From assembly GCA_001818695.1 (NCBI GenBank), contig MHJG01000020.1, forward strand, positions 1 to 51,899: a DNA stretch of 51,899 nt, in the 5' to 3' direction. How positions within the stretch are numbered: position 1 is the first letter of the stretch; each line of letters opens with the position of its first letter. Below, piece by piece: positions 1-51,899 of the stretch. A program made the translations under genes and the position numbers. The notes beneath the pieces are model-generated. The model had not been told where the DNA came from, did no database searches, and was given only the letters and a program-made list of their open reading frames with translations. This DNA comes from Candidatus Harrisonbacteria bacterium RIFCSPHIGHO2_02_FULL_42_16. Lineage in GTDB: Bacteria; Patescibacteriota; Minisyncoccia; UBA6257; 02-FULL-45-10c.

Positions 1-165
1 TTTCGGATTTCGCGATTTCAAATCCTTCTTCTGCCGTTCAGTCAAATCGTCAAAGATTTTTAAAACATCGGAAAAGTCCGCTGTCAATCCTCCGACATTC
101 CTAATCGGGCAATTTGATGAATGCTTATCCGCGCGCGCGCAAGAACAGCTTATTTTTTTCTTCAT
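1..165 (-). CDS. 5' part of an unknown protein running off the window edge (MKKKISCSCARADKHSSNCPIRNVGG...)
   Basis: Open frame from ATG at 165 (minus) to window edge, good SD (GGAGG) and promoter in the repeat upstream. Confidence 0.45.
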   Translation of the reverse strand, partial: MKKKISCSCARADKHSSNCPIRNVGGLTADFSDVLKIFDDLTERQKKDLKSRNPK

Positions 166-340
166 CTTCTTTTCCTCCTTTCAAGGTACGGCTTTGCCAC
201 AAACATCGTGGCTATACTACTCGGTAGAGTATAACATAAGCGCGCTTATCTTGTCAATAACATCAACCCCGTTATCAATGCCGCGCTGACGATAATTTTT
301 GCGCCGAATTTTTTCTCCTGAAAATAGTTATGGCCGGAAA
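163..340. repeat. Direct repeat copy 1 (178 bp, ~95% identical to 1274-1451); contains promoter/SD plus a fragment of the 3' end of the EamA-like gene
   Basis: Read by eye: catcttcttttcctcctttcaaggtacgg...tatggccggaaa in both copies. Confidence 0.9.
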
Positions 341-342
341 AA

Positions 343-600
343 TTAAATTTGATAAGCTTTGTTTCTATGTTTAATCCGATAAATTTTTATTTCTTTATTT
401 TTATCGTCAATTTCGTATAAAATTCTCCAATCGCCGACTCTCAAGCGATAAAAATTTTTAGAACCAACTAATTTTTTAACATTAGCCAGCCAAGAATTAC
501 TCTTTAACAATAAAAGACGCTCGATAATTCTTAATCTTAAAGAGTTATCGAGCGCATTTAAATCTTTTTCAGCGCGCCGTTCTATAAAGATTTTATACAC
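343..600 (-). CDS. RelE/ParE-family toxin
   Basis: 85 aa; MYKIFIERRAEKDLNALD...YRLRVGDWRILYEID...IYRIKHRNKAY typical RelE pattern. Confidence 0.85.
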   Translation of the reverse strand: MYKIFIERRAEKDLNALDNSLRLRIIERLLLLKSNSWLANVKKLVGSKNFYRLRVGDWRILYEIDDKNKEIKIYRIKHRNKAYQI

Positions 601-787
601 TATCTTTTAAATAATCATCTAATTTTCGAAAAGAAGTTTTTCCCGTTTTAATTCTTCGAAGTTCTGCTAAATCTTCCCGGTCTTCCGCCAATTTTAATAA
701 CTGCTTATATTTTTTAATATCCAAAATAACGGCGCGCGGCTTGCCATTTTTTATAATTACTTGTGGATTTTGTAAACTAATATTCAT
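593..787 (-). CDS. Phd/YefM-like antitoxin
   Basis: 64 aa, overlaps the RelE gene by 8 nt; NPQVIIKNGKPRAVILDIKKYKQLL. Confidence 0.75.
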   Translation of the reverse strand: MNISLQNPQVIIKNGKPRAVILDIKKYKQLLKLAEDREDLAELRRIKTGKTSFRKLDDYLKDSV

Positions 788-834
788 ATTTCTATATTAA
801 CAAATTTTATCTCCCGATGTCAAAAAAAACAAAA

Positions 835-859
835 AGCCGGTTCTTTTGAGGAACCGGCT
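835..859 (-). terminator. Hairpin terminator of the lipoprotein gene
   Basis: AGCCGGTTCttttgaGGAACCGGCT followed by a T-run on the minus strand. Confidence 0.75.
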
Positions 860-868
860 TCAATAAAT

Positions 869-1276
869 TTATTTCTCCACCGAAGGAACTACCACTTTCT
901 TGGGACGCCTCTTGGCTAATACTTCTTCCCATTGATCCCTAACCTCATAGGTAACTATTACCTTTGCCCGTGAAAAAGTTTTATTCATAAGCCGATCTTT
1001 TTCAAATACTATAATTAATACCTCGTCTACTGGCGGATCTTGAATCGAAACTGCCACATTTTCCACATTAGAAACAAATAACTTTTCTGAACTCCAAGTA
1101 TCAACAACCAATGAATATACACCTGCACGTGAATCAAAAAAAACTTTCGCTGATTTAACTACCAGCTCATACTTTTTAGGAACACTAACTGGCTTATTTT
1201 GGAAGTTGTCTGCACACCCGACCATGACCAACGCTATAGAAACCAGAATAACCGAACTAAACAACTTTTCGCCCAT
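869..1276 (-). CDS. Putative lipoprotein, unknown function
   Basis: Signal peptide with lipobox-like ALVMVGC; own promoter and terminator. Confidence 0.6.
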   Translation of the reverse strand: MGEKLFSSVILVSIALVMVGCADNFQNKPVSVPKKYELVVKSAKVFFDSRAGVYSLVVDTWSSEKLFVSNVENVAVSIQDPPVDEVLIIVFEKDRLMNKTFSRAKVIVTYEVRDQWEEVLAKRRPKKVVVPSVEK

Positions 1277-1451
1277 CTTCTTTTCCTCCTTTCAAGGTAC
1301 GGCTTTGCCACAAACATCGTGGCTATACTACTCGGTAGATTGTAACATAGATACGCTTATCTTGTCAATAATGCCAACCCCGCTATCAATGCCGCGCTGA
1401 CGATAATTTTTGCGCCGAATTTTTTCTCCTGAAAATAGTTATGGCCGGAAA
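1274..1451. repeat. Direct repeat copy 2 (partner of 163-340)
   Basis: See 163-340. Confidence 0.9.
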
Positions 1452-2190
1452 TTATGCCCGCCAGCACAGACGAAGCGCGCCCGGCGGCAGTCGCAATGCC
1501 CGGATTGCCAAAGGCAATAGCAAAAGAGCCGAAAATAGACGCAATGCTATGCGCGAAACCCTGGCCCAAAAAAGTCCGGCGCCGCAAAAAAGATAAGGGG
1601 TTTTCACGCGCCAAAAACCTCGCTGCCAAAAAGAAATAAAACAACAAAATTAAAAGAGTAATGATTTGCTCCGCCTCTACGGAATTAAAATGGGTGATGT
1701 TGTATTTAAAAAGAGATATGGTAGCCACCGCATTCACGGCGGTAAAAAGCGAATAGCCGATTCCTTTGGTATTCAAAATATGAAATAAAATAATGAAAAA
1801 GAAGGTGGCGAAAATTAAAGTAATGCCAATCCATTGTCCGGAAGAAACAGTAAAACCCAGCAAAAGATCGGTTGCTAAAAGAAGCGGGATAGTAATATTC
1901 CGGACAAAAGCGTAGGTGCTTCGGTCGGTCTTCATAATCGCCAGCATGCTTGCTTGCGCCTGAAAAATTTCCAGCACCGCTTTAATCGCAAAAGTCGGAA
2001 GAGACGCCAAGCTGAACACAAAACTATTTCTAAACGCCGCGATGGCGAGAAAAACCAAAATGCCAAAAAGGGTATTGATAAACCCGGCAGTGTAAACGGT
2101 CTCTTTTTTATGAACGGTTTCAAACTTAATAATTGAAGAGGAAACCTCATCAATAAAACTGGCCAACGAGGCAAAGAGCACGCTAATCAT
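1357..2190 (-). CDS. EamA/DMT-like multi-pass membrane protein
   Basis: 277 aa, about 8-10 hydrophobic helices, DMT-like GQWIGITLIFATFF. Confidence 0.6.
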   Translation of the reverse strand: MISVLFASLASFIDEVSSSIIKFETVHKKETVYTAGFINTLFGILVFLAIAAFRNSFVFSLASLPTFAIKAVLEIFQAQASMLAIMKTDRSTYAFVRNITIPLLLATDLLLGFTVSSGQWIGITLIFATFFFIILFHILNTKGIGYSLFTAVNAVATISLFKYNITHFNSVEAEQIITLLILLFYFFLAARFLARENPLSFLRRRTFLGQGFAHSIASIFGSFAIAFGNPGIATAAGRASSVLAGIISGHNYFQEKKFGAKIIVSAALIAGLALLTR

Positions 2191-2244
2191 AGATGTTATC
2201 GGCGAATAAATAAATTCGTAAATTAGTATATCCGTACTAATTCG

Positions 2245-3249
2245 TTATCCGTTGATGATTTTTTTAATTTCTTTTAATTTTTCATTAAATAATTTTTTGC
2301 CGGTTGCTTCCACATTCAGCCGCAAAAGCGGTTCGGTATTGGACGGCCGCACATTAAACCATCCCTCACCCTTGAAAGAGTGCGAAGCTAAGTGCTTCGA
2401 AAGAAACCGCTCTTTCAAGGGTGAGGGACCAAATTCAACTGTTAAGCCGTCTAATTTAGAAATTTTGCAACCTTGATTTTTGTATCTCTTCTCAATTTTA
2501 TTCAAAACTTTTTCTTTATCCCGAACTTCAAAATTAATCTCTCCTGACCGATAATATTTAGGTAAATTGTCCAGCCAATTCGCAAAATCGGTCTTTAGGC
2601 CGGAAACAAAATTAATAACCTGAATAGCGGCGAAAATGCCGGAATCGCAATAAAAAAAATCTTTAAAGTAATAATGACCGGAATGTTCCAAACCCAGAGT
2701 GGCCTTTTTCTCCCGCATCAATTTTTTAAAAAAATAATGCCCCACCTGCGAAATAAAAACTTGTCGCTTTCTATTTTCTACTTTTAACTTCTTAAGCCGC
2801 CAGCTGGATACAATTCCAACCACATAAGGCGGCTTAAACATTCGCGTCAAAACATAAGCCGACTCGTTCGGGTCAATCCATCTTCCTTTATTATCAATAA
2901 AAAACACCCGGTCGCCGTCGCCGTCAAAAATTATTCCTAAATCAGCGCCGACACGCTTTGCGGTCGGCGCCCCGACCCAACGTCGAGGCTCCCTTACCTC
3001 CCTTCCTACTTGTCTCATTGCGCCTTTTACTAATGGATTCGGCCCATGCGCCGGAAAATTCCCGTCCGGTTTTGCATTAAGCAAAACATAATTAACTTGT
3101 CGCTTGTCGCTTGTCGCTTGTCGCTTCCGGAATAATTCTTTAAGAATTATTCCGGTCGTTCCGTTAGAGCAATCGAATACAACCTTGAGCGGTTTTTTAA
3201 TTTTTACAAACTTTTTAAGAAAATCAGCGTATTGTTTTTGATAATCCAT
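2245..3249 (-). CDS. Phosphomannomutase/phosphoglucomutase, C-terminal portion (DGDGDR metal loop, RPSNTEP phosphate loop)
   Basis: LGIIFDGDGDRVFFID, GLEHSGHYYFKD, WFNVRPSNTEPLLRLN. Confidence 0.9.
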   Translation of the reverse strand: MDYQKQYADFLKKFVKIKKPLKVVFDCSNGTTGIILKELFRKRQATSDKRQVNYVLLNAKPDGNFPAHGPNPLVKGAMRQVGREVREPRRWVGAPTAKRVGADLGIIFDGDGDRVFFIDNKGRWIDPNESAYVLTRMFKPPYVVGIVSSWRLKKLKVENRKRQVFISQVGHYFFKKLMREKKATLGLEHSGHYYFKDFFYCDSGIFAAIQVINFVSGLKTDFANWLDNLPKYYRSGEINFEVRDKEKVLNKIEKRYKNQGCKISKLDGLTVEFGPSPLKERFLSKHLASHSFKGEGWFNVRPSNTEPLLRLNVEATGKKLFNEKLKEIKKIING

Positions 3250-3290
3250 AACATTAAGTATAACTGATTTCTTAATATAAAGAACAAAAA

Positions 3291-3312
3291 ACCGTTCGCA
3301 AAAACGAACGGT
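3291..3312 (-). terminator. Hairpin terminator after the PP2C-like gene
   Basis: ACCGTTCGcaaaaaCGAACGGT plus T-run on the minus strand. Confidence 0.75.
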
Positions 3313-3331
3313 CTAATTAAAATCAATATAT

Positions 3332-4180
3332 TTAAAACTCTATCGCGATAGCGGTTGCTTCCCGGTCAGTTGTCCAGCTTGTGCCGTGCTTAGCTTTTTC
3401 TGCCGATCTCGTATCACTAAGCAATTTCGGCAATCCTCCGAGCGCGTAAATCTCCAAAACTTTCTTGGAAAGCAAGTCCGAATTTTTTGTCATTTCCATC
3501 GGAACAAACCCGTCGGTCGCCAATATTAAGGTCTTTATTTCTTCTTTGAAAAAACAGTATCTTTGCAAAAGCTGGCAAAATTCTGGCTGGCCGTTCAAAA
3601 CCCCAAATCCATTTGGAACCAGCTTATTGCGGTAAGTTCGATAGCTCCAATCCTGGAAAGGAATAAATTCCTCCCAGCATTTTTGGCGGTTTCCATCATA
3701 TTTACGCATTAATTTCGCGAACTTATCTTCCTGTTCTTTTTCCGAAAAAAAAGTCCGGTTTTCCGAAGCGCCGGTTTTTCCATCTTTCATTTGCCAGATA
3801 GCGACACAATCTCCGGCGATAACTATCTCTATGGCTTTTTCTCCGACAAAAACGACAGCGAGAGCTGTAGCTGGAAGTTTATCCGTTTGTTCAATTGGCA
3901 AGTTTGGCAATAACGCCCATTTTCTTACTTCTTCATTGGCTTTTTGCAAAAGCGAATCCAGATCTGAAAGATCCCTTATTGGATAGGAAGAGGAAAAAGT
4001 ATTAGTGACAATTTCAACAACTGTTTGCCCGCCGCTTAATCCGTGATATTTTTTAGGGCCTTCTTTCGGAGTATAGCTTGGGCTTACCCCATCCAGCACT
4101 CCAAAAAACGGTTGACACAGAAATGATCCGTCTTCAATCACCTTGGCATCACCCTGATCAAACAATTTCTGCACCTTCAT
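3332..4180 (-). CDS. PP2C-family protein phosphatase-like protein
   Basis: FGVLDGVS, TALAVVFVG, IVIAGDCVAIW, LILATDGFVP, DREATAIAIEF motifs; SD GGGAGGGG before ATG at 4180. Confidence 0.75.
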   Translation of the reverse strand: MKVQKLFDQGDAKVIEDGSFLCQPFFGVLDGVSPSYTPKEGPKKYHGLSGGQTVVEIVTNTFSSSYPIRDLSDLDSLLQKANEEVRKWALLPNLPIEQTDKLPATALAVVFVGEKAIEIVIAGDCVAIWQMKDGKTGASENRTFFSEKEQEDKFAKLMRKYDGNRQKCWEEFIPFQDWSYRTYRNKLVPNGFGVLNGQPEFCQLLQRYCFFKEEIKTLILATDGFVPMEMTKNSDLLSKKVLEIYALGGLPKLLSDTRSAEKAKHGTSWTTDREATAIAIEF

Positions 4181-4276
4181 TACCCCTCCCTTCTTCTTTA
4201 TTTTATTATCAAGAACCAACAAAAACTACTGGGTAGTATATTATATACAATTAATTAAATCAAGGGTGTTACCTAA

Positions 4277-4699
4277 TTACTTAATTACCAATTTCCGTAT
4301 CGTTAATCCGCTAATCGGCCGCGCGTTTTTGCCGACGACTTTCAATCCGTTATATTCTTTCGGATTATGAGAAGCGGTTACCATAATACCGCCGTCAGCT
4401 TTCAGGTGGTTCACTAAAAAATAAAGCATCGGGGTGGTAATTATTCCAACGGGGTAAAGGGTAGGGGGTAAAGGGTAGAGTAATTTTTTACTTTTGACTT
4501 TTGGCTCTCCCCTCAACCCTCTCAAAACTGCCTTATATAAACTTGGCGAACTCAATCTGGCATCGCGGCCGACTACAATTTTCCCGCGAAAAATTTTAGA
4601 AAACCGCCTGACTATTTCAAAAACCGCCTCTTCGTTAATTTCCTCCGGATATTTTCCGCGAACATCGTAGGCCTTAAAAATTTTAGAATTTATTTTCAT
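4277..4699 (-). CDS. Phosphomannomutase/phosphoglucomutase, N-terminal portion (TASHNP active-site serine)
   Basis: [53 protein letters not shown]; ends before domain II. Confidence 0.9.
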
Positions 4700-4770
4700 A
4701 ATCAGTTGCATTTTTATTATAACATCTGTACAATTGCCATTAGTAAATCTTTGAAAATTAGGAGTGGCTA

Positions 4771-5532
4771 ATGGAAGATTCCAAACTCTTAAAGCAGGTA
4801 AGGGCAATCCAGCGCCTTAACGAATCAAGGTTAAAAAATCTCGCGGCCGTCTACTTAGAAAGGCAATTTTATGAGTGGGTTGAATTATTGCGCGCTTTTA
4901 ATGAAAAATTAGGGGTTCCAACCGCTTTTGTTTTGGCGGAAGAAATGTTCTGGCTAACCGGCTATTTAACGCCTGTCTACGCCCAATACGCGGCTTGGAG
5001 AATAAACGACAATGATTTTAATAAGCAATTTTCTAAAGCGATAGTTGATTTTATCGCGGAAAGACAGTTAAGCGCCAGAAATCCGGACAATCAAAAATCC
5101 TTAGCCGAACTTTACGCGCAATATGCGGCCACTATTTTTACCGCGCACGAAACGCAGAACAGAAACCATAAGGAATTAACCCGAATTTTCGCGGAATCGC
5201 TGAGAATCGCCGAACTGGAAAAAATAGAACCGAACAGCGATGTCTTTTCTGATAAAAATCATTATGCTAATTTCCTTCGGCTAACCGAACAGCCGGACAC
5301 TTACAGAACTAAACTTATCAGAATAACAAAAACAATATCCGAAAAATGCTCCGAAATGTCGCAACGGCAAAGAAATGCCGCCAGCAGCCCAAACGCTTCA
5401 ACTGATGCTAATGATGAATTCCAAAAAAAATTCACAGTAATGTATTACAAAATTAAACTTAAAAAGCATAAATTGGCGTATAGGGAAGCAATAATGGAAA
5501 GAATTTTAAATGTATTTTATCCTCGCAAGTAA
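4771..5532 (+). CDS. Hypothetical helical protein
   Basis: 253 aa ORF in a divergent position with the PMM N-terminal ORF. Confidence 0.6.
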
Positions 5533-5570
5533 CGCGGGGATTTTTATTGTATAATAATACTGACGAACTT

Positions 5571-7724
5571 ATGGCAAGAAAAAATAAAAAAGTTGGGAAT
5601 AAATTCGGATTACGGGAAAAATTCCGCTTGCTCCGTTCCCAAATCCATCCGGAAACCGAGCAAAGCATTCTGGCGATTATTTTTATTGCCATATCCTCTA
5701 TTCTTATCCTTGCCAATCTGCACAGCGCCGGTCCGGCCGGAGAATTTATTTATAAAGTTTTAACCAAGCTTTTTGGGCTGGGATATTATTTATTTCCGGC
5801 TATTTTTCTGATAATGGCCGGAGTTTTTTTGTCGGGCCGGCAAAAAGAAAGGATGCTGGCGATGACTTTTATCGGTGGCGCGCTTTTTATCATAGCCGGC
5901 CTGGGACTGATTGATATTATTGAGCCGGAAAAAGGCGGTTTACTCGGCCGATGGGCCGGATTTTTAGAACTGCCTTTCGGTTCTACCACCGCCATTATCA
6001 TCAATGCCGCCATTTTATTGGCCGCAATTCTGCTGACTATAAATCTGCCGCTCAAATTCCGCGAAAAAAAAGAGGAGGAATACGAGGAACCGAAAATTAT
6101 AATCCGAAATCCGGAAGTTTTCTCCGCCTCGCCGCCAGAACCGGCAGCCGTGGAAAATAAATCTGAAGAAGAAAAATCGCTATCCGAAAAAGAAATGTCC
6201 GCCAAAGGCGGATCCGCCTCTGGTGGAAAACCCCAAAATCCTAAAGCGTTTTTTGTCCCCAAAAAACTTGCCCAAAACCAGCCCAGAGGAAAATCGTATT
6301 CTTTCCCGCCGCTTTCACTTCTAAAATCTAACATTGAAAAACCTACATCCGGCGACTTGCGCGCCAACGCCAACATTATAAAAAGAACTCTGGATAGCTT
6401 CGGCATTCCGGTGGAAATGGGAGAAATTTCCATCGGACCGAAAGTTACCCGCTACACCTTAAAGCCGGCGGAGGGTGTAAAAATTTCCCGCATTACCACT
6501 TTAAATCAGGACTTAGCATTGGCGCTGGCCGCCCATCCCATTCGCATTGAAGCGCCGATTCCCGGAAAATCGCTGGTGGGAATAGAAGTCCCGAATAAAT
6601 CAGCGGCCATTGTCCGGCTTGGCAGTTTAATGGCCTTTCCGGAATTCACTTCCGGCGGAATGCTTAGTTTTATCCTTGGCCGGGATGTCAGTGGCGAACC
6701 GGTATTTGCCGATATTGAAAAAATGCCGCACCTTCTGATTGCCGGCTCCACCGGCAGCGGAAAATCCGTAGCGATTCACTCATTGCTTATATCTTTGCTA
6801 TATAAAAATTCTCCGGAGACCTTAAAACTTATTTTGATTGACCCGAAACGGGTGGAACTTACTATATATAACGATATTCCGCATCTTATCGCGCCGGTGA
6901 TTACTGACGGGAAAAAAGCGCTGGGCGTATTCCGCTGGGCAATTGAAGAAATGGAAAAACGCTACGATAAATTGCAGGCGGCCGGCGCCAGAGATATTAA
7001 AGGATATAATAAATCCCAAACCGAAGACCTTCTGCCGTATTTATTGATTGTAGTGGATGAATTGGCAGACCTGATGGCGGCTTACGGCCGGGATATTGAA
7101 AGTTCCATTGTCCGACTGGCGCAAATGGCGCGCGCCACCGGCATTCATCTCATTCTTTCCACCCAGCGGCCATCGGTGGAAGTCATTACCGGCCTTATTA
7201 AGGCAAACATTACTTCGCGAATGGCGCTTCAGGTTGCCAGCCAGGTAGATTCCCGCACCATTCTTGACATGTCCGGAGCGGAAAAACTGCTGGGCGGCGG
7301 AGATATGCTTTTTATTTCCTCTGAACTTTCCAAACCGAAACGGATTCAAGGCGCTTATCTTGGCGAAGAAGAATTGCGTTCAGTTGCGGATTTCATTCGG
7401 GACAATAATATGACAAATGACTACAATAAAAACGACAGTAAAAAAATCGCGCCTAACTTTGAAAAAGATATGGGAACGAACTTAAATTTGGACGAATATG
7501 CCAAAGAAGAAGATGACGAACTGTACGACGAAGCCGTAAAAATTGTGCGCGAAGCGCAAAAAGCATCTGCCTCTCTTTTACAAAGACGTCTGGCTGTCGG
7601 TTATGCCCGCGCCGCCCGCCTGCTGGATATAATGGAAGAACGCGGCATAGTCGGACCGGGAGACGGGGCCAAACCGAGAGAAGTATATTTAGACAAACCG
7701 GAACAAATGGCTAATGACCAATAA
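5571..7724 (+). CDS. ftsK: DNA translocase FtsK/SpoIIIE
   Basis: N-terminal TM segments, Walker A GSTGSGKSV, FtsK motor and gamma (winged helix) end. Confidence 0.95.
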   Translation: MARKNKKVGNKFGLREKFRLLRSQIHPETEQSILAIIFIAISSILILANLHSAGPAGEFIYKVLTKLFGLGYYLFPAIFLIMAGVFLSGRQKERMLAMTFIGGALFIIAGLGLIDIIEPEKGGLLGRWAGFLELPFGSTTAIIINAAILLAAILLTINLPLKFREKKEEEYEEPKIIIRNPEVFSASPPEPAAVENKSEEEKSLSEKEMSAKGGSASGGKPQNPKAFFVPKKLAQNQPRGKSYSFPPLSLLKSNIEKPTSGDLRANANIIKRTLDSFGIPVEMGEISIGPKVTRYTLKPAEGVKISRITTLNQDLALALAAHPIRIEAPIPGKSLVGIEVPNKSAAIVRLGSLMAFPEFTSGGMLSFILGRDVSGEPVFADIEKMPHLLIAGSTGSGKSVAIHSLLISLLYKNSPETLKLILIDPKRVELTIYNDIPHLIAPVITDGKKALGVFRWAIEEMEKRYDKLQAAGARDIKGYNKSQTEDLLPYLLIVVDELADLMAAYGRDIESSIVRLAQMARATGIHLILSTQRPSVEVITGLIKANITSRMALQVASQVDSRTILDMSGAEKLLGGGDMLFISSELSKPKRIQGAYLGEEELRSVADFIRDNNMTNDYNKNDSKKIAPNFEKDMGTNLNLDEYAKEEDDELYDEAVKIVREAQKASASLLQRRLAVGYARAARLLDIMEERGIVGPGDGAKPREVYLDKPEQMANDQ

Positions 7725-7790
7725 CTGCATGGATAAATAAAACTCCACGGGCTGAAACCCGTGGTTTCTTTTTCACTCCGGCTTTGCTGG

Positions 7791-7820
7791 TCTGCCACTA
7801 TGCCATAGCATAGTGGCAGA
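7791..7820. repeat. Perfect 13-bp-arm palindrome TCTGCCACTATGC-cata-GCATAGTGGCAGA
   Basis: Read directly. Confidence 0.85.
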
Positions 7821-7998
7821 TATGCCTACCCTTCCACGGCCCAATAGTTCGACAAGCTCACTACAAACAACCGTGGTTTTAGTAGGATATTTCGGCATAA
7901 TATAAAAACGGCCCCAATGCCGTTTTTTAAATTTTATACATAACAAAAATCTTGGGTTTGAATTGTAAACTCAGCCGAAATATAATAAACTAAAACCA

Positions 7999-8637
7999 AT
8001 GGAACCAGTCCACAAAGACCTCAAGACCTTATTAGCCGACGCGCTTCAGCTCAAAGACGCGAATCACTCAAAATTGTCCCAACTCACCGGCATACCGGAA
8101 CGGTATCTTTGGGCAATTCAAAATTTAGAAATAGATAAATTGCCGCCGGCTCCTTATGTACGCGGCTATCTCAAAAAAATATCAGAAGTCCTTAATATCA
8201 ATCATGATGAGCTGTGGGAACTTTATAAAAAGGAATTTGAGCTCAAACAATCCGGAGAATACGATAAATTGCCCACCAACCGGTTTGCGATTAAACATTT
8301 ATCCAGAAAAATCCGATTTCTGATATTATTGGGCATTTTTCTTCTGCTATATCTCATATTCGGCTGGGGAAGATTGATGGGGAAGCCGAATCTCATTATT
8401 GCCAATCCCGCAGAATCCATTATCACCACCGGCAGCAATCTTATTGTATTATCCGGCGGATTAAACCAAAGAGATAAACTGCTCATTAACGGAGAAGAAA
8501 TTTTTATAAGCCGGGAAGGGAAATTCGCCAACGACTTTGCTTTACAGCCGGGATTGAATACGGTAGAATTCAAAGCTAAGCGATTATTGGGAAAAGAAGT
8601 TACAATTATAAAACAAATAATCTATCAACCGCAGTAA
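7999..8637 (+). CDS. RodZ-like HTH protein with one TM segment
   Basis: N-terminal HTH (LTGIPERYLWAIQNLEIDKLPPAPYVRGYLKKISEVL), TM, extracellular domain. Confidence 0.8.
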   Translation: MEPVHKDLKTLLADALQLKDANHSKLSQLTGIPERYLWAIQNLEIDKLPPAPYVRGYLKKISEVLNINHDELWELYKKEFELKQSGEYDKLPTNRFAIKHLSRKIRFLILLGIFLLLYLIFGWGRLMGKPNLIIANPAESIITTGSNLIVLSGGLNQRDKLLINGEEIFISREGKFANDFALQPGLNTVEFKAKRLLGKEVTIIKQIIYQPQ

Positions 8638-8720
8638 CCGATGCAAAGCTACAAATTATTATCCAAATCTACAAATAACGAATTCGTTTATTCGTAAATT
8701 CGGTAATAATTCGTAATTCG

Positions 8721-9749
8721 TTGGTAAAGCGAAAGCGTATGAATAAAGAAAAAAATTCCGCGATGGGCGATGAACAACAAAATAAGGACTTAGATAATCT
8801 GCTTTCCACTCTGCAGGATAAATTCGGAGAAGGCGCGATAATGAAGCTCGGCGACGCCAAAAAAGTGAATGTGGACATCATACCAACCGGCTCTTTTTCG
8901 CTGGATTTGGCTTTGGGGGTGGGCGGCTTACCAAGAGGCAGAATTATAGAAATATACGGGCCGGAGTCGTCCGGAAAAACTACACTGGCGTTGAATGTGG
9001 TGGCGCAAGCCCAGAAAAAAGGCGGAAAAACCGCCTTCATTGACGCCGAGCACGCGATGGACCCTGACTATGCCGCCAAACTTGGCGTCAAAATCAAAGA
9101 ACTTTTAATTTCCCAGCCGGACAGCGGAGAAGAAGCGTTAAATATCCTGGAAAGCTTGGTAAAATCCGGAATCATTGACGTGGTAGTGGTGGATTCGGTG
9201 GCGGCGCTTACCCCAAAAGCGGAAATTGAAGGGGAAATGGGCGCGCAATTCATCGGTCTGCAGGCGCGGATGATGTCGCAAGCGCTCCGGAAATTAACGG
9301 CAATTTCCGCAAAATCCAACACGATGATTATTTTCATCAATCAGCTTAGAGAAAAAATCGGCGTGATGTTCGGCTCGCCGGAAACGACTCCGGGAGGCCG
9401 GGCGCTGAAATTCTATTCTTCAGTCCGAATTGATGTCCGCCGGATTGCCCAAGTTAAAAAAGGAGATGTCGTAGTCGGCAACCGCGTAAAAGCAAAAGTG
9501 GCGAAAAATAAAGTGGCGCCGCCGTTTAAGCTGGCAGAATTTGATATTATGTTTGGTGAGGGAATTTCTTATGAAGCGGATGTTTTAAACGCCGCTATAA
9601 AACACGGCGTAGTTACCAAATCCGGCGCTACTTATTCCTTTGAAGGAAATAAAATCGGAGTAGGATTTGAAAAAACCGCGGAAATGCTTAAAGAAGATAA
9701 AAAACTCTTAGGTGAGCTTAAAAAGAAAACAACTTCGGTAGCGAAATAA
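8721..9749 (+). CDS. recA: Recombinase RecA
   Basis: [60 protein letters not shown]. Confidence 0.98.
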
Positions 9750-9818
9750 TTTTTCTTGACGCCTTTGTAAAAACAGCTATAATTGCCAATAGCTGTTTTT
9801 GTTATTTGAAAATGAAAA

Positions 9819-10082
9819 ATGAAAATAAAATATAAGCTGTGTTTTGACCCTAAACTCCAAAAAAAATACGCCAATAAATGGCTGGCGTTAGTTCCCTTTA
9901 AAAATCAGTCCCATAAATATGAATATGAGATAGTAGACCACGATAAGGATTTTGCTTTGCTGAAAAAACGCGTTGATGGCTTGATGCGCGACAATCCTAA
10001 ATCAGAAAAATTGCGTTATTTATCTTGCCAGATTTATTTTAATATGTATCCCCTGCGAGGCATCAAATATACGCCAAAATAA
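9819..10082 (+). CDS. Hypothetical protein (DUF5678-like, tentative)
   Basis: 87 aa ORF followed by hairpin terminator AATACCACcactGTGGTATTTTTT. Confidence 0.5.
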   Translation: MKIKYKLCFDPKLQKKYANKWLALVPFKNQSHKYEYEIVDHDKDFALLKKRVDGLMRDNPKSEKLRYLSCQIYFNMYPLRGIKYTPK

Positions 10083-10164
10083 AATACCACCACTGTGGTA
10101 TTTTTTATTAAGATGAGTACGCCCTTAACTGTTTTTTAGTTATCTTAAAAATGGTTTAAGCCTC

Positions 10165-10248
10165 TTACGCATTATAAAAAATTATAAGAATAAATATAAT
10201 AACCAATAAGATAGCTATAATTCCAACTACAGCAAAGAAATTCCACAT
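10165..10248 (-). CDS. 27-aa single-TM micro-protein MWNFFAVVGIIAILLVIIFILIIFYNA
   Basis: SD AAAGGAG before ATG; upstream TTGACT-N17-TAGTAT promoter; not in supplied ORF track. Confidence 0.5.
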   Translation of the reverse strand: MWNFFAVVGIIAILLVIIFILIIFYNA

Positions 10249-10324
10249 ATTCTTATCTCCTTTATTATTCGTTGAAAATATACTGCTTTATATACTATTC
10301 CGTAATCAAAATTAAGTCAAATAT

Positions 10325-11293
10325 CTATAAAATCATCTTAATAATTTTTGCTATTTTTTCCGAATCATGGCGAATCAGGCCCCTCGGCCTAAGCAAATCG
10401 GTTTTAATAAGCGTGGGACCGCCCTTGGGAAAATCCGCCAAATTCGGTTCCACGAAATCCGCCCGTTCTTTGATATATGGAACTAAGCGGTTCGGGCTCG
10501 GCTTATTGCCGTTAATCAAAACATAGTCCAAAATCCCCGAACCGAGATAATCGGAAATAGTCCCGGCAAAATCCGACGCCCTAAAATTATTGGTCTCGCC
10601 ATGCTTCGTCATCAAATTGGTAAAATAAATTTTCTTGGCTTTGCTTTTCTGCAATGCCGATTTAACGCCCTTAACCAATAAATTAGGAATCAAACTGGTG
10701 TATAAATCGCCCGGACCGATAATAATCGCGGCGGCGGATAAAATTTCTTTTTCCGCGCTGATATTAATTTCCACCAGCGGCTTCAGCCAAACCCTTTTTA
10801 CTTTTAATCGCCCGTCATGCTGGGGAATATCTATATTGGTCTCCCCTTTTATAATTTGCCCGTCTTCCAGCTCCGCCATCAGTTTCGTATGGTTCAAAGT
10901 TACCGGCACCACCCTGCCCCGAATCATTAAAATTTTTCCGGTTTCTTCCACAGCTCTTTCAAAATCATTGGTAAGCCGTTCAAGCGCGGTAATCATCAAA
11001 TTGCCGAAATTATGGCCGGTCAAACCGACGCCTTCCTGAAACCGGTAAGAAAACAGATTGGAAAGCATCTTATTGTCCGACGCCGAAAGGGCAATCAACG
11101 CGCGCCGGATATCGCCGGGAGGAAGAATACCGAATTCCTCCCGCAAAATGCCGGTGGAACCGCCGTCATCCGCCATCGTAACGATGGCGGTTAAATTATC
11201 AAAATGGGGTTTTAAAGCGGTAAGAACCGTATAAACTCCGGTGCCGCCGCCGATTACTACTATTTTTTTATTAATTTTTTTCTTTGAAGCCAT
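10325..11293 (-). CDS. YvcK/CofD-like gluconeogenesis/cell-shape factor
   Basis: VVIGGGTGVYTVLTALK, TMADDGGSTGILREEFGILPPGDIRRALIALS. Confidence 0.92.
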   Translation of the reverse strand: MASKKKINKKIVVIGGGTGVYTVLTALKPHFDNLTAIVTMADDGGSTGILREEFGILPPGDIRRALIALSASDNKMLSNLFSYRFQEGVGLTGHNFGNLMITALERLTNDFERAVEETGKILMIRGRVVPVTLNHTKLMAELEDGQIIKGETNIDIPQHDGRLKVKRVWLKPLVEINISAEKEILSAAAIIIGPGDLYTSLIPNLLVKGVKSALQKSKAKKIYFTNLMTKHGETNNFRASDFAGTISDYLGSGILDYVLINGNKPSPNRLVPYIKERADFVEPNLADFPKGGPTLIKTDLLRPRGLIRHDSEKIAKIIKMIL

Positions 11294-11339
11294 CTCCTTA
11301 ATTATAACTTCATTGAAATCGGTTTAGATATCCATCTTA

Positions 11340-11837
11340 TCAATAAAAAGTAAATAAGGCGGAAATCATAAAACCCAGCATTACCGCTATTAAAGCAAGT
11401 TTGATGGCGCTTCCGGCCAAAAATCCGATTACCGTTCCTTTAGCCGATTGCACTGCTTCTTCCGGTTTTTTTCCGCCGACAAACTCGCCGATAAACGCGC
11501 CGGCAAAAGGCCCGATTATTATCCCAGGCGGGCCTAAAAAAACAACCCCTAAAAGCGCGCCGATAAACGAACCGGCTATGCCGTACCGGCTGGCTTGATA
11601 TTTTTTCGCGCCCAAAATCGGCGCCGCAATATCCAAAACCGCCGTCAGCGCCATTAAGCCGAGAAATACCAAAACCACCGTAACGGTTATAACAGAAAAT
11701 TCTGTGATATAAGCGAAAATCAGCATTCCCAGCCACGCGAAAAGAACCCCTGGCAAAAACGGCACTATCACGCCAACCGCTCCGACCGCCGCCAAAACGA
11801 AAGAAAATATGATGAGTAAAATATCTCCGATATCCAT
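11340..11837 (-). CDS. DUF456-like small membrane protein
   Basis: Glycine-rich TM repeats PFLPGVLFAWLGML, GPPGIIIGPFAGAFIGEFVGGK. Confidence 0.7.
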   Translation of the reverse strand: MDIGDILLIIFSFVLAAVGAVGVIVPFLPGVLFAWLGMLIFAYITEFSVITVTVVLVFLGLMALTAVLDIAAPILGAKKYQASRYGIAGSFIGALLGVVFLGPPGIIIGPFAGAFIGEFVGGKKPEEAVQSAKGTVIGFLAGSAIKLALIAVMLGFMISALFTFY

Positions 11838-11853
11838 AGTATAATTATAAGGT

Positions 11854-12231
11854 ATGAAAATAATTATTCCAAAACTGTCCGTTGCTTCGAAAAATTTTCT
11901 ACGCCAGTGCGGATATGCGGAAATTTCCAACTGGCATAAAAATAACGAAATCAGTTATGTTAGAACTTTGAATCCCGGGCGATTCTATCCCCGCTTTCAT
12001 ATATATATTGAAACAAATCCGAAACAAATAATGCTTAATCTTCACTTAGACGCCAAACAACCAAGTTATGAAGGAACTTCGGCGCACGGCGGCGAATACG
12101 ATGGCGAAATAGTGGAAGCGGAAGCGTCAAAAATAAAATCCGCCGCTGAAAAATTTCAATCTAAAATCCAACCTCAATTTCTTGGCTTTCAAGAAAAAAA
12201 ATCCTGGTGGAAAAATTTATTTGGATTATAA
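11854..12231 (+). CDS. Hypothetical protein
   Basis: 125 aa ORF. Confidence 0.55.
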   Translation: MKIIIPKLSVASKNFLRQCGYAEISNWHKNNEISYVRTLNPGRFYPRFHIYIETNPKQIMLNLHLDAKQPSYEGTSAHGGEYDGEIVEAEASKIKSAAEKFQSKIQPQFLGFQEKKSWWKNLFGL

Positions 12232-12285
12232 AATAAAAAAACCGCCTCGGATTGAATCCGGGCGGCAAATTATAATTGGATTTTT

Positions 12286-13038
12286 TTACTTAGGATACAT
12301 TAAATAATCTAAATCGCTGCCCAATCTTAACGGTGGCCTCTTTTTAGGAGGATAAACAATGACCTTGGTGGGTTTTCTATACTCCGATTCGCAAAAACAA
12401 GGACAAGCAAGGCCTTGAAAATTAACCAGATAATCTATGATTCTGGGTTTCCAACCATCGTGATTATAATGAAGCTCGCAATACACTTCCGGGAAAGCTG
12501 GTTTTCTTTTTTTCCAAGAATCTAAAAGTCCGCCTAAAATAAAAACATGGCTATCTGCCAATGAACCAGAACGCGAACCGCCAAAAAATAAATAGCGACC
12601 CTTCATTTTTTTTATATGCGGCGCAAATGAAAAAGATTTGCAGCCCTCGTTAACCATAATCAACTTGCCCTTAAAATAGCGTAAAATATCTTCTAAATCT
12701 GAATAATACAGATATTTTCCATTATCGGATTTAGTTTTTCCGAAATACCAGTGGATACAATTGCCGTGAGCCAAAACACATAAAATGACGTTATCGTTTC
12801 TATGGCTACTGAAAACACTAAATAATTTATAGCGAAGAGTTTCGGAATCTACAAAATCAGAAGCCCTTAAAATGCTTATATTTTTATCCTGAAATAAAAG
12901 ATATTGTTTTAAATACTTAATTAGTTTTCTGGCCTCCAAACCAAAGCTATTTTTAAGGCAAAAACATTTTTTATAACGACGGGTGGCTTTATTGTATAAC
13001 AATTCCGACTCATCAAGCATTAATATAATCGCGTGCAT
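12286..13038 (-). CDS. Putative caspase/legumain-like (clan CD) cysteine peptidase, orphan
   Basis: VILCVLAHGNCI (His-Gly) and KLIMVNEGCKSFSF (E-G-C) resemble the catalytic His/Cys strands of clan CD. Confidence 0.5.
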   Translation of the reverse strand: MHAIILMLDESELLYNKATRRYKKCFCLKNSFGLEARKLIKYLKQYLLFQDKNISILRASDFVDSETLRYKLFSVFSSHRNDNVILCVLAHGNCIHWYFGKTKSDNGKYLYYSDLEDILRYFKGKLIMVNEGCKSFSFAPHIKKMKGRYLFFGGSRSGSLADSHVFILGGLLDSWKKRKPAFPEVYCELHYNHDGWKPRIIDYLVNFQGLACPCFCESEYRKPTKVIVYPPKKRPPLRLGSDLDYLMYPK

Positions 13039-13100
13039 TCAATACTCCTTTGTTAAGCTGCTATTTATAAAATAAAGGATGCGACAATTAAAGTCAAATT

Positions 13101-13175
13101 TGGGGTGCCTAGAGGGAATCGGACCCTCGCTACCGCTGCCACAGAGCGGAGTTCTGCCATTAAACTATAGGCACC
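13101..13175 (-). tRNA. tRNA-His (GTG)
   Basis: Anticodon loop CTGTGGC, extra 5' G paired to discriminator C, encoded CCA. Confidence 0.92.
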
Positions 13176-13269
13176 ATATTTAAATAAAATACCAAATTAG
13201 CCCTATGTTGTAAACAAAATTCCCATTGCGCATAACGCAATGGGAATGAAGATAAGTCAGGAAGATAGG

Positions 13270-13560
13270 TCAGTTTGGAAAATAATAGACGCGGTTCACC
13301 TTGCGCCGAACAAACATCCTTTCGCCCAACTGATTTTTCAACTCAATCCACGCCCTTCCGGACCCATCAACAGAAGCAATGGATCCAACCCTATATCTCA
13401 ATCTCAGCCCACGATAAATAAGTGCCCATTTTCTGCTCCTGAAAAACACTCGTTTGCGGGAACCCGCCAATTCCGCCGACTGCGGAACTGTTTCCTCTTT
13501 GCCGCCCCGGATAAAAGCCAGTATGACGGCAAGCGCCTTCTGCAACCATTTCTTTATCAT
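13270..13560 (-). CDS. Hypothetical basic protein
   Basis: Strong SD (GGGGGAGGAGAT) and TTGACA-N16-TATAAT promoter on the minus strand. Confidence 0.55.
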   Translation of the reverse strand: MIKKWLQKALAVILAFIRGGKEETVPQSAELAGSRKRVFFRSRKWALIYRGLRLRYRVGSIASVDGSGRAWIELKNQLGERMFVRRKVNRVYYFPN

Positions 13561-13680
13561 ATCTCCTCCCCCTTCCTCTTTTTCACATCTTTTATACTAA
13601 AATATATTATATCATATATAAATTATTTGTCAATACCAATTGTTTTTTGATATAATATAAGTTAGAATATCTGTAAAATT

Positions 13681-13752
13681 GCCGCGGTAGCTCAGTGGTA
13701 GAGCGCAGCCCTGAAGAGGCTGGCGTCGGTGGTTCAATTCCGCCCCGCGGCA
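13681..13752 (+). tRNA. tRNA-Phe (GAA)
   Basis: Anticodon loop CTGAAGA, acceptor GCCGCGG/CCGCGGC; target of the inserted element. Confidence 0.95.
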
Positions 13753-13757
13753 CAAAT
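13738..13757. repeat. 20-bp direct repeat (tRNA-Phe 3' end), left copy: TTCCGCCCCGCGGCACAAAT
   Basis: Identical to 15566-15585, same orientation. Confidence 0.97.
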
Positions 13758-13877
13758 AATAAATTGTTGATATATTATATGGATTGTGGAATTATACAAC
13801 TCTGCTCGAACATTTTTTGAAGGGAACTGACCCGCCTCCGCTTCGCTCCGGCGGAACGTTCGAGCGCGGCGGAATTC
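13754..13877. repeat. Left terminal inverted repeat
   Basis: AAATAATAAATTGTTGATATATTATATGG...GGAATTC; 5 mismatches by eye to the reverse complement of 15441-15564. Confidence 0.95.
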
Positions 13878-14004
13878 TCTCCCCATGGGAGATCTCCCGT
13901 AAGGATGACCCCCACACCTCTTCGAGCCTGAAGGCCCTTCAGAGCCTGAACGGGGCCCCCTTCCGCCGCGCCCTCTCGGGAGGCCAAAGTTTTTTCGCCG
14001 CCAG

Positions 14005-14634
14005 TTACTTTATCTTAAAATAATCCTCAACAGCAGTCAAAAGGTCGTTCGGATTTTCAACAAGACGGAATGGTTTTCCGCGGAGCAAAGTTTCTGGTGT
14101 GTGAAATCCCCAAGTAATACCAATTGATCCAACGCTCATTTTCTCGGCTTCGTGCATATCACCGAGAGTGTCGGTTATAAAAACACAATCTTTCGACTCC
14201 ACATCAAATTTTTCGAAAACCATTTTCATTTTCTCTACTTTGCTTGTATGCACATCGTTGCCCATGATTTGAGCAAAATGATTGGCCAAATCGTATCCTT
14301 CCAAAAATTCTTGAATTGGACTCGTAATCGTGGAAGAAATAATGATAAGCGTATAGTTTTTCTCTAAACCAACAATAACGTCTTTTATTCCGGGCACGAT
14401 TTGGACTTCATTTTTCATTCTCGGAATGTATTCGGTAAAGAAATCAATGTCGTGCCGACATTCTTCGGTATGAACATTTATCGGTTCTTCCCAATCATTG
14501 ATGTTTCCTTCAAATCTTTTTCGATAAATGTTCTCTGTTAAATGAGGGCAAATCATTTTCTGAATTTCAAAAGCTGACTGAAATGAATCGGCTATCACGC
14601 CATCAAAATCAAAAAGGATAAACTTCTTTTTCAT
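14005..14634 (-). CDS. HAD-superfamily hydrolase
   Basis: ILFDFDGVIADS; IIISSTIT; KVEKMKMVFEKF; FITDTLGDMHEAEKMSVGSIGITWG. Confidence 0.85.
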   Translation of the reverse strand: MKKKFILFDFDGVIADSFQSAFEIQKMICPHLTENIYRKRFEGNINDWEEPINVHTEECRHDIDFFTEYIPRMKNEVQIVPGIKDVIVGLEKNYTLIIISSTITSPIQEFLEGYDLANHFAQIMGNDVHTSKVEKMKMVFEKFDVESKDCVFITDTLGDMHEAEKMSVGSIGITWGFHTPETLLRGKPFRLVENPNDLLTAVEDYFKIK

Positions 14635-14637
14635 AAA

Positions 14638-15081
14638 TTATTTGCCCCCACTTGCAAGATATTCTGCAAGATATTCTTTAATAAGTTCCAGCGCGGCTGG
14701 ATTGATAAAATTTTCGGGATACTCTTTTTCACCAAACCATCGCCATTCTGAAAACTTTTCCGGTTCAATTAGCCGCGCTTCTTGCTTTGATTTGCATATA
14801 AACAACGGCACTAAATCTCCCGATTTTGATCCAGGAACTTCACCAAGATATTTTTTAATTTCCAAGTCATTGATTCCGGTTTCTTCTTCAACCTCTCGAC
14901 GGAGCGTGGTTTCAAGCGTTTCGCCAGAATCACATCTGCCACCTGGAATTGTCCAGACCGAAATTGTTTTCCATTTATCGGGAGTATAGTGCCGTAGCCC
15001 CATTAAAACTTTCCCATTTCTAACGATTATTGCGACTGGACAAGTTGTTTTATCACCAGTTTTTGACAGTCGATTTTCCAT
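14638..15081 (-). CDS. Nudix hydrolase
   Basis: GGRCDSGETLETTLRREVEEETGI matches the Nudix box GX5EX7REUXEEXGU. Confidence 0.92.
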   Translation of the reverse strand: MENRLSKTGDKTTCPVAIIVRNGKVLMGLRHYTPDKWKTISVWTIPGGRCDSGETLETTLRREVEEETGINDLEIKKYLGEVPGSKSGDLVPLFICKSKQEARLIEPEKFSEWRWFGEKEYPENFINPAALELIKEYLAEYLASGGK

Positions 15082-15086
15082 AACAA

Positions 15087-15293
15087 TTATTTCAATAATT
15101 CATCAGCCGATACGCTAAGCGCGTTAGCTAATCTTTGAATTGTAGCAAGGGTAGGATTTTTATTACCACTCTCAATGTTGCTAATATAGCCCTTGTCAAC
15201 CTCTAAAAGCCGCGCTAAAGCTCCTTGCGACAATTTTTTCTTGGCGCGAACCTTTTTCATGTTCTCGCCTAATTTCTTTGATATTTCTTGCAT
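15087..15293 (-). CDS. XRE-family HTH regulator
   Basis: KKLSQGALARLLEVDKGYISNIESGNKNPTLATIQRLANALSVSADELLK. Confidence 0.9.
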   Translation of the reverse strand: MQEISKKLGENMKKVRAKKKLSQGALARLLEVDKGYISNIESGNKNPTLATIQRLANALSVSADELLK

Positions 15294-15337
15294 ATTCCTT
15301 ATACACAATTTATCATTTGTTGTTTTGTTAGACAACG

Positions 15338-15355
15338 GTTATACTATAGTATAAC
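15338..15355. promoter_or_regulatory. Perfect 18-bp palindrome upstream of the HTH gene, likely operator/-10 region
   Basis: GTTATACTATAGTATAAC. Confidence 0.7.
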
Positions 15356-15440
15356 TATGCTAAAGAATTTTTTAATTGAATTGGCGGCAAAAAAATTCTG
15401 GGCCTCCCGCGAGGGCGTGGCAGAAGGGGGGGTGTGAGGG

Positions 15441-15564
15441 GAATTTCGCCGCGCCCGAGCGTTCCGCCGGAACGAAACGGAGGCGGGTCAGTTCCCTTCA
15501 AAAAATGTTCGAGCAGAGTTGTATAATTCCACAATCCATATAATATATCAACAATTTATTATTT
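15441..15564. repeat. Right terminal inverted repeat
   Basis: Reverse complement of 13754-13877. Confidence 0.95.
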
Positions 15565-15565
15565 T

Positions 15566-15585
15566 TTCCGCCCCGCGGCACAAAT
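15566..15585. repeat. 20-bp direct repeat, right copy
   Basis: TTCCGCCCCGCGGCACAAAT. Confidence 0.97.
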
Positions 15586-15634
15586 TATTAAACCAATATA
15601 AAAGCGCCTCGATAACCATCGGGGCGCTTGATTT

Positions 15635-16732
15635 TCATTTGCCGAAATAACCTTCCGGCAAATAATACATTCCCGGCTTCAAAATAAATGACGGTAATTC
15701 CTCTGCCGAAAAAAACTGGATTTTACCTGATTGCGCGAAAAACTCATTAAAAAAATTATTTTGTTTTTTGTACCGCACCAATTGAGCGCTGGGTAATTTA
15801 GCCAGCTTTATCGCCTCCTCAAAAGCTTCTTCGTTAAGGTAACCGATGCGATCAACCAGACCATTAGCAACCGCCTGATAGGCATCGTAGATTCGGCCGT
15901 CAGCTAATTTGTAAACCATATCCTTGCTTAATTTTCTGCCGTTGGAAACTTTTTCTACAAATCGATTAAAGGCGCCGTCAATTAAATCCTGCGCAATTTT
16001 ATTATCATTTGCGTCGACCGGCTTAAACGGCGAAAGCATATCCTTGCTTTTACCGGATTTAATCGTATTAAATTCAACGCCGATTTTCCTAAGTAATCCG
16101 GAAAAGTTGGGAACTTGCATCATTACTCCGATACTTCCTGTCAATGTTTCCGGCGTGGCAACAATTTTATCAGAAGTCATCGCTATATAATAACCGCCGG
16201 ACGCGGCAAGGCCATAAAAAAAAGCCACTAACGGTTTTCCTGATAGTTTGAAATTCGCTAATTTGTGATAAATGACATCGGAAGCGTTAACGTCACCGCC
16301 AGGACTCTGGATTTCTAAAATCACCGCCTTAACCGACGGATCCTCTTTTGCGACATTCAACATCAGACCGACATCTTCCACTACATTTTTCCCCTGATAA
16401 CTTTCTTCACTAATCAATCCCTTAATGGGAATAACCACAATTTTATTTTCAGAGTTTATATCTCCGGCTAAATAGTCAAATTTTAAATTTTTCTGCGCAG
16501 CCAATTCTGCCATATTTGTATCTGCCATATTTGTATTTAAAGATTGCAAAATTTTAAAAACTTGAGTTCCTACAAACACTACTTCCGCAAAAAATACGAT
16601 AGCGCCCAAAACCACCAAAGAAGTTCTAATCCATGTTTGTCGTCGGGTACTTTTTTCGGTTTTTTCTTTCGCCGTAACGAAACGTTCAAAAAGGTCTTTA
16701 AGCGCGTTAAATTGCTCTTTTTCCATTTCCAT
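15635..16732 (-). CDS. sppA: Signal peptide peptidase SppA, S49 family
   Basis: IQSPGGDVNASDVIYHKL, AASGGYYIAMTSDKIVATPETLTGSIGVM. Confidence 0.9.
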   Translation of the reverse strand: MEMEKEQFNALKDLFERFVTAKEKTEKSTRRQTWIRTSLVVLGAIVFFAEVVFVGTQVFKILQSLNTNMADTNMAELAAQKNLKFDYLAGDINSENKIVVIPIKGLISEESYQGKNVVEDVGLMLNVAKEDPSVKAVILEIQSPGGDVNASDVIYHKLANFKLSGKPLVAFFYGLAASGGYYIAMTSDKIVATPETLTGSIGVMMQVPNFSGLLRKIGVEFNTIKSGKSKDMLSPFKPVDANDNKIAQDLIDGAFNRFVEKVSNGRKLSKDMVYKLADGRIYDAYQAVANGLVDRIGYLNEEAFEEAIKLAKLPSAQLVRYKKQNNFFNEFFAQSGKIQFFSAEELPSFILKPGMYYLPEGYFGK

Positions 16733-16813
16733 TCTCCTGTTCGGTTTTCAAGGTTTATTAAAGTGTAGCTAAATTAAAATTTAATGTCAAACTAATTTTG
16801 TTTTTTAGTTTTG

Positions 16814-16885
16814 TGCCCTCGGAGGGAATTGAACCCCCATCAAGACCTTAGAAGAGTCCTGCTTTATCCATTAAGCTACGAGGGC
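16814..16885 (-). tRNA. tRNA-Arg (TCT)
   Basis: Anticodon loop CTTCTAA. Confidence 0.92.
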
Positions 16886-16904
16886 AGATTTCAATAAAAC
16901 ATTG

Positions 16905-16975
16905 TCGGAGCGCCGAGAATCGAACTCGGGCCTTATGCTCCCAAAGCATAAATACTACCATTATACTACGCTCCG
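16905..16975 (-). tRNA. tRNA-Pro (TGG)
   Basis: Anticodon loop TTTGGGA. Confidence 0.92.
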
Positions 16976-16988
16976 ATAAATTTTAATG

Positions 16989-17059
16989 TCGGACTGCTGG
17001 GAATTGAACCCAGTCCTCACGCACCCGAAGCGTGTATACTGCCGGTATACTACAGTCCG
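16989..17059 (-). tRNA. tRNA-Pro (CGG)
   Basis: Anticodon loop TTCGGGT. Confidence 0.92.
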
Positions 17060-17091
17060 ATATTACGGCTTTTATATTATAATATAAGTAA

Positions 17092-17362
17092 GAGCCTATC
17101 TCAATAATAGCTTCCAAACGCGATATTAGCCAATTTTATTCAGAACCAGGCAGAAGGAGAAAATCGTAGCTTAAGCTACCTTTCCGACGACTAACACCGT
17201 TATGAATAAAATTGGCTGTATCCCGAAGGGTTGCGGTTAAAATGAATTAGCTCTTTGTCGTTCCTCCTTGGAGTATCTAAAAATACACCTTCGTCGTCAC
17301 TCCTTGAGCTAATTCATTTTTTCTCGCAACGCGTTTAGGAATTATTATTGAAATAGGTTCTC
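17092..17362. repeat. 271-bp branched palindromic element (MITE-like)
   Basis: Outer ~31-bp imperfect inverted repeat plus two perfect inner inverted repeats. Confidence 0.75.
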
Positions 17363-17365
17363 ATT

Positions 17366-18112
17366 ATGGAAAAACCACAAATCAAAGAAACATTCAAAAA
17401 AATAAAAGAAAAGGGCAGAGAAGAAAGGCGGAAAATAAAAAAACTGGTAATTAAGCGAAAAGACGACTTCCTGACCGCGCTGGAAAAAAACTGGCGCGAC
17501 TGGGCATTAAAACCGCTTACCGTTTTTTTTGGCAGAATTGGAGTTTCCGCCAATCAAATCACTTATGCCGGATTTCTTTTAATCGCCGCGGCGATTGGGA
17601 TGTTTTTTAAAGGTTACTCTTTGTCCTGGCAATTAATCATTTTGGTTCTAGCCGCCGTTTCCGACGGCATTGACGGCCCAACCGCTCGCAATAACAATAA
17701 CGTAACCATTCTCGGCACTTGGCTGGATCATATCCGCGACGGCGTATTGGTCGCTTGGGCATCAACACTTCTATACATTTACGGCCTGTTAAGTTTTCAA
17801 ATAATAACTCTGATTTGGACGCTTCAATTCCTGCTTATCTGGATTACCTTAAAAGATTTTTTAATCCGTTATCTTAAGGGATTGCCGGCAGAGGACGCGG
17901 AAATTTTAGTAAGCCATTTTTCACTGGACAATCTGCAGGCGTCGGTTATCGGCCGAATTCAATTTTTCTGCTGGACGGTCGGGTATTTATTCTTATTCTT
18001 ATCGCTGATAAATCCGGAGCCGATTTTACTCGCTATCGGCCAATCCTTAATAATTTTGGAAATTATTTTCGCGTCTTTAAATATCCTGGAAAGCTACCAA
18101 AAATCCATTTAG
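17366..18112 (+). CDS. CDP-alcohol phosphatidyltransferase family protein
   Basis: SDGIDGPTARNNNNVTILGTWLDHIRDGV resembles DGX2ARX7-8GX3DX3D with variations. Confidence 0.85.
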   Translation: MEKPQIKETFKKIKEKGREERRKIKKLVIKRKDDFLTALEKNWRDWALKPLTVFFGRIGVSANQITYAGFLLIAAAIGMFFKGYSLSWQLIILVLAAVSDGIDGPTARNNNNVTILGTWLDHIRDGVLVAWASTLLYIYGLLSFQIITLIWTLQFLLIWITLKDFLIRYLKGLPAEDAEILVSHFSLDNLQASVIGRIQFFCWTVGYLFLFLSLINPEPILLAIGQSLIILEIIFASLNILESYQKSI

Positions 18113-18177
18113 AATATCTTGTCTTAAAAAGGAATTTTATTAAAAAATGATTATTAATTAAGTTATCCACAGGCTAC

Positions 18178-18290
18178 TTGACTTATCTATAATCAATCTG
18201 TTAGTATATAAACATATAAATAAACAAGTAATTCCTCGTACGTGGGCCTCCGGATGGTTGCTCAATATAGCGTACGGGGTTTTGTTATTT
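18178..18290 (+). ncRNA. Candidate small RNA transcription unit (promoter + hairpin terminator, no convincing ORF)
   Basis: TTGACT...TAGTAT, then CCTCGTACG...CGTACGGGG-TTTTGTTATTT. Confidence 0.3.
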
Positions 18291-18930
18291 ATGGGAATAA
18301 TGGGCTTTCTTCAATAACTTTATTTTTTATAATATTGTAATAACTATCATCGCCTTTTTCATGCTTTCTAAAAATCGCCCAACTTATAAAATCAACTGCT
18401 TGTAAGCTTTTTTCTTCCGCTGGTGTTTTAATGAATATTTTAATAGCTCCCTTGTGTTTATCAACAATTTTACTATTTAAGTAATTCTTAAAATTTTCAT
18501 TTAAAAATTTATTAGTTTCTCTTCTAGAAGCTATTAACTCAATTTCTTTGTCGATCGGAACTACTTTTTTAATATAAATTCTATCGAGAAGAATATTAGT
18601 AACGTAATTATAAAGGACCTGTTTTTCGTCTTGTAGCTTAGTAAATACTTTCTGTTTATTAAGATAAATTGCCATTATAGTACAATCTTTCTCCGCTAAT
18701 CTTTTAAGGAGCCTCTGTCTGGTTGTGGACCTTTCATTAACAGCATGTAAAATTCCCACTCTGCGCTTAATTTTCTTTTTTAATTCTGAATGAGTCCTTT
18801 TTACAATTTTCTCAATAGGATTCTTCTGCCCATCGATAAATAAGAAAGTTACAACAAAAAATTTTGAGGTCTTTTTCTTCTTAAAATTAAAACCTAGGTC
18901 ACCCGATTCATCTAAAAATATATAAGCCAT
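18289..18930 (-). CDS. DUF3800-like protein
   Basis: AYIFLDESGDLGF at N-terminus, KSLQAVDFISWAIFRKHEKGD near C-terminus. Confidence 0.85.
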   Translation of the reverse strand: MAYIFLDESGDLGFNFKKKKTSKFFVVTFLFIDGQKNPIEKIVKRTHSELKKKIKRRVGILHAVNERSTTRQRLLKRLAEKDCTIMAIYLNKQKVFTKLQDEKQVLYNYVTNILLDRIYIKKVVPIDKEIELIASRRETNKFLNENFKNYLNSKIVDKHKGAIKIFIKTPAEEKSLQAVDFISWAIFRKHEKGDDSYYNIIKNKVIEESPLFP

Positions 18931-18973
18931 AAATTTAAAATCGGCATTGCTTCGGCAAGCTCAACGCAAGTTA

Positions 18974-19023
18974 AGCCGACTTAAAATATTTTATTCTAAA
19001 CTTTCCAGAAAGGCAAATTTATT
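18974..19023. repeat. 50-bp direct repeat, copy 1
   Basis: AGCCGACTTAAAATATTTTATTCTAAACTTTCCAGAAAGGCAAATTTATT. Confidence 0.95.
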
Positions 19024-19057
19024 AAAAAATAAGCAAAAATTCTTATAAAAGGCAAAC

Positions 19058-20038
19058 TTAAAATAAAGATTCTACCGCCCTATTTACTATTAGAATTCTA
19101 TTTATATTTTTCTTATCAATTTTTACTTCTTTTAATCTACGTTTGGCTATAGCCACATATTCAGGACTGCTATCTATGCCTATAAACTTTCTACCAAGAT
19201 TTTTGGCGGCAACGGCAGTGGTACCACTACCAACAAAGGGGTCTAAAACTATAGAATTTTCAGAAAAGGTTGTGAGATTAATTATATGTTCGCAAATAGA
19301 CAACGGCTTAACTGTTTGATGAGTATTATAATCCCCTTTTTCTTTCTTTGTCGGCTTAGATATAAGAAATGCCCTATCTATTGTCTCGTGCATAGCATCC
19401 GTAGACATAACATTTGCCGGAAACATACTATCACCAACTCTAAAGGCAGTATTAACTAATCCCACCCTATGTTTAATCATATTATTTAAAAATGTTTCTT
19501 CCTGGGGTTTCTGCGCCATAACTATTGGTTCAAAACATGATTTTAATTGCGGAGTTTTCCAAAAATTTAATTTTTTCTTCAAGCTATCTTTTTCCTTATT
19601 ATTAAATTTAGATTTATCAATAAAATGATTCAAACTCATGGCTTTTGCTTGATTTTGGGTATATAGCCATATAAAACAATCTCTAATTAAAAATCCGGCA
19701 TCATCAACCGCGCTTGCCATTCGGTGATATAACCTTGGACTGGAAAATGAAAAAAAGAAACCGCCCGGTTTCAAAACATCAAAAATATTTTTAGATACTT
19801 CAAAATACCATGTATAAAATCTTTTCCCTTGCTCCTTATCCAATTTCATTCCAGAAGGCAAAGATTTAACAATATATTGATTACTTTTATCAGTAACAGT
19901 GTTATATTCCCACTTTTCATCCATTTTATCTAAAAAATATGGGGGGTCGGTTAAAACAATATCTACAGAATTTTTTTCTATAGTAGGGAGTAATTTTAAA
20001 GAATCTCCAAGTAAAATTTTATTGATATATTTTTTCAT
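19058..20038 (-). CDS. DNA methyltransferase, beta-class N4/N6 (DPPY)
   Basis: VDIVLTDPPYFLD then VLDPFVGSGTTAVAAKNLGRKFIGID. Confidence 0.93.
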   Translation of the reverse strand: MKKYINKILLGDSLKLLPTIEKNSVDIVLTDPPYFLDKMDEKWEYNTVTDKSNQYIVKSLPSGMKLDKEQGKRFYTWYFEVSKNIFDVLKPGGFFFSFSSPRLYHRMASAVDDAGFLIRDCFIWLYTQNQAKAMSLNHFIDKSKFNNKEKDSLKKKLNFWKTPQLKSCFEPIVMAQKPQEETFLNNMIKHRVGLVNTAFRVGDSMFPANVMSTDAMHETIDRAFLISKPTKKEKGDYNTHQTVKPLSICEHIINLTTFSENSIVLDPFVGSGTTAVAAKNLGRKFIGIDSSPEYVAIAKRRLKEVKIDKKNINRILIVNRAVESLF

Positions 20039-20039
20039 A

Positions 20040-20252
20040 TTACTTATTAGGATTTTTTCCTTCAAATTCTTTGTATAAAATTTGGTATATTTTATATCTA
20101 ACTTCTTTATCAAAATTTTTAACAAAATTGGGTTTAGCTAATTTTATAACCCTGCCTCTTTCGTCATAAACCCATCTGTTTCTATCGCCTCTATTACATT
20201 TTTGACATTGCGGAATAATATTACCGGCTATTAATTCTTTATTAGGGTCCAT
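20040..20252 (-). pseudogene. HNH-type nuclease C-terminal fragment (possible restriction enzyme remnant)
   Basis: Frame reads ...NWPATKTKLEKSHMDPNKELIAGNIIPQCQKCNRGDRNRWVYDERGR; in-frame stops just upstream and no plausible full N-terminus. Confidence 0.55.
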
Positions 20253-20321
20253 ATGAGATTTCTCTAACTTTGTTTTAGTAGCAGGCCAATTAAAATTATA
20301 CTCTATTTATTAATTTATCAC

Positions 20322-20371
20322 AGCCGACTTTAAATATTTTATTCTAAACTTTCCAGAAAGGCAAATTTATT
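20322..20371. repeat. 50-bp direct repeat, copy 2 (1 mismatch to 18974-19023)
   Basis: AGCCGACTTTAAATATTTTATTCTAAACTTTCCAGAAAGGCAAATTTATT. Confidence 0.95.
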
Positions 20372-21011
20372 TTTTTGATTTTTTTAGACAAGATTTAATT
20401 ACTCGAAACTCACCGGAATTAGGATACTTGTCTTTAAAATTTTTAACATCATCATATTCAACCCAAAAATCAGTGGATCCGCTTTCTCTTATTTTCCCAT
20501 TATAAAGCCGTTGATATTTTTTGCCGAATACTAATTTTGTCTCCCTGTCCGAAAGAATATAGTAGTCAGCCCTACGATTTTTTAACCATGCATTAACATC
20601 AACATAAACGAAAAATAATTTAGGGTTAAAATCTTTTTTTAAAGATATTTTTTGCCTAAAATTCCTTTTATTAATTATTACATTGCAGAACCTATTATTA
20701 CTCGCTTGACGAACCCATCTAGGTTCTCCATTTGGCGCCAATGTTGTAGTCGCTTTGGCATCAAACCTTATGAACTTATCCCCCAATTTTAACTCAATAT
20801 CCCATCCCTTATTAGAACTACCGGCATAAACAAATTCGCCGCTATCAGAACAAAGCTGTACTTCATATTTTTCCAATAATCGTTTCAAAACCAATAATTC
20901 TCCTATAAATCCTCTATCAAAAGGTTTTCCGCACAAGCTTCGAAATTCCCAACAATCATCTAATACTTTCTTAATTAAATTTTTCCACTTTTTAAAATCC
21001 TGATTTTTCAT
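20367..21011 (-). CDS. Putative restriction endonuclease-like protein, PD-(D/E)XK-like
   Basis: GWDIELKLGDKFIRFDAKATTT resembles D-Xn-DXK core; adjacent to methylase. Confidence 0.5.
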   Translation of the reverse strand: MKNQDFKKWKNLIKKVLDDCWEFRSLCGKPFDRGFIGELLVLKRLLEKYEVQLCSDSGEFVYAGSSNKGWDIELKLGDKFIRFDAKATTTLAPNGEPRWVRQASNNRFCNVIINKRNFRQKISLKKDFNPKLFFVYVDVNAWLKNRRADYYILSDRETKLVFGKKYQRLYNGKIRESGSTDFWVEYDDVKNFKDKYPNSGEFRVIKSCLKKSKK

Positions 21012-21015
21012 AAAT

Positions 21016-21555
21016 CTATTTTTTTCTATTAATTATCGTCGAATTAAAAATATTTAACTCCCATTCTGCAATTGATTGATTACCTTTCTTTTTTTCAATT
21101 TTTGATATTACCTTTTTATATTCATCTTTATTCATTTTTAGAAAACTAAGTTTATGCAATTCACGACCAAGCTTTTTAATAATGCTTGAATCTATTGGAC
21201 AGTGCGGCGGTTCTTTTATATATTCACAAACCCACATATATTTAAGATATAGATTGACTAACTTTTGAGCCCGCCCAAAAGTGAAACCACTTCCAGCTAA
21301 TTTCCCCGAAAATTTTTTATTCGCTTGGTTTTTAAAATCTTCAATAGTCTTAATATGGTTGTTACCTTTAATTTTTTGAGAATATTTAATAGATAATTTC
21401 CAAAGCTCGTCTCTTAGGTATTTTTTTATGGGTTCTCTATTAATTTTATTATTTTTATAAAAAGGAATTTTACGCGCCATTCCAAGCGATGCGATAAAAC
21501 AAAGCGAACATATTTCCCGATGCATAAATTCTTTTTTTCTATTCTTAATATTCAT
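21016..21555 (-). CDS. Hypothetical protein of the R-M island
   Basis: 179 aa ORF, GFTFGRAQKLVNLYLKYMWV...PPHCPIDSSII. Confidence 0.55.
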   Translation of the reverse strand: MNIKNRKKEFMHREICSLCFIASLGMARKIPFYKNNKINREPIKKYLRDELWKLSIKYSQKIKGNNHIKTIEDFKNQANKKFSGKLAGSGFTFGRAQKLVNLYLKYMWVCEYIKEPPHCPIDSSIIKKLGRELHKLSFLKMNKDEYKKVISKIEKKKGNQSIAEWELNIFNSTIINRKK

Positions 21556-21561
21556 AAATTT

Positions 21562-21756
21562 TTATAAAACATCTTTCAATTCTACTGCGTCGTCTTCATC
21601 GAGGCCATATTGCTCCATAACTTCTTTAACGTGTTCTGCTTCATCTTTGTCTAATGTATAGCTTTCCATCAACTCTTTAATTTCGTCGTCAGTTTCTTCG
21701 TCTTCGTCTTCATCTTCATCTTTTTCATCTGTATTATCAAATAATAACTCGGTCAT
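21562..21756 (-). CDS. Very acidic small protein
   Basis: 64 aa, DEKDEDEDEDEETDDE run, two similar helical units LDKDEAEHVKEVMEQYGLDEDDAVELKD. Confidence 0.5.
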   Translation of the reverse strand: MTELLFDNTDEKDEDEDEDEETDDEIKELMESYTLDKDEAEHVKEVMEQYGLDEDDAVELKDVL

Positions 21757-21830
21757 AAATTTATTTTATCACAAACATAACGAGCTGCCTGTCTGCCGTG
21801 CGGCAACTTAAAAATCCGGCAAAGCGAAGG

Positions 21831-21967
21831 TTTTTTCTCTTATCCGAAACCCGCGCAGCCGCGTTGGCAGGGTCCGTTCGTTATCTATAATTAAACCGAG
21901 CGGCAACGCGGCGAACGCAAGTGAGCGAGTCGCTGGACGAGCGAAACGGGTTGAGGGAAGAGAAAAA
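21831..21967. repeat. Branched palindromic intergenic element
   Basis: TTTTTCTCTT/AAGAGAAAAA, AACCCG/CGGGTT, CCGCGTTG/CAACGCGG. Confidence 0.5.
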
Positions 21968-21981
21968 TCTTGAGCGAAAAA

Positions 21982-23490
21982 TTATTTCACAAAATATTTT
22001 TTCTTAATTTCTTCCTCAATTATCGTTTGCGCTTCATTGGCGGATTTTTTGGCGAATTTCGCCATTTCTTCCAATTTTTGAACTTCCATTTGCGCCAAAT
22101 CTTTAATCCGAGCCACTAATGTTTCTTTAACATTAAGCGCCGGGTCGTCCAGCACTTCTTCCAAAAGCACAGCCAAAATATAGCCGATTTTCGGGCCTGG
22201 TTCAATTCCAACTTCCCGCATTATGTCTTCGCCGCTTACCTTTAACATTTTAACGCTGACCGGGTCATTCATCACTTTTTCAATCCGGAATTTCAAATGC
22301 CGAAGCCGATAAGGAACCGCCTTCGCCACTCCGGAACCAATCCGGTCCGCTTCACGAACTTGAAAAAGAGCTTCCAAATTTTCTTTTCCCACTCTCCGCA
22401 CCAGCCGCCGCGCTCCGGCATCCGTAACTATTTCCGGGTCATAAACAAACATATGCTCCCGCACCAAAAGAGCGGTTTTTTCAATCAGTTCTCTTGGAAA
22501 ACGCAATCGGTCTAAAATTTTTAAAACTATTCTTTCACCGACCACTTGATGGCCGTAAAAAGTACAATCCGGGCCTTCTCCGCGCTTGGTTGCCGGCTTG
22601 CCGACATCGTGCAAAAGAGAAGACAGCCGAATCAATAAATCATAATTTTGCTTAGCGGCGTAATCCAACGCCCGGACATTATGTTCAAACACAGTGTAAA
22701 TATGATGCTTATTCTGTCCCATTCCCACCCCTTCTTCCAATTCCGGAATTACATATTTTAACAATCCCAGCTCCTGCATTTTTCTTACGCCGTCAGCCCC
22801 GCCCTGCGGGGCCATTAACATCTTGGAAAATTCATCCCGAATCCGCTCTTTAGAAATAAATTCCAAAAGTCCTGCATGTTTTTTAATTGCCACTTCTGTT
22901 TTTTCTTCAATTCTAAATTCTAACTGCGACATAAACCGCACCGCCCTCATTAAACGGAGCGCGTCTTCCTGAAACCGCTCTTCCGGATTGCCAACCGCGC
23001 GGATTATTTTATTTTTTAAATCCTCCTGACCATCAAAAGGGTCAACAACATTAACTTTTAACTTTTCACTTTTAACTTTTAACTCTAATGCCATGGCGTT
23101 CACCGTAAAATCGCGGCGGCTCAAATCCTCCTCAAGCGTTTTCGCGAATTTAATTTCGTCCGGATGGCGCTTGTCGGTATATTTTCCTTCTAATCTATAA
23201 GACGTAACTTCCACGATTTTTAATGTCGGGTCTTCGCTGCGGGTCTTTACGCCGACAGTGCCGAATTGATTTTCATAAACGGTAGCCGGCTCGGCCGCCG
23301 TAGCTCCAGCGAAGGCGGCAAATAATTTCTGAATTTCCTCCGGCTTGGCATTAGTAGTAATATCCCAATCCTTTGGCTCTTTATCTAATAAAAAATCGCG
23401 GACACAACCGCCCACCAAATACGCCTCAAAACCGGCTTTTTCCAAAACCGAACCGATTTCCAAAATTTCCTTTTTTTCTAATTTTTCCAT
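21982..23490 (-). CDS. cca: CCA tRNA nucleotidyltransferase with HD domain
   Basis: YLVGGCVRDFLLDKEPKDWDITTNA; RRDFTVNAMAL; LLHDVGKPATK. Confidence 0.93.
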   Translation of the reverse strand: MEKLEKKEILEIGSVLEKAGFEAYLVGGCVRDFLLDKEPKDWDITTNAKPEEIQKLFAAFAGATAAEPATVYENQFGTVGVKTRSEDPTLKIVEVTSYRLEGKYTDKRHPDEIKFAKTLEEDLSRRDFTVNAMALELKVKSEKLKVNVVDPFDGQEDLKNKIIRAVGNPEERFQEDALRLMRAVRFMSQLEFRIEEKTEVAIKKHAGLLEFISKERIRDEFSKMLMAPQGGADGVRKMQELGLLKYVIPELEEGVGMGQNKHHIYTVFEHNVRALDYAAKQNYDLLIRLSSLLHDVGKPATKRGEGPDCTFYGHQVVGERIVLKILDRLRFPRELIEKTALLVREHMFVYDPEIVTDAGARRLVRRVGKENLEALFQVREADRIGSGVAKAVPYRLRHLKFRIEKVMNDPVSVKMLKVSGEDIMREVGIEPGPKIGYILAVLLEEVLDDPALNVKETLVARIKDLAQMEVQKLEEMAKFAKKSANEAQTIIEEEIKKKYFVK

Positions 23491-23560
23491 TGAAATCTCT
23501 TTATATATTATCTTTTAAATTTGGAAACTTTTCCATAATAAACATTATAATCCAAACTCC

Positions 23561-23596
23561 GATACTTGACAAGGTAAATCTTATATGCTATAATAC
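23561..23596 (+). promoter_or_regulatory. Consensus promoter copy A (TTGACA-N17-TATAAT)
   Basis: GATACTTGACAAGGTAAATCTTATATGCTATAATAC, identical to 48437-48472. Confidence 0.9.
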
Positions 23597-23616
23597 TTAT
23601 AGTACAAGGAGGAGTT

Positions 23617-23886
23617 ATGAAGAAAAAGATTATGCTGTTAAAACCGATACGCACAGACACAGAGGGAAAGTCGCTGGTCAGGTTTTACTGCGCTGGAGGT
23701 GATAAGCGGGAAGGAACCTTCTGGAGAGGGACTTTTATGGCTATGCTTTACCGTAAAGGCAACCGCTGGTTTCCAGACGAAAAAAAATGGCCGAAAGAAA
23801 TAAAGCAACCAAAAAAAGGGTTTCTCATCCAAAGCTTGCTTTCTCCGCGTGAATCCTTACCAAGACGACTGGGCGTTCCGACTTAA
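23617..23886 (+). CDS. Hypothetical protein
   Basis: SD AGGAGG before ATG, own promoter and terminator. Confidence 0.6.
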   Translation: MKKKIMLLKPIRTDTEGKSLVRFYCAGGDKREGTFWRGTFMAMLYRKGNRWFPDEKKWPKEIKQPKKGFLIQSLLSPRESLPRRLGVPT

Positions 23887-23924
23887 CGGAACGCCTTTTG
23901 TTTTCTAATAAAAAACCGGCTTGA

Positions 23925-25112
23925 TTAGTGACGGGATTGCACCCTAAGATATCTGTGCCTACCAACTTGCAATAGAATGCCAACACTTAAATTTATATTC
24001 TTATCCAAATTATTTTGTTTTTCTCCGTTAATTTTTACTCCGCCCTGCTTAACCAACCGCCGCGCCTCGCTTTTACTGGGCGCCATTTTTGTTTGAACCA
24101 ATAAATCAACCAATAACAAACTTTTAACTTTAAACTTTAAACTTTTAACTTCTGTCGGCGTCTCTTTTCTGGAAACCACCCGCGTAAATTCTTCTTCGGC
24201 TTTTTTAGCCGCCGATTTCCCGTGATACATTCCAACGATTGTTTTTGCCAATTCCAATTTCGCCCTCCGGGGGTCTTTTGCCGTTCGCGCCGCAAATTTT
24301 TCTGCCGGCAAATCCGTCAACAATTCCGCGTACTTTACCATCAGCGCGTCCGGAATGGACATAATTTTTCCGAACATCGTTTCCGGCTTTTCGGCAAGGC
24401 CGATATAATTGCCATAACTCTTGCTCATTTTTTGGACGCCATCCGTTCCTTCCAAAAGCGGCATAGTAACAATATCCTGCTCTTTCATTCCGTATTTTCT
24501 TTGCAGACGCCTGCCCATCAGCAAATTAAACTTCTGGTCATTGCCGCCGATTTCCACATCCGATTTCACCGCCACCGAATCATATCCCTGCAAAATCGGA
24601 TAAAGCGCTTCCAGCATGGTAACTTCCTGACCAGCCCTGATTCTTTTCTGAAAATCCTCCCGCTCCAGCACTCTTTCCATAGACATCTTGGATGCCAATT
24701 CCAAAATTAATTCCTGATTCTTGCCAAACCACTCGCTATTATGGCGAATTTCCGCTTTTTTAACATCTAAAACCTTGCCCGCCTGATTCAGGTAGGTCTT
24801 AAAATTATTTTTAATCTCTTTATCGGAAAGCGGCGACCGGGTTTTATCGCGTCCGGAAGGGTCGCCAATTTTAGCCGTAAAATCGCCGATAATCAAAATC
24901 GCTTTGTGGCCGGCATCCTGAAACTGCCGGAGTTTCCGAAGCAGAACCGTATGCCCCAAATGTAAATCCGGCGCCGTCGGGTCAATGCCGAATTTAACAC
25001 GCAATTTTCTTGCCCTGAGCATAGTCGAAGGACTGCCGCGAAGGGCCTGCTCCAAATGCTCTTTTTCAATCACTTCCGCCGCGCCGCGGGTTAGTAAATT
25101 ATTTTTTACCAT
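23925..25112 (-). CDS. tyrS: Tyrosyl-tRNA synthetase
   Basis: [36 protein letters not shown] (KMSKS), C-terminal S4 domain. Confidence 0.96.
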
Positions 25113-25710
25113 TATTATTTCTTCCCTTAAGCACTTCATCCACCAATCCGTATTCTTTCGCTTCTTTAGCGGTCAACCAAAAATCCCTGTCCGTATCCTT
25201 TTCAATTTTAGAAAGCGGCTGGCCGGTATGCTTGGCAAGGATTTGATTAAGCTGTTCTTTCATTCTTACAACATGCTTGGCGGTAATTTCAATTTCCACC
25301 GCCTGCCCCTCGACGGCGCTCATCACTTGGTGCAAAAGCACTTCGGAATTCGGCAAAGCCACCCGTTTCCCGTCTTTGCCGGCCGCCAAAAGCACGGCGG
25401 CCATAGATGCGGCAATGCCGACGCAAATAGTGGAAACATCCGGCTTAATGTACTGCATCGTATCGTAAATCGCCAAACCGGCAGTTACCGAACCGCCCGG
25501 AGAATTAATATAAAGTTTAATATCCTTATTGGCGTCCTCGTGCTCTAAAAATAAAAGCTGGGCAACAACCGTATTCGCCACTCCGTCATTTATCGGACCG
25601 GCCAAAAAAATAATCCGTTCTTTAAGCAGACGGGAATAAATATCATAAGCTCGTTCGCCCATTGAGGTTTTTTCAATAACTGTTGGTATTAAATAATCGT
25701 TGTATTCCAT
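25099..25710 (-). CDS. clpP: ATP-dependent Clp protease proteolytic subunit
   Basis: [41 protein letters not shown]. Confidence 0.97.
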
Positions 25711-25714
25711 AAAT

Positions 25715-26965
25715 TTATTTTAACCCTTCTAAATACTCAAACACCTTCCTATTTTTAACTACCCCATAAGTATAATCATAAATTTTCTGCTGGTCAATGT
25801 TTTGGCTATTGCCCAAACCGGCATTAGCTAAAAATTTGCTGGTTTCGGCCTCTATCTCTTCCTGGCTCGGCTCTAATTTCTCGTCCTTGGCAAGCTGATA
25901 CAAAACTAGATTACCGGCGACGCTGTTTCGAGCTTTCGCTTCCATCATTTTTCTTGATTCTTCATCTTTTGGCTCGGCGCCGGAAAATGATTGGTATTCC
26001 GCAAGCATATTGCCTAAGGTCTTATCCGTCATAATTTTGGGGATTTCCATTTTGGAATTGGTAATTATTTTTTCCAATATCACTAACCGGATTCTTTCTT
26101 TTTCTTTTTCTTCCAGTTCTTTTTTTAATCCTTCCCTTACGCTATTTTTAAAATCTTCCGCTTTTTCAAATTTCCCTAAATTTTTCACGAATTCATCGGT
26201 CAATTCCGGCAGCTGCCTGTCAAAAACTTCCTGAACCGTTGCTTTAAAATCCACTTCTTGCCCGCGTAAGTCCTCTTTCCAATAATCTTCCGGAAAACTC
26301 AATGAAAATTCCAAATTGTCTCCTTCTTTACGCTCTTCAATTTTTTCTTCAAAACCCGCAATAAATTTTCCCTGTCCCAATATAAACTGGTCATTTTTTT
26401 CCGTTAATCCTTCTGCGGCTTTTCCTTTTACGGTTCCGGAAAATTGAACTTTAACCGCGTCTCCCTTGCGCGCTTCTCTATTTACCCGCACCAATTTAGC
26501 CCTGGAATTAAGCACCCAATCAATAGTTTTTTGGATATCCCCATCTTTAACTTCCATAACTTTTTTATTTTTCAATTCTTCTCTGGCGATTTTTTTATAA
26601 TCGCCCAGTTTCACTTCCGGAAAAACCGTCAAGGTTAATTTATATTTCAAACCCAGATTGGCTTGAGGGTTGGTCTCCGTTATCTCCACTTTCGGCTGGG
26701 CAATCAGCTGCCAATTATTATCTTCAGTAATCTCTTGCAGATTATCCCGCACCGTTTTGTCAGCCGCTTCTTCAAAGACCTTTTCTTTATCCACGGATTT
26801 TTCCGCCATTTCTTTCGGCGCAGTTCCCGGCCGAAAACCTTTTAAATGAACACTTTGAAGCGCCGCGTCATAAACCGGCTGATAATATTCCAAAAATTCC
26901 TTATGTTCTAAAACCACTTCTGCTTCTATTATTGAATCCGGCAATTTTTTGAATGAGTATTTCAT
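25715..26965 (-). CDS. tig: Trigger factor
   Basis: [11 protein letters not shown]; PPIase-like [19 protein letters not shown]-terminal domain. Confidence 0.95.
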
Positions 26966-27085
26966 CCCGTTAGAGACGGGTCATCTTTAAGATGTCCCGT
27001 AGCTTAACCGATTAAGCGGTTTACGACGATTAGCTATTAAAATCTTTGTATACTTAGTAATCATAGTTTAGTTGTCTCTAACGGG
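26966..27085. mobile_element. 120-bp MITE-like palindromic insertion with 7-bp target duplication
   Basis: CCCGTTAGAGAC...GTCTCTAACGGG flanked by ATTTCAT (26959-26965, 27086-27092). Confidence 0.75.
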
Positions 27086-27092
27086 ATTTCAT

Positions 27093-27485
27093 TTAGTTTT
27101 TAGAAAAATATCTAAAAGCTAATTCTTCTCCTAATTTTTTAATTTTCTTATCTAATGTCTCGTCATCTTTCGGAAGTTTAGCGAATAATTCGTCAACTTC
27201 TTCATTTAAGGAAACAACAGCTTTATTTTTACCATCCATTTTTTCCTGTAATTCTGTAAATTCTTTCCAGCCCTCATCTGTTTCCGGCAGATTTTTAAAT
27301 TTCTTATCGTACTCCGATTTTAACTCCGCTAATTCCTTTTCAAGCTGTTTAATGCCCGTATCTAAAATTTCAACCCTATTCAATATCGCGTCATTTAAAT
27401 CTAATTCAGCATCATCTCCGTGTAAAATCTCTCCTTGCTTTTTTAAAAATTCTTCGTAAAAACCCTCTCTAAAACCTTCTTTCAT
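27093..27485 (-). CDS. Hypothetical coiled-coil protein
   Basis: 130 aa, charged helical. Confidence 0.6.
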   Translation of the reverse strand: MKEGFREGFYEEFLKKQGEILHGDDAELDLNDAILNRVEILDTGIKQLEKELAELKSEYDKKFKNLPETDEGWKEFTELQEKMDGKNKAVVSLNEEVDELFAKLPKDDETLDKKIKKLGEELAFRYFSKN

Positions 27486-27490
27486 AAAAT

Positions 27491-29467
27491 TTATAAAAAC
27501 GGCACCAATAACAAAGCCACAATATTTATGACCTTAATAAGCGGATTGATTGCCGGGCCGGCAGTGTCTTTGTAGGGGTCGCCAACCGTATCGCCGGTTA
27601 TCGCGGCTTTATGGGCTTCCGAACCCTTGCCGCCAAAATTGCCGGCTTCAATATATTTCTTCGCGTTATCCCAAGCCGCTCCGCCGGTAGTCATGGAAAT
27701 CGCCAAAAATAATCCGGAAACAATCGTTCCGATTAAAAATCCGCCGAGGGTCTTGGCGCCAAACACCAAACCGACAAAAAGAACCGCGACAATTGGAATC
27801 AGCGCCGGAATTATCATTTCTTTCAAAGCGGCTTTGGTAACGATATCCACGGTCCGGCCGTAATCCGGCTTGGATTTATATTCCATAATTCCCGGATTTT
27901 CCCTGAACTGCCGGCGCACTTCTTCCACCACCGCTCCGGCTGTCCTTCCGACGGCCTTCATCGCAATAGAAGAAAAAAGATAGGGAATAGCGGCGCCAAG
28001 CAACAAGCCAACCAGCACTTCCGGGCTTTGAAGCTCAAAAACCGTGCTTTTGGCAAGATTAGACAAATCAGCAATATAACCGGCGAACAAAACCAGCGCC
28101 GCCAAGCCCGCGGACGCAATCGCGTATCCCTTGGTAATCGCTTTGGTAGTATTGCCAACAGCGTCCAACGCATCGGTAATTTGCCGGACATTATCCGGAG
28201 CGCCGCTCATTTCCGCGATGCCGCCGGCATTATCGGTAACCGGCCCGAAAGAGTCAATAGCCACGATAATTCCCGCTACCGAAAGCATAGAAGTCGCCGC
28301 CAAAGCAACACCATAAAGTCCAGCCAAATAAAAACTTGCCAAGATGGCGCCGGCCACCGCTAAAATCGGCAAAAAAGTTGATTCCATTCCCACGGACAAT
28401 CCCATAATGATATTGGTGCCGTGACCGGAATTGGACGCTTCGGCAATGGATTTTACCGGACGATATTTTTTCGCCGTGTAATAATCGGTTATCACCACCA
28501 TCAGCGCCGTTACCGCCAATCCAATTAAAGAACTTAAATAAAAATTAAAATATCCTTCTCCTAAGAAAAACCGGGTGGCTGGATAAAAAAGTAAAGCCGA
28601 AGCAACCAAAGAAACAGCTAATCCTTTATATAAAGCGCCCATGATAGTTCCATTTTTTCCGACTTTTACAAAATAAACTCCGATTAAAGAAGCTATAATT
28701 GCCAAACCGCCCAAAACCATCGGAAAAATTACCAGCGGGCTGGAAATATTTTTATCAACAAAAAATCCCAGCAGCATTGCCGCTATAATAGTAACTACAT
28801 AGGTCTCAAAAAGATCCGCGGCCATGCCGGCGCAATCGCCGACATTATCGCCGACATTATCCGCGATTACTCCGGGATTGCGCGGGTCGTCTTCTGGAAT
28901 GCCGGCTTCCACCTTGCCAACCAAATCCGTGCCCACATCGGCGGCTTTGGTATAAATCCCTCCGCCCAAACGGGCGAAGATTGATATTAAACTGGCGCCA
29001 AAACCCAAACTAACCAAAGCGGAAATATCTTTGGTAAATAAATAAAATCCGGCTAAAGACAATAATCCCAGCGCCACCACCAAGAATCCTGTTACCGAAC
29101 CGGATAAAAAAGCTAAAGATAAGGCCTCGTTTAATCCCCTGCTGGCCGCTTCGGCTGTTTTGGAATTAGCCCTGACTGCCACATTCATTCCGATGTATCC
29201 GGCAAGCGCGGAAGCCGCCGCGCCGACTATGAATCCGAGCGCGGAAAATTTTCCCAAAAAATAAAAAATTAAGACCGCTAAAACCGCGGCTACCCAAAAA
29301 ACGCTTCTGTATTGGCGGTTCAAATACGCGGCCGAACCGTCTTGAATCGCCTGCGAAATTTCCGTCATTTTCTGATTGCCGTTCGGCTGTTTTTTCAACC
29401 AAAACATCACGTAAACGCTGTACAATATCGCCAAAGCAATCGGAAAAAATATCAATAAATAATGCAT
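27491..29467 (-). CDS. hppA: Membrane-bound proton-translocating pyrophosphatase
   Basis: [44 protein letters not shown]. Confidence 0.97.
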
Positions 29468-29478
29468 AAAAAATTAAA

Positions 29479-30735
29479 TTATTCTTTTGCTTCGCCCTTT
29501 TTGTCTTCTTTCCCGACATCCTTCAATTCAGCCGCAGCTTCTTCGTTTTCTGCAATTGCGGCCACGCCCCCTTCCTGCACTTCATCCGGATTAACCTGAG
29601 AACGGACGTCAATTTTCCAACTGGTAAGTTTCGCCGCCAAACGGACATTTTGTCCGCCCTTTCCTATCGCCAAACTTAACTGGTCGTCGGGCACAAAAAC
29701 TTTTGCTTCCCGGCGAGGAGAAATTTCCACCTTGGTTACTTTGGCCGGAGATAAAGAATTCGCTATAAACTTAGCCGAATCTTCGGACCATTCAATAATA
29801 TCAATTTTTTCGCCTGCCAATTCATTGCTGACCGCCATTACGCGAGTGCCGCGCTGACCAACGCAGGAACCAACCGGGTCTATGCCTTCCGCGTTGGAAA
29901 TCACCGCAATTTTCGTCCGGCTACCCGGTTCGCGGGCAATGCTTTTAATTTCCACCGTGCCATCGGCTATTTCCGGAACTTCCAGTTCAAAAAGCTGGCT
30001 GATAAATTTCGGATGGGAACGGGAAAGAATGACTCCGGGGAGCCGCGATTCTTCCTGCACCGCCAAAACATAAAAACGCATCCGGCTATTGGCGGAATAA
30101 CGCTCTCCGGGTATAGATTCGTTTTGAAATAAAATGCCGGTGGCGCGCCCTAAATCAACATAGACATTCCCTCTGTCAAACCTCTGTATAACGCCGCTGA
30201 CAATTTCTCCTTCTTTATTTTTATATTCATCTAAAATTGAATTTCTTTCCGCTTCACGTAATCGCTGGAGAATAACCTGCTTGGCTGTCTGGGCCGCTAT
30301 CCTGCCGAAATCATCATGAACCTCCAAAGGAAAAACCAATTCTTCCCCCAGCTGGGCGTCCGGCTTAATCGTTTTTGCTTCTTCCAAAAAGATATGCCGG
30401 TCCGGATTATAGCGCGGTAATAAACCCTCTTCTTCTGCCAAAAATTCTTTAGTTATAACTTGTTTCTCTCCTTTATCCTCCATAGCTTTAGCGTCGGAGG
30501 ATTCCTCAACAATCCGCACCGTAGTATCGTCAACAACGGTTTTTACTTTCCAAAATTTAAGGGCGCCGGTTTTAAGGTCCAGTTTGGCTTTCGTTATTTC
30601 TCCTTTTTTGCAGTATTCCTTTTTATAGGCGGCGGCCAGCGAAATTTCCATCGCTTCCAGCACTTTTGCCGGATCCAGGCCTTTTTCTTGGGAAATTTGC
30701 TCTACTGCTTTTTTTAGTTCTTTTAGATTCAACAT
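29479..30735 (-). CDS. nusA: Transcription termination/antitermination factor NusA
   Basis: S1 domain, VGQRGTRVMAVSNELAGEKIDIIEW (KH), AIGKGGQNVRLAAKLTSWKIDV. Confidence 0.96.
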   Translation of the reverse strand: MLNLKELKKAVEQISQEKGLDPAKVLEAMEISLAAAYKKEYCKKGEITKAKLDLKTGALKFWKVKTVVDDTTVRIVEESSDAKAMEDKGEKQVITKEFLAEEEGLLPRYNPDRHIFLEEAKTIKPDAQLGEELVFPLEVHDDFGRIAAQTAKQVILQRLREAERNSILDEYKNKEGEIVSGVIQRFDRGNVYVDLGRATGILFQNESIPGERYSANSRMRFYVLAVQEESRLPGVILSRSHPKFISQLFELEVPEIADGTVEIKSIAREPGSRTKIAVISNAEGIDPVGSCVGQRGTRVMAVSNELAGEKIDIIEWSEDSAKFIANSLSPAKVTKVEISPRREAKVFVPDDQLSLAIGKGGQNVRLAAKLTSWKIDVRSQVNPDEVQEGGVAAIAENEEAAAELKDVGKEDKKGEAKE

Positions 30736-30982
30736 TTTTTAACCGATTCTAACCTACAAATTATTATCCAAATCTACAAAGTTAGTTTGGATGTGGCTAT
30801 TTGTAAGCCATTCGCATACAGTTTGTAGATTCGGATGTTGTTTGTGGGTTTGGATCGCTATTTAAACAAATGCCCGCTCTCCGGCGGACATCAATCATTA
30901 TTACCAGTATATAGGAACAAAATAAATTTGTCAAGAGTAAAAAATATAAAACCGTCCCGCAACGCGAGACGGCTGAATATCC

Positions 30983-31303
30983 TCAAACTCCCAATTTAAA
31001 TCTTATCAATTCCCAGAGCATCGCCAATGGCGCCCAATAAGGAACAAAATCTATCCTTGCCTCACACTTGCCGCAGATTAAATATTGTTTATGAATAAAT
31101 CCATGCGGATAATCATAGGTAATTTCCCCGCAATCCCAGCAATAAAAAACATAAAACGCTATTTCTCCAGACCAACCCTCTTTCTGAAATTTACCGGCGA
31201 AAATCTTTTTATTTAAAATATGGATTTGAAATTCCTGCCACAAAGAAAGATTTTCCGCCTTTTGCTCCAACACTCTTTCAATCTCTTGGTCAACTCGGCC
31301 CAC
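30983..31303 (-). CDS. Hypothetical protein with Cys-pair motifs (possible zinc ribbon)
   Basis: YCWDCGEITY ... LICGKCEARID; own terminator. Confidence 0.55.
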   Translation of the reverse strand: MGRVDQEIERVLEQKAENLSLWQEFQIHILNKKIFAGKFQKEGWSGEIAFYVFYCWDCGEITYDYPHGFIHKQYLICGKCEARIDFVPYWAPLAMLWELIRFKLGV

Positions 31304-31407
31304 TGCGACCTCCTATCTATATTTTACACTAAACTCTGATTTTAAATTTACAAGAAATATCTTTGAAAAGCAAGTAGTTGTAAAAAAACCGCCGTAACCT
31401 GGCGGTT

Positions 31408-32130
31408 TCATTCTAAATTAATTTTCTCTGCCAACCAGCGCGAAACCGGCTCAAAATTTTCCGTAATCACTACGCCACCCATGCAATTTTTTAATTTTTC
31501 TGCTTCAACTTCATTATTGGTAATGCCAAAACGATTTTCTTTAAGATATCCCAATTTAGCGTCACTGCCGGAATCGCCAACCGCCAAAATTCTTCTATAC
31601 GAAACACTAAAACTTTCAGAGAAACGCCGAGAGTATGCGCCTTTATTGCTCGGAAAAACAAGATATTCCGTATTAAGCCCCTTCACTAAGCCAATGGAGT
31701 CAATGATTAACTTTCCGGCGTAAATACGGCTTACCAAATGAAGCGCGTCATTGGATTTAAGCGCCGCCTCAATAAACTGCGCAACCCCATAAGAAATAAT
31801 TGCGACTGGAATATGGCGGCATTTCAGCCATTTCAAACATTCTACAACGCCGTTTCTCAACCTTACCAAATGCATAACTTCTTCAATTTTTGAAATGCTA
31901 AGGCCGGCCCTAACATATAAATCAACCGTCTCAAAAAACCAGCTACTTTCTTCATTTTTTGTTAATAATCCGGCATGAGCTTTTTTTATATATTTATCAC
32001 GCATCAATTTAAGCTGGACCATATGTTCTTCCGGCATTGCCCTATCAATCACGTCAAAAAGCGATACTAAATTTTTAGAAGTTAATGTGCCATCAAAATC
32101 AAATACCACGACCCATTTTGGTTTATTCAC
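31408..32130 (-). CDS. HAD-superfamily phosphatase (phosphoserine phosphatase-like)
   Basis: WVVVFDFDGTLTSKN; VAIISYGV; ILAVGDSGSDAKLGYL. Confidence 0.8.
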   Translation of the reverse strand: MNKPKWVVVFDFDGTLTSKNLVSLFDVIDRAMPEEHMVQLKLMRDKYIKKAHAGLLTKNEESSWFFETVDLYVRAGLSISKIEEVMHLVRLRNGVVECLKWLKCRHIPVAIISYGVAQFIEAALKSNDALHLVSRIYAGKLIIDSIGLVKGLNTEYLVFPSNKGAYSRRFSESFSVSYRRILAVGDSGSDAKLGYLKENRFGITNNEVEAEKLKNCMGGVVITENFEPVSRWLAEKINLE

Positions 32131-32196
32131 CTAAACCCCCGTATCAAAGAACAACTATGATTATATTATACCAAAAAACAAATTTTTGTCAAAATC

Positions 32197-34575
32197 TTAC
32201 CGAACTTCTACTACCTGGTCAAAACTGCTCGTCCCTTCCAGATTTTCACAAGATAGCGTGTAAGCGGTGGTAGTTTTTGGCGAAACACGGATTGAACCGA
32301 AAGTTGCTTTTTTAATATCCACTGTTGGAGCAATGGAACAGCTGTTGGCAAATTGGCATTTCCAGCTCAAAATAGATTGCCGTTCAAAAACCGAGCTTTT
32401 ATCAAGAACATTCGGCAAAGCAGAAAATTCGCAAACCGGCAATTCCGCGACTTGAAGCGTTACACTTTTTTCCGTTGTTCCCAATTTTCCCCTGCAAGTA
32501 ATCGTATAGGTTAAAGTCCGTTTTGACGAAGCGAAAAATTTTTGCGAACCGCCTATGGATTTTTCTCCGTCCCAGGCGTCCGAAGCGGAACAAGAATCCG
32601 CGTTTTTAACATTCCACGACAAAACATATTCCGACGGCGCGCCTAATTTCACCTGTCCATTTTCCGACCCGTTAATGCGAAAATCAATTACCGGCGCCGA
32701 ATCCGGCGGAGGCGGCTCGGTAACCGCTATATTTACATAAGCGATGTTGGAAATTTTTCCGTTATTTTGAACTAACCGCAAAACCTTATATTGATACACG
32801 CCCGGCTTGTCATAAAAAGTCGCTTCTCCTAAATAAAGAGCGCAGTCCTTTGGGGATTCCGGGTCAAAAGTTACGCCGCTGAATACCGGCTCTTTGTTAA
32901 GAGCAGAATTCCATTCACAGCTTCCGCCCGAAGACATCAACCGTGTCCATTTTCCGGTTTCATCTCGAGACGCGATTTTATCCCCACTTATGTCATATCC
33001 GGCGCTAATCCAAAGCTTTATCGGTTTGCCCTGAACGACCCTGACGCTCCGGCTAAAATTTTTTCCGTCCGCGCTGATACTCGCTTCGGCAACCGGCAAA
33101 GCAACCGGCGCTTTAGTTCCGCCGACTAAATTAACCGTTACTTCGTCGCCGCCGACTCCCGGACAATACATTTTATAAGTATAAGTTCCGGCCTTACTTT
33201 CCGAACGCTGTTCCGCGCCGGCGCTTCTTTTAATGCCAAGCCAGGAACCGTATGCCAAACAATACTTGTCCAAATTCCAGGACAAATTAAACGACGCCGG
33301 CGCTCCCATTGTCAAAGGCCCGTCTTGGCCGTTAATTTTAAGGTCTAATTTCAATTCTTCTTTTGGCGCCGGAATCGCTACCGACTCTTCCATCGGCGGA
33401 GGTTCTATAAATTCCGGCTCCTTAATTTCCGGAGCAGTTCCGCCGGGCGTTATCGCTGGAACTACTTTTAAAGTCGCGGAATGTTGCGCCGTTCCCGTAT
33501 CAGATTTTCCTTCCGCGGTTATTGTGTATAAAGTGGTAGTCCTCGGAGAAACTTTTTTAGACCCGCTGGCTTCCACCCGGCCGATACCCTGATTGATAGA
33601 TAATGAAGTTGAATTTCCGCTGGTCCAACTCAAGGTCGCGCTTTCGCCTTCTTTAATTACCGCCGGTTCAACTTTAATATTTACCGATGGTTTTGGCGGA
33701 ATAAGCACAGTCAGAGGAATAGTTTTACTAACCGATTTTTGTTCCGGAAATTCTCCGGAAGCGGTAATCGTGTACGAAGTGGAAAATGTCGGCTTATCAT
33801 ATATGTCTCCGATAGATTTAAAATTACTGCCTATTATCTGATTGCCTTCATTGATGGAAATTCCGTAACCATCTTTAATATCCCAGCTTAATTTCACGCT
33901 TTCTCCCCGGGTAATCGTTGCGGGAGTTATTTCAAATTCATTTATATGCGGGTTACGAATGTCGCCTATGTAAACCTCGGCGCTTTTCTTTATTGTTTTA
34001 ATATCCAAAGATTGCCTATTATCTGTAATACCGGTACATTCAAATTCAAAAGTGTAAATTTTACGCGGAGCATAATCATACCTAAATGACCCCCGTAAAG
34101 ATTGTTCGCTAAAATTTCCAAAAAATTTTCCTAATGATTCATTGCCCGGCGCTTTGCCGGAAATCGCGCACTGTTCCTCAAAATTAGCTATATTATAATT
34201 ATTCAATGACCAATCAAGCTGAATACCCTCTCCTCGCGGCACTAATATTTTTTTGGCGGTCAGAGCCATTGCGCTGTCTAACGACGGACAATATGTCCAA
34301 AGATGATATTCCTCAAGACGGCAAGGGGTATAAGTGTACACCTCAAATTGAACAGTTTCTGTGTTTTTAGAGTGCGCATAATTATTGCATTCTTGTTTTG
34401 ATACCCCTGGAGTTGCAATATCTTTACGCACTAAATACCGATTACCGATACATTGGGGCGGCGGATTTCCTCGTAGTTCATCGTTATAAGGATCGCTCGG
34501 AAGAGAAATAATCGCCCAAACCATTAATGGCGTTAATATGCCTATTAAATTTAAAAAAATGTATTTTTTTTCCAT
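32197..34575 (-). CDS. Large secreted/anchored surface protein with repeated Ig-like domains
   Basis: Recurring ATITRGESVKLSW / AVIKEGESATLSW ... TTLYTITAEG; N-terminal TM segment. Confidence 0.75.
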   Translation of the reverse strand: MEKKYIFLNLIGILTPLMVWAIISLPSDPYNDELRGNPPPQCIGNRYLVRKDIATPGVSKQECNNYAHSKNTETVQFEVYTYTPCRLEEYHLWTYCPSLDSAMALTAKKILVPRGEGIQLDWSLNNYNIANFEEQCAISGKAPGNESLGKFFGNFSEQSLRGSFRYDYAPRKIYTFEFECTGITDNRQSLDIKTIKKSAEVYIGDIRNPHINEFEITPATITRGESVKLSWDIKDGYGISINEGNQIIGSNFKSIGDIYDKPTFSTSYTITASGEFPEQKSVSKTIPLTVLIPPKPSVNIKVEPAVIKEGESATLSWTSGNSTSLSINQGIGRVEASGSKKVSPRTTTLYTITAEGKSDTGTAQHSATLKVVPAITPGGTAPEIKEPEFIEPPPMEESVAIPAPKEELKLDLKINGQDGPLTMGAPASFNLSWNLDKYCLAYGSWLGIKRSAGAEQRSESKAGTYTYKMYCPGVGGDEVTVNLVGGTKAPVALPVAEASISADGKNFSRSVRVVQGKPIKLWISAGYDISGDKIASRDETGKWTRLMSSGGSCEWNSALNKEPVFSGVTFDPESPKDCALYLGEATFYDKPGVYQYKVLRLVQNNGKISNIAYVNIAVTEPPPPDSAPVIDFRINGSENGQVKLGAPSEYVLSWNVKNADSCSASDAWDGEKSIGGSQKFFASSKRTLTYTITCRGKLGTTEKSVTLQVAELPVCEFSALPNVLDKSSVFERQSILSWKCQFANSCSIAPTVDIKKATFGSIRVSPKTTTAYTLSCENLEGTSSFDQVVEVR

Positions 34576-34621
34576 CAACTTTATTTTACTACAAAACAAA
34601 TTGAAAAAGAAAACCCTTCTT

Positions 34622-35044
34622 TTAGGAAGGGCGACGGCTAGAAAACTCTTTAGGTATATAAGATTTTAATATTGCTTTTTGTCTCTTGGAAAATCTTTCC
34701 CAAATAAGTTTTTCTAAACATTGAACATCTTCCTCGCCAACTTGATTCATAACAACATGAATAACTTCGTGAAGTAAGGTGGAGCTCATTTCTTCTTTAT
34801 CAAAGTTTTTGCGAGGATCAGCGCTTATATAAATATGGTCTTTTTTATCTAAATATCCGTACAAAAATCTCTTATGAGGTTTTCCTTTAGTATCCGGGTC
34901 AAGTAATTTCTCTACTTTGTGTATACATCTTATCTGTCTTTTATTATTCAAAAATTTAATAATTAGCTGAAAAAAATAATTTATCAGCCTCGGGTCGGCA
35001 GATTTTCCAAATTTTCTTTGCTCCATTTTTCTCCGTATATTCAA
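34622..35044 (-). CDS. Putative zinc metallopeptidase-like protein (HExxH)
   Basis: TLLHEVIHVVMN. Confidence 0.5.
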   Translation of the reverse strand: MNIRRKMEQRKFGKSADPRLINYFFQLIIKFLNNKRQIRCIHKVEKLLDPDTKGKPHKRFLYGYLDKKDHIYISADPRKNFDKEEMSSTLLHEVIHVVMNQVGEEDVQCLEKLIWERFSKRQKAILKSYIPKEFSSRRPS

Positions 35045-35138
35045 TTTTCAAAGTTTTTATAAATATAACTCAGGTGAATTTTATTTTCAACCCAACGAAA
35101 ATATTTAGTAATGCTGAATAAATTATCAAGAAAATGAA

Positions 35139-35170
35139 AAGCCCCGTCTTGCAATTGCAAGACGGGGCTT
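35139..35170 (-). terminator. Strong hairpin terminator
   Basis: AAGCCCCGTCTTGCAATTGCAAGACGGGGCTT palindrome. Confidence 0.85.
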
Positions 35171-35192
35171 TGTTATCATTCGGGCCGGGTTT

Positions 35193-35687
35193 TTAAAACC
35201 AAAAACGCAGTCCGGCCTTCAGCGCGATACTGCCGGATGGCGGCTCGTGCACATCCAGCCACATGCCTCCGAGTACCGCTTCGCCGATAAGCTGGACATT
35301 TCCGGTCTGGGATGTAGCGTAGTCAAGGCCGAAAGCAATTTTGCCGTTGCCTCCGACTGAAGTGCCGCGCCAGCGAATCACACTCGGCCCAAATCCTCCA
35401 TAAACATGCTTTCCAAAGAAAGCTTTTTTTGGAGGAGGGCTCCAGTATCCCAACAGAAATGTTCCGTTAACGGCTGTTCCCAGCCCGATGCCGTTCCGAT
35501 GATATTTAAGATTATCCACCGAAACACCTAAACCAACCCTGCTCGGACGATAAAAACCGTCAACCGTCCAGACGCTCTCCGTATCGTTCAGTCCCCAGCT
35601 TCCGCTCACGGAATACTTCTCGGCATAAACAAAATTGCCCGCGCCGAAAACCAACAACAGCAACATCCCCGCAATCATTCTTTTCAT
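35193..35687 (-). CDS. Secreted, beta-rich protein with C-terminal Phe (OMP-barrel-like)
   Basis: Signal peptide MKRMIAGMLLLLVFGAGNFVYAE; alternating pattern; ends AGLRFWF. Confidence 0.5.
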   Translation of the reverse strand: MKRMIAGMLLLLVFGAGNFVYAEKYSVSGSWGLNDTESVWTVDGFYRPSRVGLGVSVDNLKYHRNGIGLGTAVNGTFLLGYWSPPPKKAFFGKHVYGGFGPSVIRWRGTSVGGNGKIAFGLDYATSQTGNVQLIGEAVLGGMWLDVHEPPSGSIALKAGLRFWF

Positions 35688-35792
35688 TTCTATTCTCCTC
35701 TTTGTCCTCCATAGCCTTAGCGACGGAGGATTGCCTTTTCTTTTTTCAAACTGCAACCTTAATTAATATAATATCATACTATAATAAACTTG

Positions 35793-36215
35793 TCAAATGT
35801 TTTCGTAGTGATTTATATTTGGTTTGTTGCGCGAATCCAAAGTTATCGCCACCAAATCAATCCGCCATCCTTTTTTATCATTTACTAATTTGAGATTTTT
35901 ATTGGCATATAAATAAGAAGTTCTTTGTAATTTTATCAGTTTTGCCTTTGTTAAATTGTCTTCCGGTTTTAGTGCAGCAAGATAATTCGGCAATTCTTGA
36001 ATTGCCGAATTATCTTGCTGTATTGCTTGCCCTGAGCCGCGTCGAAGGGTTTTTACTTCTACGAATACTAAAGTTCCGTCCGGCGCCTGTGAAACAATAT
36101 CCAACTCGCCCCACGGCCTCCTAAAATTCCGTTCAATAACAGTAAATCCTTTATTAATAAGGTATTCGCAGGCAATATCCTCGCCAATTCTGCCGGTTTC
36201 TGATTTTTTAAACAT
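35793..36215 (-). CDS. yraN: UPF0102 YraN-family nuclease-like protein
   Basis: GRIGEDIACEYLINKGFTVIERNFRRPWGELDIVSQ...LVFVEVKTL. Confidence 0.92.
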   Translation of the reverse strand: MFKKSETGRIGEDIACEYLINKGFTVIERNFRRPWGELDIVSQAPDGTLVFVEVKTLRRGSGQAIQQDNSAIQELPNYLAALKPEDNLTKAKLIKLQRTSYLYANKNLKLVNDKKGWRIDLVAITLDSRNKPNINHYENI

Positions 36216-36257
36216 TTTTAAAATATAACCTCAAAATAAATCTTTTACAAATAAAAA

Positions 36258-36570
36258 TGTTTCACGGCCAACAAATTTCAAAAATTATTCCTATTCTAAA
36301 CACAATGTTTTACACTTTAAGCGTAAAACATTGAAATTGCTTTGTTCGTAATTTATAAAAAATGTTGGTTGTTTTACAAACAATAAAACAAAATGTTTCA
36401 CGTAACTGGGTCGTTAGCTATTTAAGCACAAGCCAGTAACCAATGTTTCACGCTTTAAGCGTGAAACATTTCCTGCGGACGAAAATCTCTGTACGAAAAT
36501 GTTTCACGAATCACAACTTTGACTCTTTAAGCACAAATTCATAACCAATGTTTTACACTAATGTTTCACA
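36258..36570. repeat. Array of at least ten TGTTTYACR motifs in both orientations
   Basis: TGTTTCACG at 36258, 36394, 36444, 36500; CGTGAAACA at 36460; TGTTTTACA at 36306, 36370, 36549; TGTTTCACA at 36562; CGTAAAACA at 36322. Confidence 0.85.
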
Positions 36571-36772
36571 TCGTTTTTAATGTTTTGTCAAATTTTGAAA
36601 TAAAAGACCAAAAATGCGGCAATTTATAGTAATTTTGCCGCATTCTGTCATATTGCCGATATTTCTAATCCATAAAAATAAGAGTCCACCGATAAACTGC
36701 TTCAAAATGAGGACGAAAAATAAAAACCGCCCTGCAAACCAGGCGGTCTTTTTTTTATGAGGATTGAATAAA

Positions 36773-36925
36773 TTAAAATCCTAAATATCTTGCCACCGCT
36801 GCTGCTAATAAAAGATAGAATGGAAATGCGACTACACCGCGCTTGGTATCACCCTCACCAAAATAACTAATTACTCCTGTCACAGCACCAATTATAACTC
36901 CTGCACAAAACAGGACATTTGCCAT
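36773..36925 (-). CDS. 50-aa small membrane protein MANVLFCAGVIIGAVTGVISYFGEGDTKRGVVAFPFYLLLAAAVARYLGF
   Basis: Clean short ORF with upstream promoter and downstream hairpin; not in supplied ORF track. Confidence 0.55.
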   Translation of the reverse strand: MANVLFCAGVIIGAVTGVISYFGEGDTKRGVVAFPFYLLLAAAVARYLGF

Positions 36926-36940
36926 GCTCAGCCCCCCCAT

Positions 36941-36990
36941 TTAAAACGAACTACTTGCTATATGTTATTCCAATATCAGAAATAAGTCAA
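36941..36990. repeat. 50-bp promoter-containing direct repeat, copy 1
   Basis: TTAAAACGAACTACTTGCTATATGTTATTCCAATATCAGAAATAAGTCAA. Confidence 0.95.
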
Positions 36991-37095
36991 GCCCTTGTAC
37001 TAGTCCATATGATAGTGTCCACTTTAATGCTTCAAAAAATAAGTGTAAAAAAAACCGCCCAGTATTTGCTGTGGCGGGTAATTCGTAAATTAAAT

Positions 37096-37752
37096 TTATG
37101 CTTTTTCTATTGAATAAACTTCCGTAGTATACCATGAATAGTCCTTGTTCGAATATTTTAAAATCATATCAGCTTGAAGTTCAAGAAAAACAATTTTACA
37201 GCGATTAAAGTCCAGTGGTTGTTCGTCTCTAATAACAGTTCGTTTTCCTTTATTGTCTTCCGCTCCAAATCTATAAGTGGAATTTCTAGTTTTAACCACT
37301 AATGGGCTCTTGCTAGTTTTTAATTCTGAATCTAAATCTATTTGTGATTGAGTTTCCAGAGCATTTTTATCTTGCAAGAGTGGTAAAACTCTCTTGCCGT
37401 TTACCTTCACTTCTTGGGTTAAGGGAAGGATTAATTGGGCGTCTATTGTGCCGCGCACCGAAAGCATAAGCCGGAAACCAACGGCGATGCCGCGTATCTT
37501 AACCATCGTTCCTCGACCGGTCAAAGTAGTGCCCAAAACAGATGCGGGCGTATCTTTGGGAATGCAAGATCTTCCTTCACTGCCTAAACGAACTTCTCCT
37601 TTTTCCGAATTTATCACTTCCATCGTATATAATGTATTACAAGTTCTTACGGCCAAAACATCTCCTGCCTTTAGTTTATTCATGAAAAGCCAATCTAACC
37701 CATCTGATTTATCCAGTAAATCGCGTACCTGCGGATGAAGGCCGTCGTCCAT
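37096..37752 (-). CDS. Hypothetical protein with two related halves
   Basis: 218 aa, VLAVRTCNTLYTMEVINSEKGEV vs PLVVKTRNSTYRFGAEDNKGKRT. Confidence 0.6.
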   Translation of the reverse strand: MDDGLHPQVRDLLDKSDGLDWLFMNKLKAGDVLAVRTCNTLYTMEVINSEKGEVRLGSEGRSCIPKDTPASVLGTTLTGRGTMVKIRGIAVGFRLMLSVRGTIDAQLILPLTQEVKVNGKRVLPLLQDKNALETQSQIDLDSELKTSKSPLVVKTRNSTYRFGAEDNKGKRTVIRDEQPLDFNRCKIVFLELQADMILKYSNKDYSWYTTEVYSIEKA

Positions 37753-37770
37753 TTTTTCCTCCTCTTCTGC

Positions 37771-37820
37771 TTGAAACGAACTACTTGCTATATGTTATTC
37801 CAATATCAGAAATAAGTCAA
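37771..37820. repeat. 50-bp promoter-containing direct repeat, copy 2 (1 mismatch)
   Basis: TTGAAACGAACTACTTGCTATATGTTATTCCAATATCAGAAATAAGTCAA. Confidence 0.95.
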
Positions 37821-37826
37821 TCGTAG

Positions 37827-37897
37827 AGCGGGTAACGGGAATCGAACCCGTGTTGCCTGATTGGCAACCAGGCGTAATGCCATTATACGATACCCGC
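37827..37897 (-). tRNA. tRNA-Gly (GCC)
   Basis: Anticodon loop TTGCCAA. Confidence 0.92.
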
Positions 37898-38006
37898 ATT
37901 CGGCAAGATAAAAATATAATATCAAAATCCGATTGGACTTGCAAACTTAATTTATCGGTTTTATATTTAAAAACAAGCTCTTTAACATTAAAAATGGGGG
38001 AACGCG

Positions 38007-38879
38007 ATGAGTCCGGAAGAATTTTTTCGCGAACTTAAAAAAGAAAGCTCGGAATTGGTAAGTGAGTTGGCAAAAATAAAAGAAGGCCTGGATTTGCAAA
38101 ATCTTTATCTTATCTACATTAACGAAAAAGAATCGGCTTGGGGATTTAGAAATCCAGTCGGCGAATCAGACCAGATGGCATCTTTTAAAAAACTGGCGGC
38201 GGTTTTATGCACGCTGTATAAATTTCTTAAAACCCATACCGGCCTTGATTACAATCCCGCAACCGGCGAAAAAAGAATTGTGGTTTTTTATCATGACGAG
38301 TATCAGGAAGTGGAATATGTCATTCATAATGCCCTGCTTGAAAGTTCGCTCCAATATAAAGGCGTCTTGGAAATTTTAGGCGCCGACGAAAAAACCGGAA
38401 AAGTGCTTTTGACTATTGATTCTAATTACCAAGAGGGGGTAAAAAATACTTTAAAACATCTCTTGCCCTGGGTAAAAGAAGTGCTGTTCAGCAACGATAA
38501 AAACGATAAAAATGAAACGATTGTCATAACTGAAAAAGCGGCGAAGAAAATTAAAGAAATTATGGATAACTCCAAATTTCCCCAGGATTGCGGCGTTCAA
38601 TTCGGATTGAAAGCCGGCGGCTGTTCTGGAATGCAATACGAAATTAAAGCGGAAATGTCGCCAAAAGAAGATGACAAAGTTTTTGAAAAAATCTATAAAT
38701 CTGACGGCGCTTCTCATACTGCAAGAATATTTATCAATCCGCCAAGTTTGAAATTCCTGGCCGGAAGCATTATTGATTATGGACTTGACCATAAACAGCA
38801 TAATTTCACCGAGACCTTTCTCATTACTAATCCGAATGAAAAAGGTTCCTGCGGTTGCGGCCAATCTCCAAGTTTTTAA
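38007..38879 (+). CDS. Multidomain Fe-S assembly-like protein: novel N-term + NifU-like domain + HesB/IscA domain
   Basis: VITEKAAKKIKEIM...LKAGGCSGMQYEI...GSCGCGQSPSF (A-type carrier); preceding LESSLQYKGVLEILGADEKTGKVLLTIDSNYQEGVKNTLKHLLPWVKEVL. Confidence 0.75.
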   Translation: MSPEEFFRELKKESSELVSELAKIKEGLDLQNLYLIYINEKESAWGFRNPVGESDQMASFKKLAAVLCTLYKFLKTHTGLDYNPATGEKRIVVFYHDEYQEVEYVIHNALLESSLQYKGVLEILGADEKTGKVLLTIDSNYQEGVKNTLKHLLPWVKEVLFSNDKNDKNETIVITEKAAKKIKEIMDNSKFPQDCGVQFGLKAGGCSGMQYEIKAEMSPKEDDKVFEKIYKSDGASHTARIFINPPSLKFLAGSIIDYGLDHKQHNFTETFLITNPNEKGSCGCGQSPSF

Positions 38880-39072
38880 AATAAAACCGCTCTGCGTTAA
38901 TCGAATGGGTGGTTTTTCATTTTGTGCCCTTACGCGGTCTTGAAATTGCCGTATGCAAGCAGTATAAGAAACCGAGTATATTTTACATATCTATTTTCTC
39001 CATCCCGCTACTCACTATTGTTTGCGGAAGCCCATCAAAAAATCTCTGAAACTGAATTGAGTTGTGTCTTGG

Positions 39073-39155
39073 TGGGCAGGGAGGGAGTTGAACCCTCATA
39101 CCTTGCGGCATACGGTCCTAAGCCGTACGTGTCTATCCAGTTGCACCACCTGCCC
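39073..39155 (-). tRNA. tRNA-Leu (TAG)
   Basis: Anticodon loop CTTAGGA, long variable arm. Confidence 0.92.
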
Positions 39156-39216
39156 GATAACTATAAAAATTATATCAATTTCGGCAGGATTTGACAACTA
39201 TTTTAATTTATGCTAT

Positions 39217-39260
39217 TTTGTGAATAGCAATCCCAAGGTAGTATTTGGGAAATTCACAAA
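39217..39260 (+). promoter_or_regulatory. Leader stem-loop upstream of SPFH gene
   Basis: TTTGTGAAT...CCCAA...TTGGG...ATTCACAAA. Confidence 0.5.
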
Positions 39261-39281
39261 TAAAAAAGAGGGGGGGATGCA

Positions 39282-40196
39282 ATGACGATAATAATCGCAA
39301 TTGTAAGAGTAGCAATATTGATTGTAATAGCGGCAATATTGGTTGGTTTTGGACCGGAACTTCTTAAGAATTTCCTAAACAGTTTCATCAAAATTGTTCC
39401 TTTCGGTCATGCCGGAATCAGAACTTTTTTGGGGAAATATGACAAAAAACAGCAGGCCGGACCGATGCTGGTTTTGCCGATTATCCACAAATTGGAGATG
39501 GTTTCTCTTAAAATACCAAGGCGTTTTCCGTTTGTCGCCAATGTCCAAACCAAAGGAGGGGACTCTTTAACTATAAAGGGAGCATTGGAGGGTATAGTGG
39601 ATTTTGACTTATTGGAAATTTATTATTTTGCTTCCAAAAATCCGGATTATGAAAGTATGGTTGTCAGCTCAATTATTACTTTGGCGGGCAATCTTGCCAG
39701 TCCGAGCACATTGGAAGAATTCTATAAAAAAAGAGAGGCCTGGTGGCTCGCACTTAATTCTCATGCCCGATTCAGCATTATGCCGCACATAAAAGCTGAT
39801 ACAAAAAGTGAAAATGCTTTGAGATATTATCATGAAAATAAAAAAGAAATAGTAGAGCTCCTTAAACATGAATTTGAGAATCAAAACGACCATTCGGAAA
39901 TTGAAAAGCGTTACGGTCTGGATGTTGCGACCGTAGATGTAAACGAGGTCGTGTTTGCCATAGAAACCCAAAAAGCGATTAATCAAAAAAAGCAGGACGA
40001 AGCAAAAGAGCGCGCCTTTGAACACAAAATAAGGATAGCAACAGAGCTCCGCGATAAGTTGGGATTATCCGGAAGAGAATCTATAATTCACGCTGAGGTT
40101 ACTTTAGGCCAGACAACCGAAAATAAAGTGTACAACGTTTCCGGATTGGAAGGCGTCATTAATATCAATACTGGAGGAGGAAAAGATGAGCAATGA
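39282..40196 (+). CDS. SPFH/Band 7 (prohibitin-like) membrane protein
   Basis: N-terminal TM, IVPFGHAGIRTFLGKY, long C-terminal helix EIEKRYGLDVATVDVNEV. Confidence 0.75.
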   Translation: MTIIIAIVRVAILIVIAAILVGFGPELLKNFLNSFIKIVPFGHAGIRTFLGKYDKKQQAGPMLVLPIIHKLEMVSLKIPRRFPFVANVQTKGGDSLTIKGALEGIVDFDLLEIYYFASKNPDYESMVVSSIITLAGNLASPSTLEEFYKKREAWWLALNSHARFSIMPHIKADTKSENALRYYHENKKEIVELLKHEFENQNDHSEIEKRYGLDVATVDVNEVVFAIETQKAINQKKQDEAKERAFEHKIRIATELRDKLGLSGRESIIHAEVTLGQTTENKVYNVSGLEGVININTGGGKDEQ

Positions 40197-40665
40197 TAAT
40201 TCAGGAATTCCACAGGAATTCATTGAAGATAAGCATTTGTTTTTAATTAGGAGTATTATTTTAGCGGTTTTGGTAGTGGGTTTGATTGGTTATAAGAATA
40301 CTTTATTCAGTTCTTCGCAAAGCAAAAAGCCAAAAGAATCAGTGGCCGGTTTTGCAAGCAAAAGCCCCAAAGTTTTTGATTTGCCGTTTTGCGTGAATGC
40401 GCAGAACATTACCGTTACCGAAAAAGAACCGCAGTTTGTCGCTGTTTATAATGATTGCGCTCAGGCGGAAATCAGTTGGACTTCGGTTCAGAATTCTGAA
40501 TTGAAAATTACCAAGCTCGGAACGGAAAAGTATTATGTCTATGACTGCGGGAAATTGGTTGGCATTTATTCCTCGGCTGATTTGACTCGCGCTCCCGGCA
40601 ATACTCTTAGAATTGCCGGAGCTGAAGGAATAGTAAGATTAAGATTGGCAAAAACAGTTCCTTAA
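40186..40665 (+). CDS. Hypothetical single-TM protein in SPFH operon
   Basis: Overlaps SPFH ORF by 11 nt; TM near N-terminus. Confidence 0.6.
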   Translation: MSNDNSGIPQEFIEDKHLFLIRSIILAVLVVGLIGYKNTLFSSSQSKKPKESVAGFASKSPKVFDLPFCVNAQNITVTEKEPQFVAVYNDCAQAEISWTSVQNSELKITKLGTEKYYVYDCGKLVGIYSSADLTRAPGNTLRIAGAEGIVRLRLAKTVP

Positions 40666-40744
40666 TTTTATAAACAAAACAAAAACCCGACTTGGCGTTT
40701 CCAAGACGGGTTTTTTATTTCTCAAATAAATTATGCGGGAGAGA

Positions 40745-41083
40745 TTATTTAATGAAGTTTTGAACTATACCCACTATGCTGTAAGCCAATAATCCGATTA
40801 CTGTCGCGACAATCGCGTAAATAAGATTATTTTTGGCTTCCGTAAGTTTGCCTTCGTCTCCGGCAGAAGTCAGATAAAGATAAGCCGCATAAAAGTAATA
40901 AGCGACTAAGACCGCAAAAAAGAGCGCCCCTATCCAGCTTACTACATTTTTAATGATGTTATAGACCTGATTTACGTCTTGCACTTGTGTCTGCGGAACT
41001 CCGCCCGGAGGAGTAACCGCTAAAGCTACCGCCGGAAAATAGGTTAAGGCGGCAATAATTAGTTTTTTATTTAAGTTTTTCAT
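40745..41083 (-). CDS. T4SS pilin-like (TrbC/VirB2-type) small membrane protein
   Basis: Signal/TM + two TM helices flanking a TSAGDEGKLTEAKNNLIYA loop. Confidence 0.65.
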   Translation of the reverse strand: MKNLNKKLIIAALTYFPAVALAVTPPGGVPQTQVQDVNQVYNIIKNVVSWIGALFFAVLVAYYFYAAYLYLTSAGDEGKLTEAKNNLIYAIVATVIGLLAYSIVGIVQNFIK

Positions 41084-41160
41084 TGTATTTTTTCATTCTG
41101 CGACCTTTTTAATAATAACATACTGCCCATTCATTTTACAATAGGCGATAAATTTGTCCA

Positions 41161-41682
41161 TTATCCGGAAAGTATATCCTTAATAATAGAAGTTATGCCG
41201 GCGGAAAGAAGAAGCAGGGCGTATCCGATAACCGTATATAAAATAGTGCGCCTGGCGGTAATAATTTTTTGTTCATCGCCGGCGGCCGTTAAGATTTGAA
41301 AAGCGCCGATGAGTATCATCAGAGTTACAATCGGCGCGCCAAGAAATATAAGCCGGCTTATTATCGTATTGATAAGCTCGGCTAAATTATTGGTGCCCAA
41401 TGGATTGGGGATTTTAATGGTTAGACCGTCACTGGTGCCGATAGTATTTTCTTTATCGGAGCTGGTTTTAATCGTGTTTTCGTTTCCGAAGCTTGTTGGC
41501 GAAGTTGATTTTTGTTCCGGAGCGATAGGGCTGCCGGTATTTTCCGGTTCTCTTAATAATTTTGGTGTATTTCCGTCTCCTATAAATTGGGCGAAAGTTA
41601 GCTGAAAATAAATAAAAACCGCGGAGATTGCCAGTCCGAATATTAAGATATTTTTATATTTTGATAATTTTTGAGTATACAT
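41161..41682 (-). CDS. T4SS pilin-like small membrane protein
   Basis: Same architecture, TAAGDEQKIITARRTILYTVIGYALLLL. Confidence 0.65.
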   Translation of the reverse strand: MYTQKLSKYKNILIFGLAISAVFIYFQLTFAQFIGDGNTPKLLREPENTGSPIAPEQKSTSPTSFGNENTIKTSSDKENTIGTSDGLTIKIPNPLGTNNLAELINTIISRLIFLGAPIVTLMILIGAFQILTAAGDEQKIITARRTILYTVIGYALLLLSAGITSIIKDILSG

Positions 41683-42090
41683 TTATAAGCATTGAATTGC
41701 GTCCCACGGTAGAGCCGACGGCGAGCCGGTTAAAAGATGAAGAGCGGTTCCGATAATCACCCAGGCGCCGAGCATGATGGCGGTTCCGATAGCCGCGGCC
41801 CAAAGCGCGCTTTTACCAGTGCCGAGCCGCTGTTCCGAGCCACCTGAAGTCATTATAACAAATGCGCCGTAAGCAAAATATAGCCCGGCTAATGACGTTC
41901 CGATAATTATCGCGTACTGGATGACATTATTAAAAAGTTTCAGTAAATCGCAAATGGTGCAAGGATTGGACGCGCCCCGCAGGAGAGCGGTGGGGTCGCA
42001 ATTCGGAATAACGCCTTGGGCAAAAGCAATTTTGACGTTAGCCAATAGCCAATAGCCGATAGCCAATAAATTTAATTTAATTTTTTTCAT
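41683..42090 (-). CDS. T4SS pilin-like small membrane protein
   Basis: Same architecture, MTSGGSEQRLGTGKSALWAAAIGTAIML. Confidence 0.65.
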   Translation of the reverse strand: MKKIKLNLLAIGYWLLANVKIAFAQGVIPNCDPTALLRGASNPCTICDLLKLFNNVIQYAIIIGTSLAGLYFAYGAFVIMTSGGSEQRLGTGKSALWAAAIGTAIMLGAWVIIGTALHLLTGSPSALPWDAIQCL

Positions 42091-42093
42091 ATA

Positions 42094-43425
42094 TTATCGT
42101 CTGGCGCGCATCAATTCCGTTGCCTGCCGGTCGGCTTGATTAACCGCCTCGGCAACGCTTAATTGTCCGGTTACTGCTGAAACTATCATTTGGGAAAATA
42201 TTTTTGCTATTTGTTCTTTGTCAATTTGCGGCCAGGAACGGGCGGAAAGCGCTTGTTTGGCAAAGACGCCGAGTTCCGGATGTTCGGCGTATTTTTGTAT
42301 TAAAGCGCGGAGCGCCGGCGAGCGGCTGGAATGGGAAAGATAATTTTCCGCCGCGGTTTCGTTGGCGGTCAGGTAGAGTATCAAATCCCACGCCCAATCC
42401 GGATACTGGCTATTTTTGGTTACGGCTAATCCTTGATAATTAGGATAATTAACCGCTTTTTCGCTTTCCACCGGCTGGGGCATGGCGGCTGATTTGAAAT
42501 TCAAAAAAGGATTTTTGGTTTTAATGTTTTCTTTTTGGCCGGCGTAAGCGAAAATCATTGCCGTATTGCCGCGGGCAAAACTGTCCAGCGAATTTTCAAA
42601 GTTTTCGTTCCAGGTGTAAAAATCGTCTTCGTTGGGATTGCTGAATTTGGCGTAAAAAGTTAAAGCGTCCCGCGCCGGAAATAATCCTTCCACCGAGTTG
42701 GCAAAAGTGGTTTGCTGGAAATCGTCGTCCGTCATTTTGGTTCCGGCTTGGAGCATAAGCAACGTCAGAAAATCCGAGGCATTGCCGATATTATTATTTG
42801 AACCGCCGATGGCCGCCGCCGCTTTTATAATTTTTCCGGAAGCGTCTTTTTGCCTTAATTTCGGAATCAAATTTTGGAAATCCAGCCAGTCCTTTGGGGC
42901 AACCGCTATTCCATTTTTATCAAAAGTGTCCTGATTGTAAAAAAGCGCCAATGTATCTATATATAGAGGCGCGGCGTAGATTATGCCGTCCGGCGCGAAA
43001 TCCTGCTCTGCCACCACCGGAAAAAGTTCCTGAAAGGATTTAGGGGTCAGCTGTTCATTTTTAACCGGTATTAGCTTGTCAAAGTGTTTGGGCAGCCAGG
43101 AATTATTAAGCATCATTATGTCCGGACCTTTTCCGGCGGCCAGCGCGTTGACAAGAACTTTTTCGTAATCGTCGGGATTTAATTCTTCATAATTTACCCT
43201 TATGTTTGGGCGGAGAGCTTCGTAAGCGGACAAGTTTTCCTGAAAGACCGATTTATTGTCCGAGACGCCCCAAATTGTCAGCGTGATTTCCGGCGGTTTC
43301 TGTTCCTGAATGCGTATTCCGGGGATTACACCAAGCGCGATAAGCGCGATAATAATCAAAACAGCGCCGGCAACGCCAACGATAATAAGCTGGGAACGGG
43401 TTAGATTCATAATTGTATTATACAA
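42094..43425 (-). CDS. ABC-type extracellular solute (sugar)-binding protein
   Basis: LTIWGVSDNKSVFQENLSAYEALRPNIRVNYEELNPDDYEKVLVNALAAGKGPDIMML. Confidence 0.85.
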   Translation of the reverse strand: MYNTIMNLTRSQLIIVGVAGAVLIIIALIALGVIPGIRIQEQKPPEITLTIWGVSDNKSVFQENLSAYEALRPNIRVNYEELNPDDYEKVLVNALAAGKGPDIMMLNNSWLPKHFDKLIPVKNEQLTPKSFQELFPVVAEQDFAPDGIIYAAPLYIDTLALFYNQDTFDKNGIAVAPKDWLDFQNLIPKLRQKDASGKIIKAAAAIGGSNNNIGNASDFLTLLMLQAGTKMTDDDFQQTTFANSVEGLFPARDALTFYAKFSNPNEDDFYTWNENFENSLDSFARGNTAMIFAYAGQKENIKTKNPFLNFKSAAMPQPVESEKAVNYPNYQGLAVTKNSQYPDWAWDLILYLTANETAAENYLSHSSRSPALRALIQKYAEHPELGVFAKQALSARSWPQIDKEQIAKIFSQMIVSAVTGQLSVAEAVNQADRQATELMRARR

Positions 43426-43428
43426 TTT

Positions 43429-45879
43429 TTATAAGCAAATTACTCCCGCCACTTTATCTCCGGCTTTGAGATTCATTATATGCACTCCCTGGGTGGCGCG
43501 GCCGGCGACTCTTACGCTTTCCAGTTTAGTCCTGATAATCTGTCCCTTGGCGGAAAGCGCCAGAATTTCTTGTTCTTGGTCAACTATTTTTACGGCTACT
43601 ACCTGACCGGTTTTGGGAGTAACTTTGGCGGTTTTCACTCCGGAACCGCCCCGTCCCTGGGTTTTATATTGGGACAGCGTAGTTTGTTTTCCATAGCCGT
43701 TAGCCATAACAGTCAGAATTTTGGAATTCTGGCTTTCTTTGCCGATGATGATTAATCCGACAACCGAATCGTTCTTTTTCAACCGGATTCCCCTTACTCC
43801 GGAAGTGGCCCGGCCCATAGAACGGAGTACGGATTCTTTAAACCGGATTGCCTGGCCGAAAGAGGTGGAAAGCAAAACCTGGTCAGCGCCGGAAGACAAG
43901 AGAACGCTCTGCAGAGCATCATTCTTTTTCAGTTTAATGGCGATAATTCCGGTTCGGCGGACATTTTCAAAATCTTTCAGCGGCGTTTTTTTAATGATTC
44001 CCTGTTTGGTGAGCATTACCAGGAATCCTGGCAATGACTTTTTTTCGCCCGGATAAGTAATGACGGCGCTGATGGTTTCGTCGGTTGGGATTTCCAAAAA
44101 ATTATGGATGGATTTTCCTTTGGCAATACGGCTGGCTTGCGGAATTTCATAGACCTTGGTTTGGAAAACCCGGCCGCGGTTGGTGAAAAATAAAATGTTG
44201 TCGTGAGTATTGGCGGACATGAAATAGCTTAAAAAATCTTCTTCGGCGACTTCCGAGCCGATAAGCCCCATTCCTCCGCGTTTTTGGGATTTAAAACTGG
44301 AAGGCGCCACCCGCTTGACCATTCCGGCCTGGGACATCGTGATAATGGTTTCTTCTTTCGGAATAAGGTCTTCTTCTTTAAATTCTTTCAGCCCGCCGGG
44401 AATAATTTTAGTCCTTCTCGGGTCCCCGTATTTTTCTTTTATTTCTTTCAGTTCGTCTTTGATTACTTTAAGAATTTTAGCCGCGCTTTTGAGGAGCGAT
44501 TCCAATTCCGCGATTAATTTCTTTTTTTCTTTTAATTCTTCCTCTATTTTTTTTCTTTCCAGAGCGGCCAGAGTTTGCAGGCGCATTTCCAGAATGGCCG
44601 TCGTCTGGATGCCGCTTAATCCGAATTTAGACATTAAATTTTTATGGGCTTCTTCCTTATTTTCGGATTTTTTAATCGTGGCGATTACTTTGTCTATGTT
44701 ACCGAGCGCTTTGTGCAGTCCTTCCAGAATGTGGGCGCGCTCTTCGGCTTTTTTCAGTTCAAATTCCGCTCTTCGCCTTACCACTTCTTTCCGGTGTTCA
44801 ATGTAAGCGGCCAGAATATCTTTGACGGACATTACTTCGGGCTGAAGATTTTTGGTCAGGACTATCATATTAAGATGAAAATCTTTTTGCAGGTCGGTGA
44901 ATTGGTAAAGCTGATTTAAGATTTTTTGCGGAGTGGCGTCCTGTTTAAGTTCTATATAGATTCTCATTCCTTCACGGTCGGACTCGTCGCGGATGTCGCG
45001 GATTCCCTGAATTCTTTTGTCGGTGATTAATTCGGCGATTTTTATAATCAGTTCCGCTTTGTTGACTTGATAGGGTATTTCGGTAATTTCTATGGAATAC
45101 TGGCCTTTTTTCCTTTCGGTAATTTCCGCGACGGCCCGGATGGTAATGGAACCGCGGCCGGACGCGTATGCTTCTTTAATCGCTTTTTGGTCGTAAATTA
45201 CGCCGCCGGTCGGAAAATCCGGACCTTGGATAAAATTCATTAAATCGTCGGCAACGGCTTTGGGATTATCTATAAGATGCGCGGTGGCGTCAATAATTTC
45301 CGACAGATTATGCGGAGGAATGTTGGTGGCCATTCCGACGGCAATGCCGACCGTGCCGTTTAAAAGCAGATTGGGTATTTTTGCGGGTAAAACTTTCGGC
45401 TCATTTTTGGTGGCGTCGTAATTCGACTGCCAATTCACCGTATCTTTTTCTATGTCGGTAAGCAGTTCTCCGGATATTTTTGCCAGGCGCGCTTCGGTAT
45501 ACCGGTAGGCCGCGGCGCTGTCCCCGTCTACGCTTCCGAAATTTCCCTGCCCGTCAATAAGCGGATAGCGCAGAGAAAAATCCTGCGCCATTCTCACTAA
45601 GGCATCATAAACGCTGGAATCGCCGTGAGGATGATAAGAGCCCAAAACCGAACCGATAACCGTGGCTGATTTTCTGAATTTAACATCATGAGTCAGGCCG
45701 TTTTCCCACATTGCCCAGAGGATTCTTCTTTGCACCGGCTTTAATCCGTCGCGCACATCCGGAAGCGCCCGGGATACGATAACCGACATTGCGTAATCAA
45801 GGTAGGATTCTTGTAATTCTTCCGTTATTTCCCTTTTTTCCACGCCGGCAATATTATTTTGTTTTGGCTGTTCTTTCAT
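43429..45879 (-). CDS. gyrA: DNA gyrase subunit A
   Basis: [47 protein letters not shown] (GyrA-box-like). Confidence 0.96.
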
Positions 45880-46011
45880 CCCTCACCCTTAAAGGATCGC
45901 GAAAACGCCGCAATGCCTTTGCGTTAATTGAAGACCTTTCGCCAAAATTGTTTCTGTAAAAAAATTCATATAATTTATAAATAATTTATCAATCTTTTAA
46001 GGGTGAGGGAT
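45878..46011. repeat. Palindromic element between upstream stop and gyrA start
   Basis: ATCCCTCACCCTTAAA (45878-45893) / TTTAAGGGTGAGGGAT (45996-46011). Confidence 0.85.
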
Positions 46012-46376
46012 TAGGGTAATTTTTTAGGCGATAAATTTTCTAAATCATTTAAAATAAAATTAATATCGGCGCTGTGGATAGTAATGGAATTTTTTTGCTT
46101 CGCGATTTTTTTCAGATAATCAAATAGTATGCTTAATTTTCCGGCTGATTTTTCGGATACGGCATAAAATCCGCTATTAAAGGTTTTAAGAAATCCCGGG
46201 CCGGCGATATCTTCCGGAGCCGCGTCCAGATTTTGAAAAGTTAAATTCACATAGGTTCCCCAGAGCATGATTACCAAAGCCATAGACACGGACGATAAAG
46301 CGAATAGCCAGCGTTTTTTGGCCGGCTCGTCTTTTTCGCGCAGTTTTAAGAAAAAATTTTGGATTTTTTGAAGCAT
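46011..46376 (-). CDS. Hypothetical membrane protein
   Basis: One TM segment, 121 aa. Confidence 0.6.
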   Translation of the reverse strand: MLQKIQNFFLKLREKDEPAKKRWLFALSSVSMALVIMLWGTYVNLTFQNLDAAPEDIAGPGFLKTFNSGFYAVSEKSAGKLSILFDYLKKIAKQKNSITIHSADINFILNDLENLSPKKLP

Positions 46377-46382
46377 ATTTGT

Positions 46383-47003
46383 TTATATTTTCAGCACCGT
46401 TAATTTTGTCCCCCTTAATTCTTCCAGCTCTTTTTTCCTGATGGTTAATTTTTCCGACACTTCCGGTTTTTGCCCCATTTCTTCAGCCAATGATTTCCAG
46501 TCATTTCCTTCTCTCTTCAGGCCGGAGATTTTAAAAAAAGAAGCCACCGCGATTTTCGGACTTAGCTGTTTTAACACTTTGGCCGCCAACTCCTGCCCTA
46601 TAAATGGTTTTCCTCCGGCCGGAATAAATATAATATCGGCGTCTTTCAGCTCTTCCATTGCTTCGGCGGGCAGTTCTTCGCTTAAATGACCCAAAAGCCC
46701 TACAGTGATATTTTCTACGGAAAATTTATAGGCAGTTTTTAAGAATTGCTCGGAGGACTCTTTTGGCAATCCGATGCCCCGGATGGTTATTCCTTGGACT
46801 TCATATTCTCCGGCCCCCGCTATTGTATTGCCGCTTTCTTCATTATTTTGCTTTAATGGCCAAGCGGCCAGAGTTTTTAACGTTAAATCAACCTTTCCCC
46901 GCGGAGGAGTCAGGCCGGTATTGGATTCAAACGGGTCTGTTAATAAAGTAAGGCCGCCTGTTTGGATTTTAAAGCAGCCCTCTCCGTACCAATTAATAAC
47001 CAT
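46383..47003 (-). CDS. Metallo-beta-lactamase-fold hydrolase (UlaG-like)
   Basis: INWYGEGCFKIQTGGLTLLTDPF; GHLSEELPAEAMEELKDADIIFIPAGG. Confidence 0.75.
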   Translation of the reverse strand: MVINWYGEGCFKIQTGGLTLLTDPFESNTGLTPPRGKVDLTLKTLAAWPLKQNNEESGNTIAGAGEYEVQGITIRGIGLPKESSEQFLKTAYKFSVENITVGLLGHLSEELPAEAMEELKDADIIFIPAGGKPFIGQELAAKVLKQLSPKIAVASFFKISGLKREGNDWKSLAEEMGQKPEVSEKLTIRKKELEELRGTKLTVLKI

Positions 47004-47055
47004 GCATATTGTATAATATCAAATTTCTATACAGCATTCAATAGTTGCAAATTTT

Positions 47056-48174
47056 TTGACGGCATATTATTATGTTTTAGATATGTTAAACAGCTTCAAG
47101 AAACCCGATTCTCCCGTTGCCCTGTTGGTTAAAAATTCTCCGGACTTAATGTCCATGATTAAAGAGGGCGATTTGGTAAACGGAAAATTATTAAAACGCG
47201 CGCCTCGCAAAGTTTATTTTGATTTAGGAAGATTCGGAACCGGCGTGATTTATGGGCTGGAATTTTCCAACGCCAGAGAGGTTTTAAAAAAATTAAAAGA
47301 AGGCGATGAGGTGTCGGCGAAAGTGGTGTCGGTTGAAAATGACGACGGCTATGTTGAATTGTCTTTGGCTGGCGCGGAAAAACAGAAATCCTGGCAAGTA
47401 ATTAAAGAATTATGGGAGAAAGGCGAAGAATTGCCGGTTAAGATTACCGGCGCCAATGTCGGCGGGCTGATGGCGGAGGTGGAAGAATTAAAAGCGTTTT
47501 TGCCGGTTTCTCAGCTTTCCAACGAGCATTATCCGCGCGTTGACGACGGCAGCAAGGAAAAGATTTTGGAAGAATTGAAAAAATTTATCGGCCAAGAGCT
47601 CAAAGTAAAAATTTTGGACGTTAATCCGAGAACTTTCAAATTTATTTTATCCGAACGCGAGGTTACCAATCAGAATGTCAAGGAAAAACTTACCAAGTAT
47701 AAGGCGGGCGATATTGTGGAAGGCATTGTCTCCGGCGTCGCGGATTTCGGCGCGTTCGTTAAATTTGCCGATGACCCGGAAATTGAGGGATTGGTGCACA
47801 TTTCCGAACTGGACCATAAATTAGTTGAAAATCCCAAAGAAGTGGCTAATGTTAACGACCGTGTTAAAGCGAAAATTTTGGAAATTAACAATGACCGCGT
47901 TACTTTGTCTTTGAAGGCGCTGAAAGCCGACCCGTGGCTGAAGGTAGAAGAAAAATATAAAGCCGGAACTGAAATTAACGGCCGGGTGTCGCGATTCAAT
48001 CCGTTCGGCGCTTTTGTGGCTTTGGATTCGGAAATTCAGGGCTTGATTCACGTTTCGGAATTCGGTAGCGTGGAAGAGATGGAGAAACAAATAAAGGAGG
48101 GGCAGAATTATAATTTTTATATTGAATTCGTAAAGCCGCAGGAAAAGAGGATTATTTTGAAGTTGAAGAAGTAG
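47056..48174 (+). CDS. S1 RNA-binding domain protein (ribosomal protein S1-like, 4 repeats)
   Basis: GDIVEGIVSGVADFGAFVKFADDPEIEGLVHISELD and further S1 repeats. Confidence 0.92.
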   Translation: MTAYYYVLDMLNSFKKPDSPVALLVKNSPDLMSMIKEGDLVNGKLLKRAPRKVYFDLGRFGTGVIYGLEFSNAREVLKKLKEGDEVSAKVVSVENDDGYVELSLAGAEKQKSWQVIKELWEKGEELPVKITGANVGGLMAEVEELKAFLPVSQLSNEHYPRVDDGSKEKILEELKKFIGQELKVKILDVNPRTFKFILSEREVTNQNVKEKLTKYKAGDIVEGIVSGVADFGAFVKFADDPEIEGLVHISELDHKLVENPKEVANVNDRVKAKILEINNDRVTLSLKALKADPWLKVEEKYKAGTEINGRVSRFNPFGAFVALDSEIQGLIHVSEFGSVEEMEKQIKEGQNYNFYIEFVKPQEKRIILKLKK

Positions 48175-48186
48175 ATTTGTTTTTGG

Positions 48187-48368
48187 ATAGCTTTTAACTT
48201 TCTTCCGCCAACCAGTACTCGGCTTTAACAAATATTATTCGCTTACTCGGGGAACTCCTCCGGAATTCACCGCCAGCCGGCGGTTCAGTTCCGGTTTCCA
48301 CTCCTCGTTCGCTTCATTTATTTGTAATAAAGCCTGCGTAAGTTGGCTACAAGAAAGTTAAAAGCTAT
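48187..48368. repeat. 182-bp branched palindromic element
   Basis: ATAGCTTTTAACTTTCTT (48187-48204) / AAGAAAGTTAAAAGCTAT (48351-48368) perfect. Confidence 0.8.
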
Positions 48369-48436
48369 TTTACGGCACATTTTTTTAATTTTAAAAGGTT
48401 GGAAGTTAGTTCGTGAGGTAAACCAATAGAGAAACG

Positions 48437-48472
48437 GATACTTGACAAGGTAAATCTTATATGCTATAATAC
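48437..48472 (+). promoter_or_regulatory. Consensus promoter copy B, identical to 23561-23596
   Basis: GATACTTGACAAGGTAAATCTTATATGCTATAATAC. Confidence 0.9.
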
Positions 48473-48520
48473 ATTTGTATCTAAGTTAAGGATACGACAT
48501 CGTACTTTGAGAGGTGAACT

Positions 48521-49036
48521 ATGGATTCCGCAAGGAGAAACAAACTGATTGTCCGCTGGTCGCTTCTGACTGCCGGGCTGATCGCGCTCTTTTGGGCCAG
48601 CTGGTATCTGGTGAACGGTTCAGTGCCGGTGGTGACGTCCATCAAGATGACTCCCAAGTGGACCGTGGCCTTGCCTTTTGGCATATCCCACTGGTGGGAT
48701 GTGCTGATGGGGCCGATCTGGTCTACCATCCTGATTCTGTTCTTTACCAACGAGCAAATCAGAAGGAATGAAGATCTGGCCTTTGGACTGGTCTTTGGAC
48801 TGGTCTATGGACTGGTGGTCTTTGAACTGGCCTATGGACTGGTGGTCTATGGACTGGTCTATGGACTGGTGGTCTGTGGACTGGTGGTCTGTGGACTGGC
48901 CTATGTACTGGCCTTTGGACTGGTGGTCTATGGACTGGTCTATGTACTGGTCTATGAACTGGTAAAGCTGATCCAAATCTTGGCCTTAAAGAACTTTTGG
49001 ACCAAGATCAGCGATTGGCTTCTTGCCAGAAACTAA
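48521..49036 (+). CDS. Membrane protein with GLVY/GLVVY tandem repeats
   Basis: SD and promoter upstream; repeats 48783-48960. Confidence 0.65.
   Translation: MDSARRNKLIVRWSLLTAGLIALFWASWYLVNGSVPVVTSIKMTPKWTVALPFGISHWWDVLMGPIWSTILILFFTNEQIRRNEDLAFGLVFGLVYGLVVFELAYGLVVYGLVYGLVVCGLVVCGLAYVLAFGLVVYGLVYVLVYELVKLIQILALKNFWTKISDWLLARN
48783..48960. repeat. Tandem array of 12-bp and 15-bp units GGACTGG(TGG)YCTRT
   Basis: About 14 units read directly. Confidence 0.9.
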
Positions 49037-49242
49037 GCCGAAAATTCGGACTAAATCCGAAGTCGCAATGCGACTCGCAAGATTTTTTTGCGGGTCGTTT
49101 TTTTGTTTATTTTTGATATTAAATTAAAATATAATTCCCGCCCATCTTCATCTCTATCTCTATCTATATCTATATCTTAACGAGCGAAACATTTTTGTCT
49201 ATTCCGAAGCGGTGTTTGAAAGAAATAAAAATCGAGCATAAT

Positions 49243-49280
49243 TTGACATTTTTATAGCTTTGTTATATACTGTATACAGT
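49243..49280 (+). promoter_or_regulatory. TTGACA-N17-TATACT promoter overlapped by perfect palindrome ACTGTATACAGT
   Basis: Read directly. Confidence 0.75.
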
Positions 49281-49328
49281 TAAGGAGTTCCTGAATTGAC
49301 AACATTATACGAGAGGAGGCGGATAGAA

Positions 49329-50681
49329 ATGACAAAATCGGGGAAGTTTGACGATAAGGATTATCTTCAGCATCTTGGTTTGGGTTCGGAGGGCGGCCAG
49401 TCATTGAAACAGCCGACAGATTCATTCGGGTGGCAAGATGACGGCTCTGCTCCGAGCGGCGATCAGACAGTATGTTCAGTATGTCTTTCCGACGAAGTAT
49501 TGATTCGCGCAACAATTCGGTATCCCGATAATCTCTTTTTACGGGAATATGCCAAGAGAATTGGGGAATTATATAAACCTTTCCAGCAAGAAGAATTCCC
49601 GACTCAATCGGATTTTCAGATATTTAATGATTTTTTCGCCGGAAAATCTGTTCAGTTGAAAGAACTTCAGCCCTTGCTTTTGGGGATTTCGTCAGAGTTG
49701 CAGAATGACAACGGCAAAGAATTAAACGGACTGAGTTTTTCTCCGATGTTTCGTTTTAAGACCGACGGCCGGGGCGGTATTTATAAAAAAGACGGAATAA
49801 AGCAAAAGAAAGGTTCTTTTGCGGCTGTTTTAGTCAATGAGTACCTGCAATTCACCAAAATCCCTTTTGTTTTGAGATTGAATCGGGGCTGGCAAAAAAA
49901 TCCCATTGGAGCGTGCAAAAAAAAAGAACATAGGACGGAGTTAAGGAATTTTCGCTTTGACGGAAGGCCGATACCTTTGTTGACTTACGAAGACGCCCAA
50001 AAAAAATTGCGAGATTTTCGGAATAAAAAGAAAATTGAGTATGTGGAAAAATGGGTTGTCGGAGATGAGCTCAAAAAAATGCTTTCCGGGAAACCCGACC
50101 CGGCCTCTGACCACACGGTAAGGGGGATTATTTTTAGAGTGACATCAACCGCTCTTGAAAAAGGCGTTATGAAGAAATACGGCGAATTGCTTTTGGTTAC
50201 CGAACGCGGTGATCAAAGGCCAAACGGAAAGCCGCCCGCTATTGGTTTTCCCGGAGGAATGGTGGACAGTAATGAGACCTTTTTTGATGCTTTGGTTCGC
50301 GAATCTCAAAATGAGGCCCAGATCAGAGAAGTGCAAGGGGTGGTGGCTTTGATGGCGGAAGTTACCAGTGTTTTGCCCGGTAAGCCAAAGCCGTGCGTTA
50401 CTCATTGGTTTTGGATTGAAGTTGATTCAGAAGCCGGGATGTCTCGAAAGCTTGTTGAGTCGGATGAAATTTATAGGGTGGATTGGTTTCCACTATCCTC
50501 TCTTGCCGGATTTTCCATTCAGAATGCGAATCGTCCGGTAATGGACCCTCGGGTAGTATTTGAAAAGAAGCTTATGTATTTTAGCCATGCCAGAACCGGC
50601 GCGAAATTATTGAGTACGGCCTCCAGAAGGGATTATTTAACCCTGCCGGACAATTGGCCGGTATTTGAAAGCAAGACATAA
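49329..50681 (+). CDS. Protein with C-terminal Nudix domain and ~250-aa unknown N-terminal region
   Basis: IGFPGGMVDSNETFFDALVRESQNEAQI (Nudix-like); SD GAGGAGG. Confidence 0.7.
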   Translation: MTKSGKFDDKDYLQHLGLGSEGGQSLKQPTDSFGWQDDGSAPSGDQTVCSVCLSDEVLIRATIRYPDNLFLREYAKRIGELYKPFQQEEFPTQSDFQIFNDFFAGKSVQLKELQPLLLGISSELQNDNGKELNGLSFSPMFRFKTDGRGGIYKKDGIKQKKGSFAAVLVNEYLQFTKIPFVLRLNRGWQKNPIGACKKKEHRTELRNFRFDGRPIPLLTYEDAQKKLRDFRNKKKIEYVEKWVVGDELKKMLSGKPDPASDHTVRGIIFRVTSTALEKGVMKKYGELLLVTERGDQRPNGKPPAIGFPGGMVDSNETFFDALVRESQNEAQIREVQGVVALMAEVTSVLPGKPKPCVTHWFWIEVDSEAGMSRKLVESDEIYRVDWFPLSSLAGFSIQNANRPVMDPRVVFEKKLMYFSHARTGAKLLSTASRRDYLTLPDNWPVFESKT

Positions 50682-50765
50682 AATCGCCCGCGTTAATTTT
50701 TATAAAAAGCTCCGTGCGTTTCCCGGAGCTTTTCTTTTTGATTAATTTAAAGTATAATTTTGAAA

Positions 50766-51158
50766 ATGGATTATAAAAATCACGCCGTCGCGGCGCTAGT
50801 GGAAGCCCCCGAAGGAATTCCTTTGATTAGGGACCCTAAAAAACCCAGCCCTTCTTATTGGAAATTGGCCGGAGGAAGAAGCGAGGGTGAAGAGACGGCG
50901 GAAATGGCTGCTCAAAGGGAAATACGGGAAGAATTGGGAATTTTTATTCAGCCGGAAGATTTAAAGATTATTTATTCCGAAGACAGAGTAAGCCATATTT
51001 TTACTCTTTTTAGGATAAAAGTTAAATCGCTTGCCGGCATTAAAGGTATCGGTAACGAGGGAGAAGAAATAAAGATTTTTTCTTTAAAACAATTGAAAAA
51101 TCTCCCTGATTTTTTTCCTAATCACCGCAGAATTCTTATTAATTTGGGGTTAATATAG
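50766..51158 (+). CDS. Nudix hydrolase
   Basis: GGRSEGEETAEMAAQREIREELGI. Confidence 0.9.
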   Translation: MDYKNHAVAALVEAPEGIPLIRDPKKPSPSYWKLAGGRSEGEETAEMAAQREIREELGIFIQPEDLKIIYSEDRVSHIFTLFRIKVKSLAGIKGIGNEGEEIKIFSLKQLKNLPDFFPNHRRILINLGLI

Positions 51159-51209
51159 TTTTTGACTATTTAGATAATTTTTATTATTATATATTATATA
51201 GAAAATAAT

Positions 51210-51899
51210 ATGGCGCTTTATAAAAATATTCTTTGGGCTACCGTTACTCTGCTTTTAACGGCGGCGGTTTTTTCAATATTATTTCAAACCGGAAAAGCGC
51301 CGGCGGAATTGACTGTCAGCGAGCTGGCGGGGCGGATAAATAAAGGAGAGGTGGAAAAAGTCATCGTGAGAGGCAACGCTCTTTATATTGATTTAAAAGG
51401 CGGCGAGAAAGCAGTTTCTAAAAAAGAAACGGAATCGGGATTGAGCCAGACCTTGAATAATTATGGCGTGAGCGCCAAATCGTTGCAGTCGGTGGTGGTG
51501 GATGTTCAAGACGAATCCGGCTGGCGTTTTTGGATGGGATTATTATTGCCGACGCTTTTGCCGCTTTTAATAATCGGCGCGATGTTCTGGTTTATTTTCC
51601 GCCAGGCAAAATCCGGCGCCAATCAGGCGTTCAGTTTCGGCCGTTCCAATCTGCGGCTGTTCAGTTCGCCCAAGGACAAATTTTCTTTTAAAGATGTGGC
51701 CGGCCTTAAAGAGCCGAAAGAAGAATTGAAAGAAGTGGTGGATTTTTTGAAGAACCCGAAAAAATTTCTGCAGATGGGAGCGCGGATTCCCAGAGGCGTT
51801 CTTTTAATGGGGGCGCCCGGCACCGGAAAGACCTTGCTGGCCAGAGCCGTAGCCGGAGAAGCGAACGTGCCATTTTTTCATATTTCCGCTTCGGAATTC
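51210..51899 (+). CDS. ftsH: ATP-dependent zinc metalloprotease FtsH, 5' part (truncated by window edge)
   Basis: Two TM segments then [27 protein letters not shown]...[23 protein letters not shown]. Confidence 0.96.

Follow-up and report, generated by a model that had tools for sequence, protein, structure and literature searches.

The window, a 51,899-nt contig of Candidatus Harrisonbacteria bacterium RIFCSPHIGHO2_02_FULL_42_16, contains an element of 1.8 kb directly after a tRNA-Phe (gaa) gene (positions 13681–13753, plus strand), which is a host gene serving as its anchor. The 3' end of this gene forms the left copy of a 20-bp direct repeat, TTCCGCCCCGCGGCACAAAT (13738–13757, plus strand), and the right copy at 15566–15585 is exact and lies on the same strand. 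When the two element ends were compared over ±60 nt, the direct-repeat score was 20, compared to ≤9 in shuffled sequences. The terminal inverted repeats (TIRs) are 124 nt long (left, 13754–13877, plus strand; right, 15441–15564, minus strand); they differ at five positions (88, 93, 106, 110, and 119), and their first 87 nt are identical. The match between the arms can be extended to 13740–13877 and 15441–15578 (93% over 138 nt), reaching into the tRNA owing to the partly palindromic sequence of the tRNA end. A search with a 62-nt piece of the arm gave two matches in the window and none in 100 shuffles. Further inward, a second repeat pair (13956–13995, plus strand, and 15391–15430, minus strand; 83% identity) represents an inner part of the TIRs that is conserved in other cassettes. 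Using Rfam, we identified no credible RNA family in the repeats besides tRNAs.

Three genes, all on the minus strand, lie between the arms: the signature first gene, which encodes an XRE-type HTH protein (15087 to c. 15293; Pfam HTH_3), and two cargo genes predicted to encode a Nudix hydrolase (14638–15081; Pfam PF00293) and a HAD-like hydrolase (14005–14634; Pfam PF13419). The element has no recombinase of its own. An earlier note on this DNA had described a compact integrated element at the tRNA 3' end, with the 20-bp direct repeat, 124-bp TIRs with about five mismatches, arm similarity continuing inward, co-oriented HTH-Nudix-HAD cargo, and no recombinase, and our analysis bears out each of these features.

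Both arms run on for 32 nt beyond a short core. This outer segment, X, lies outside the conserved cassette end, between the tRNA and the core on the left (13754–13785, plus strand) and as an inverted copy at the far end (15533–15564, minus strand). The core is GTG on the left (13786–13788) and CAC at the far end (15530–15532), both given for the plus strand; in relatives it reads TGGTG or TGGCG, the reverse complement of the CCA-type end of a tRNA. Immediately inside the cores are two proposed attP-type half-sites (13789–13811, minus strand, and 15507–15529, plus strand), each of which, read outward, has a GTTC motif at a distance of 23 nt from the core. The window-type P site has the sequence GTTCGAGCAGAGTTGTATAATTC, and the half-site 24-mer is invariant at 24 CPR sites. 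Within the window-type half-site (15520–15527, with equivalents at the 24 loci carrying the 24-mer), TGTATAAT forms an extended -10 promoter-like motif directed outward, and this motif is missing from the other half-site types. X-like segments also flank both sides of the elements at loci L126 and L128, as a tRNA-proximal terminator with an inverted copy at the far end; it looks as if exchange between the arms had copied flanking DNA outward. We also considered X as a direct repeat and rejected this, as the loop sequences show X to be inverted in the window, L126, and L128.

A 24-mer of the TIR occurs exactly 24 times in ~85,000 GTDB species genomes; all of the named hosts are CPR bacteria, spanning Parcubacteria to Microgenomates (Woesebacteria, Blackburnbacteria, and Roizmanbacteria). 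A 22-mer of the arm had no matches in viral contigs. With a threshold of E ≤ 1e-6, 65 of the 244 genomes from the order contained a match to the arm. The TIR search of the host and its relatives that the earlier note had recommended recovered further copies in both. Within the host genome, contig C16 carries at least one further element with the same arms, whose genes encode an HTH protein, a methyltransferase, and a protein that we read as NDT-like. On contig C9, a cassette end directly follows tRNA-Ala(cgc) (L188), and contig C22 has a weaker candidate after tRNA-Met. The C9 end, the right end of L124, and the left end of L130 all touch a tRNA directly, and at these ends GAAC lies ~14–16 nt from the core rather than 19–20 nt, which is nearer to attB-type spacing.

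Many of the elements are complete and paired, with sizes of 1.1–6.7 kb. Their arms are 93–356 bp long and divergent between elements; within an element they are usually 97–100% identical, with lower values in a few cases (92% in L119). A GC-rich hairpin whose loop is a run of C, GGGCGCGGCGGAATTCCCCCCACACCCCCCTTCCGCCGCGCCC (e.g., L077 4320–4390), is the most widely conserved part of the arms, more so than the half-sites. An XRE HTH homologue was present in 20 of the 24 cassettes examined, and it is always the gene nearest one arm, pointing inward, with ~190–550 nt between it and the repeat's outer end. The XRE protein may regulate the cassette or its excision. The remaining cargo is variable and includes restriction-modification genes, transporters, and enzymes. 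Examples are a HinP1I-type restriction-modification system with an OLD/Gabija-like ATPase, a LexA-methyltransferase fusion, and type I-like methylase and specificity genes. By reading the sequence only, we further assigned ABC-type transporters, exchangers, and threonine aldolase-like proteins. The fusion (L116 1050–2483) joins a LexA DNA-binding domain and an S24 peptidase to an N6/N4 DNA methyltransferase, and its gene adjoins an endonuclease VII-like gene; this pair is possibly a damage-controlled restriction-modification system. Two other cassette proteins (L120 3491–5053 and L125 1806–3224) have a LexA-like start, based on a match of the start sequence only.

We defined the cassette family by a TIR with a core followed after 19–20 nt by GAAC, an XRE gene in first position, variable cargo, and a CPR host. 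All of these are found in the window element, and we are nearly certain that it belongs to this CPR family of tRNA-anchored TIR cassettes. The family is apparently undescribed so far: our search of the open-access literature returned no description of these elements.

Repeats can break assemblies, and several contigs do end within the TIR, as might be expected if the locus were an assembly artefact or a set of immobile ancestral genes flanked by terminator-like repeats. Comparison across genomes refutes both possibilities. The architecture recurs in independent genomes, and cassettes switch between flanks; mis-assembly as the origin of the repeats, a concern of the earlier note, is unlikely because cassettes with the same ends occur in many independent genomes. 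Likewise, the idea that all relatives carry the same genes at this locus does not hold, as nine relatives carry tRNA-Phe genes that have no cassette beside them and lack the three cargo genes as well, which provides the empty site that the earlier note had proposed to look for.

The earlier note had likened the geometry of the element to that of casposons and their miniature derivatives and had suggested a Cas1-like or other enzyme acting in trans. Casposons insert at tRNA 3' ends and have been described with TIRs of 25–602 nt and a target site duplication with a median of 15 nt (PMC4046053); the window element resembles casposons and mini-casposons in its tRNA 3' end, long TIRs, and direct repeat. 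However, Cas1 was absent from 17 of 17 genomes of the host family, and neither PolB, Cas1, nor a transposase was found in the cassettes inspected. Of the 12 cassettes tested, only two have a target duplication of ≥13 bp, namely, the window element (20 bp) and L124 (13 bp), and we therefore rejected target duplication as a general rule. The fixed core and half-site spacing, along with the serine recombinases adjacent to related cassettes, also argue against a casposon-like or DDE transposon that makes 15–20-bp duplications at tRNA ends. We strongly disfavour this explanation and consider it very improbable. From the earlier suggestion, movement in trans stands as probable, whereas a Cas1-like mover does not.

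Elements with the same TIR were also to be checked for a linked enzyme. They yielded neither cas1 nor a transposase in the cassettes inspected, but many cassettes adjoin a separate 1.7-kb unit that has its own inverted arms and encodes one large serine recombinase (SR) with Resolvase, Recombinase, and zinc-ribbon domains (PF00239, PF07508, and PF13408). The SR protein is related to the SPbeta YokA and A118 integrases; it is 25–30% identical to its best phage and plasmid matches, and its profile matches in the PDB include 9dxh and 4kis. Using an SR profile, we identified matches in 118 of the 244 genomes of the order (E ≤ 1e-30); SR was present in 42 of 65 genomes with the TIR and in 76 of 179 without it, a moderate association (p = 0.002, odds ratio 2.5). 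At least 11 of 106 TIR matches are found no more than 500 bp from an SR gene, whereas an estimate from SR density gives <1 expected by chance.

Among 30 SR loci, the SR unit abuts a facing tRNA 3' end in 26, and a cassette end lies on the other side of the unit. The resulting arrays have the order tRNA, SR, cassette (L117, L118, L122, L129, and L201); tRNA, SR, cassette, SR, cassette (L193); or cassette, SR, cassette (L192), and L195 has two tRNA-anchored sets in a row. The array at L084 combines two types of cassette end in neighbouring positions. The core variants CCACCA, CCGCCA, GCACCA, and CAGCCA each correspond to the terminal part of the particular tRNA, and an inverted copy of this core lies at the end of the SR unit away from the tRNA. 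At its 3' end, the SR gene extends into the inverted arm of its unit (e.g., L117 43–1815 and L122 5195–6989) and, in L122, over the tRNA end; the opposite arm carries this 3' end of the gene in inverted orientation.

Spacing of the GT[TC]C motif, read outward from the SR unit, distinguishes the two sides of the junctions. On the tRNA side, motif and junction are 18 nt apart in 15 of 17 cases (19 and 15 nt in the others), and the same spacing is present in the window, where the T-loop GTTC of tRNA-Phe (13732–13735, plus strand) is 18 nt before GCAC. On the cassette side, the distance is 23 nt in 19 of 21 cases (24 and 21 nt in the others). The 18-nt spacing follows from tRNA anatomy, as the motif belongs to the T-loop, whereas the 23-nt spacing is not explained in this way. 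In the attP half-sites of serine integrases, the motif bound by the zinc-ribbon domain (ZD motif) occupies positions 16–24, and in attB it is shifted 5 bp inward relative to attP (Rutherford et al. 2013, PMC3783163). The same 5-bp offset, 18 versus 23 nt, was observed in most of 19 SR units. We propose that the tRNA end is an attB site and the cassette ends are attP half-sites mainly because both the offset and the absolute position match the published values. With half-sites anchored at GT[TC]C, SR relatedness correlated with half-site similarity across 14 non-redundant units (Mantel r = 0.51, p = 1e-4), a correlation from which shared ancestry is not removed.

Two comparisons show units in different surroundings. 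The cassette interiors of L062 and L077, from two CPR genomes, are 99% identical over 1,089 nt; their flanks are unrelated, and the change-over occurs at the core. The SR units of L129 (genome G121) and L194 (genome G197) are 90% alike, with similarity beginning at the core, and past the core there is a tRNA-Ser at one unit and a cassette end at the other. Homologous recombination between shared long TIRs after DNA uptake, with a serine integrase acting only as founder of the arrays, would account for the length and conservation of the arms. It would also suit L115 and L117, which share most of a cassette at 92% identity over 2.5 kb and differ in another gene, and L117 and L118, which share an SR unit and the outer part of the TIR and carry different cargo. 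However, the unrelated flanks of L062 and L077 mean that a homologous target was unnecessary there, and an exact 23-nt spacing is unexpected under homologous recombination, which we consider unlikely as the main route.

A slightly better alternative, although also unlikely, is that the tRNA-Phe repeat served as att core for a classical tRNA-targeting tyrosine integrase, which either has been lost or is the host Xer, and that the serine recombinase unit is a mere neighbour. A direct repeat of this length (16–20 bp) in this position is typically seen where tyrosine integrases target tRNA 3' ends, and in a survey of Mycobacterium abscessus, the tRNA attB sites belonged to tyrosine rather than serine systems (PMC10654092). 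A direct repeat of a tRNA-Phe 3' end was also found in the relative G016 (L167 1501–1690), with the second copy ~80 bp downstream and an insert without a cassette; this may be a scar, or else a miniature element that uses the same hot spot. The host genome (754 kb in 25 contigs, ~91% complete) does encode one tyrosine recombinase; however, it is XerD-like and unlinked, located on another contig, and we identified no tyrosine integrase in or near the window element. In addition, among cassettes with both flanks, a long direct repeat is found only in the window and L124, and related cassettes adjoin SR units, not tyrosine integrases.

The explanation that we favour, with a probability of roughly two-thirds based on sequence comparisons, is that the window element belongs, as a non-autonomous cassette, to a mobile system of CPR bacteria whose large serine integrases recognise tRNA 3' ends as attB. 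For the cassette family as a whole, a serine integrase is the probable mover. Its gene would reside in the separate SR unit, usually fused to a tRNA end, whereas the cassette would consist of the XRE gene and variable cargo between two inverted attP-type half-sites within long inverted repeats. The T-loop GTTC would serve as the zinc-ribbon motif of attB, with the same motif located 5 bp further out in the cassette end, and at the CCA-type core the integrase would join the tRNA half-site to that of the cassette. The element in the window may have arrived by such joining, or as a form already extended by X, with the enzyme supplied in trans; the same enzyme would then act in trans on other cassettes that lack SR.

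The window element has both attP-type half-sites and the signature XRE gene and lacks an SR. Several observations fit a serine integrase less well. No serine recombinase was found anywhere in the host genome at ~91% completeness, and the arms of the SR unit itself are without the GTTC motif. A short common core suffices for serine integration, which thus does not explain a direct repeat of 16–20 bp; most relatives fit short-core integration, whereas the 20-bp repeat in the window goes beyond it. The presence of X outside the half-site at both ends also departs from a simple serine scheme. The oddest part is the arms themselves, which at 93–356 bp and near identity within an element are more than half-sites need.

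In logic, the closest known system is the integron, in which a recombinase unit is accompanied by arrays of exchangeable non-autonomous cassettes. The present family differs in its serine rather than tyrosine recombinase, the lack of a known attC, two inverted ends rather than one site, anchoring at tRNAs, and cassettes of several genes. The cassettes seem to be delivered to tRNA ends by a serine integrase that seeks tRNAs, which would make the family a serine-enzyme counterpart of the integron. The closest working analogues are SCC and ECC elements, and recombinase-less forms of SCC and SCCmec exist. In SCCmec/SCC and ECC elements, which carry variable cargo, serine recombinases target the 3' end of rlmH, and the att sites have inverted repeats (PMC6222049). 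The CcrAB systems and the proposed cassette system share a serine recombinase, a conserved-gene 3' end as target, variable cargo, and att sites with inverted repeats; however, the targets here are tRNA 3' ends rather than rlmH, the inverted repeats are 93–356 bp long, integrase and cargo units are each bounded by inverted repeats, nearly every cassette has an XRE gene, and the units measure ~1.5–6.7 kb. Large serine integrases of the A118/LI integrase and SPbeta YokA type have the same Resolvase, Recombinase, and zinc-ribbon domains, and their ZD motif is displaced by the same 5 bp between attB and attP. Unlike in those systems, tRNA 3' ends would serve here as attB with the T-loop as motif, and the integrase occupies its own inverted-repeat unit beside separate cassettes.

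CPR genomes are tiny, and we found no paper on a CPR gene-capture system in the open-access literature. A cassette system extending across Parcubacteria and Microgenomates would offer a testable route of horizontal gene transfer, including the transfer of restriction-modification systems. More tentatively, at somewhat less than even odds, the family may represent a categorically new CPR gene-capture system, with serine integrases that read the nearly universal T-loop and CCA end of tRNAs as attB, tRNA-anchored arrays in which integrase units alternate with inverted-repeat cassettes, a cassette-encoded XRE protein as common control or directionality factor, and the spread of defence and metabolic genes among CPR lineages. 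If an integrase used the T-loop and CCA end as attB, it could in principle find sites in many genomes, a property of interest for genome engineering, and the 5 bp by which tRNA and cassette half-sites differ give enzymologists a clear prediction.

The tRNA-Phe genes of two relatives have a further peculiarity. In G005 (contig C26, 8403–8690) and G009 (contig C7, 18838–19122), the tRNA-Phe matches are split around the anticodon by ~210–220 bp (L177, L181, L186, and L187), and the interruption resembles an anticodon-loop intron.
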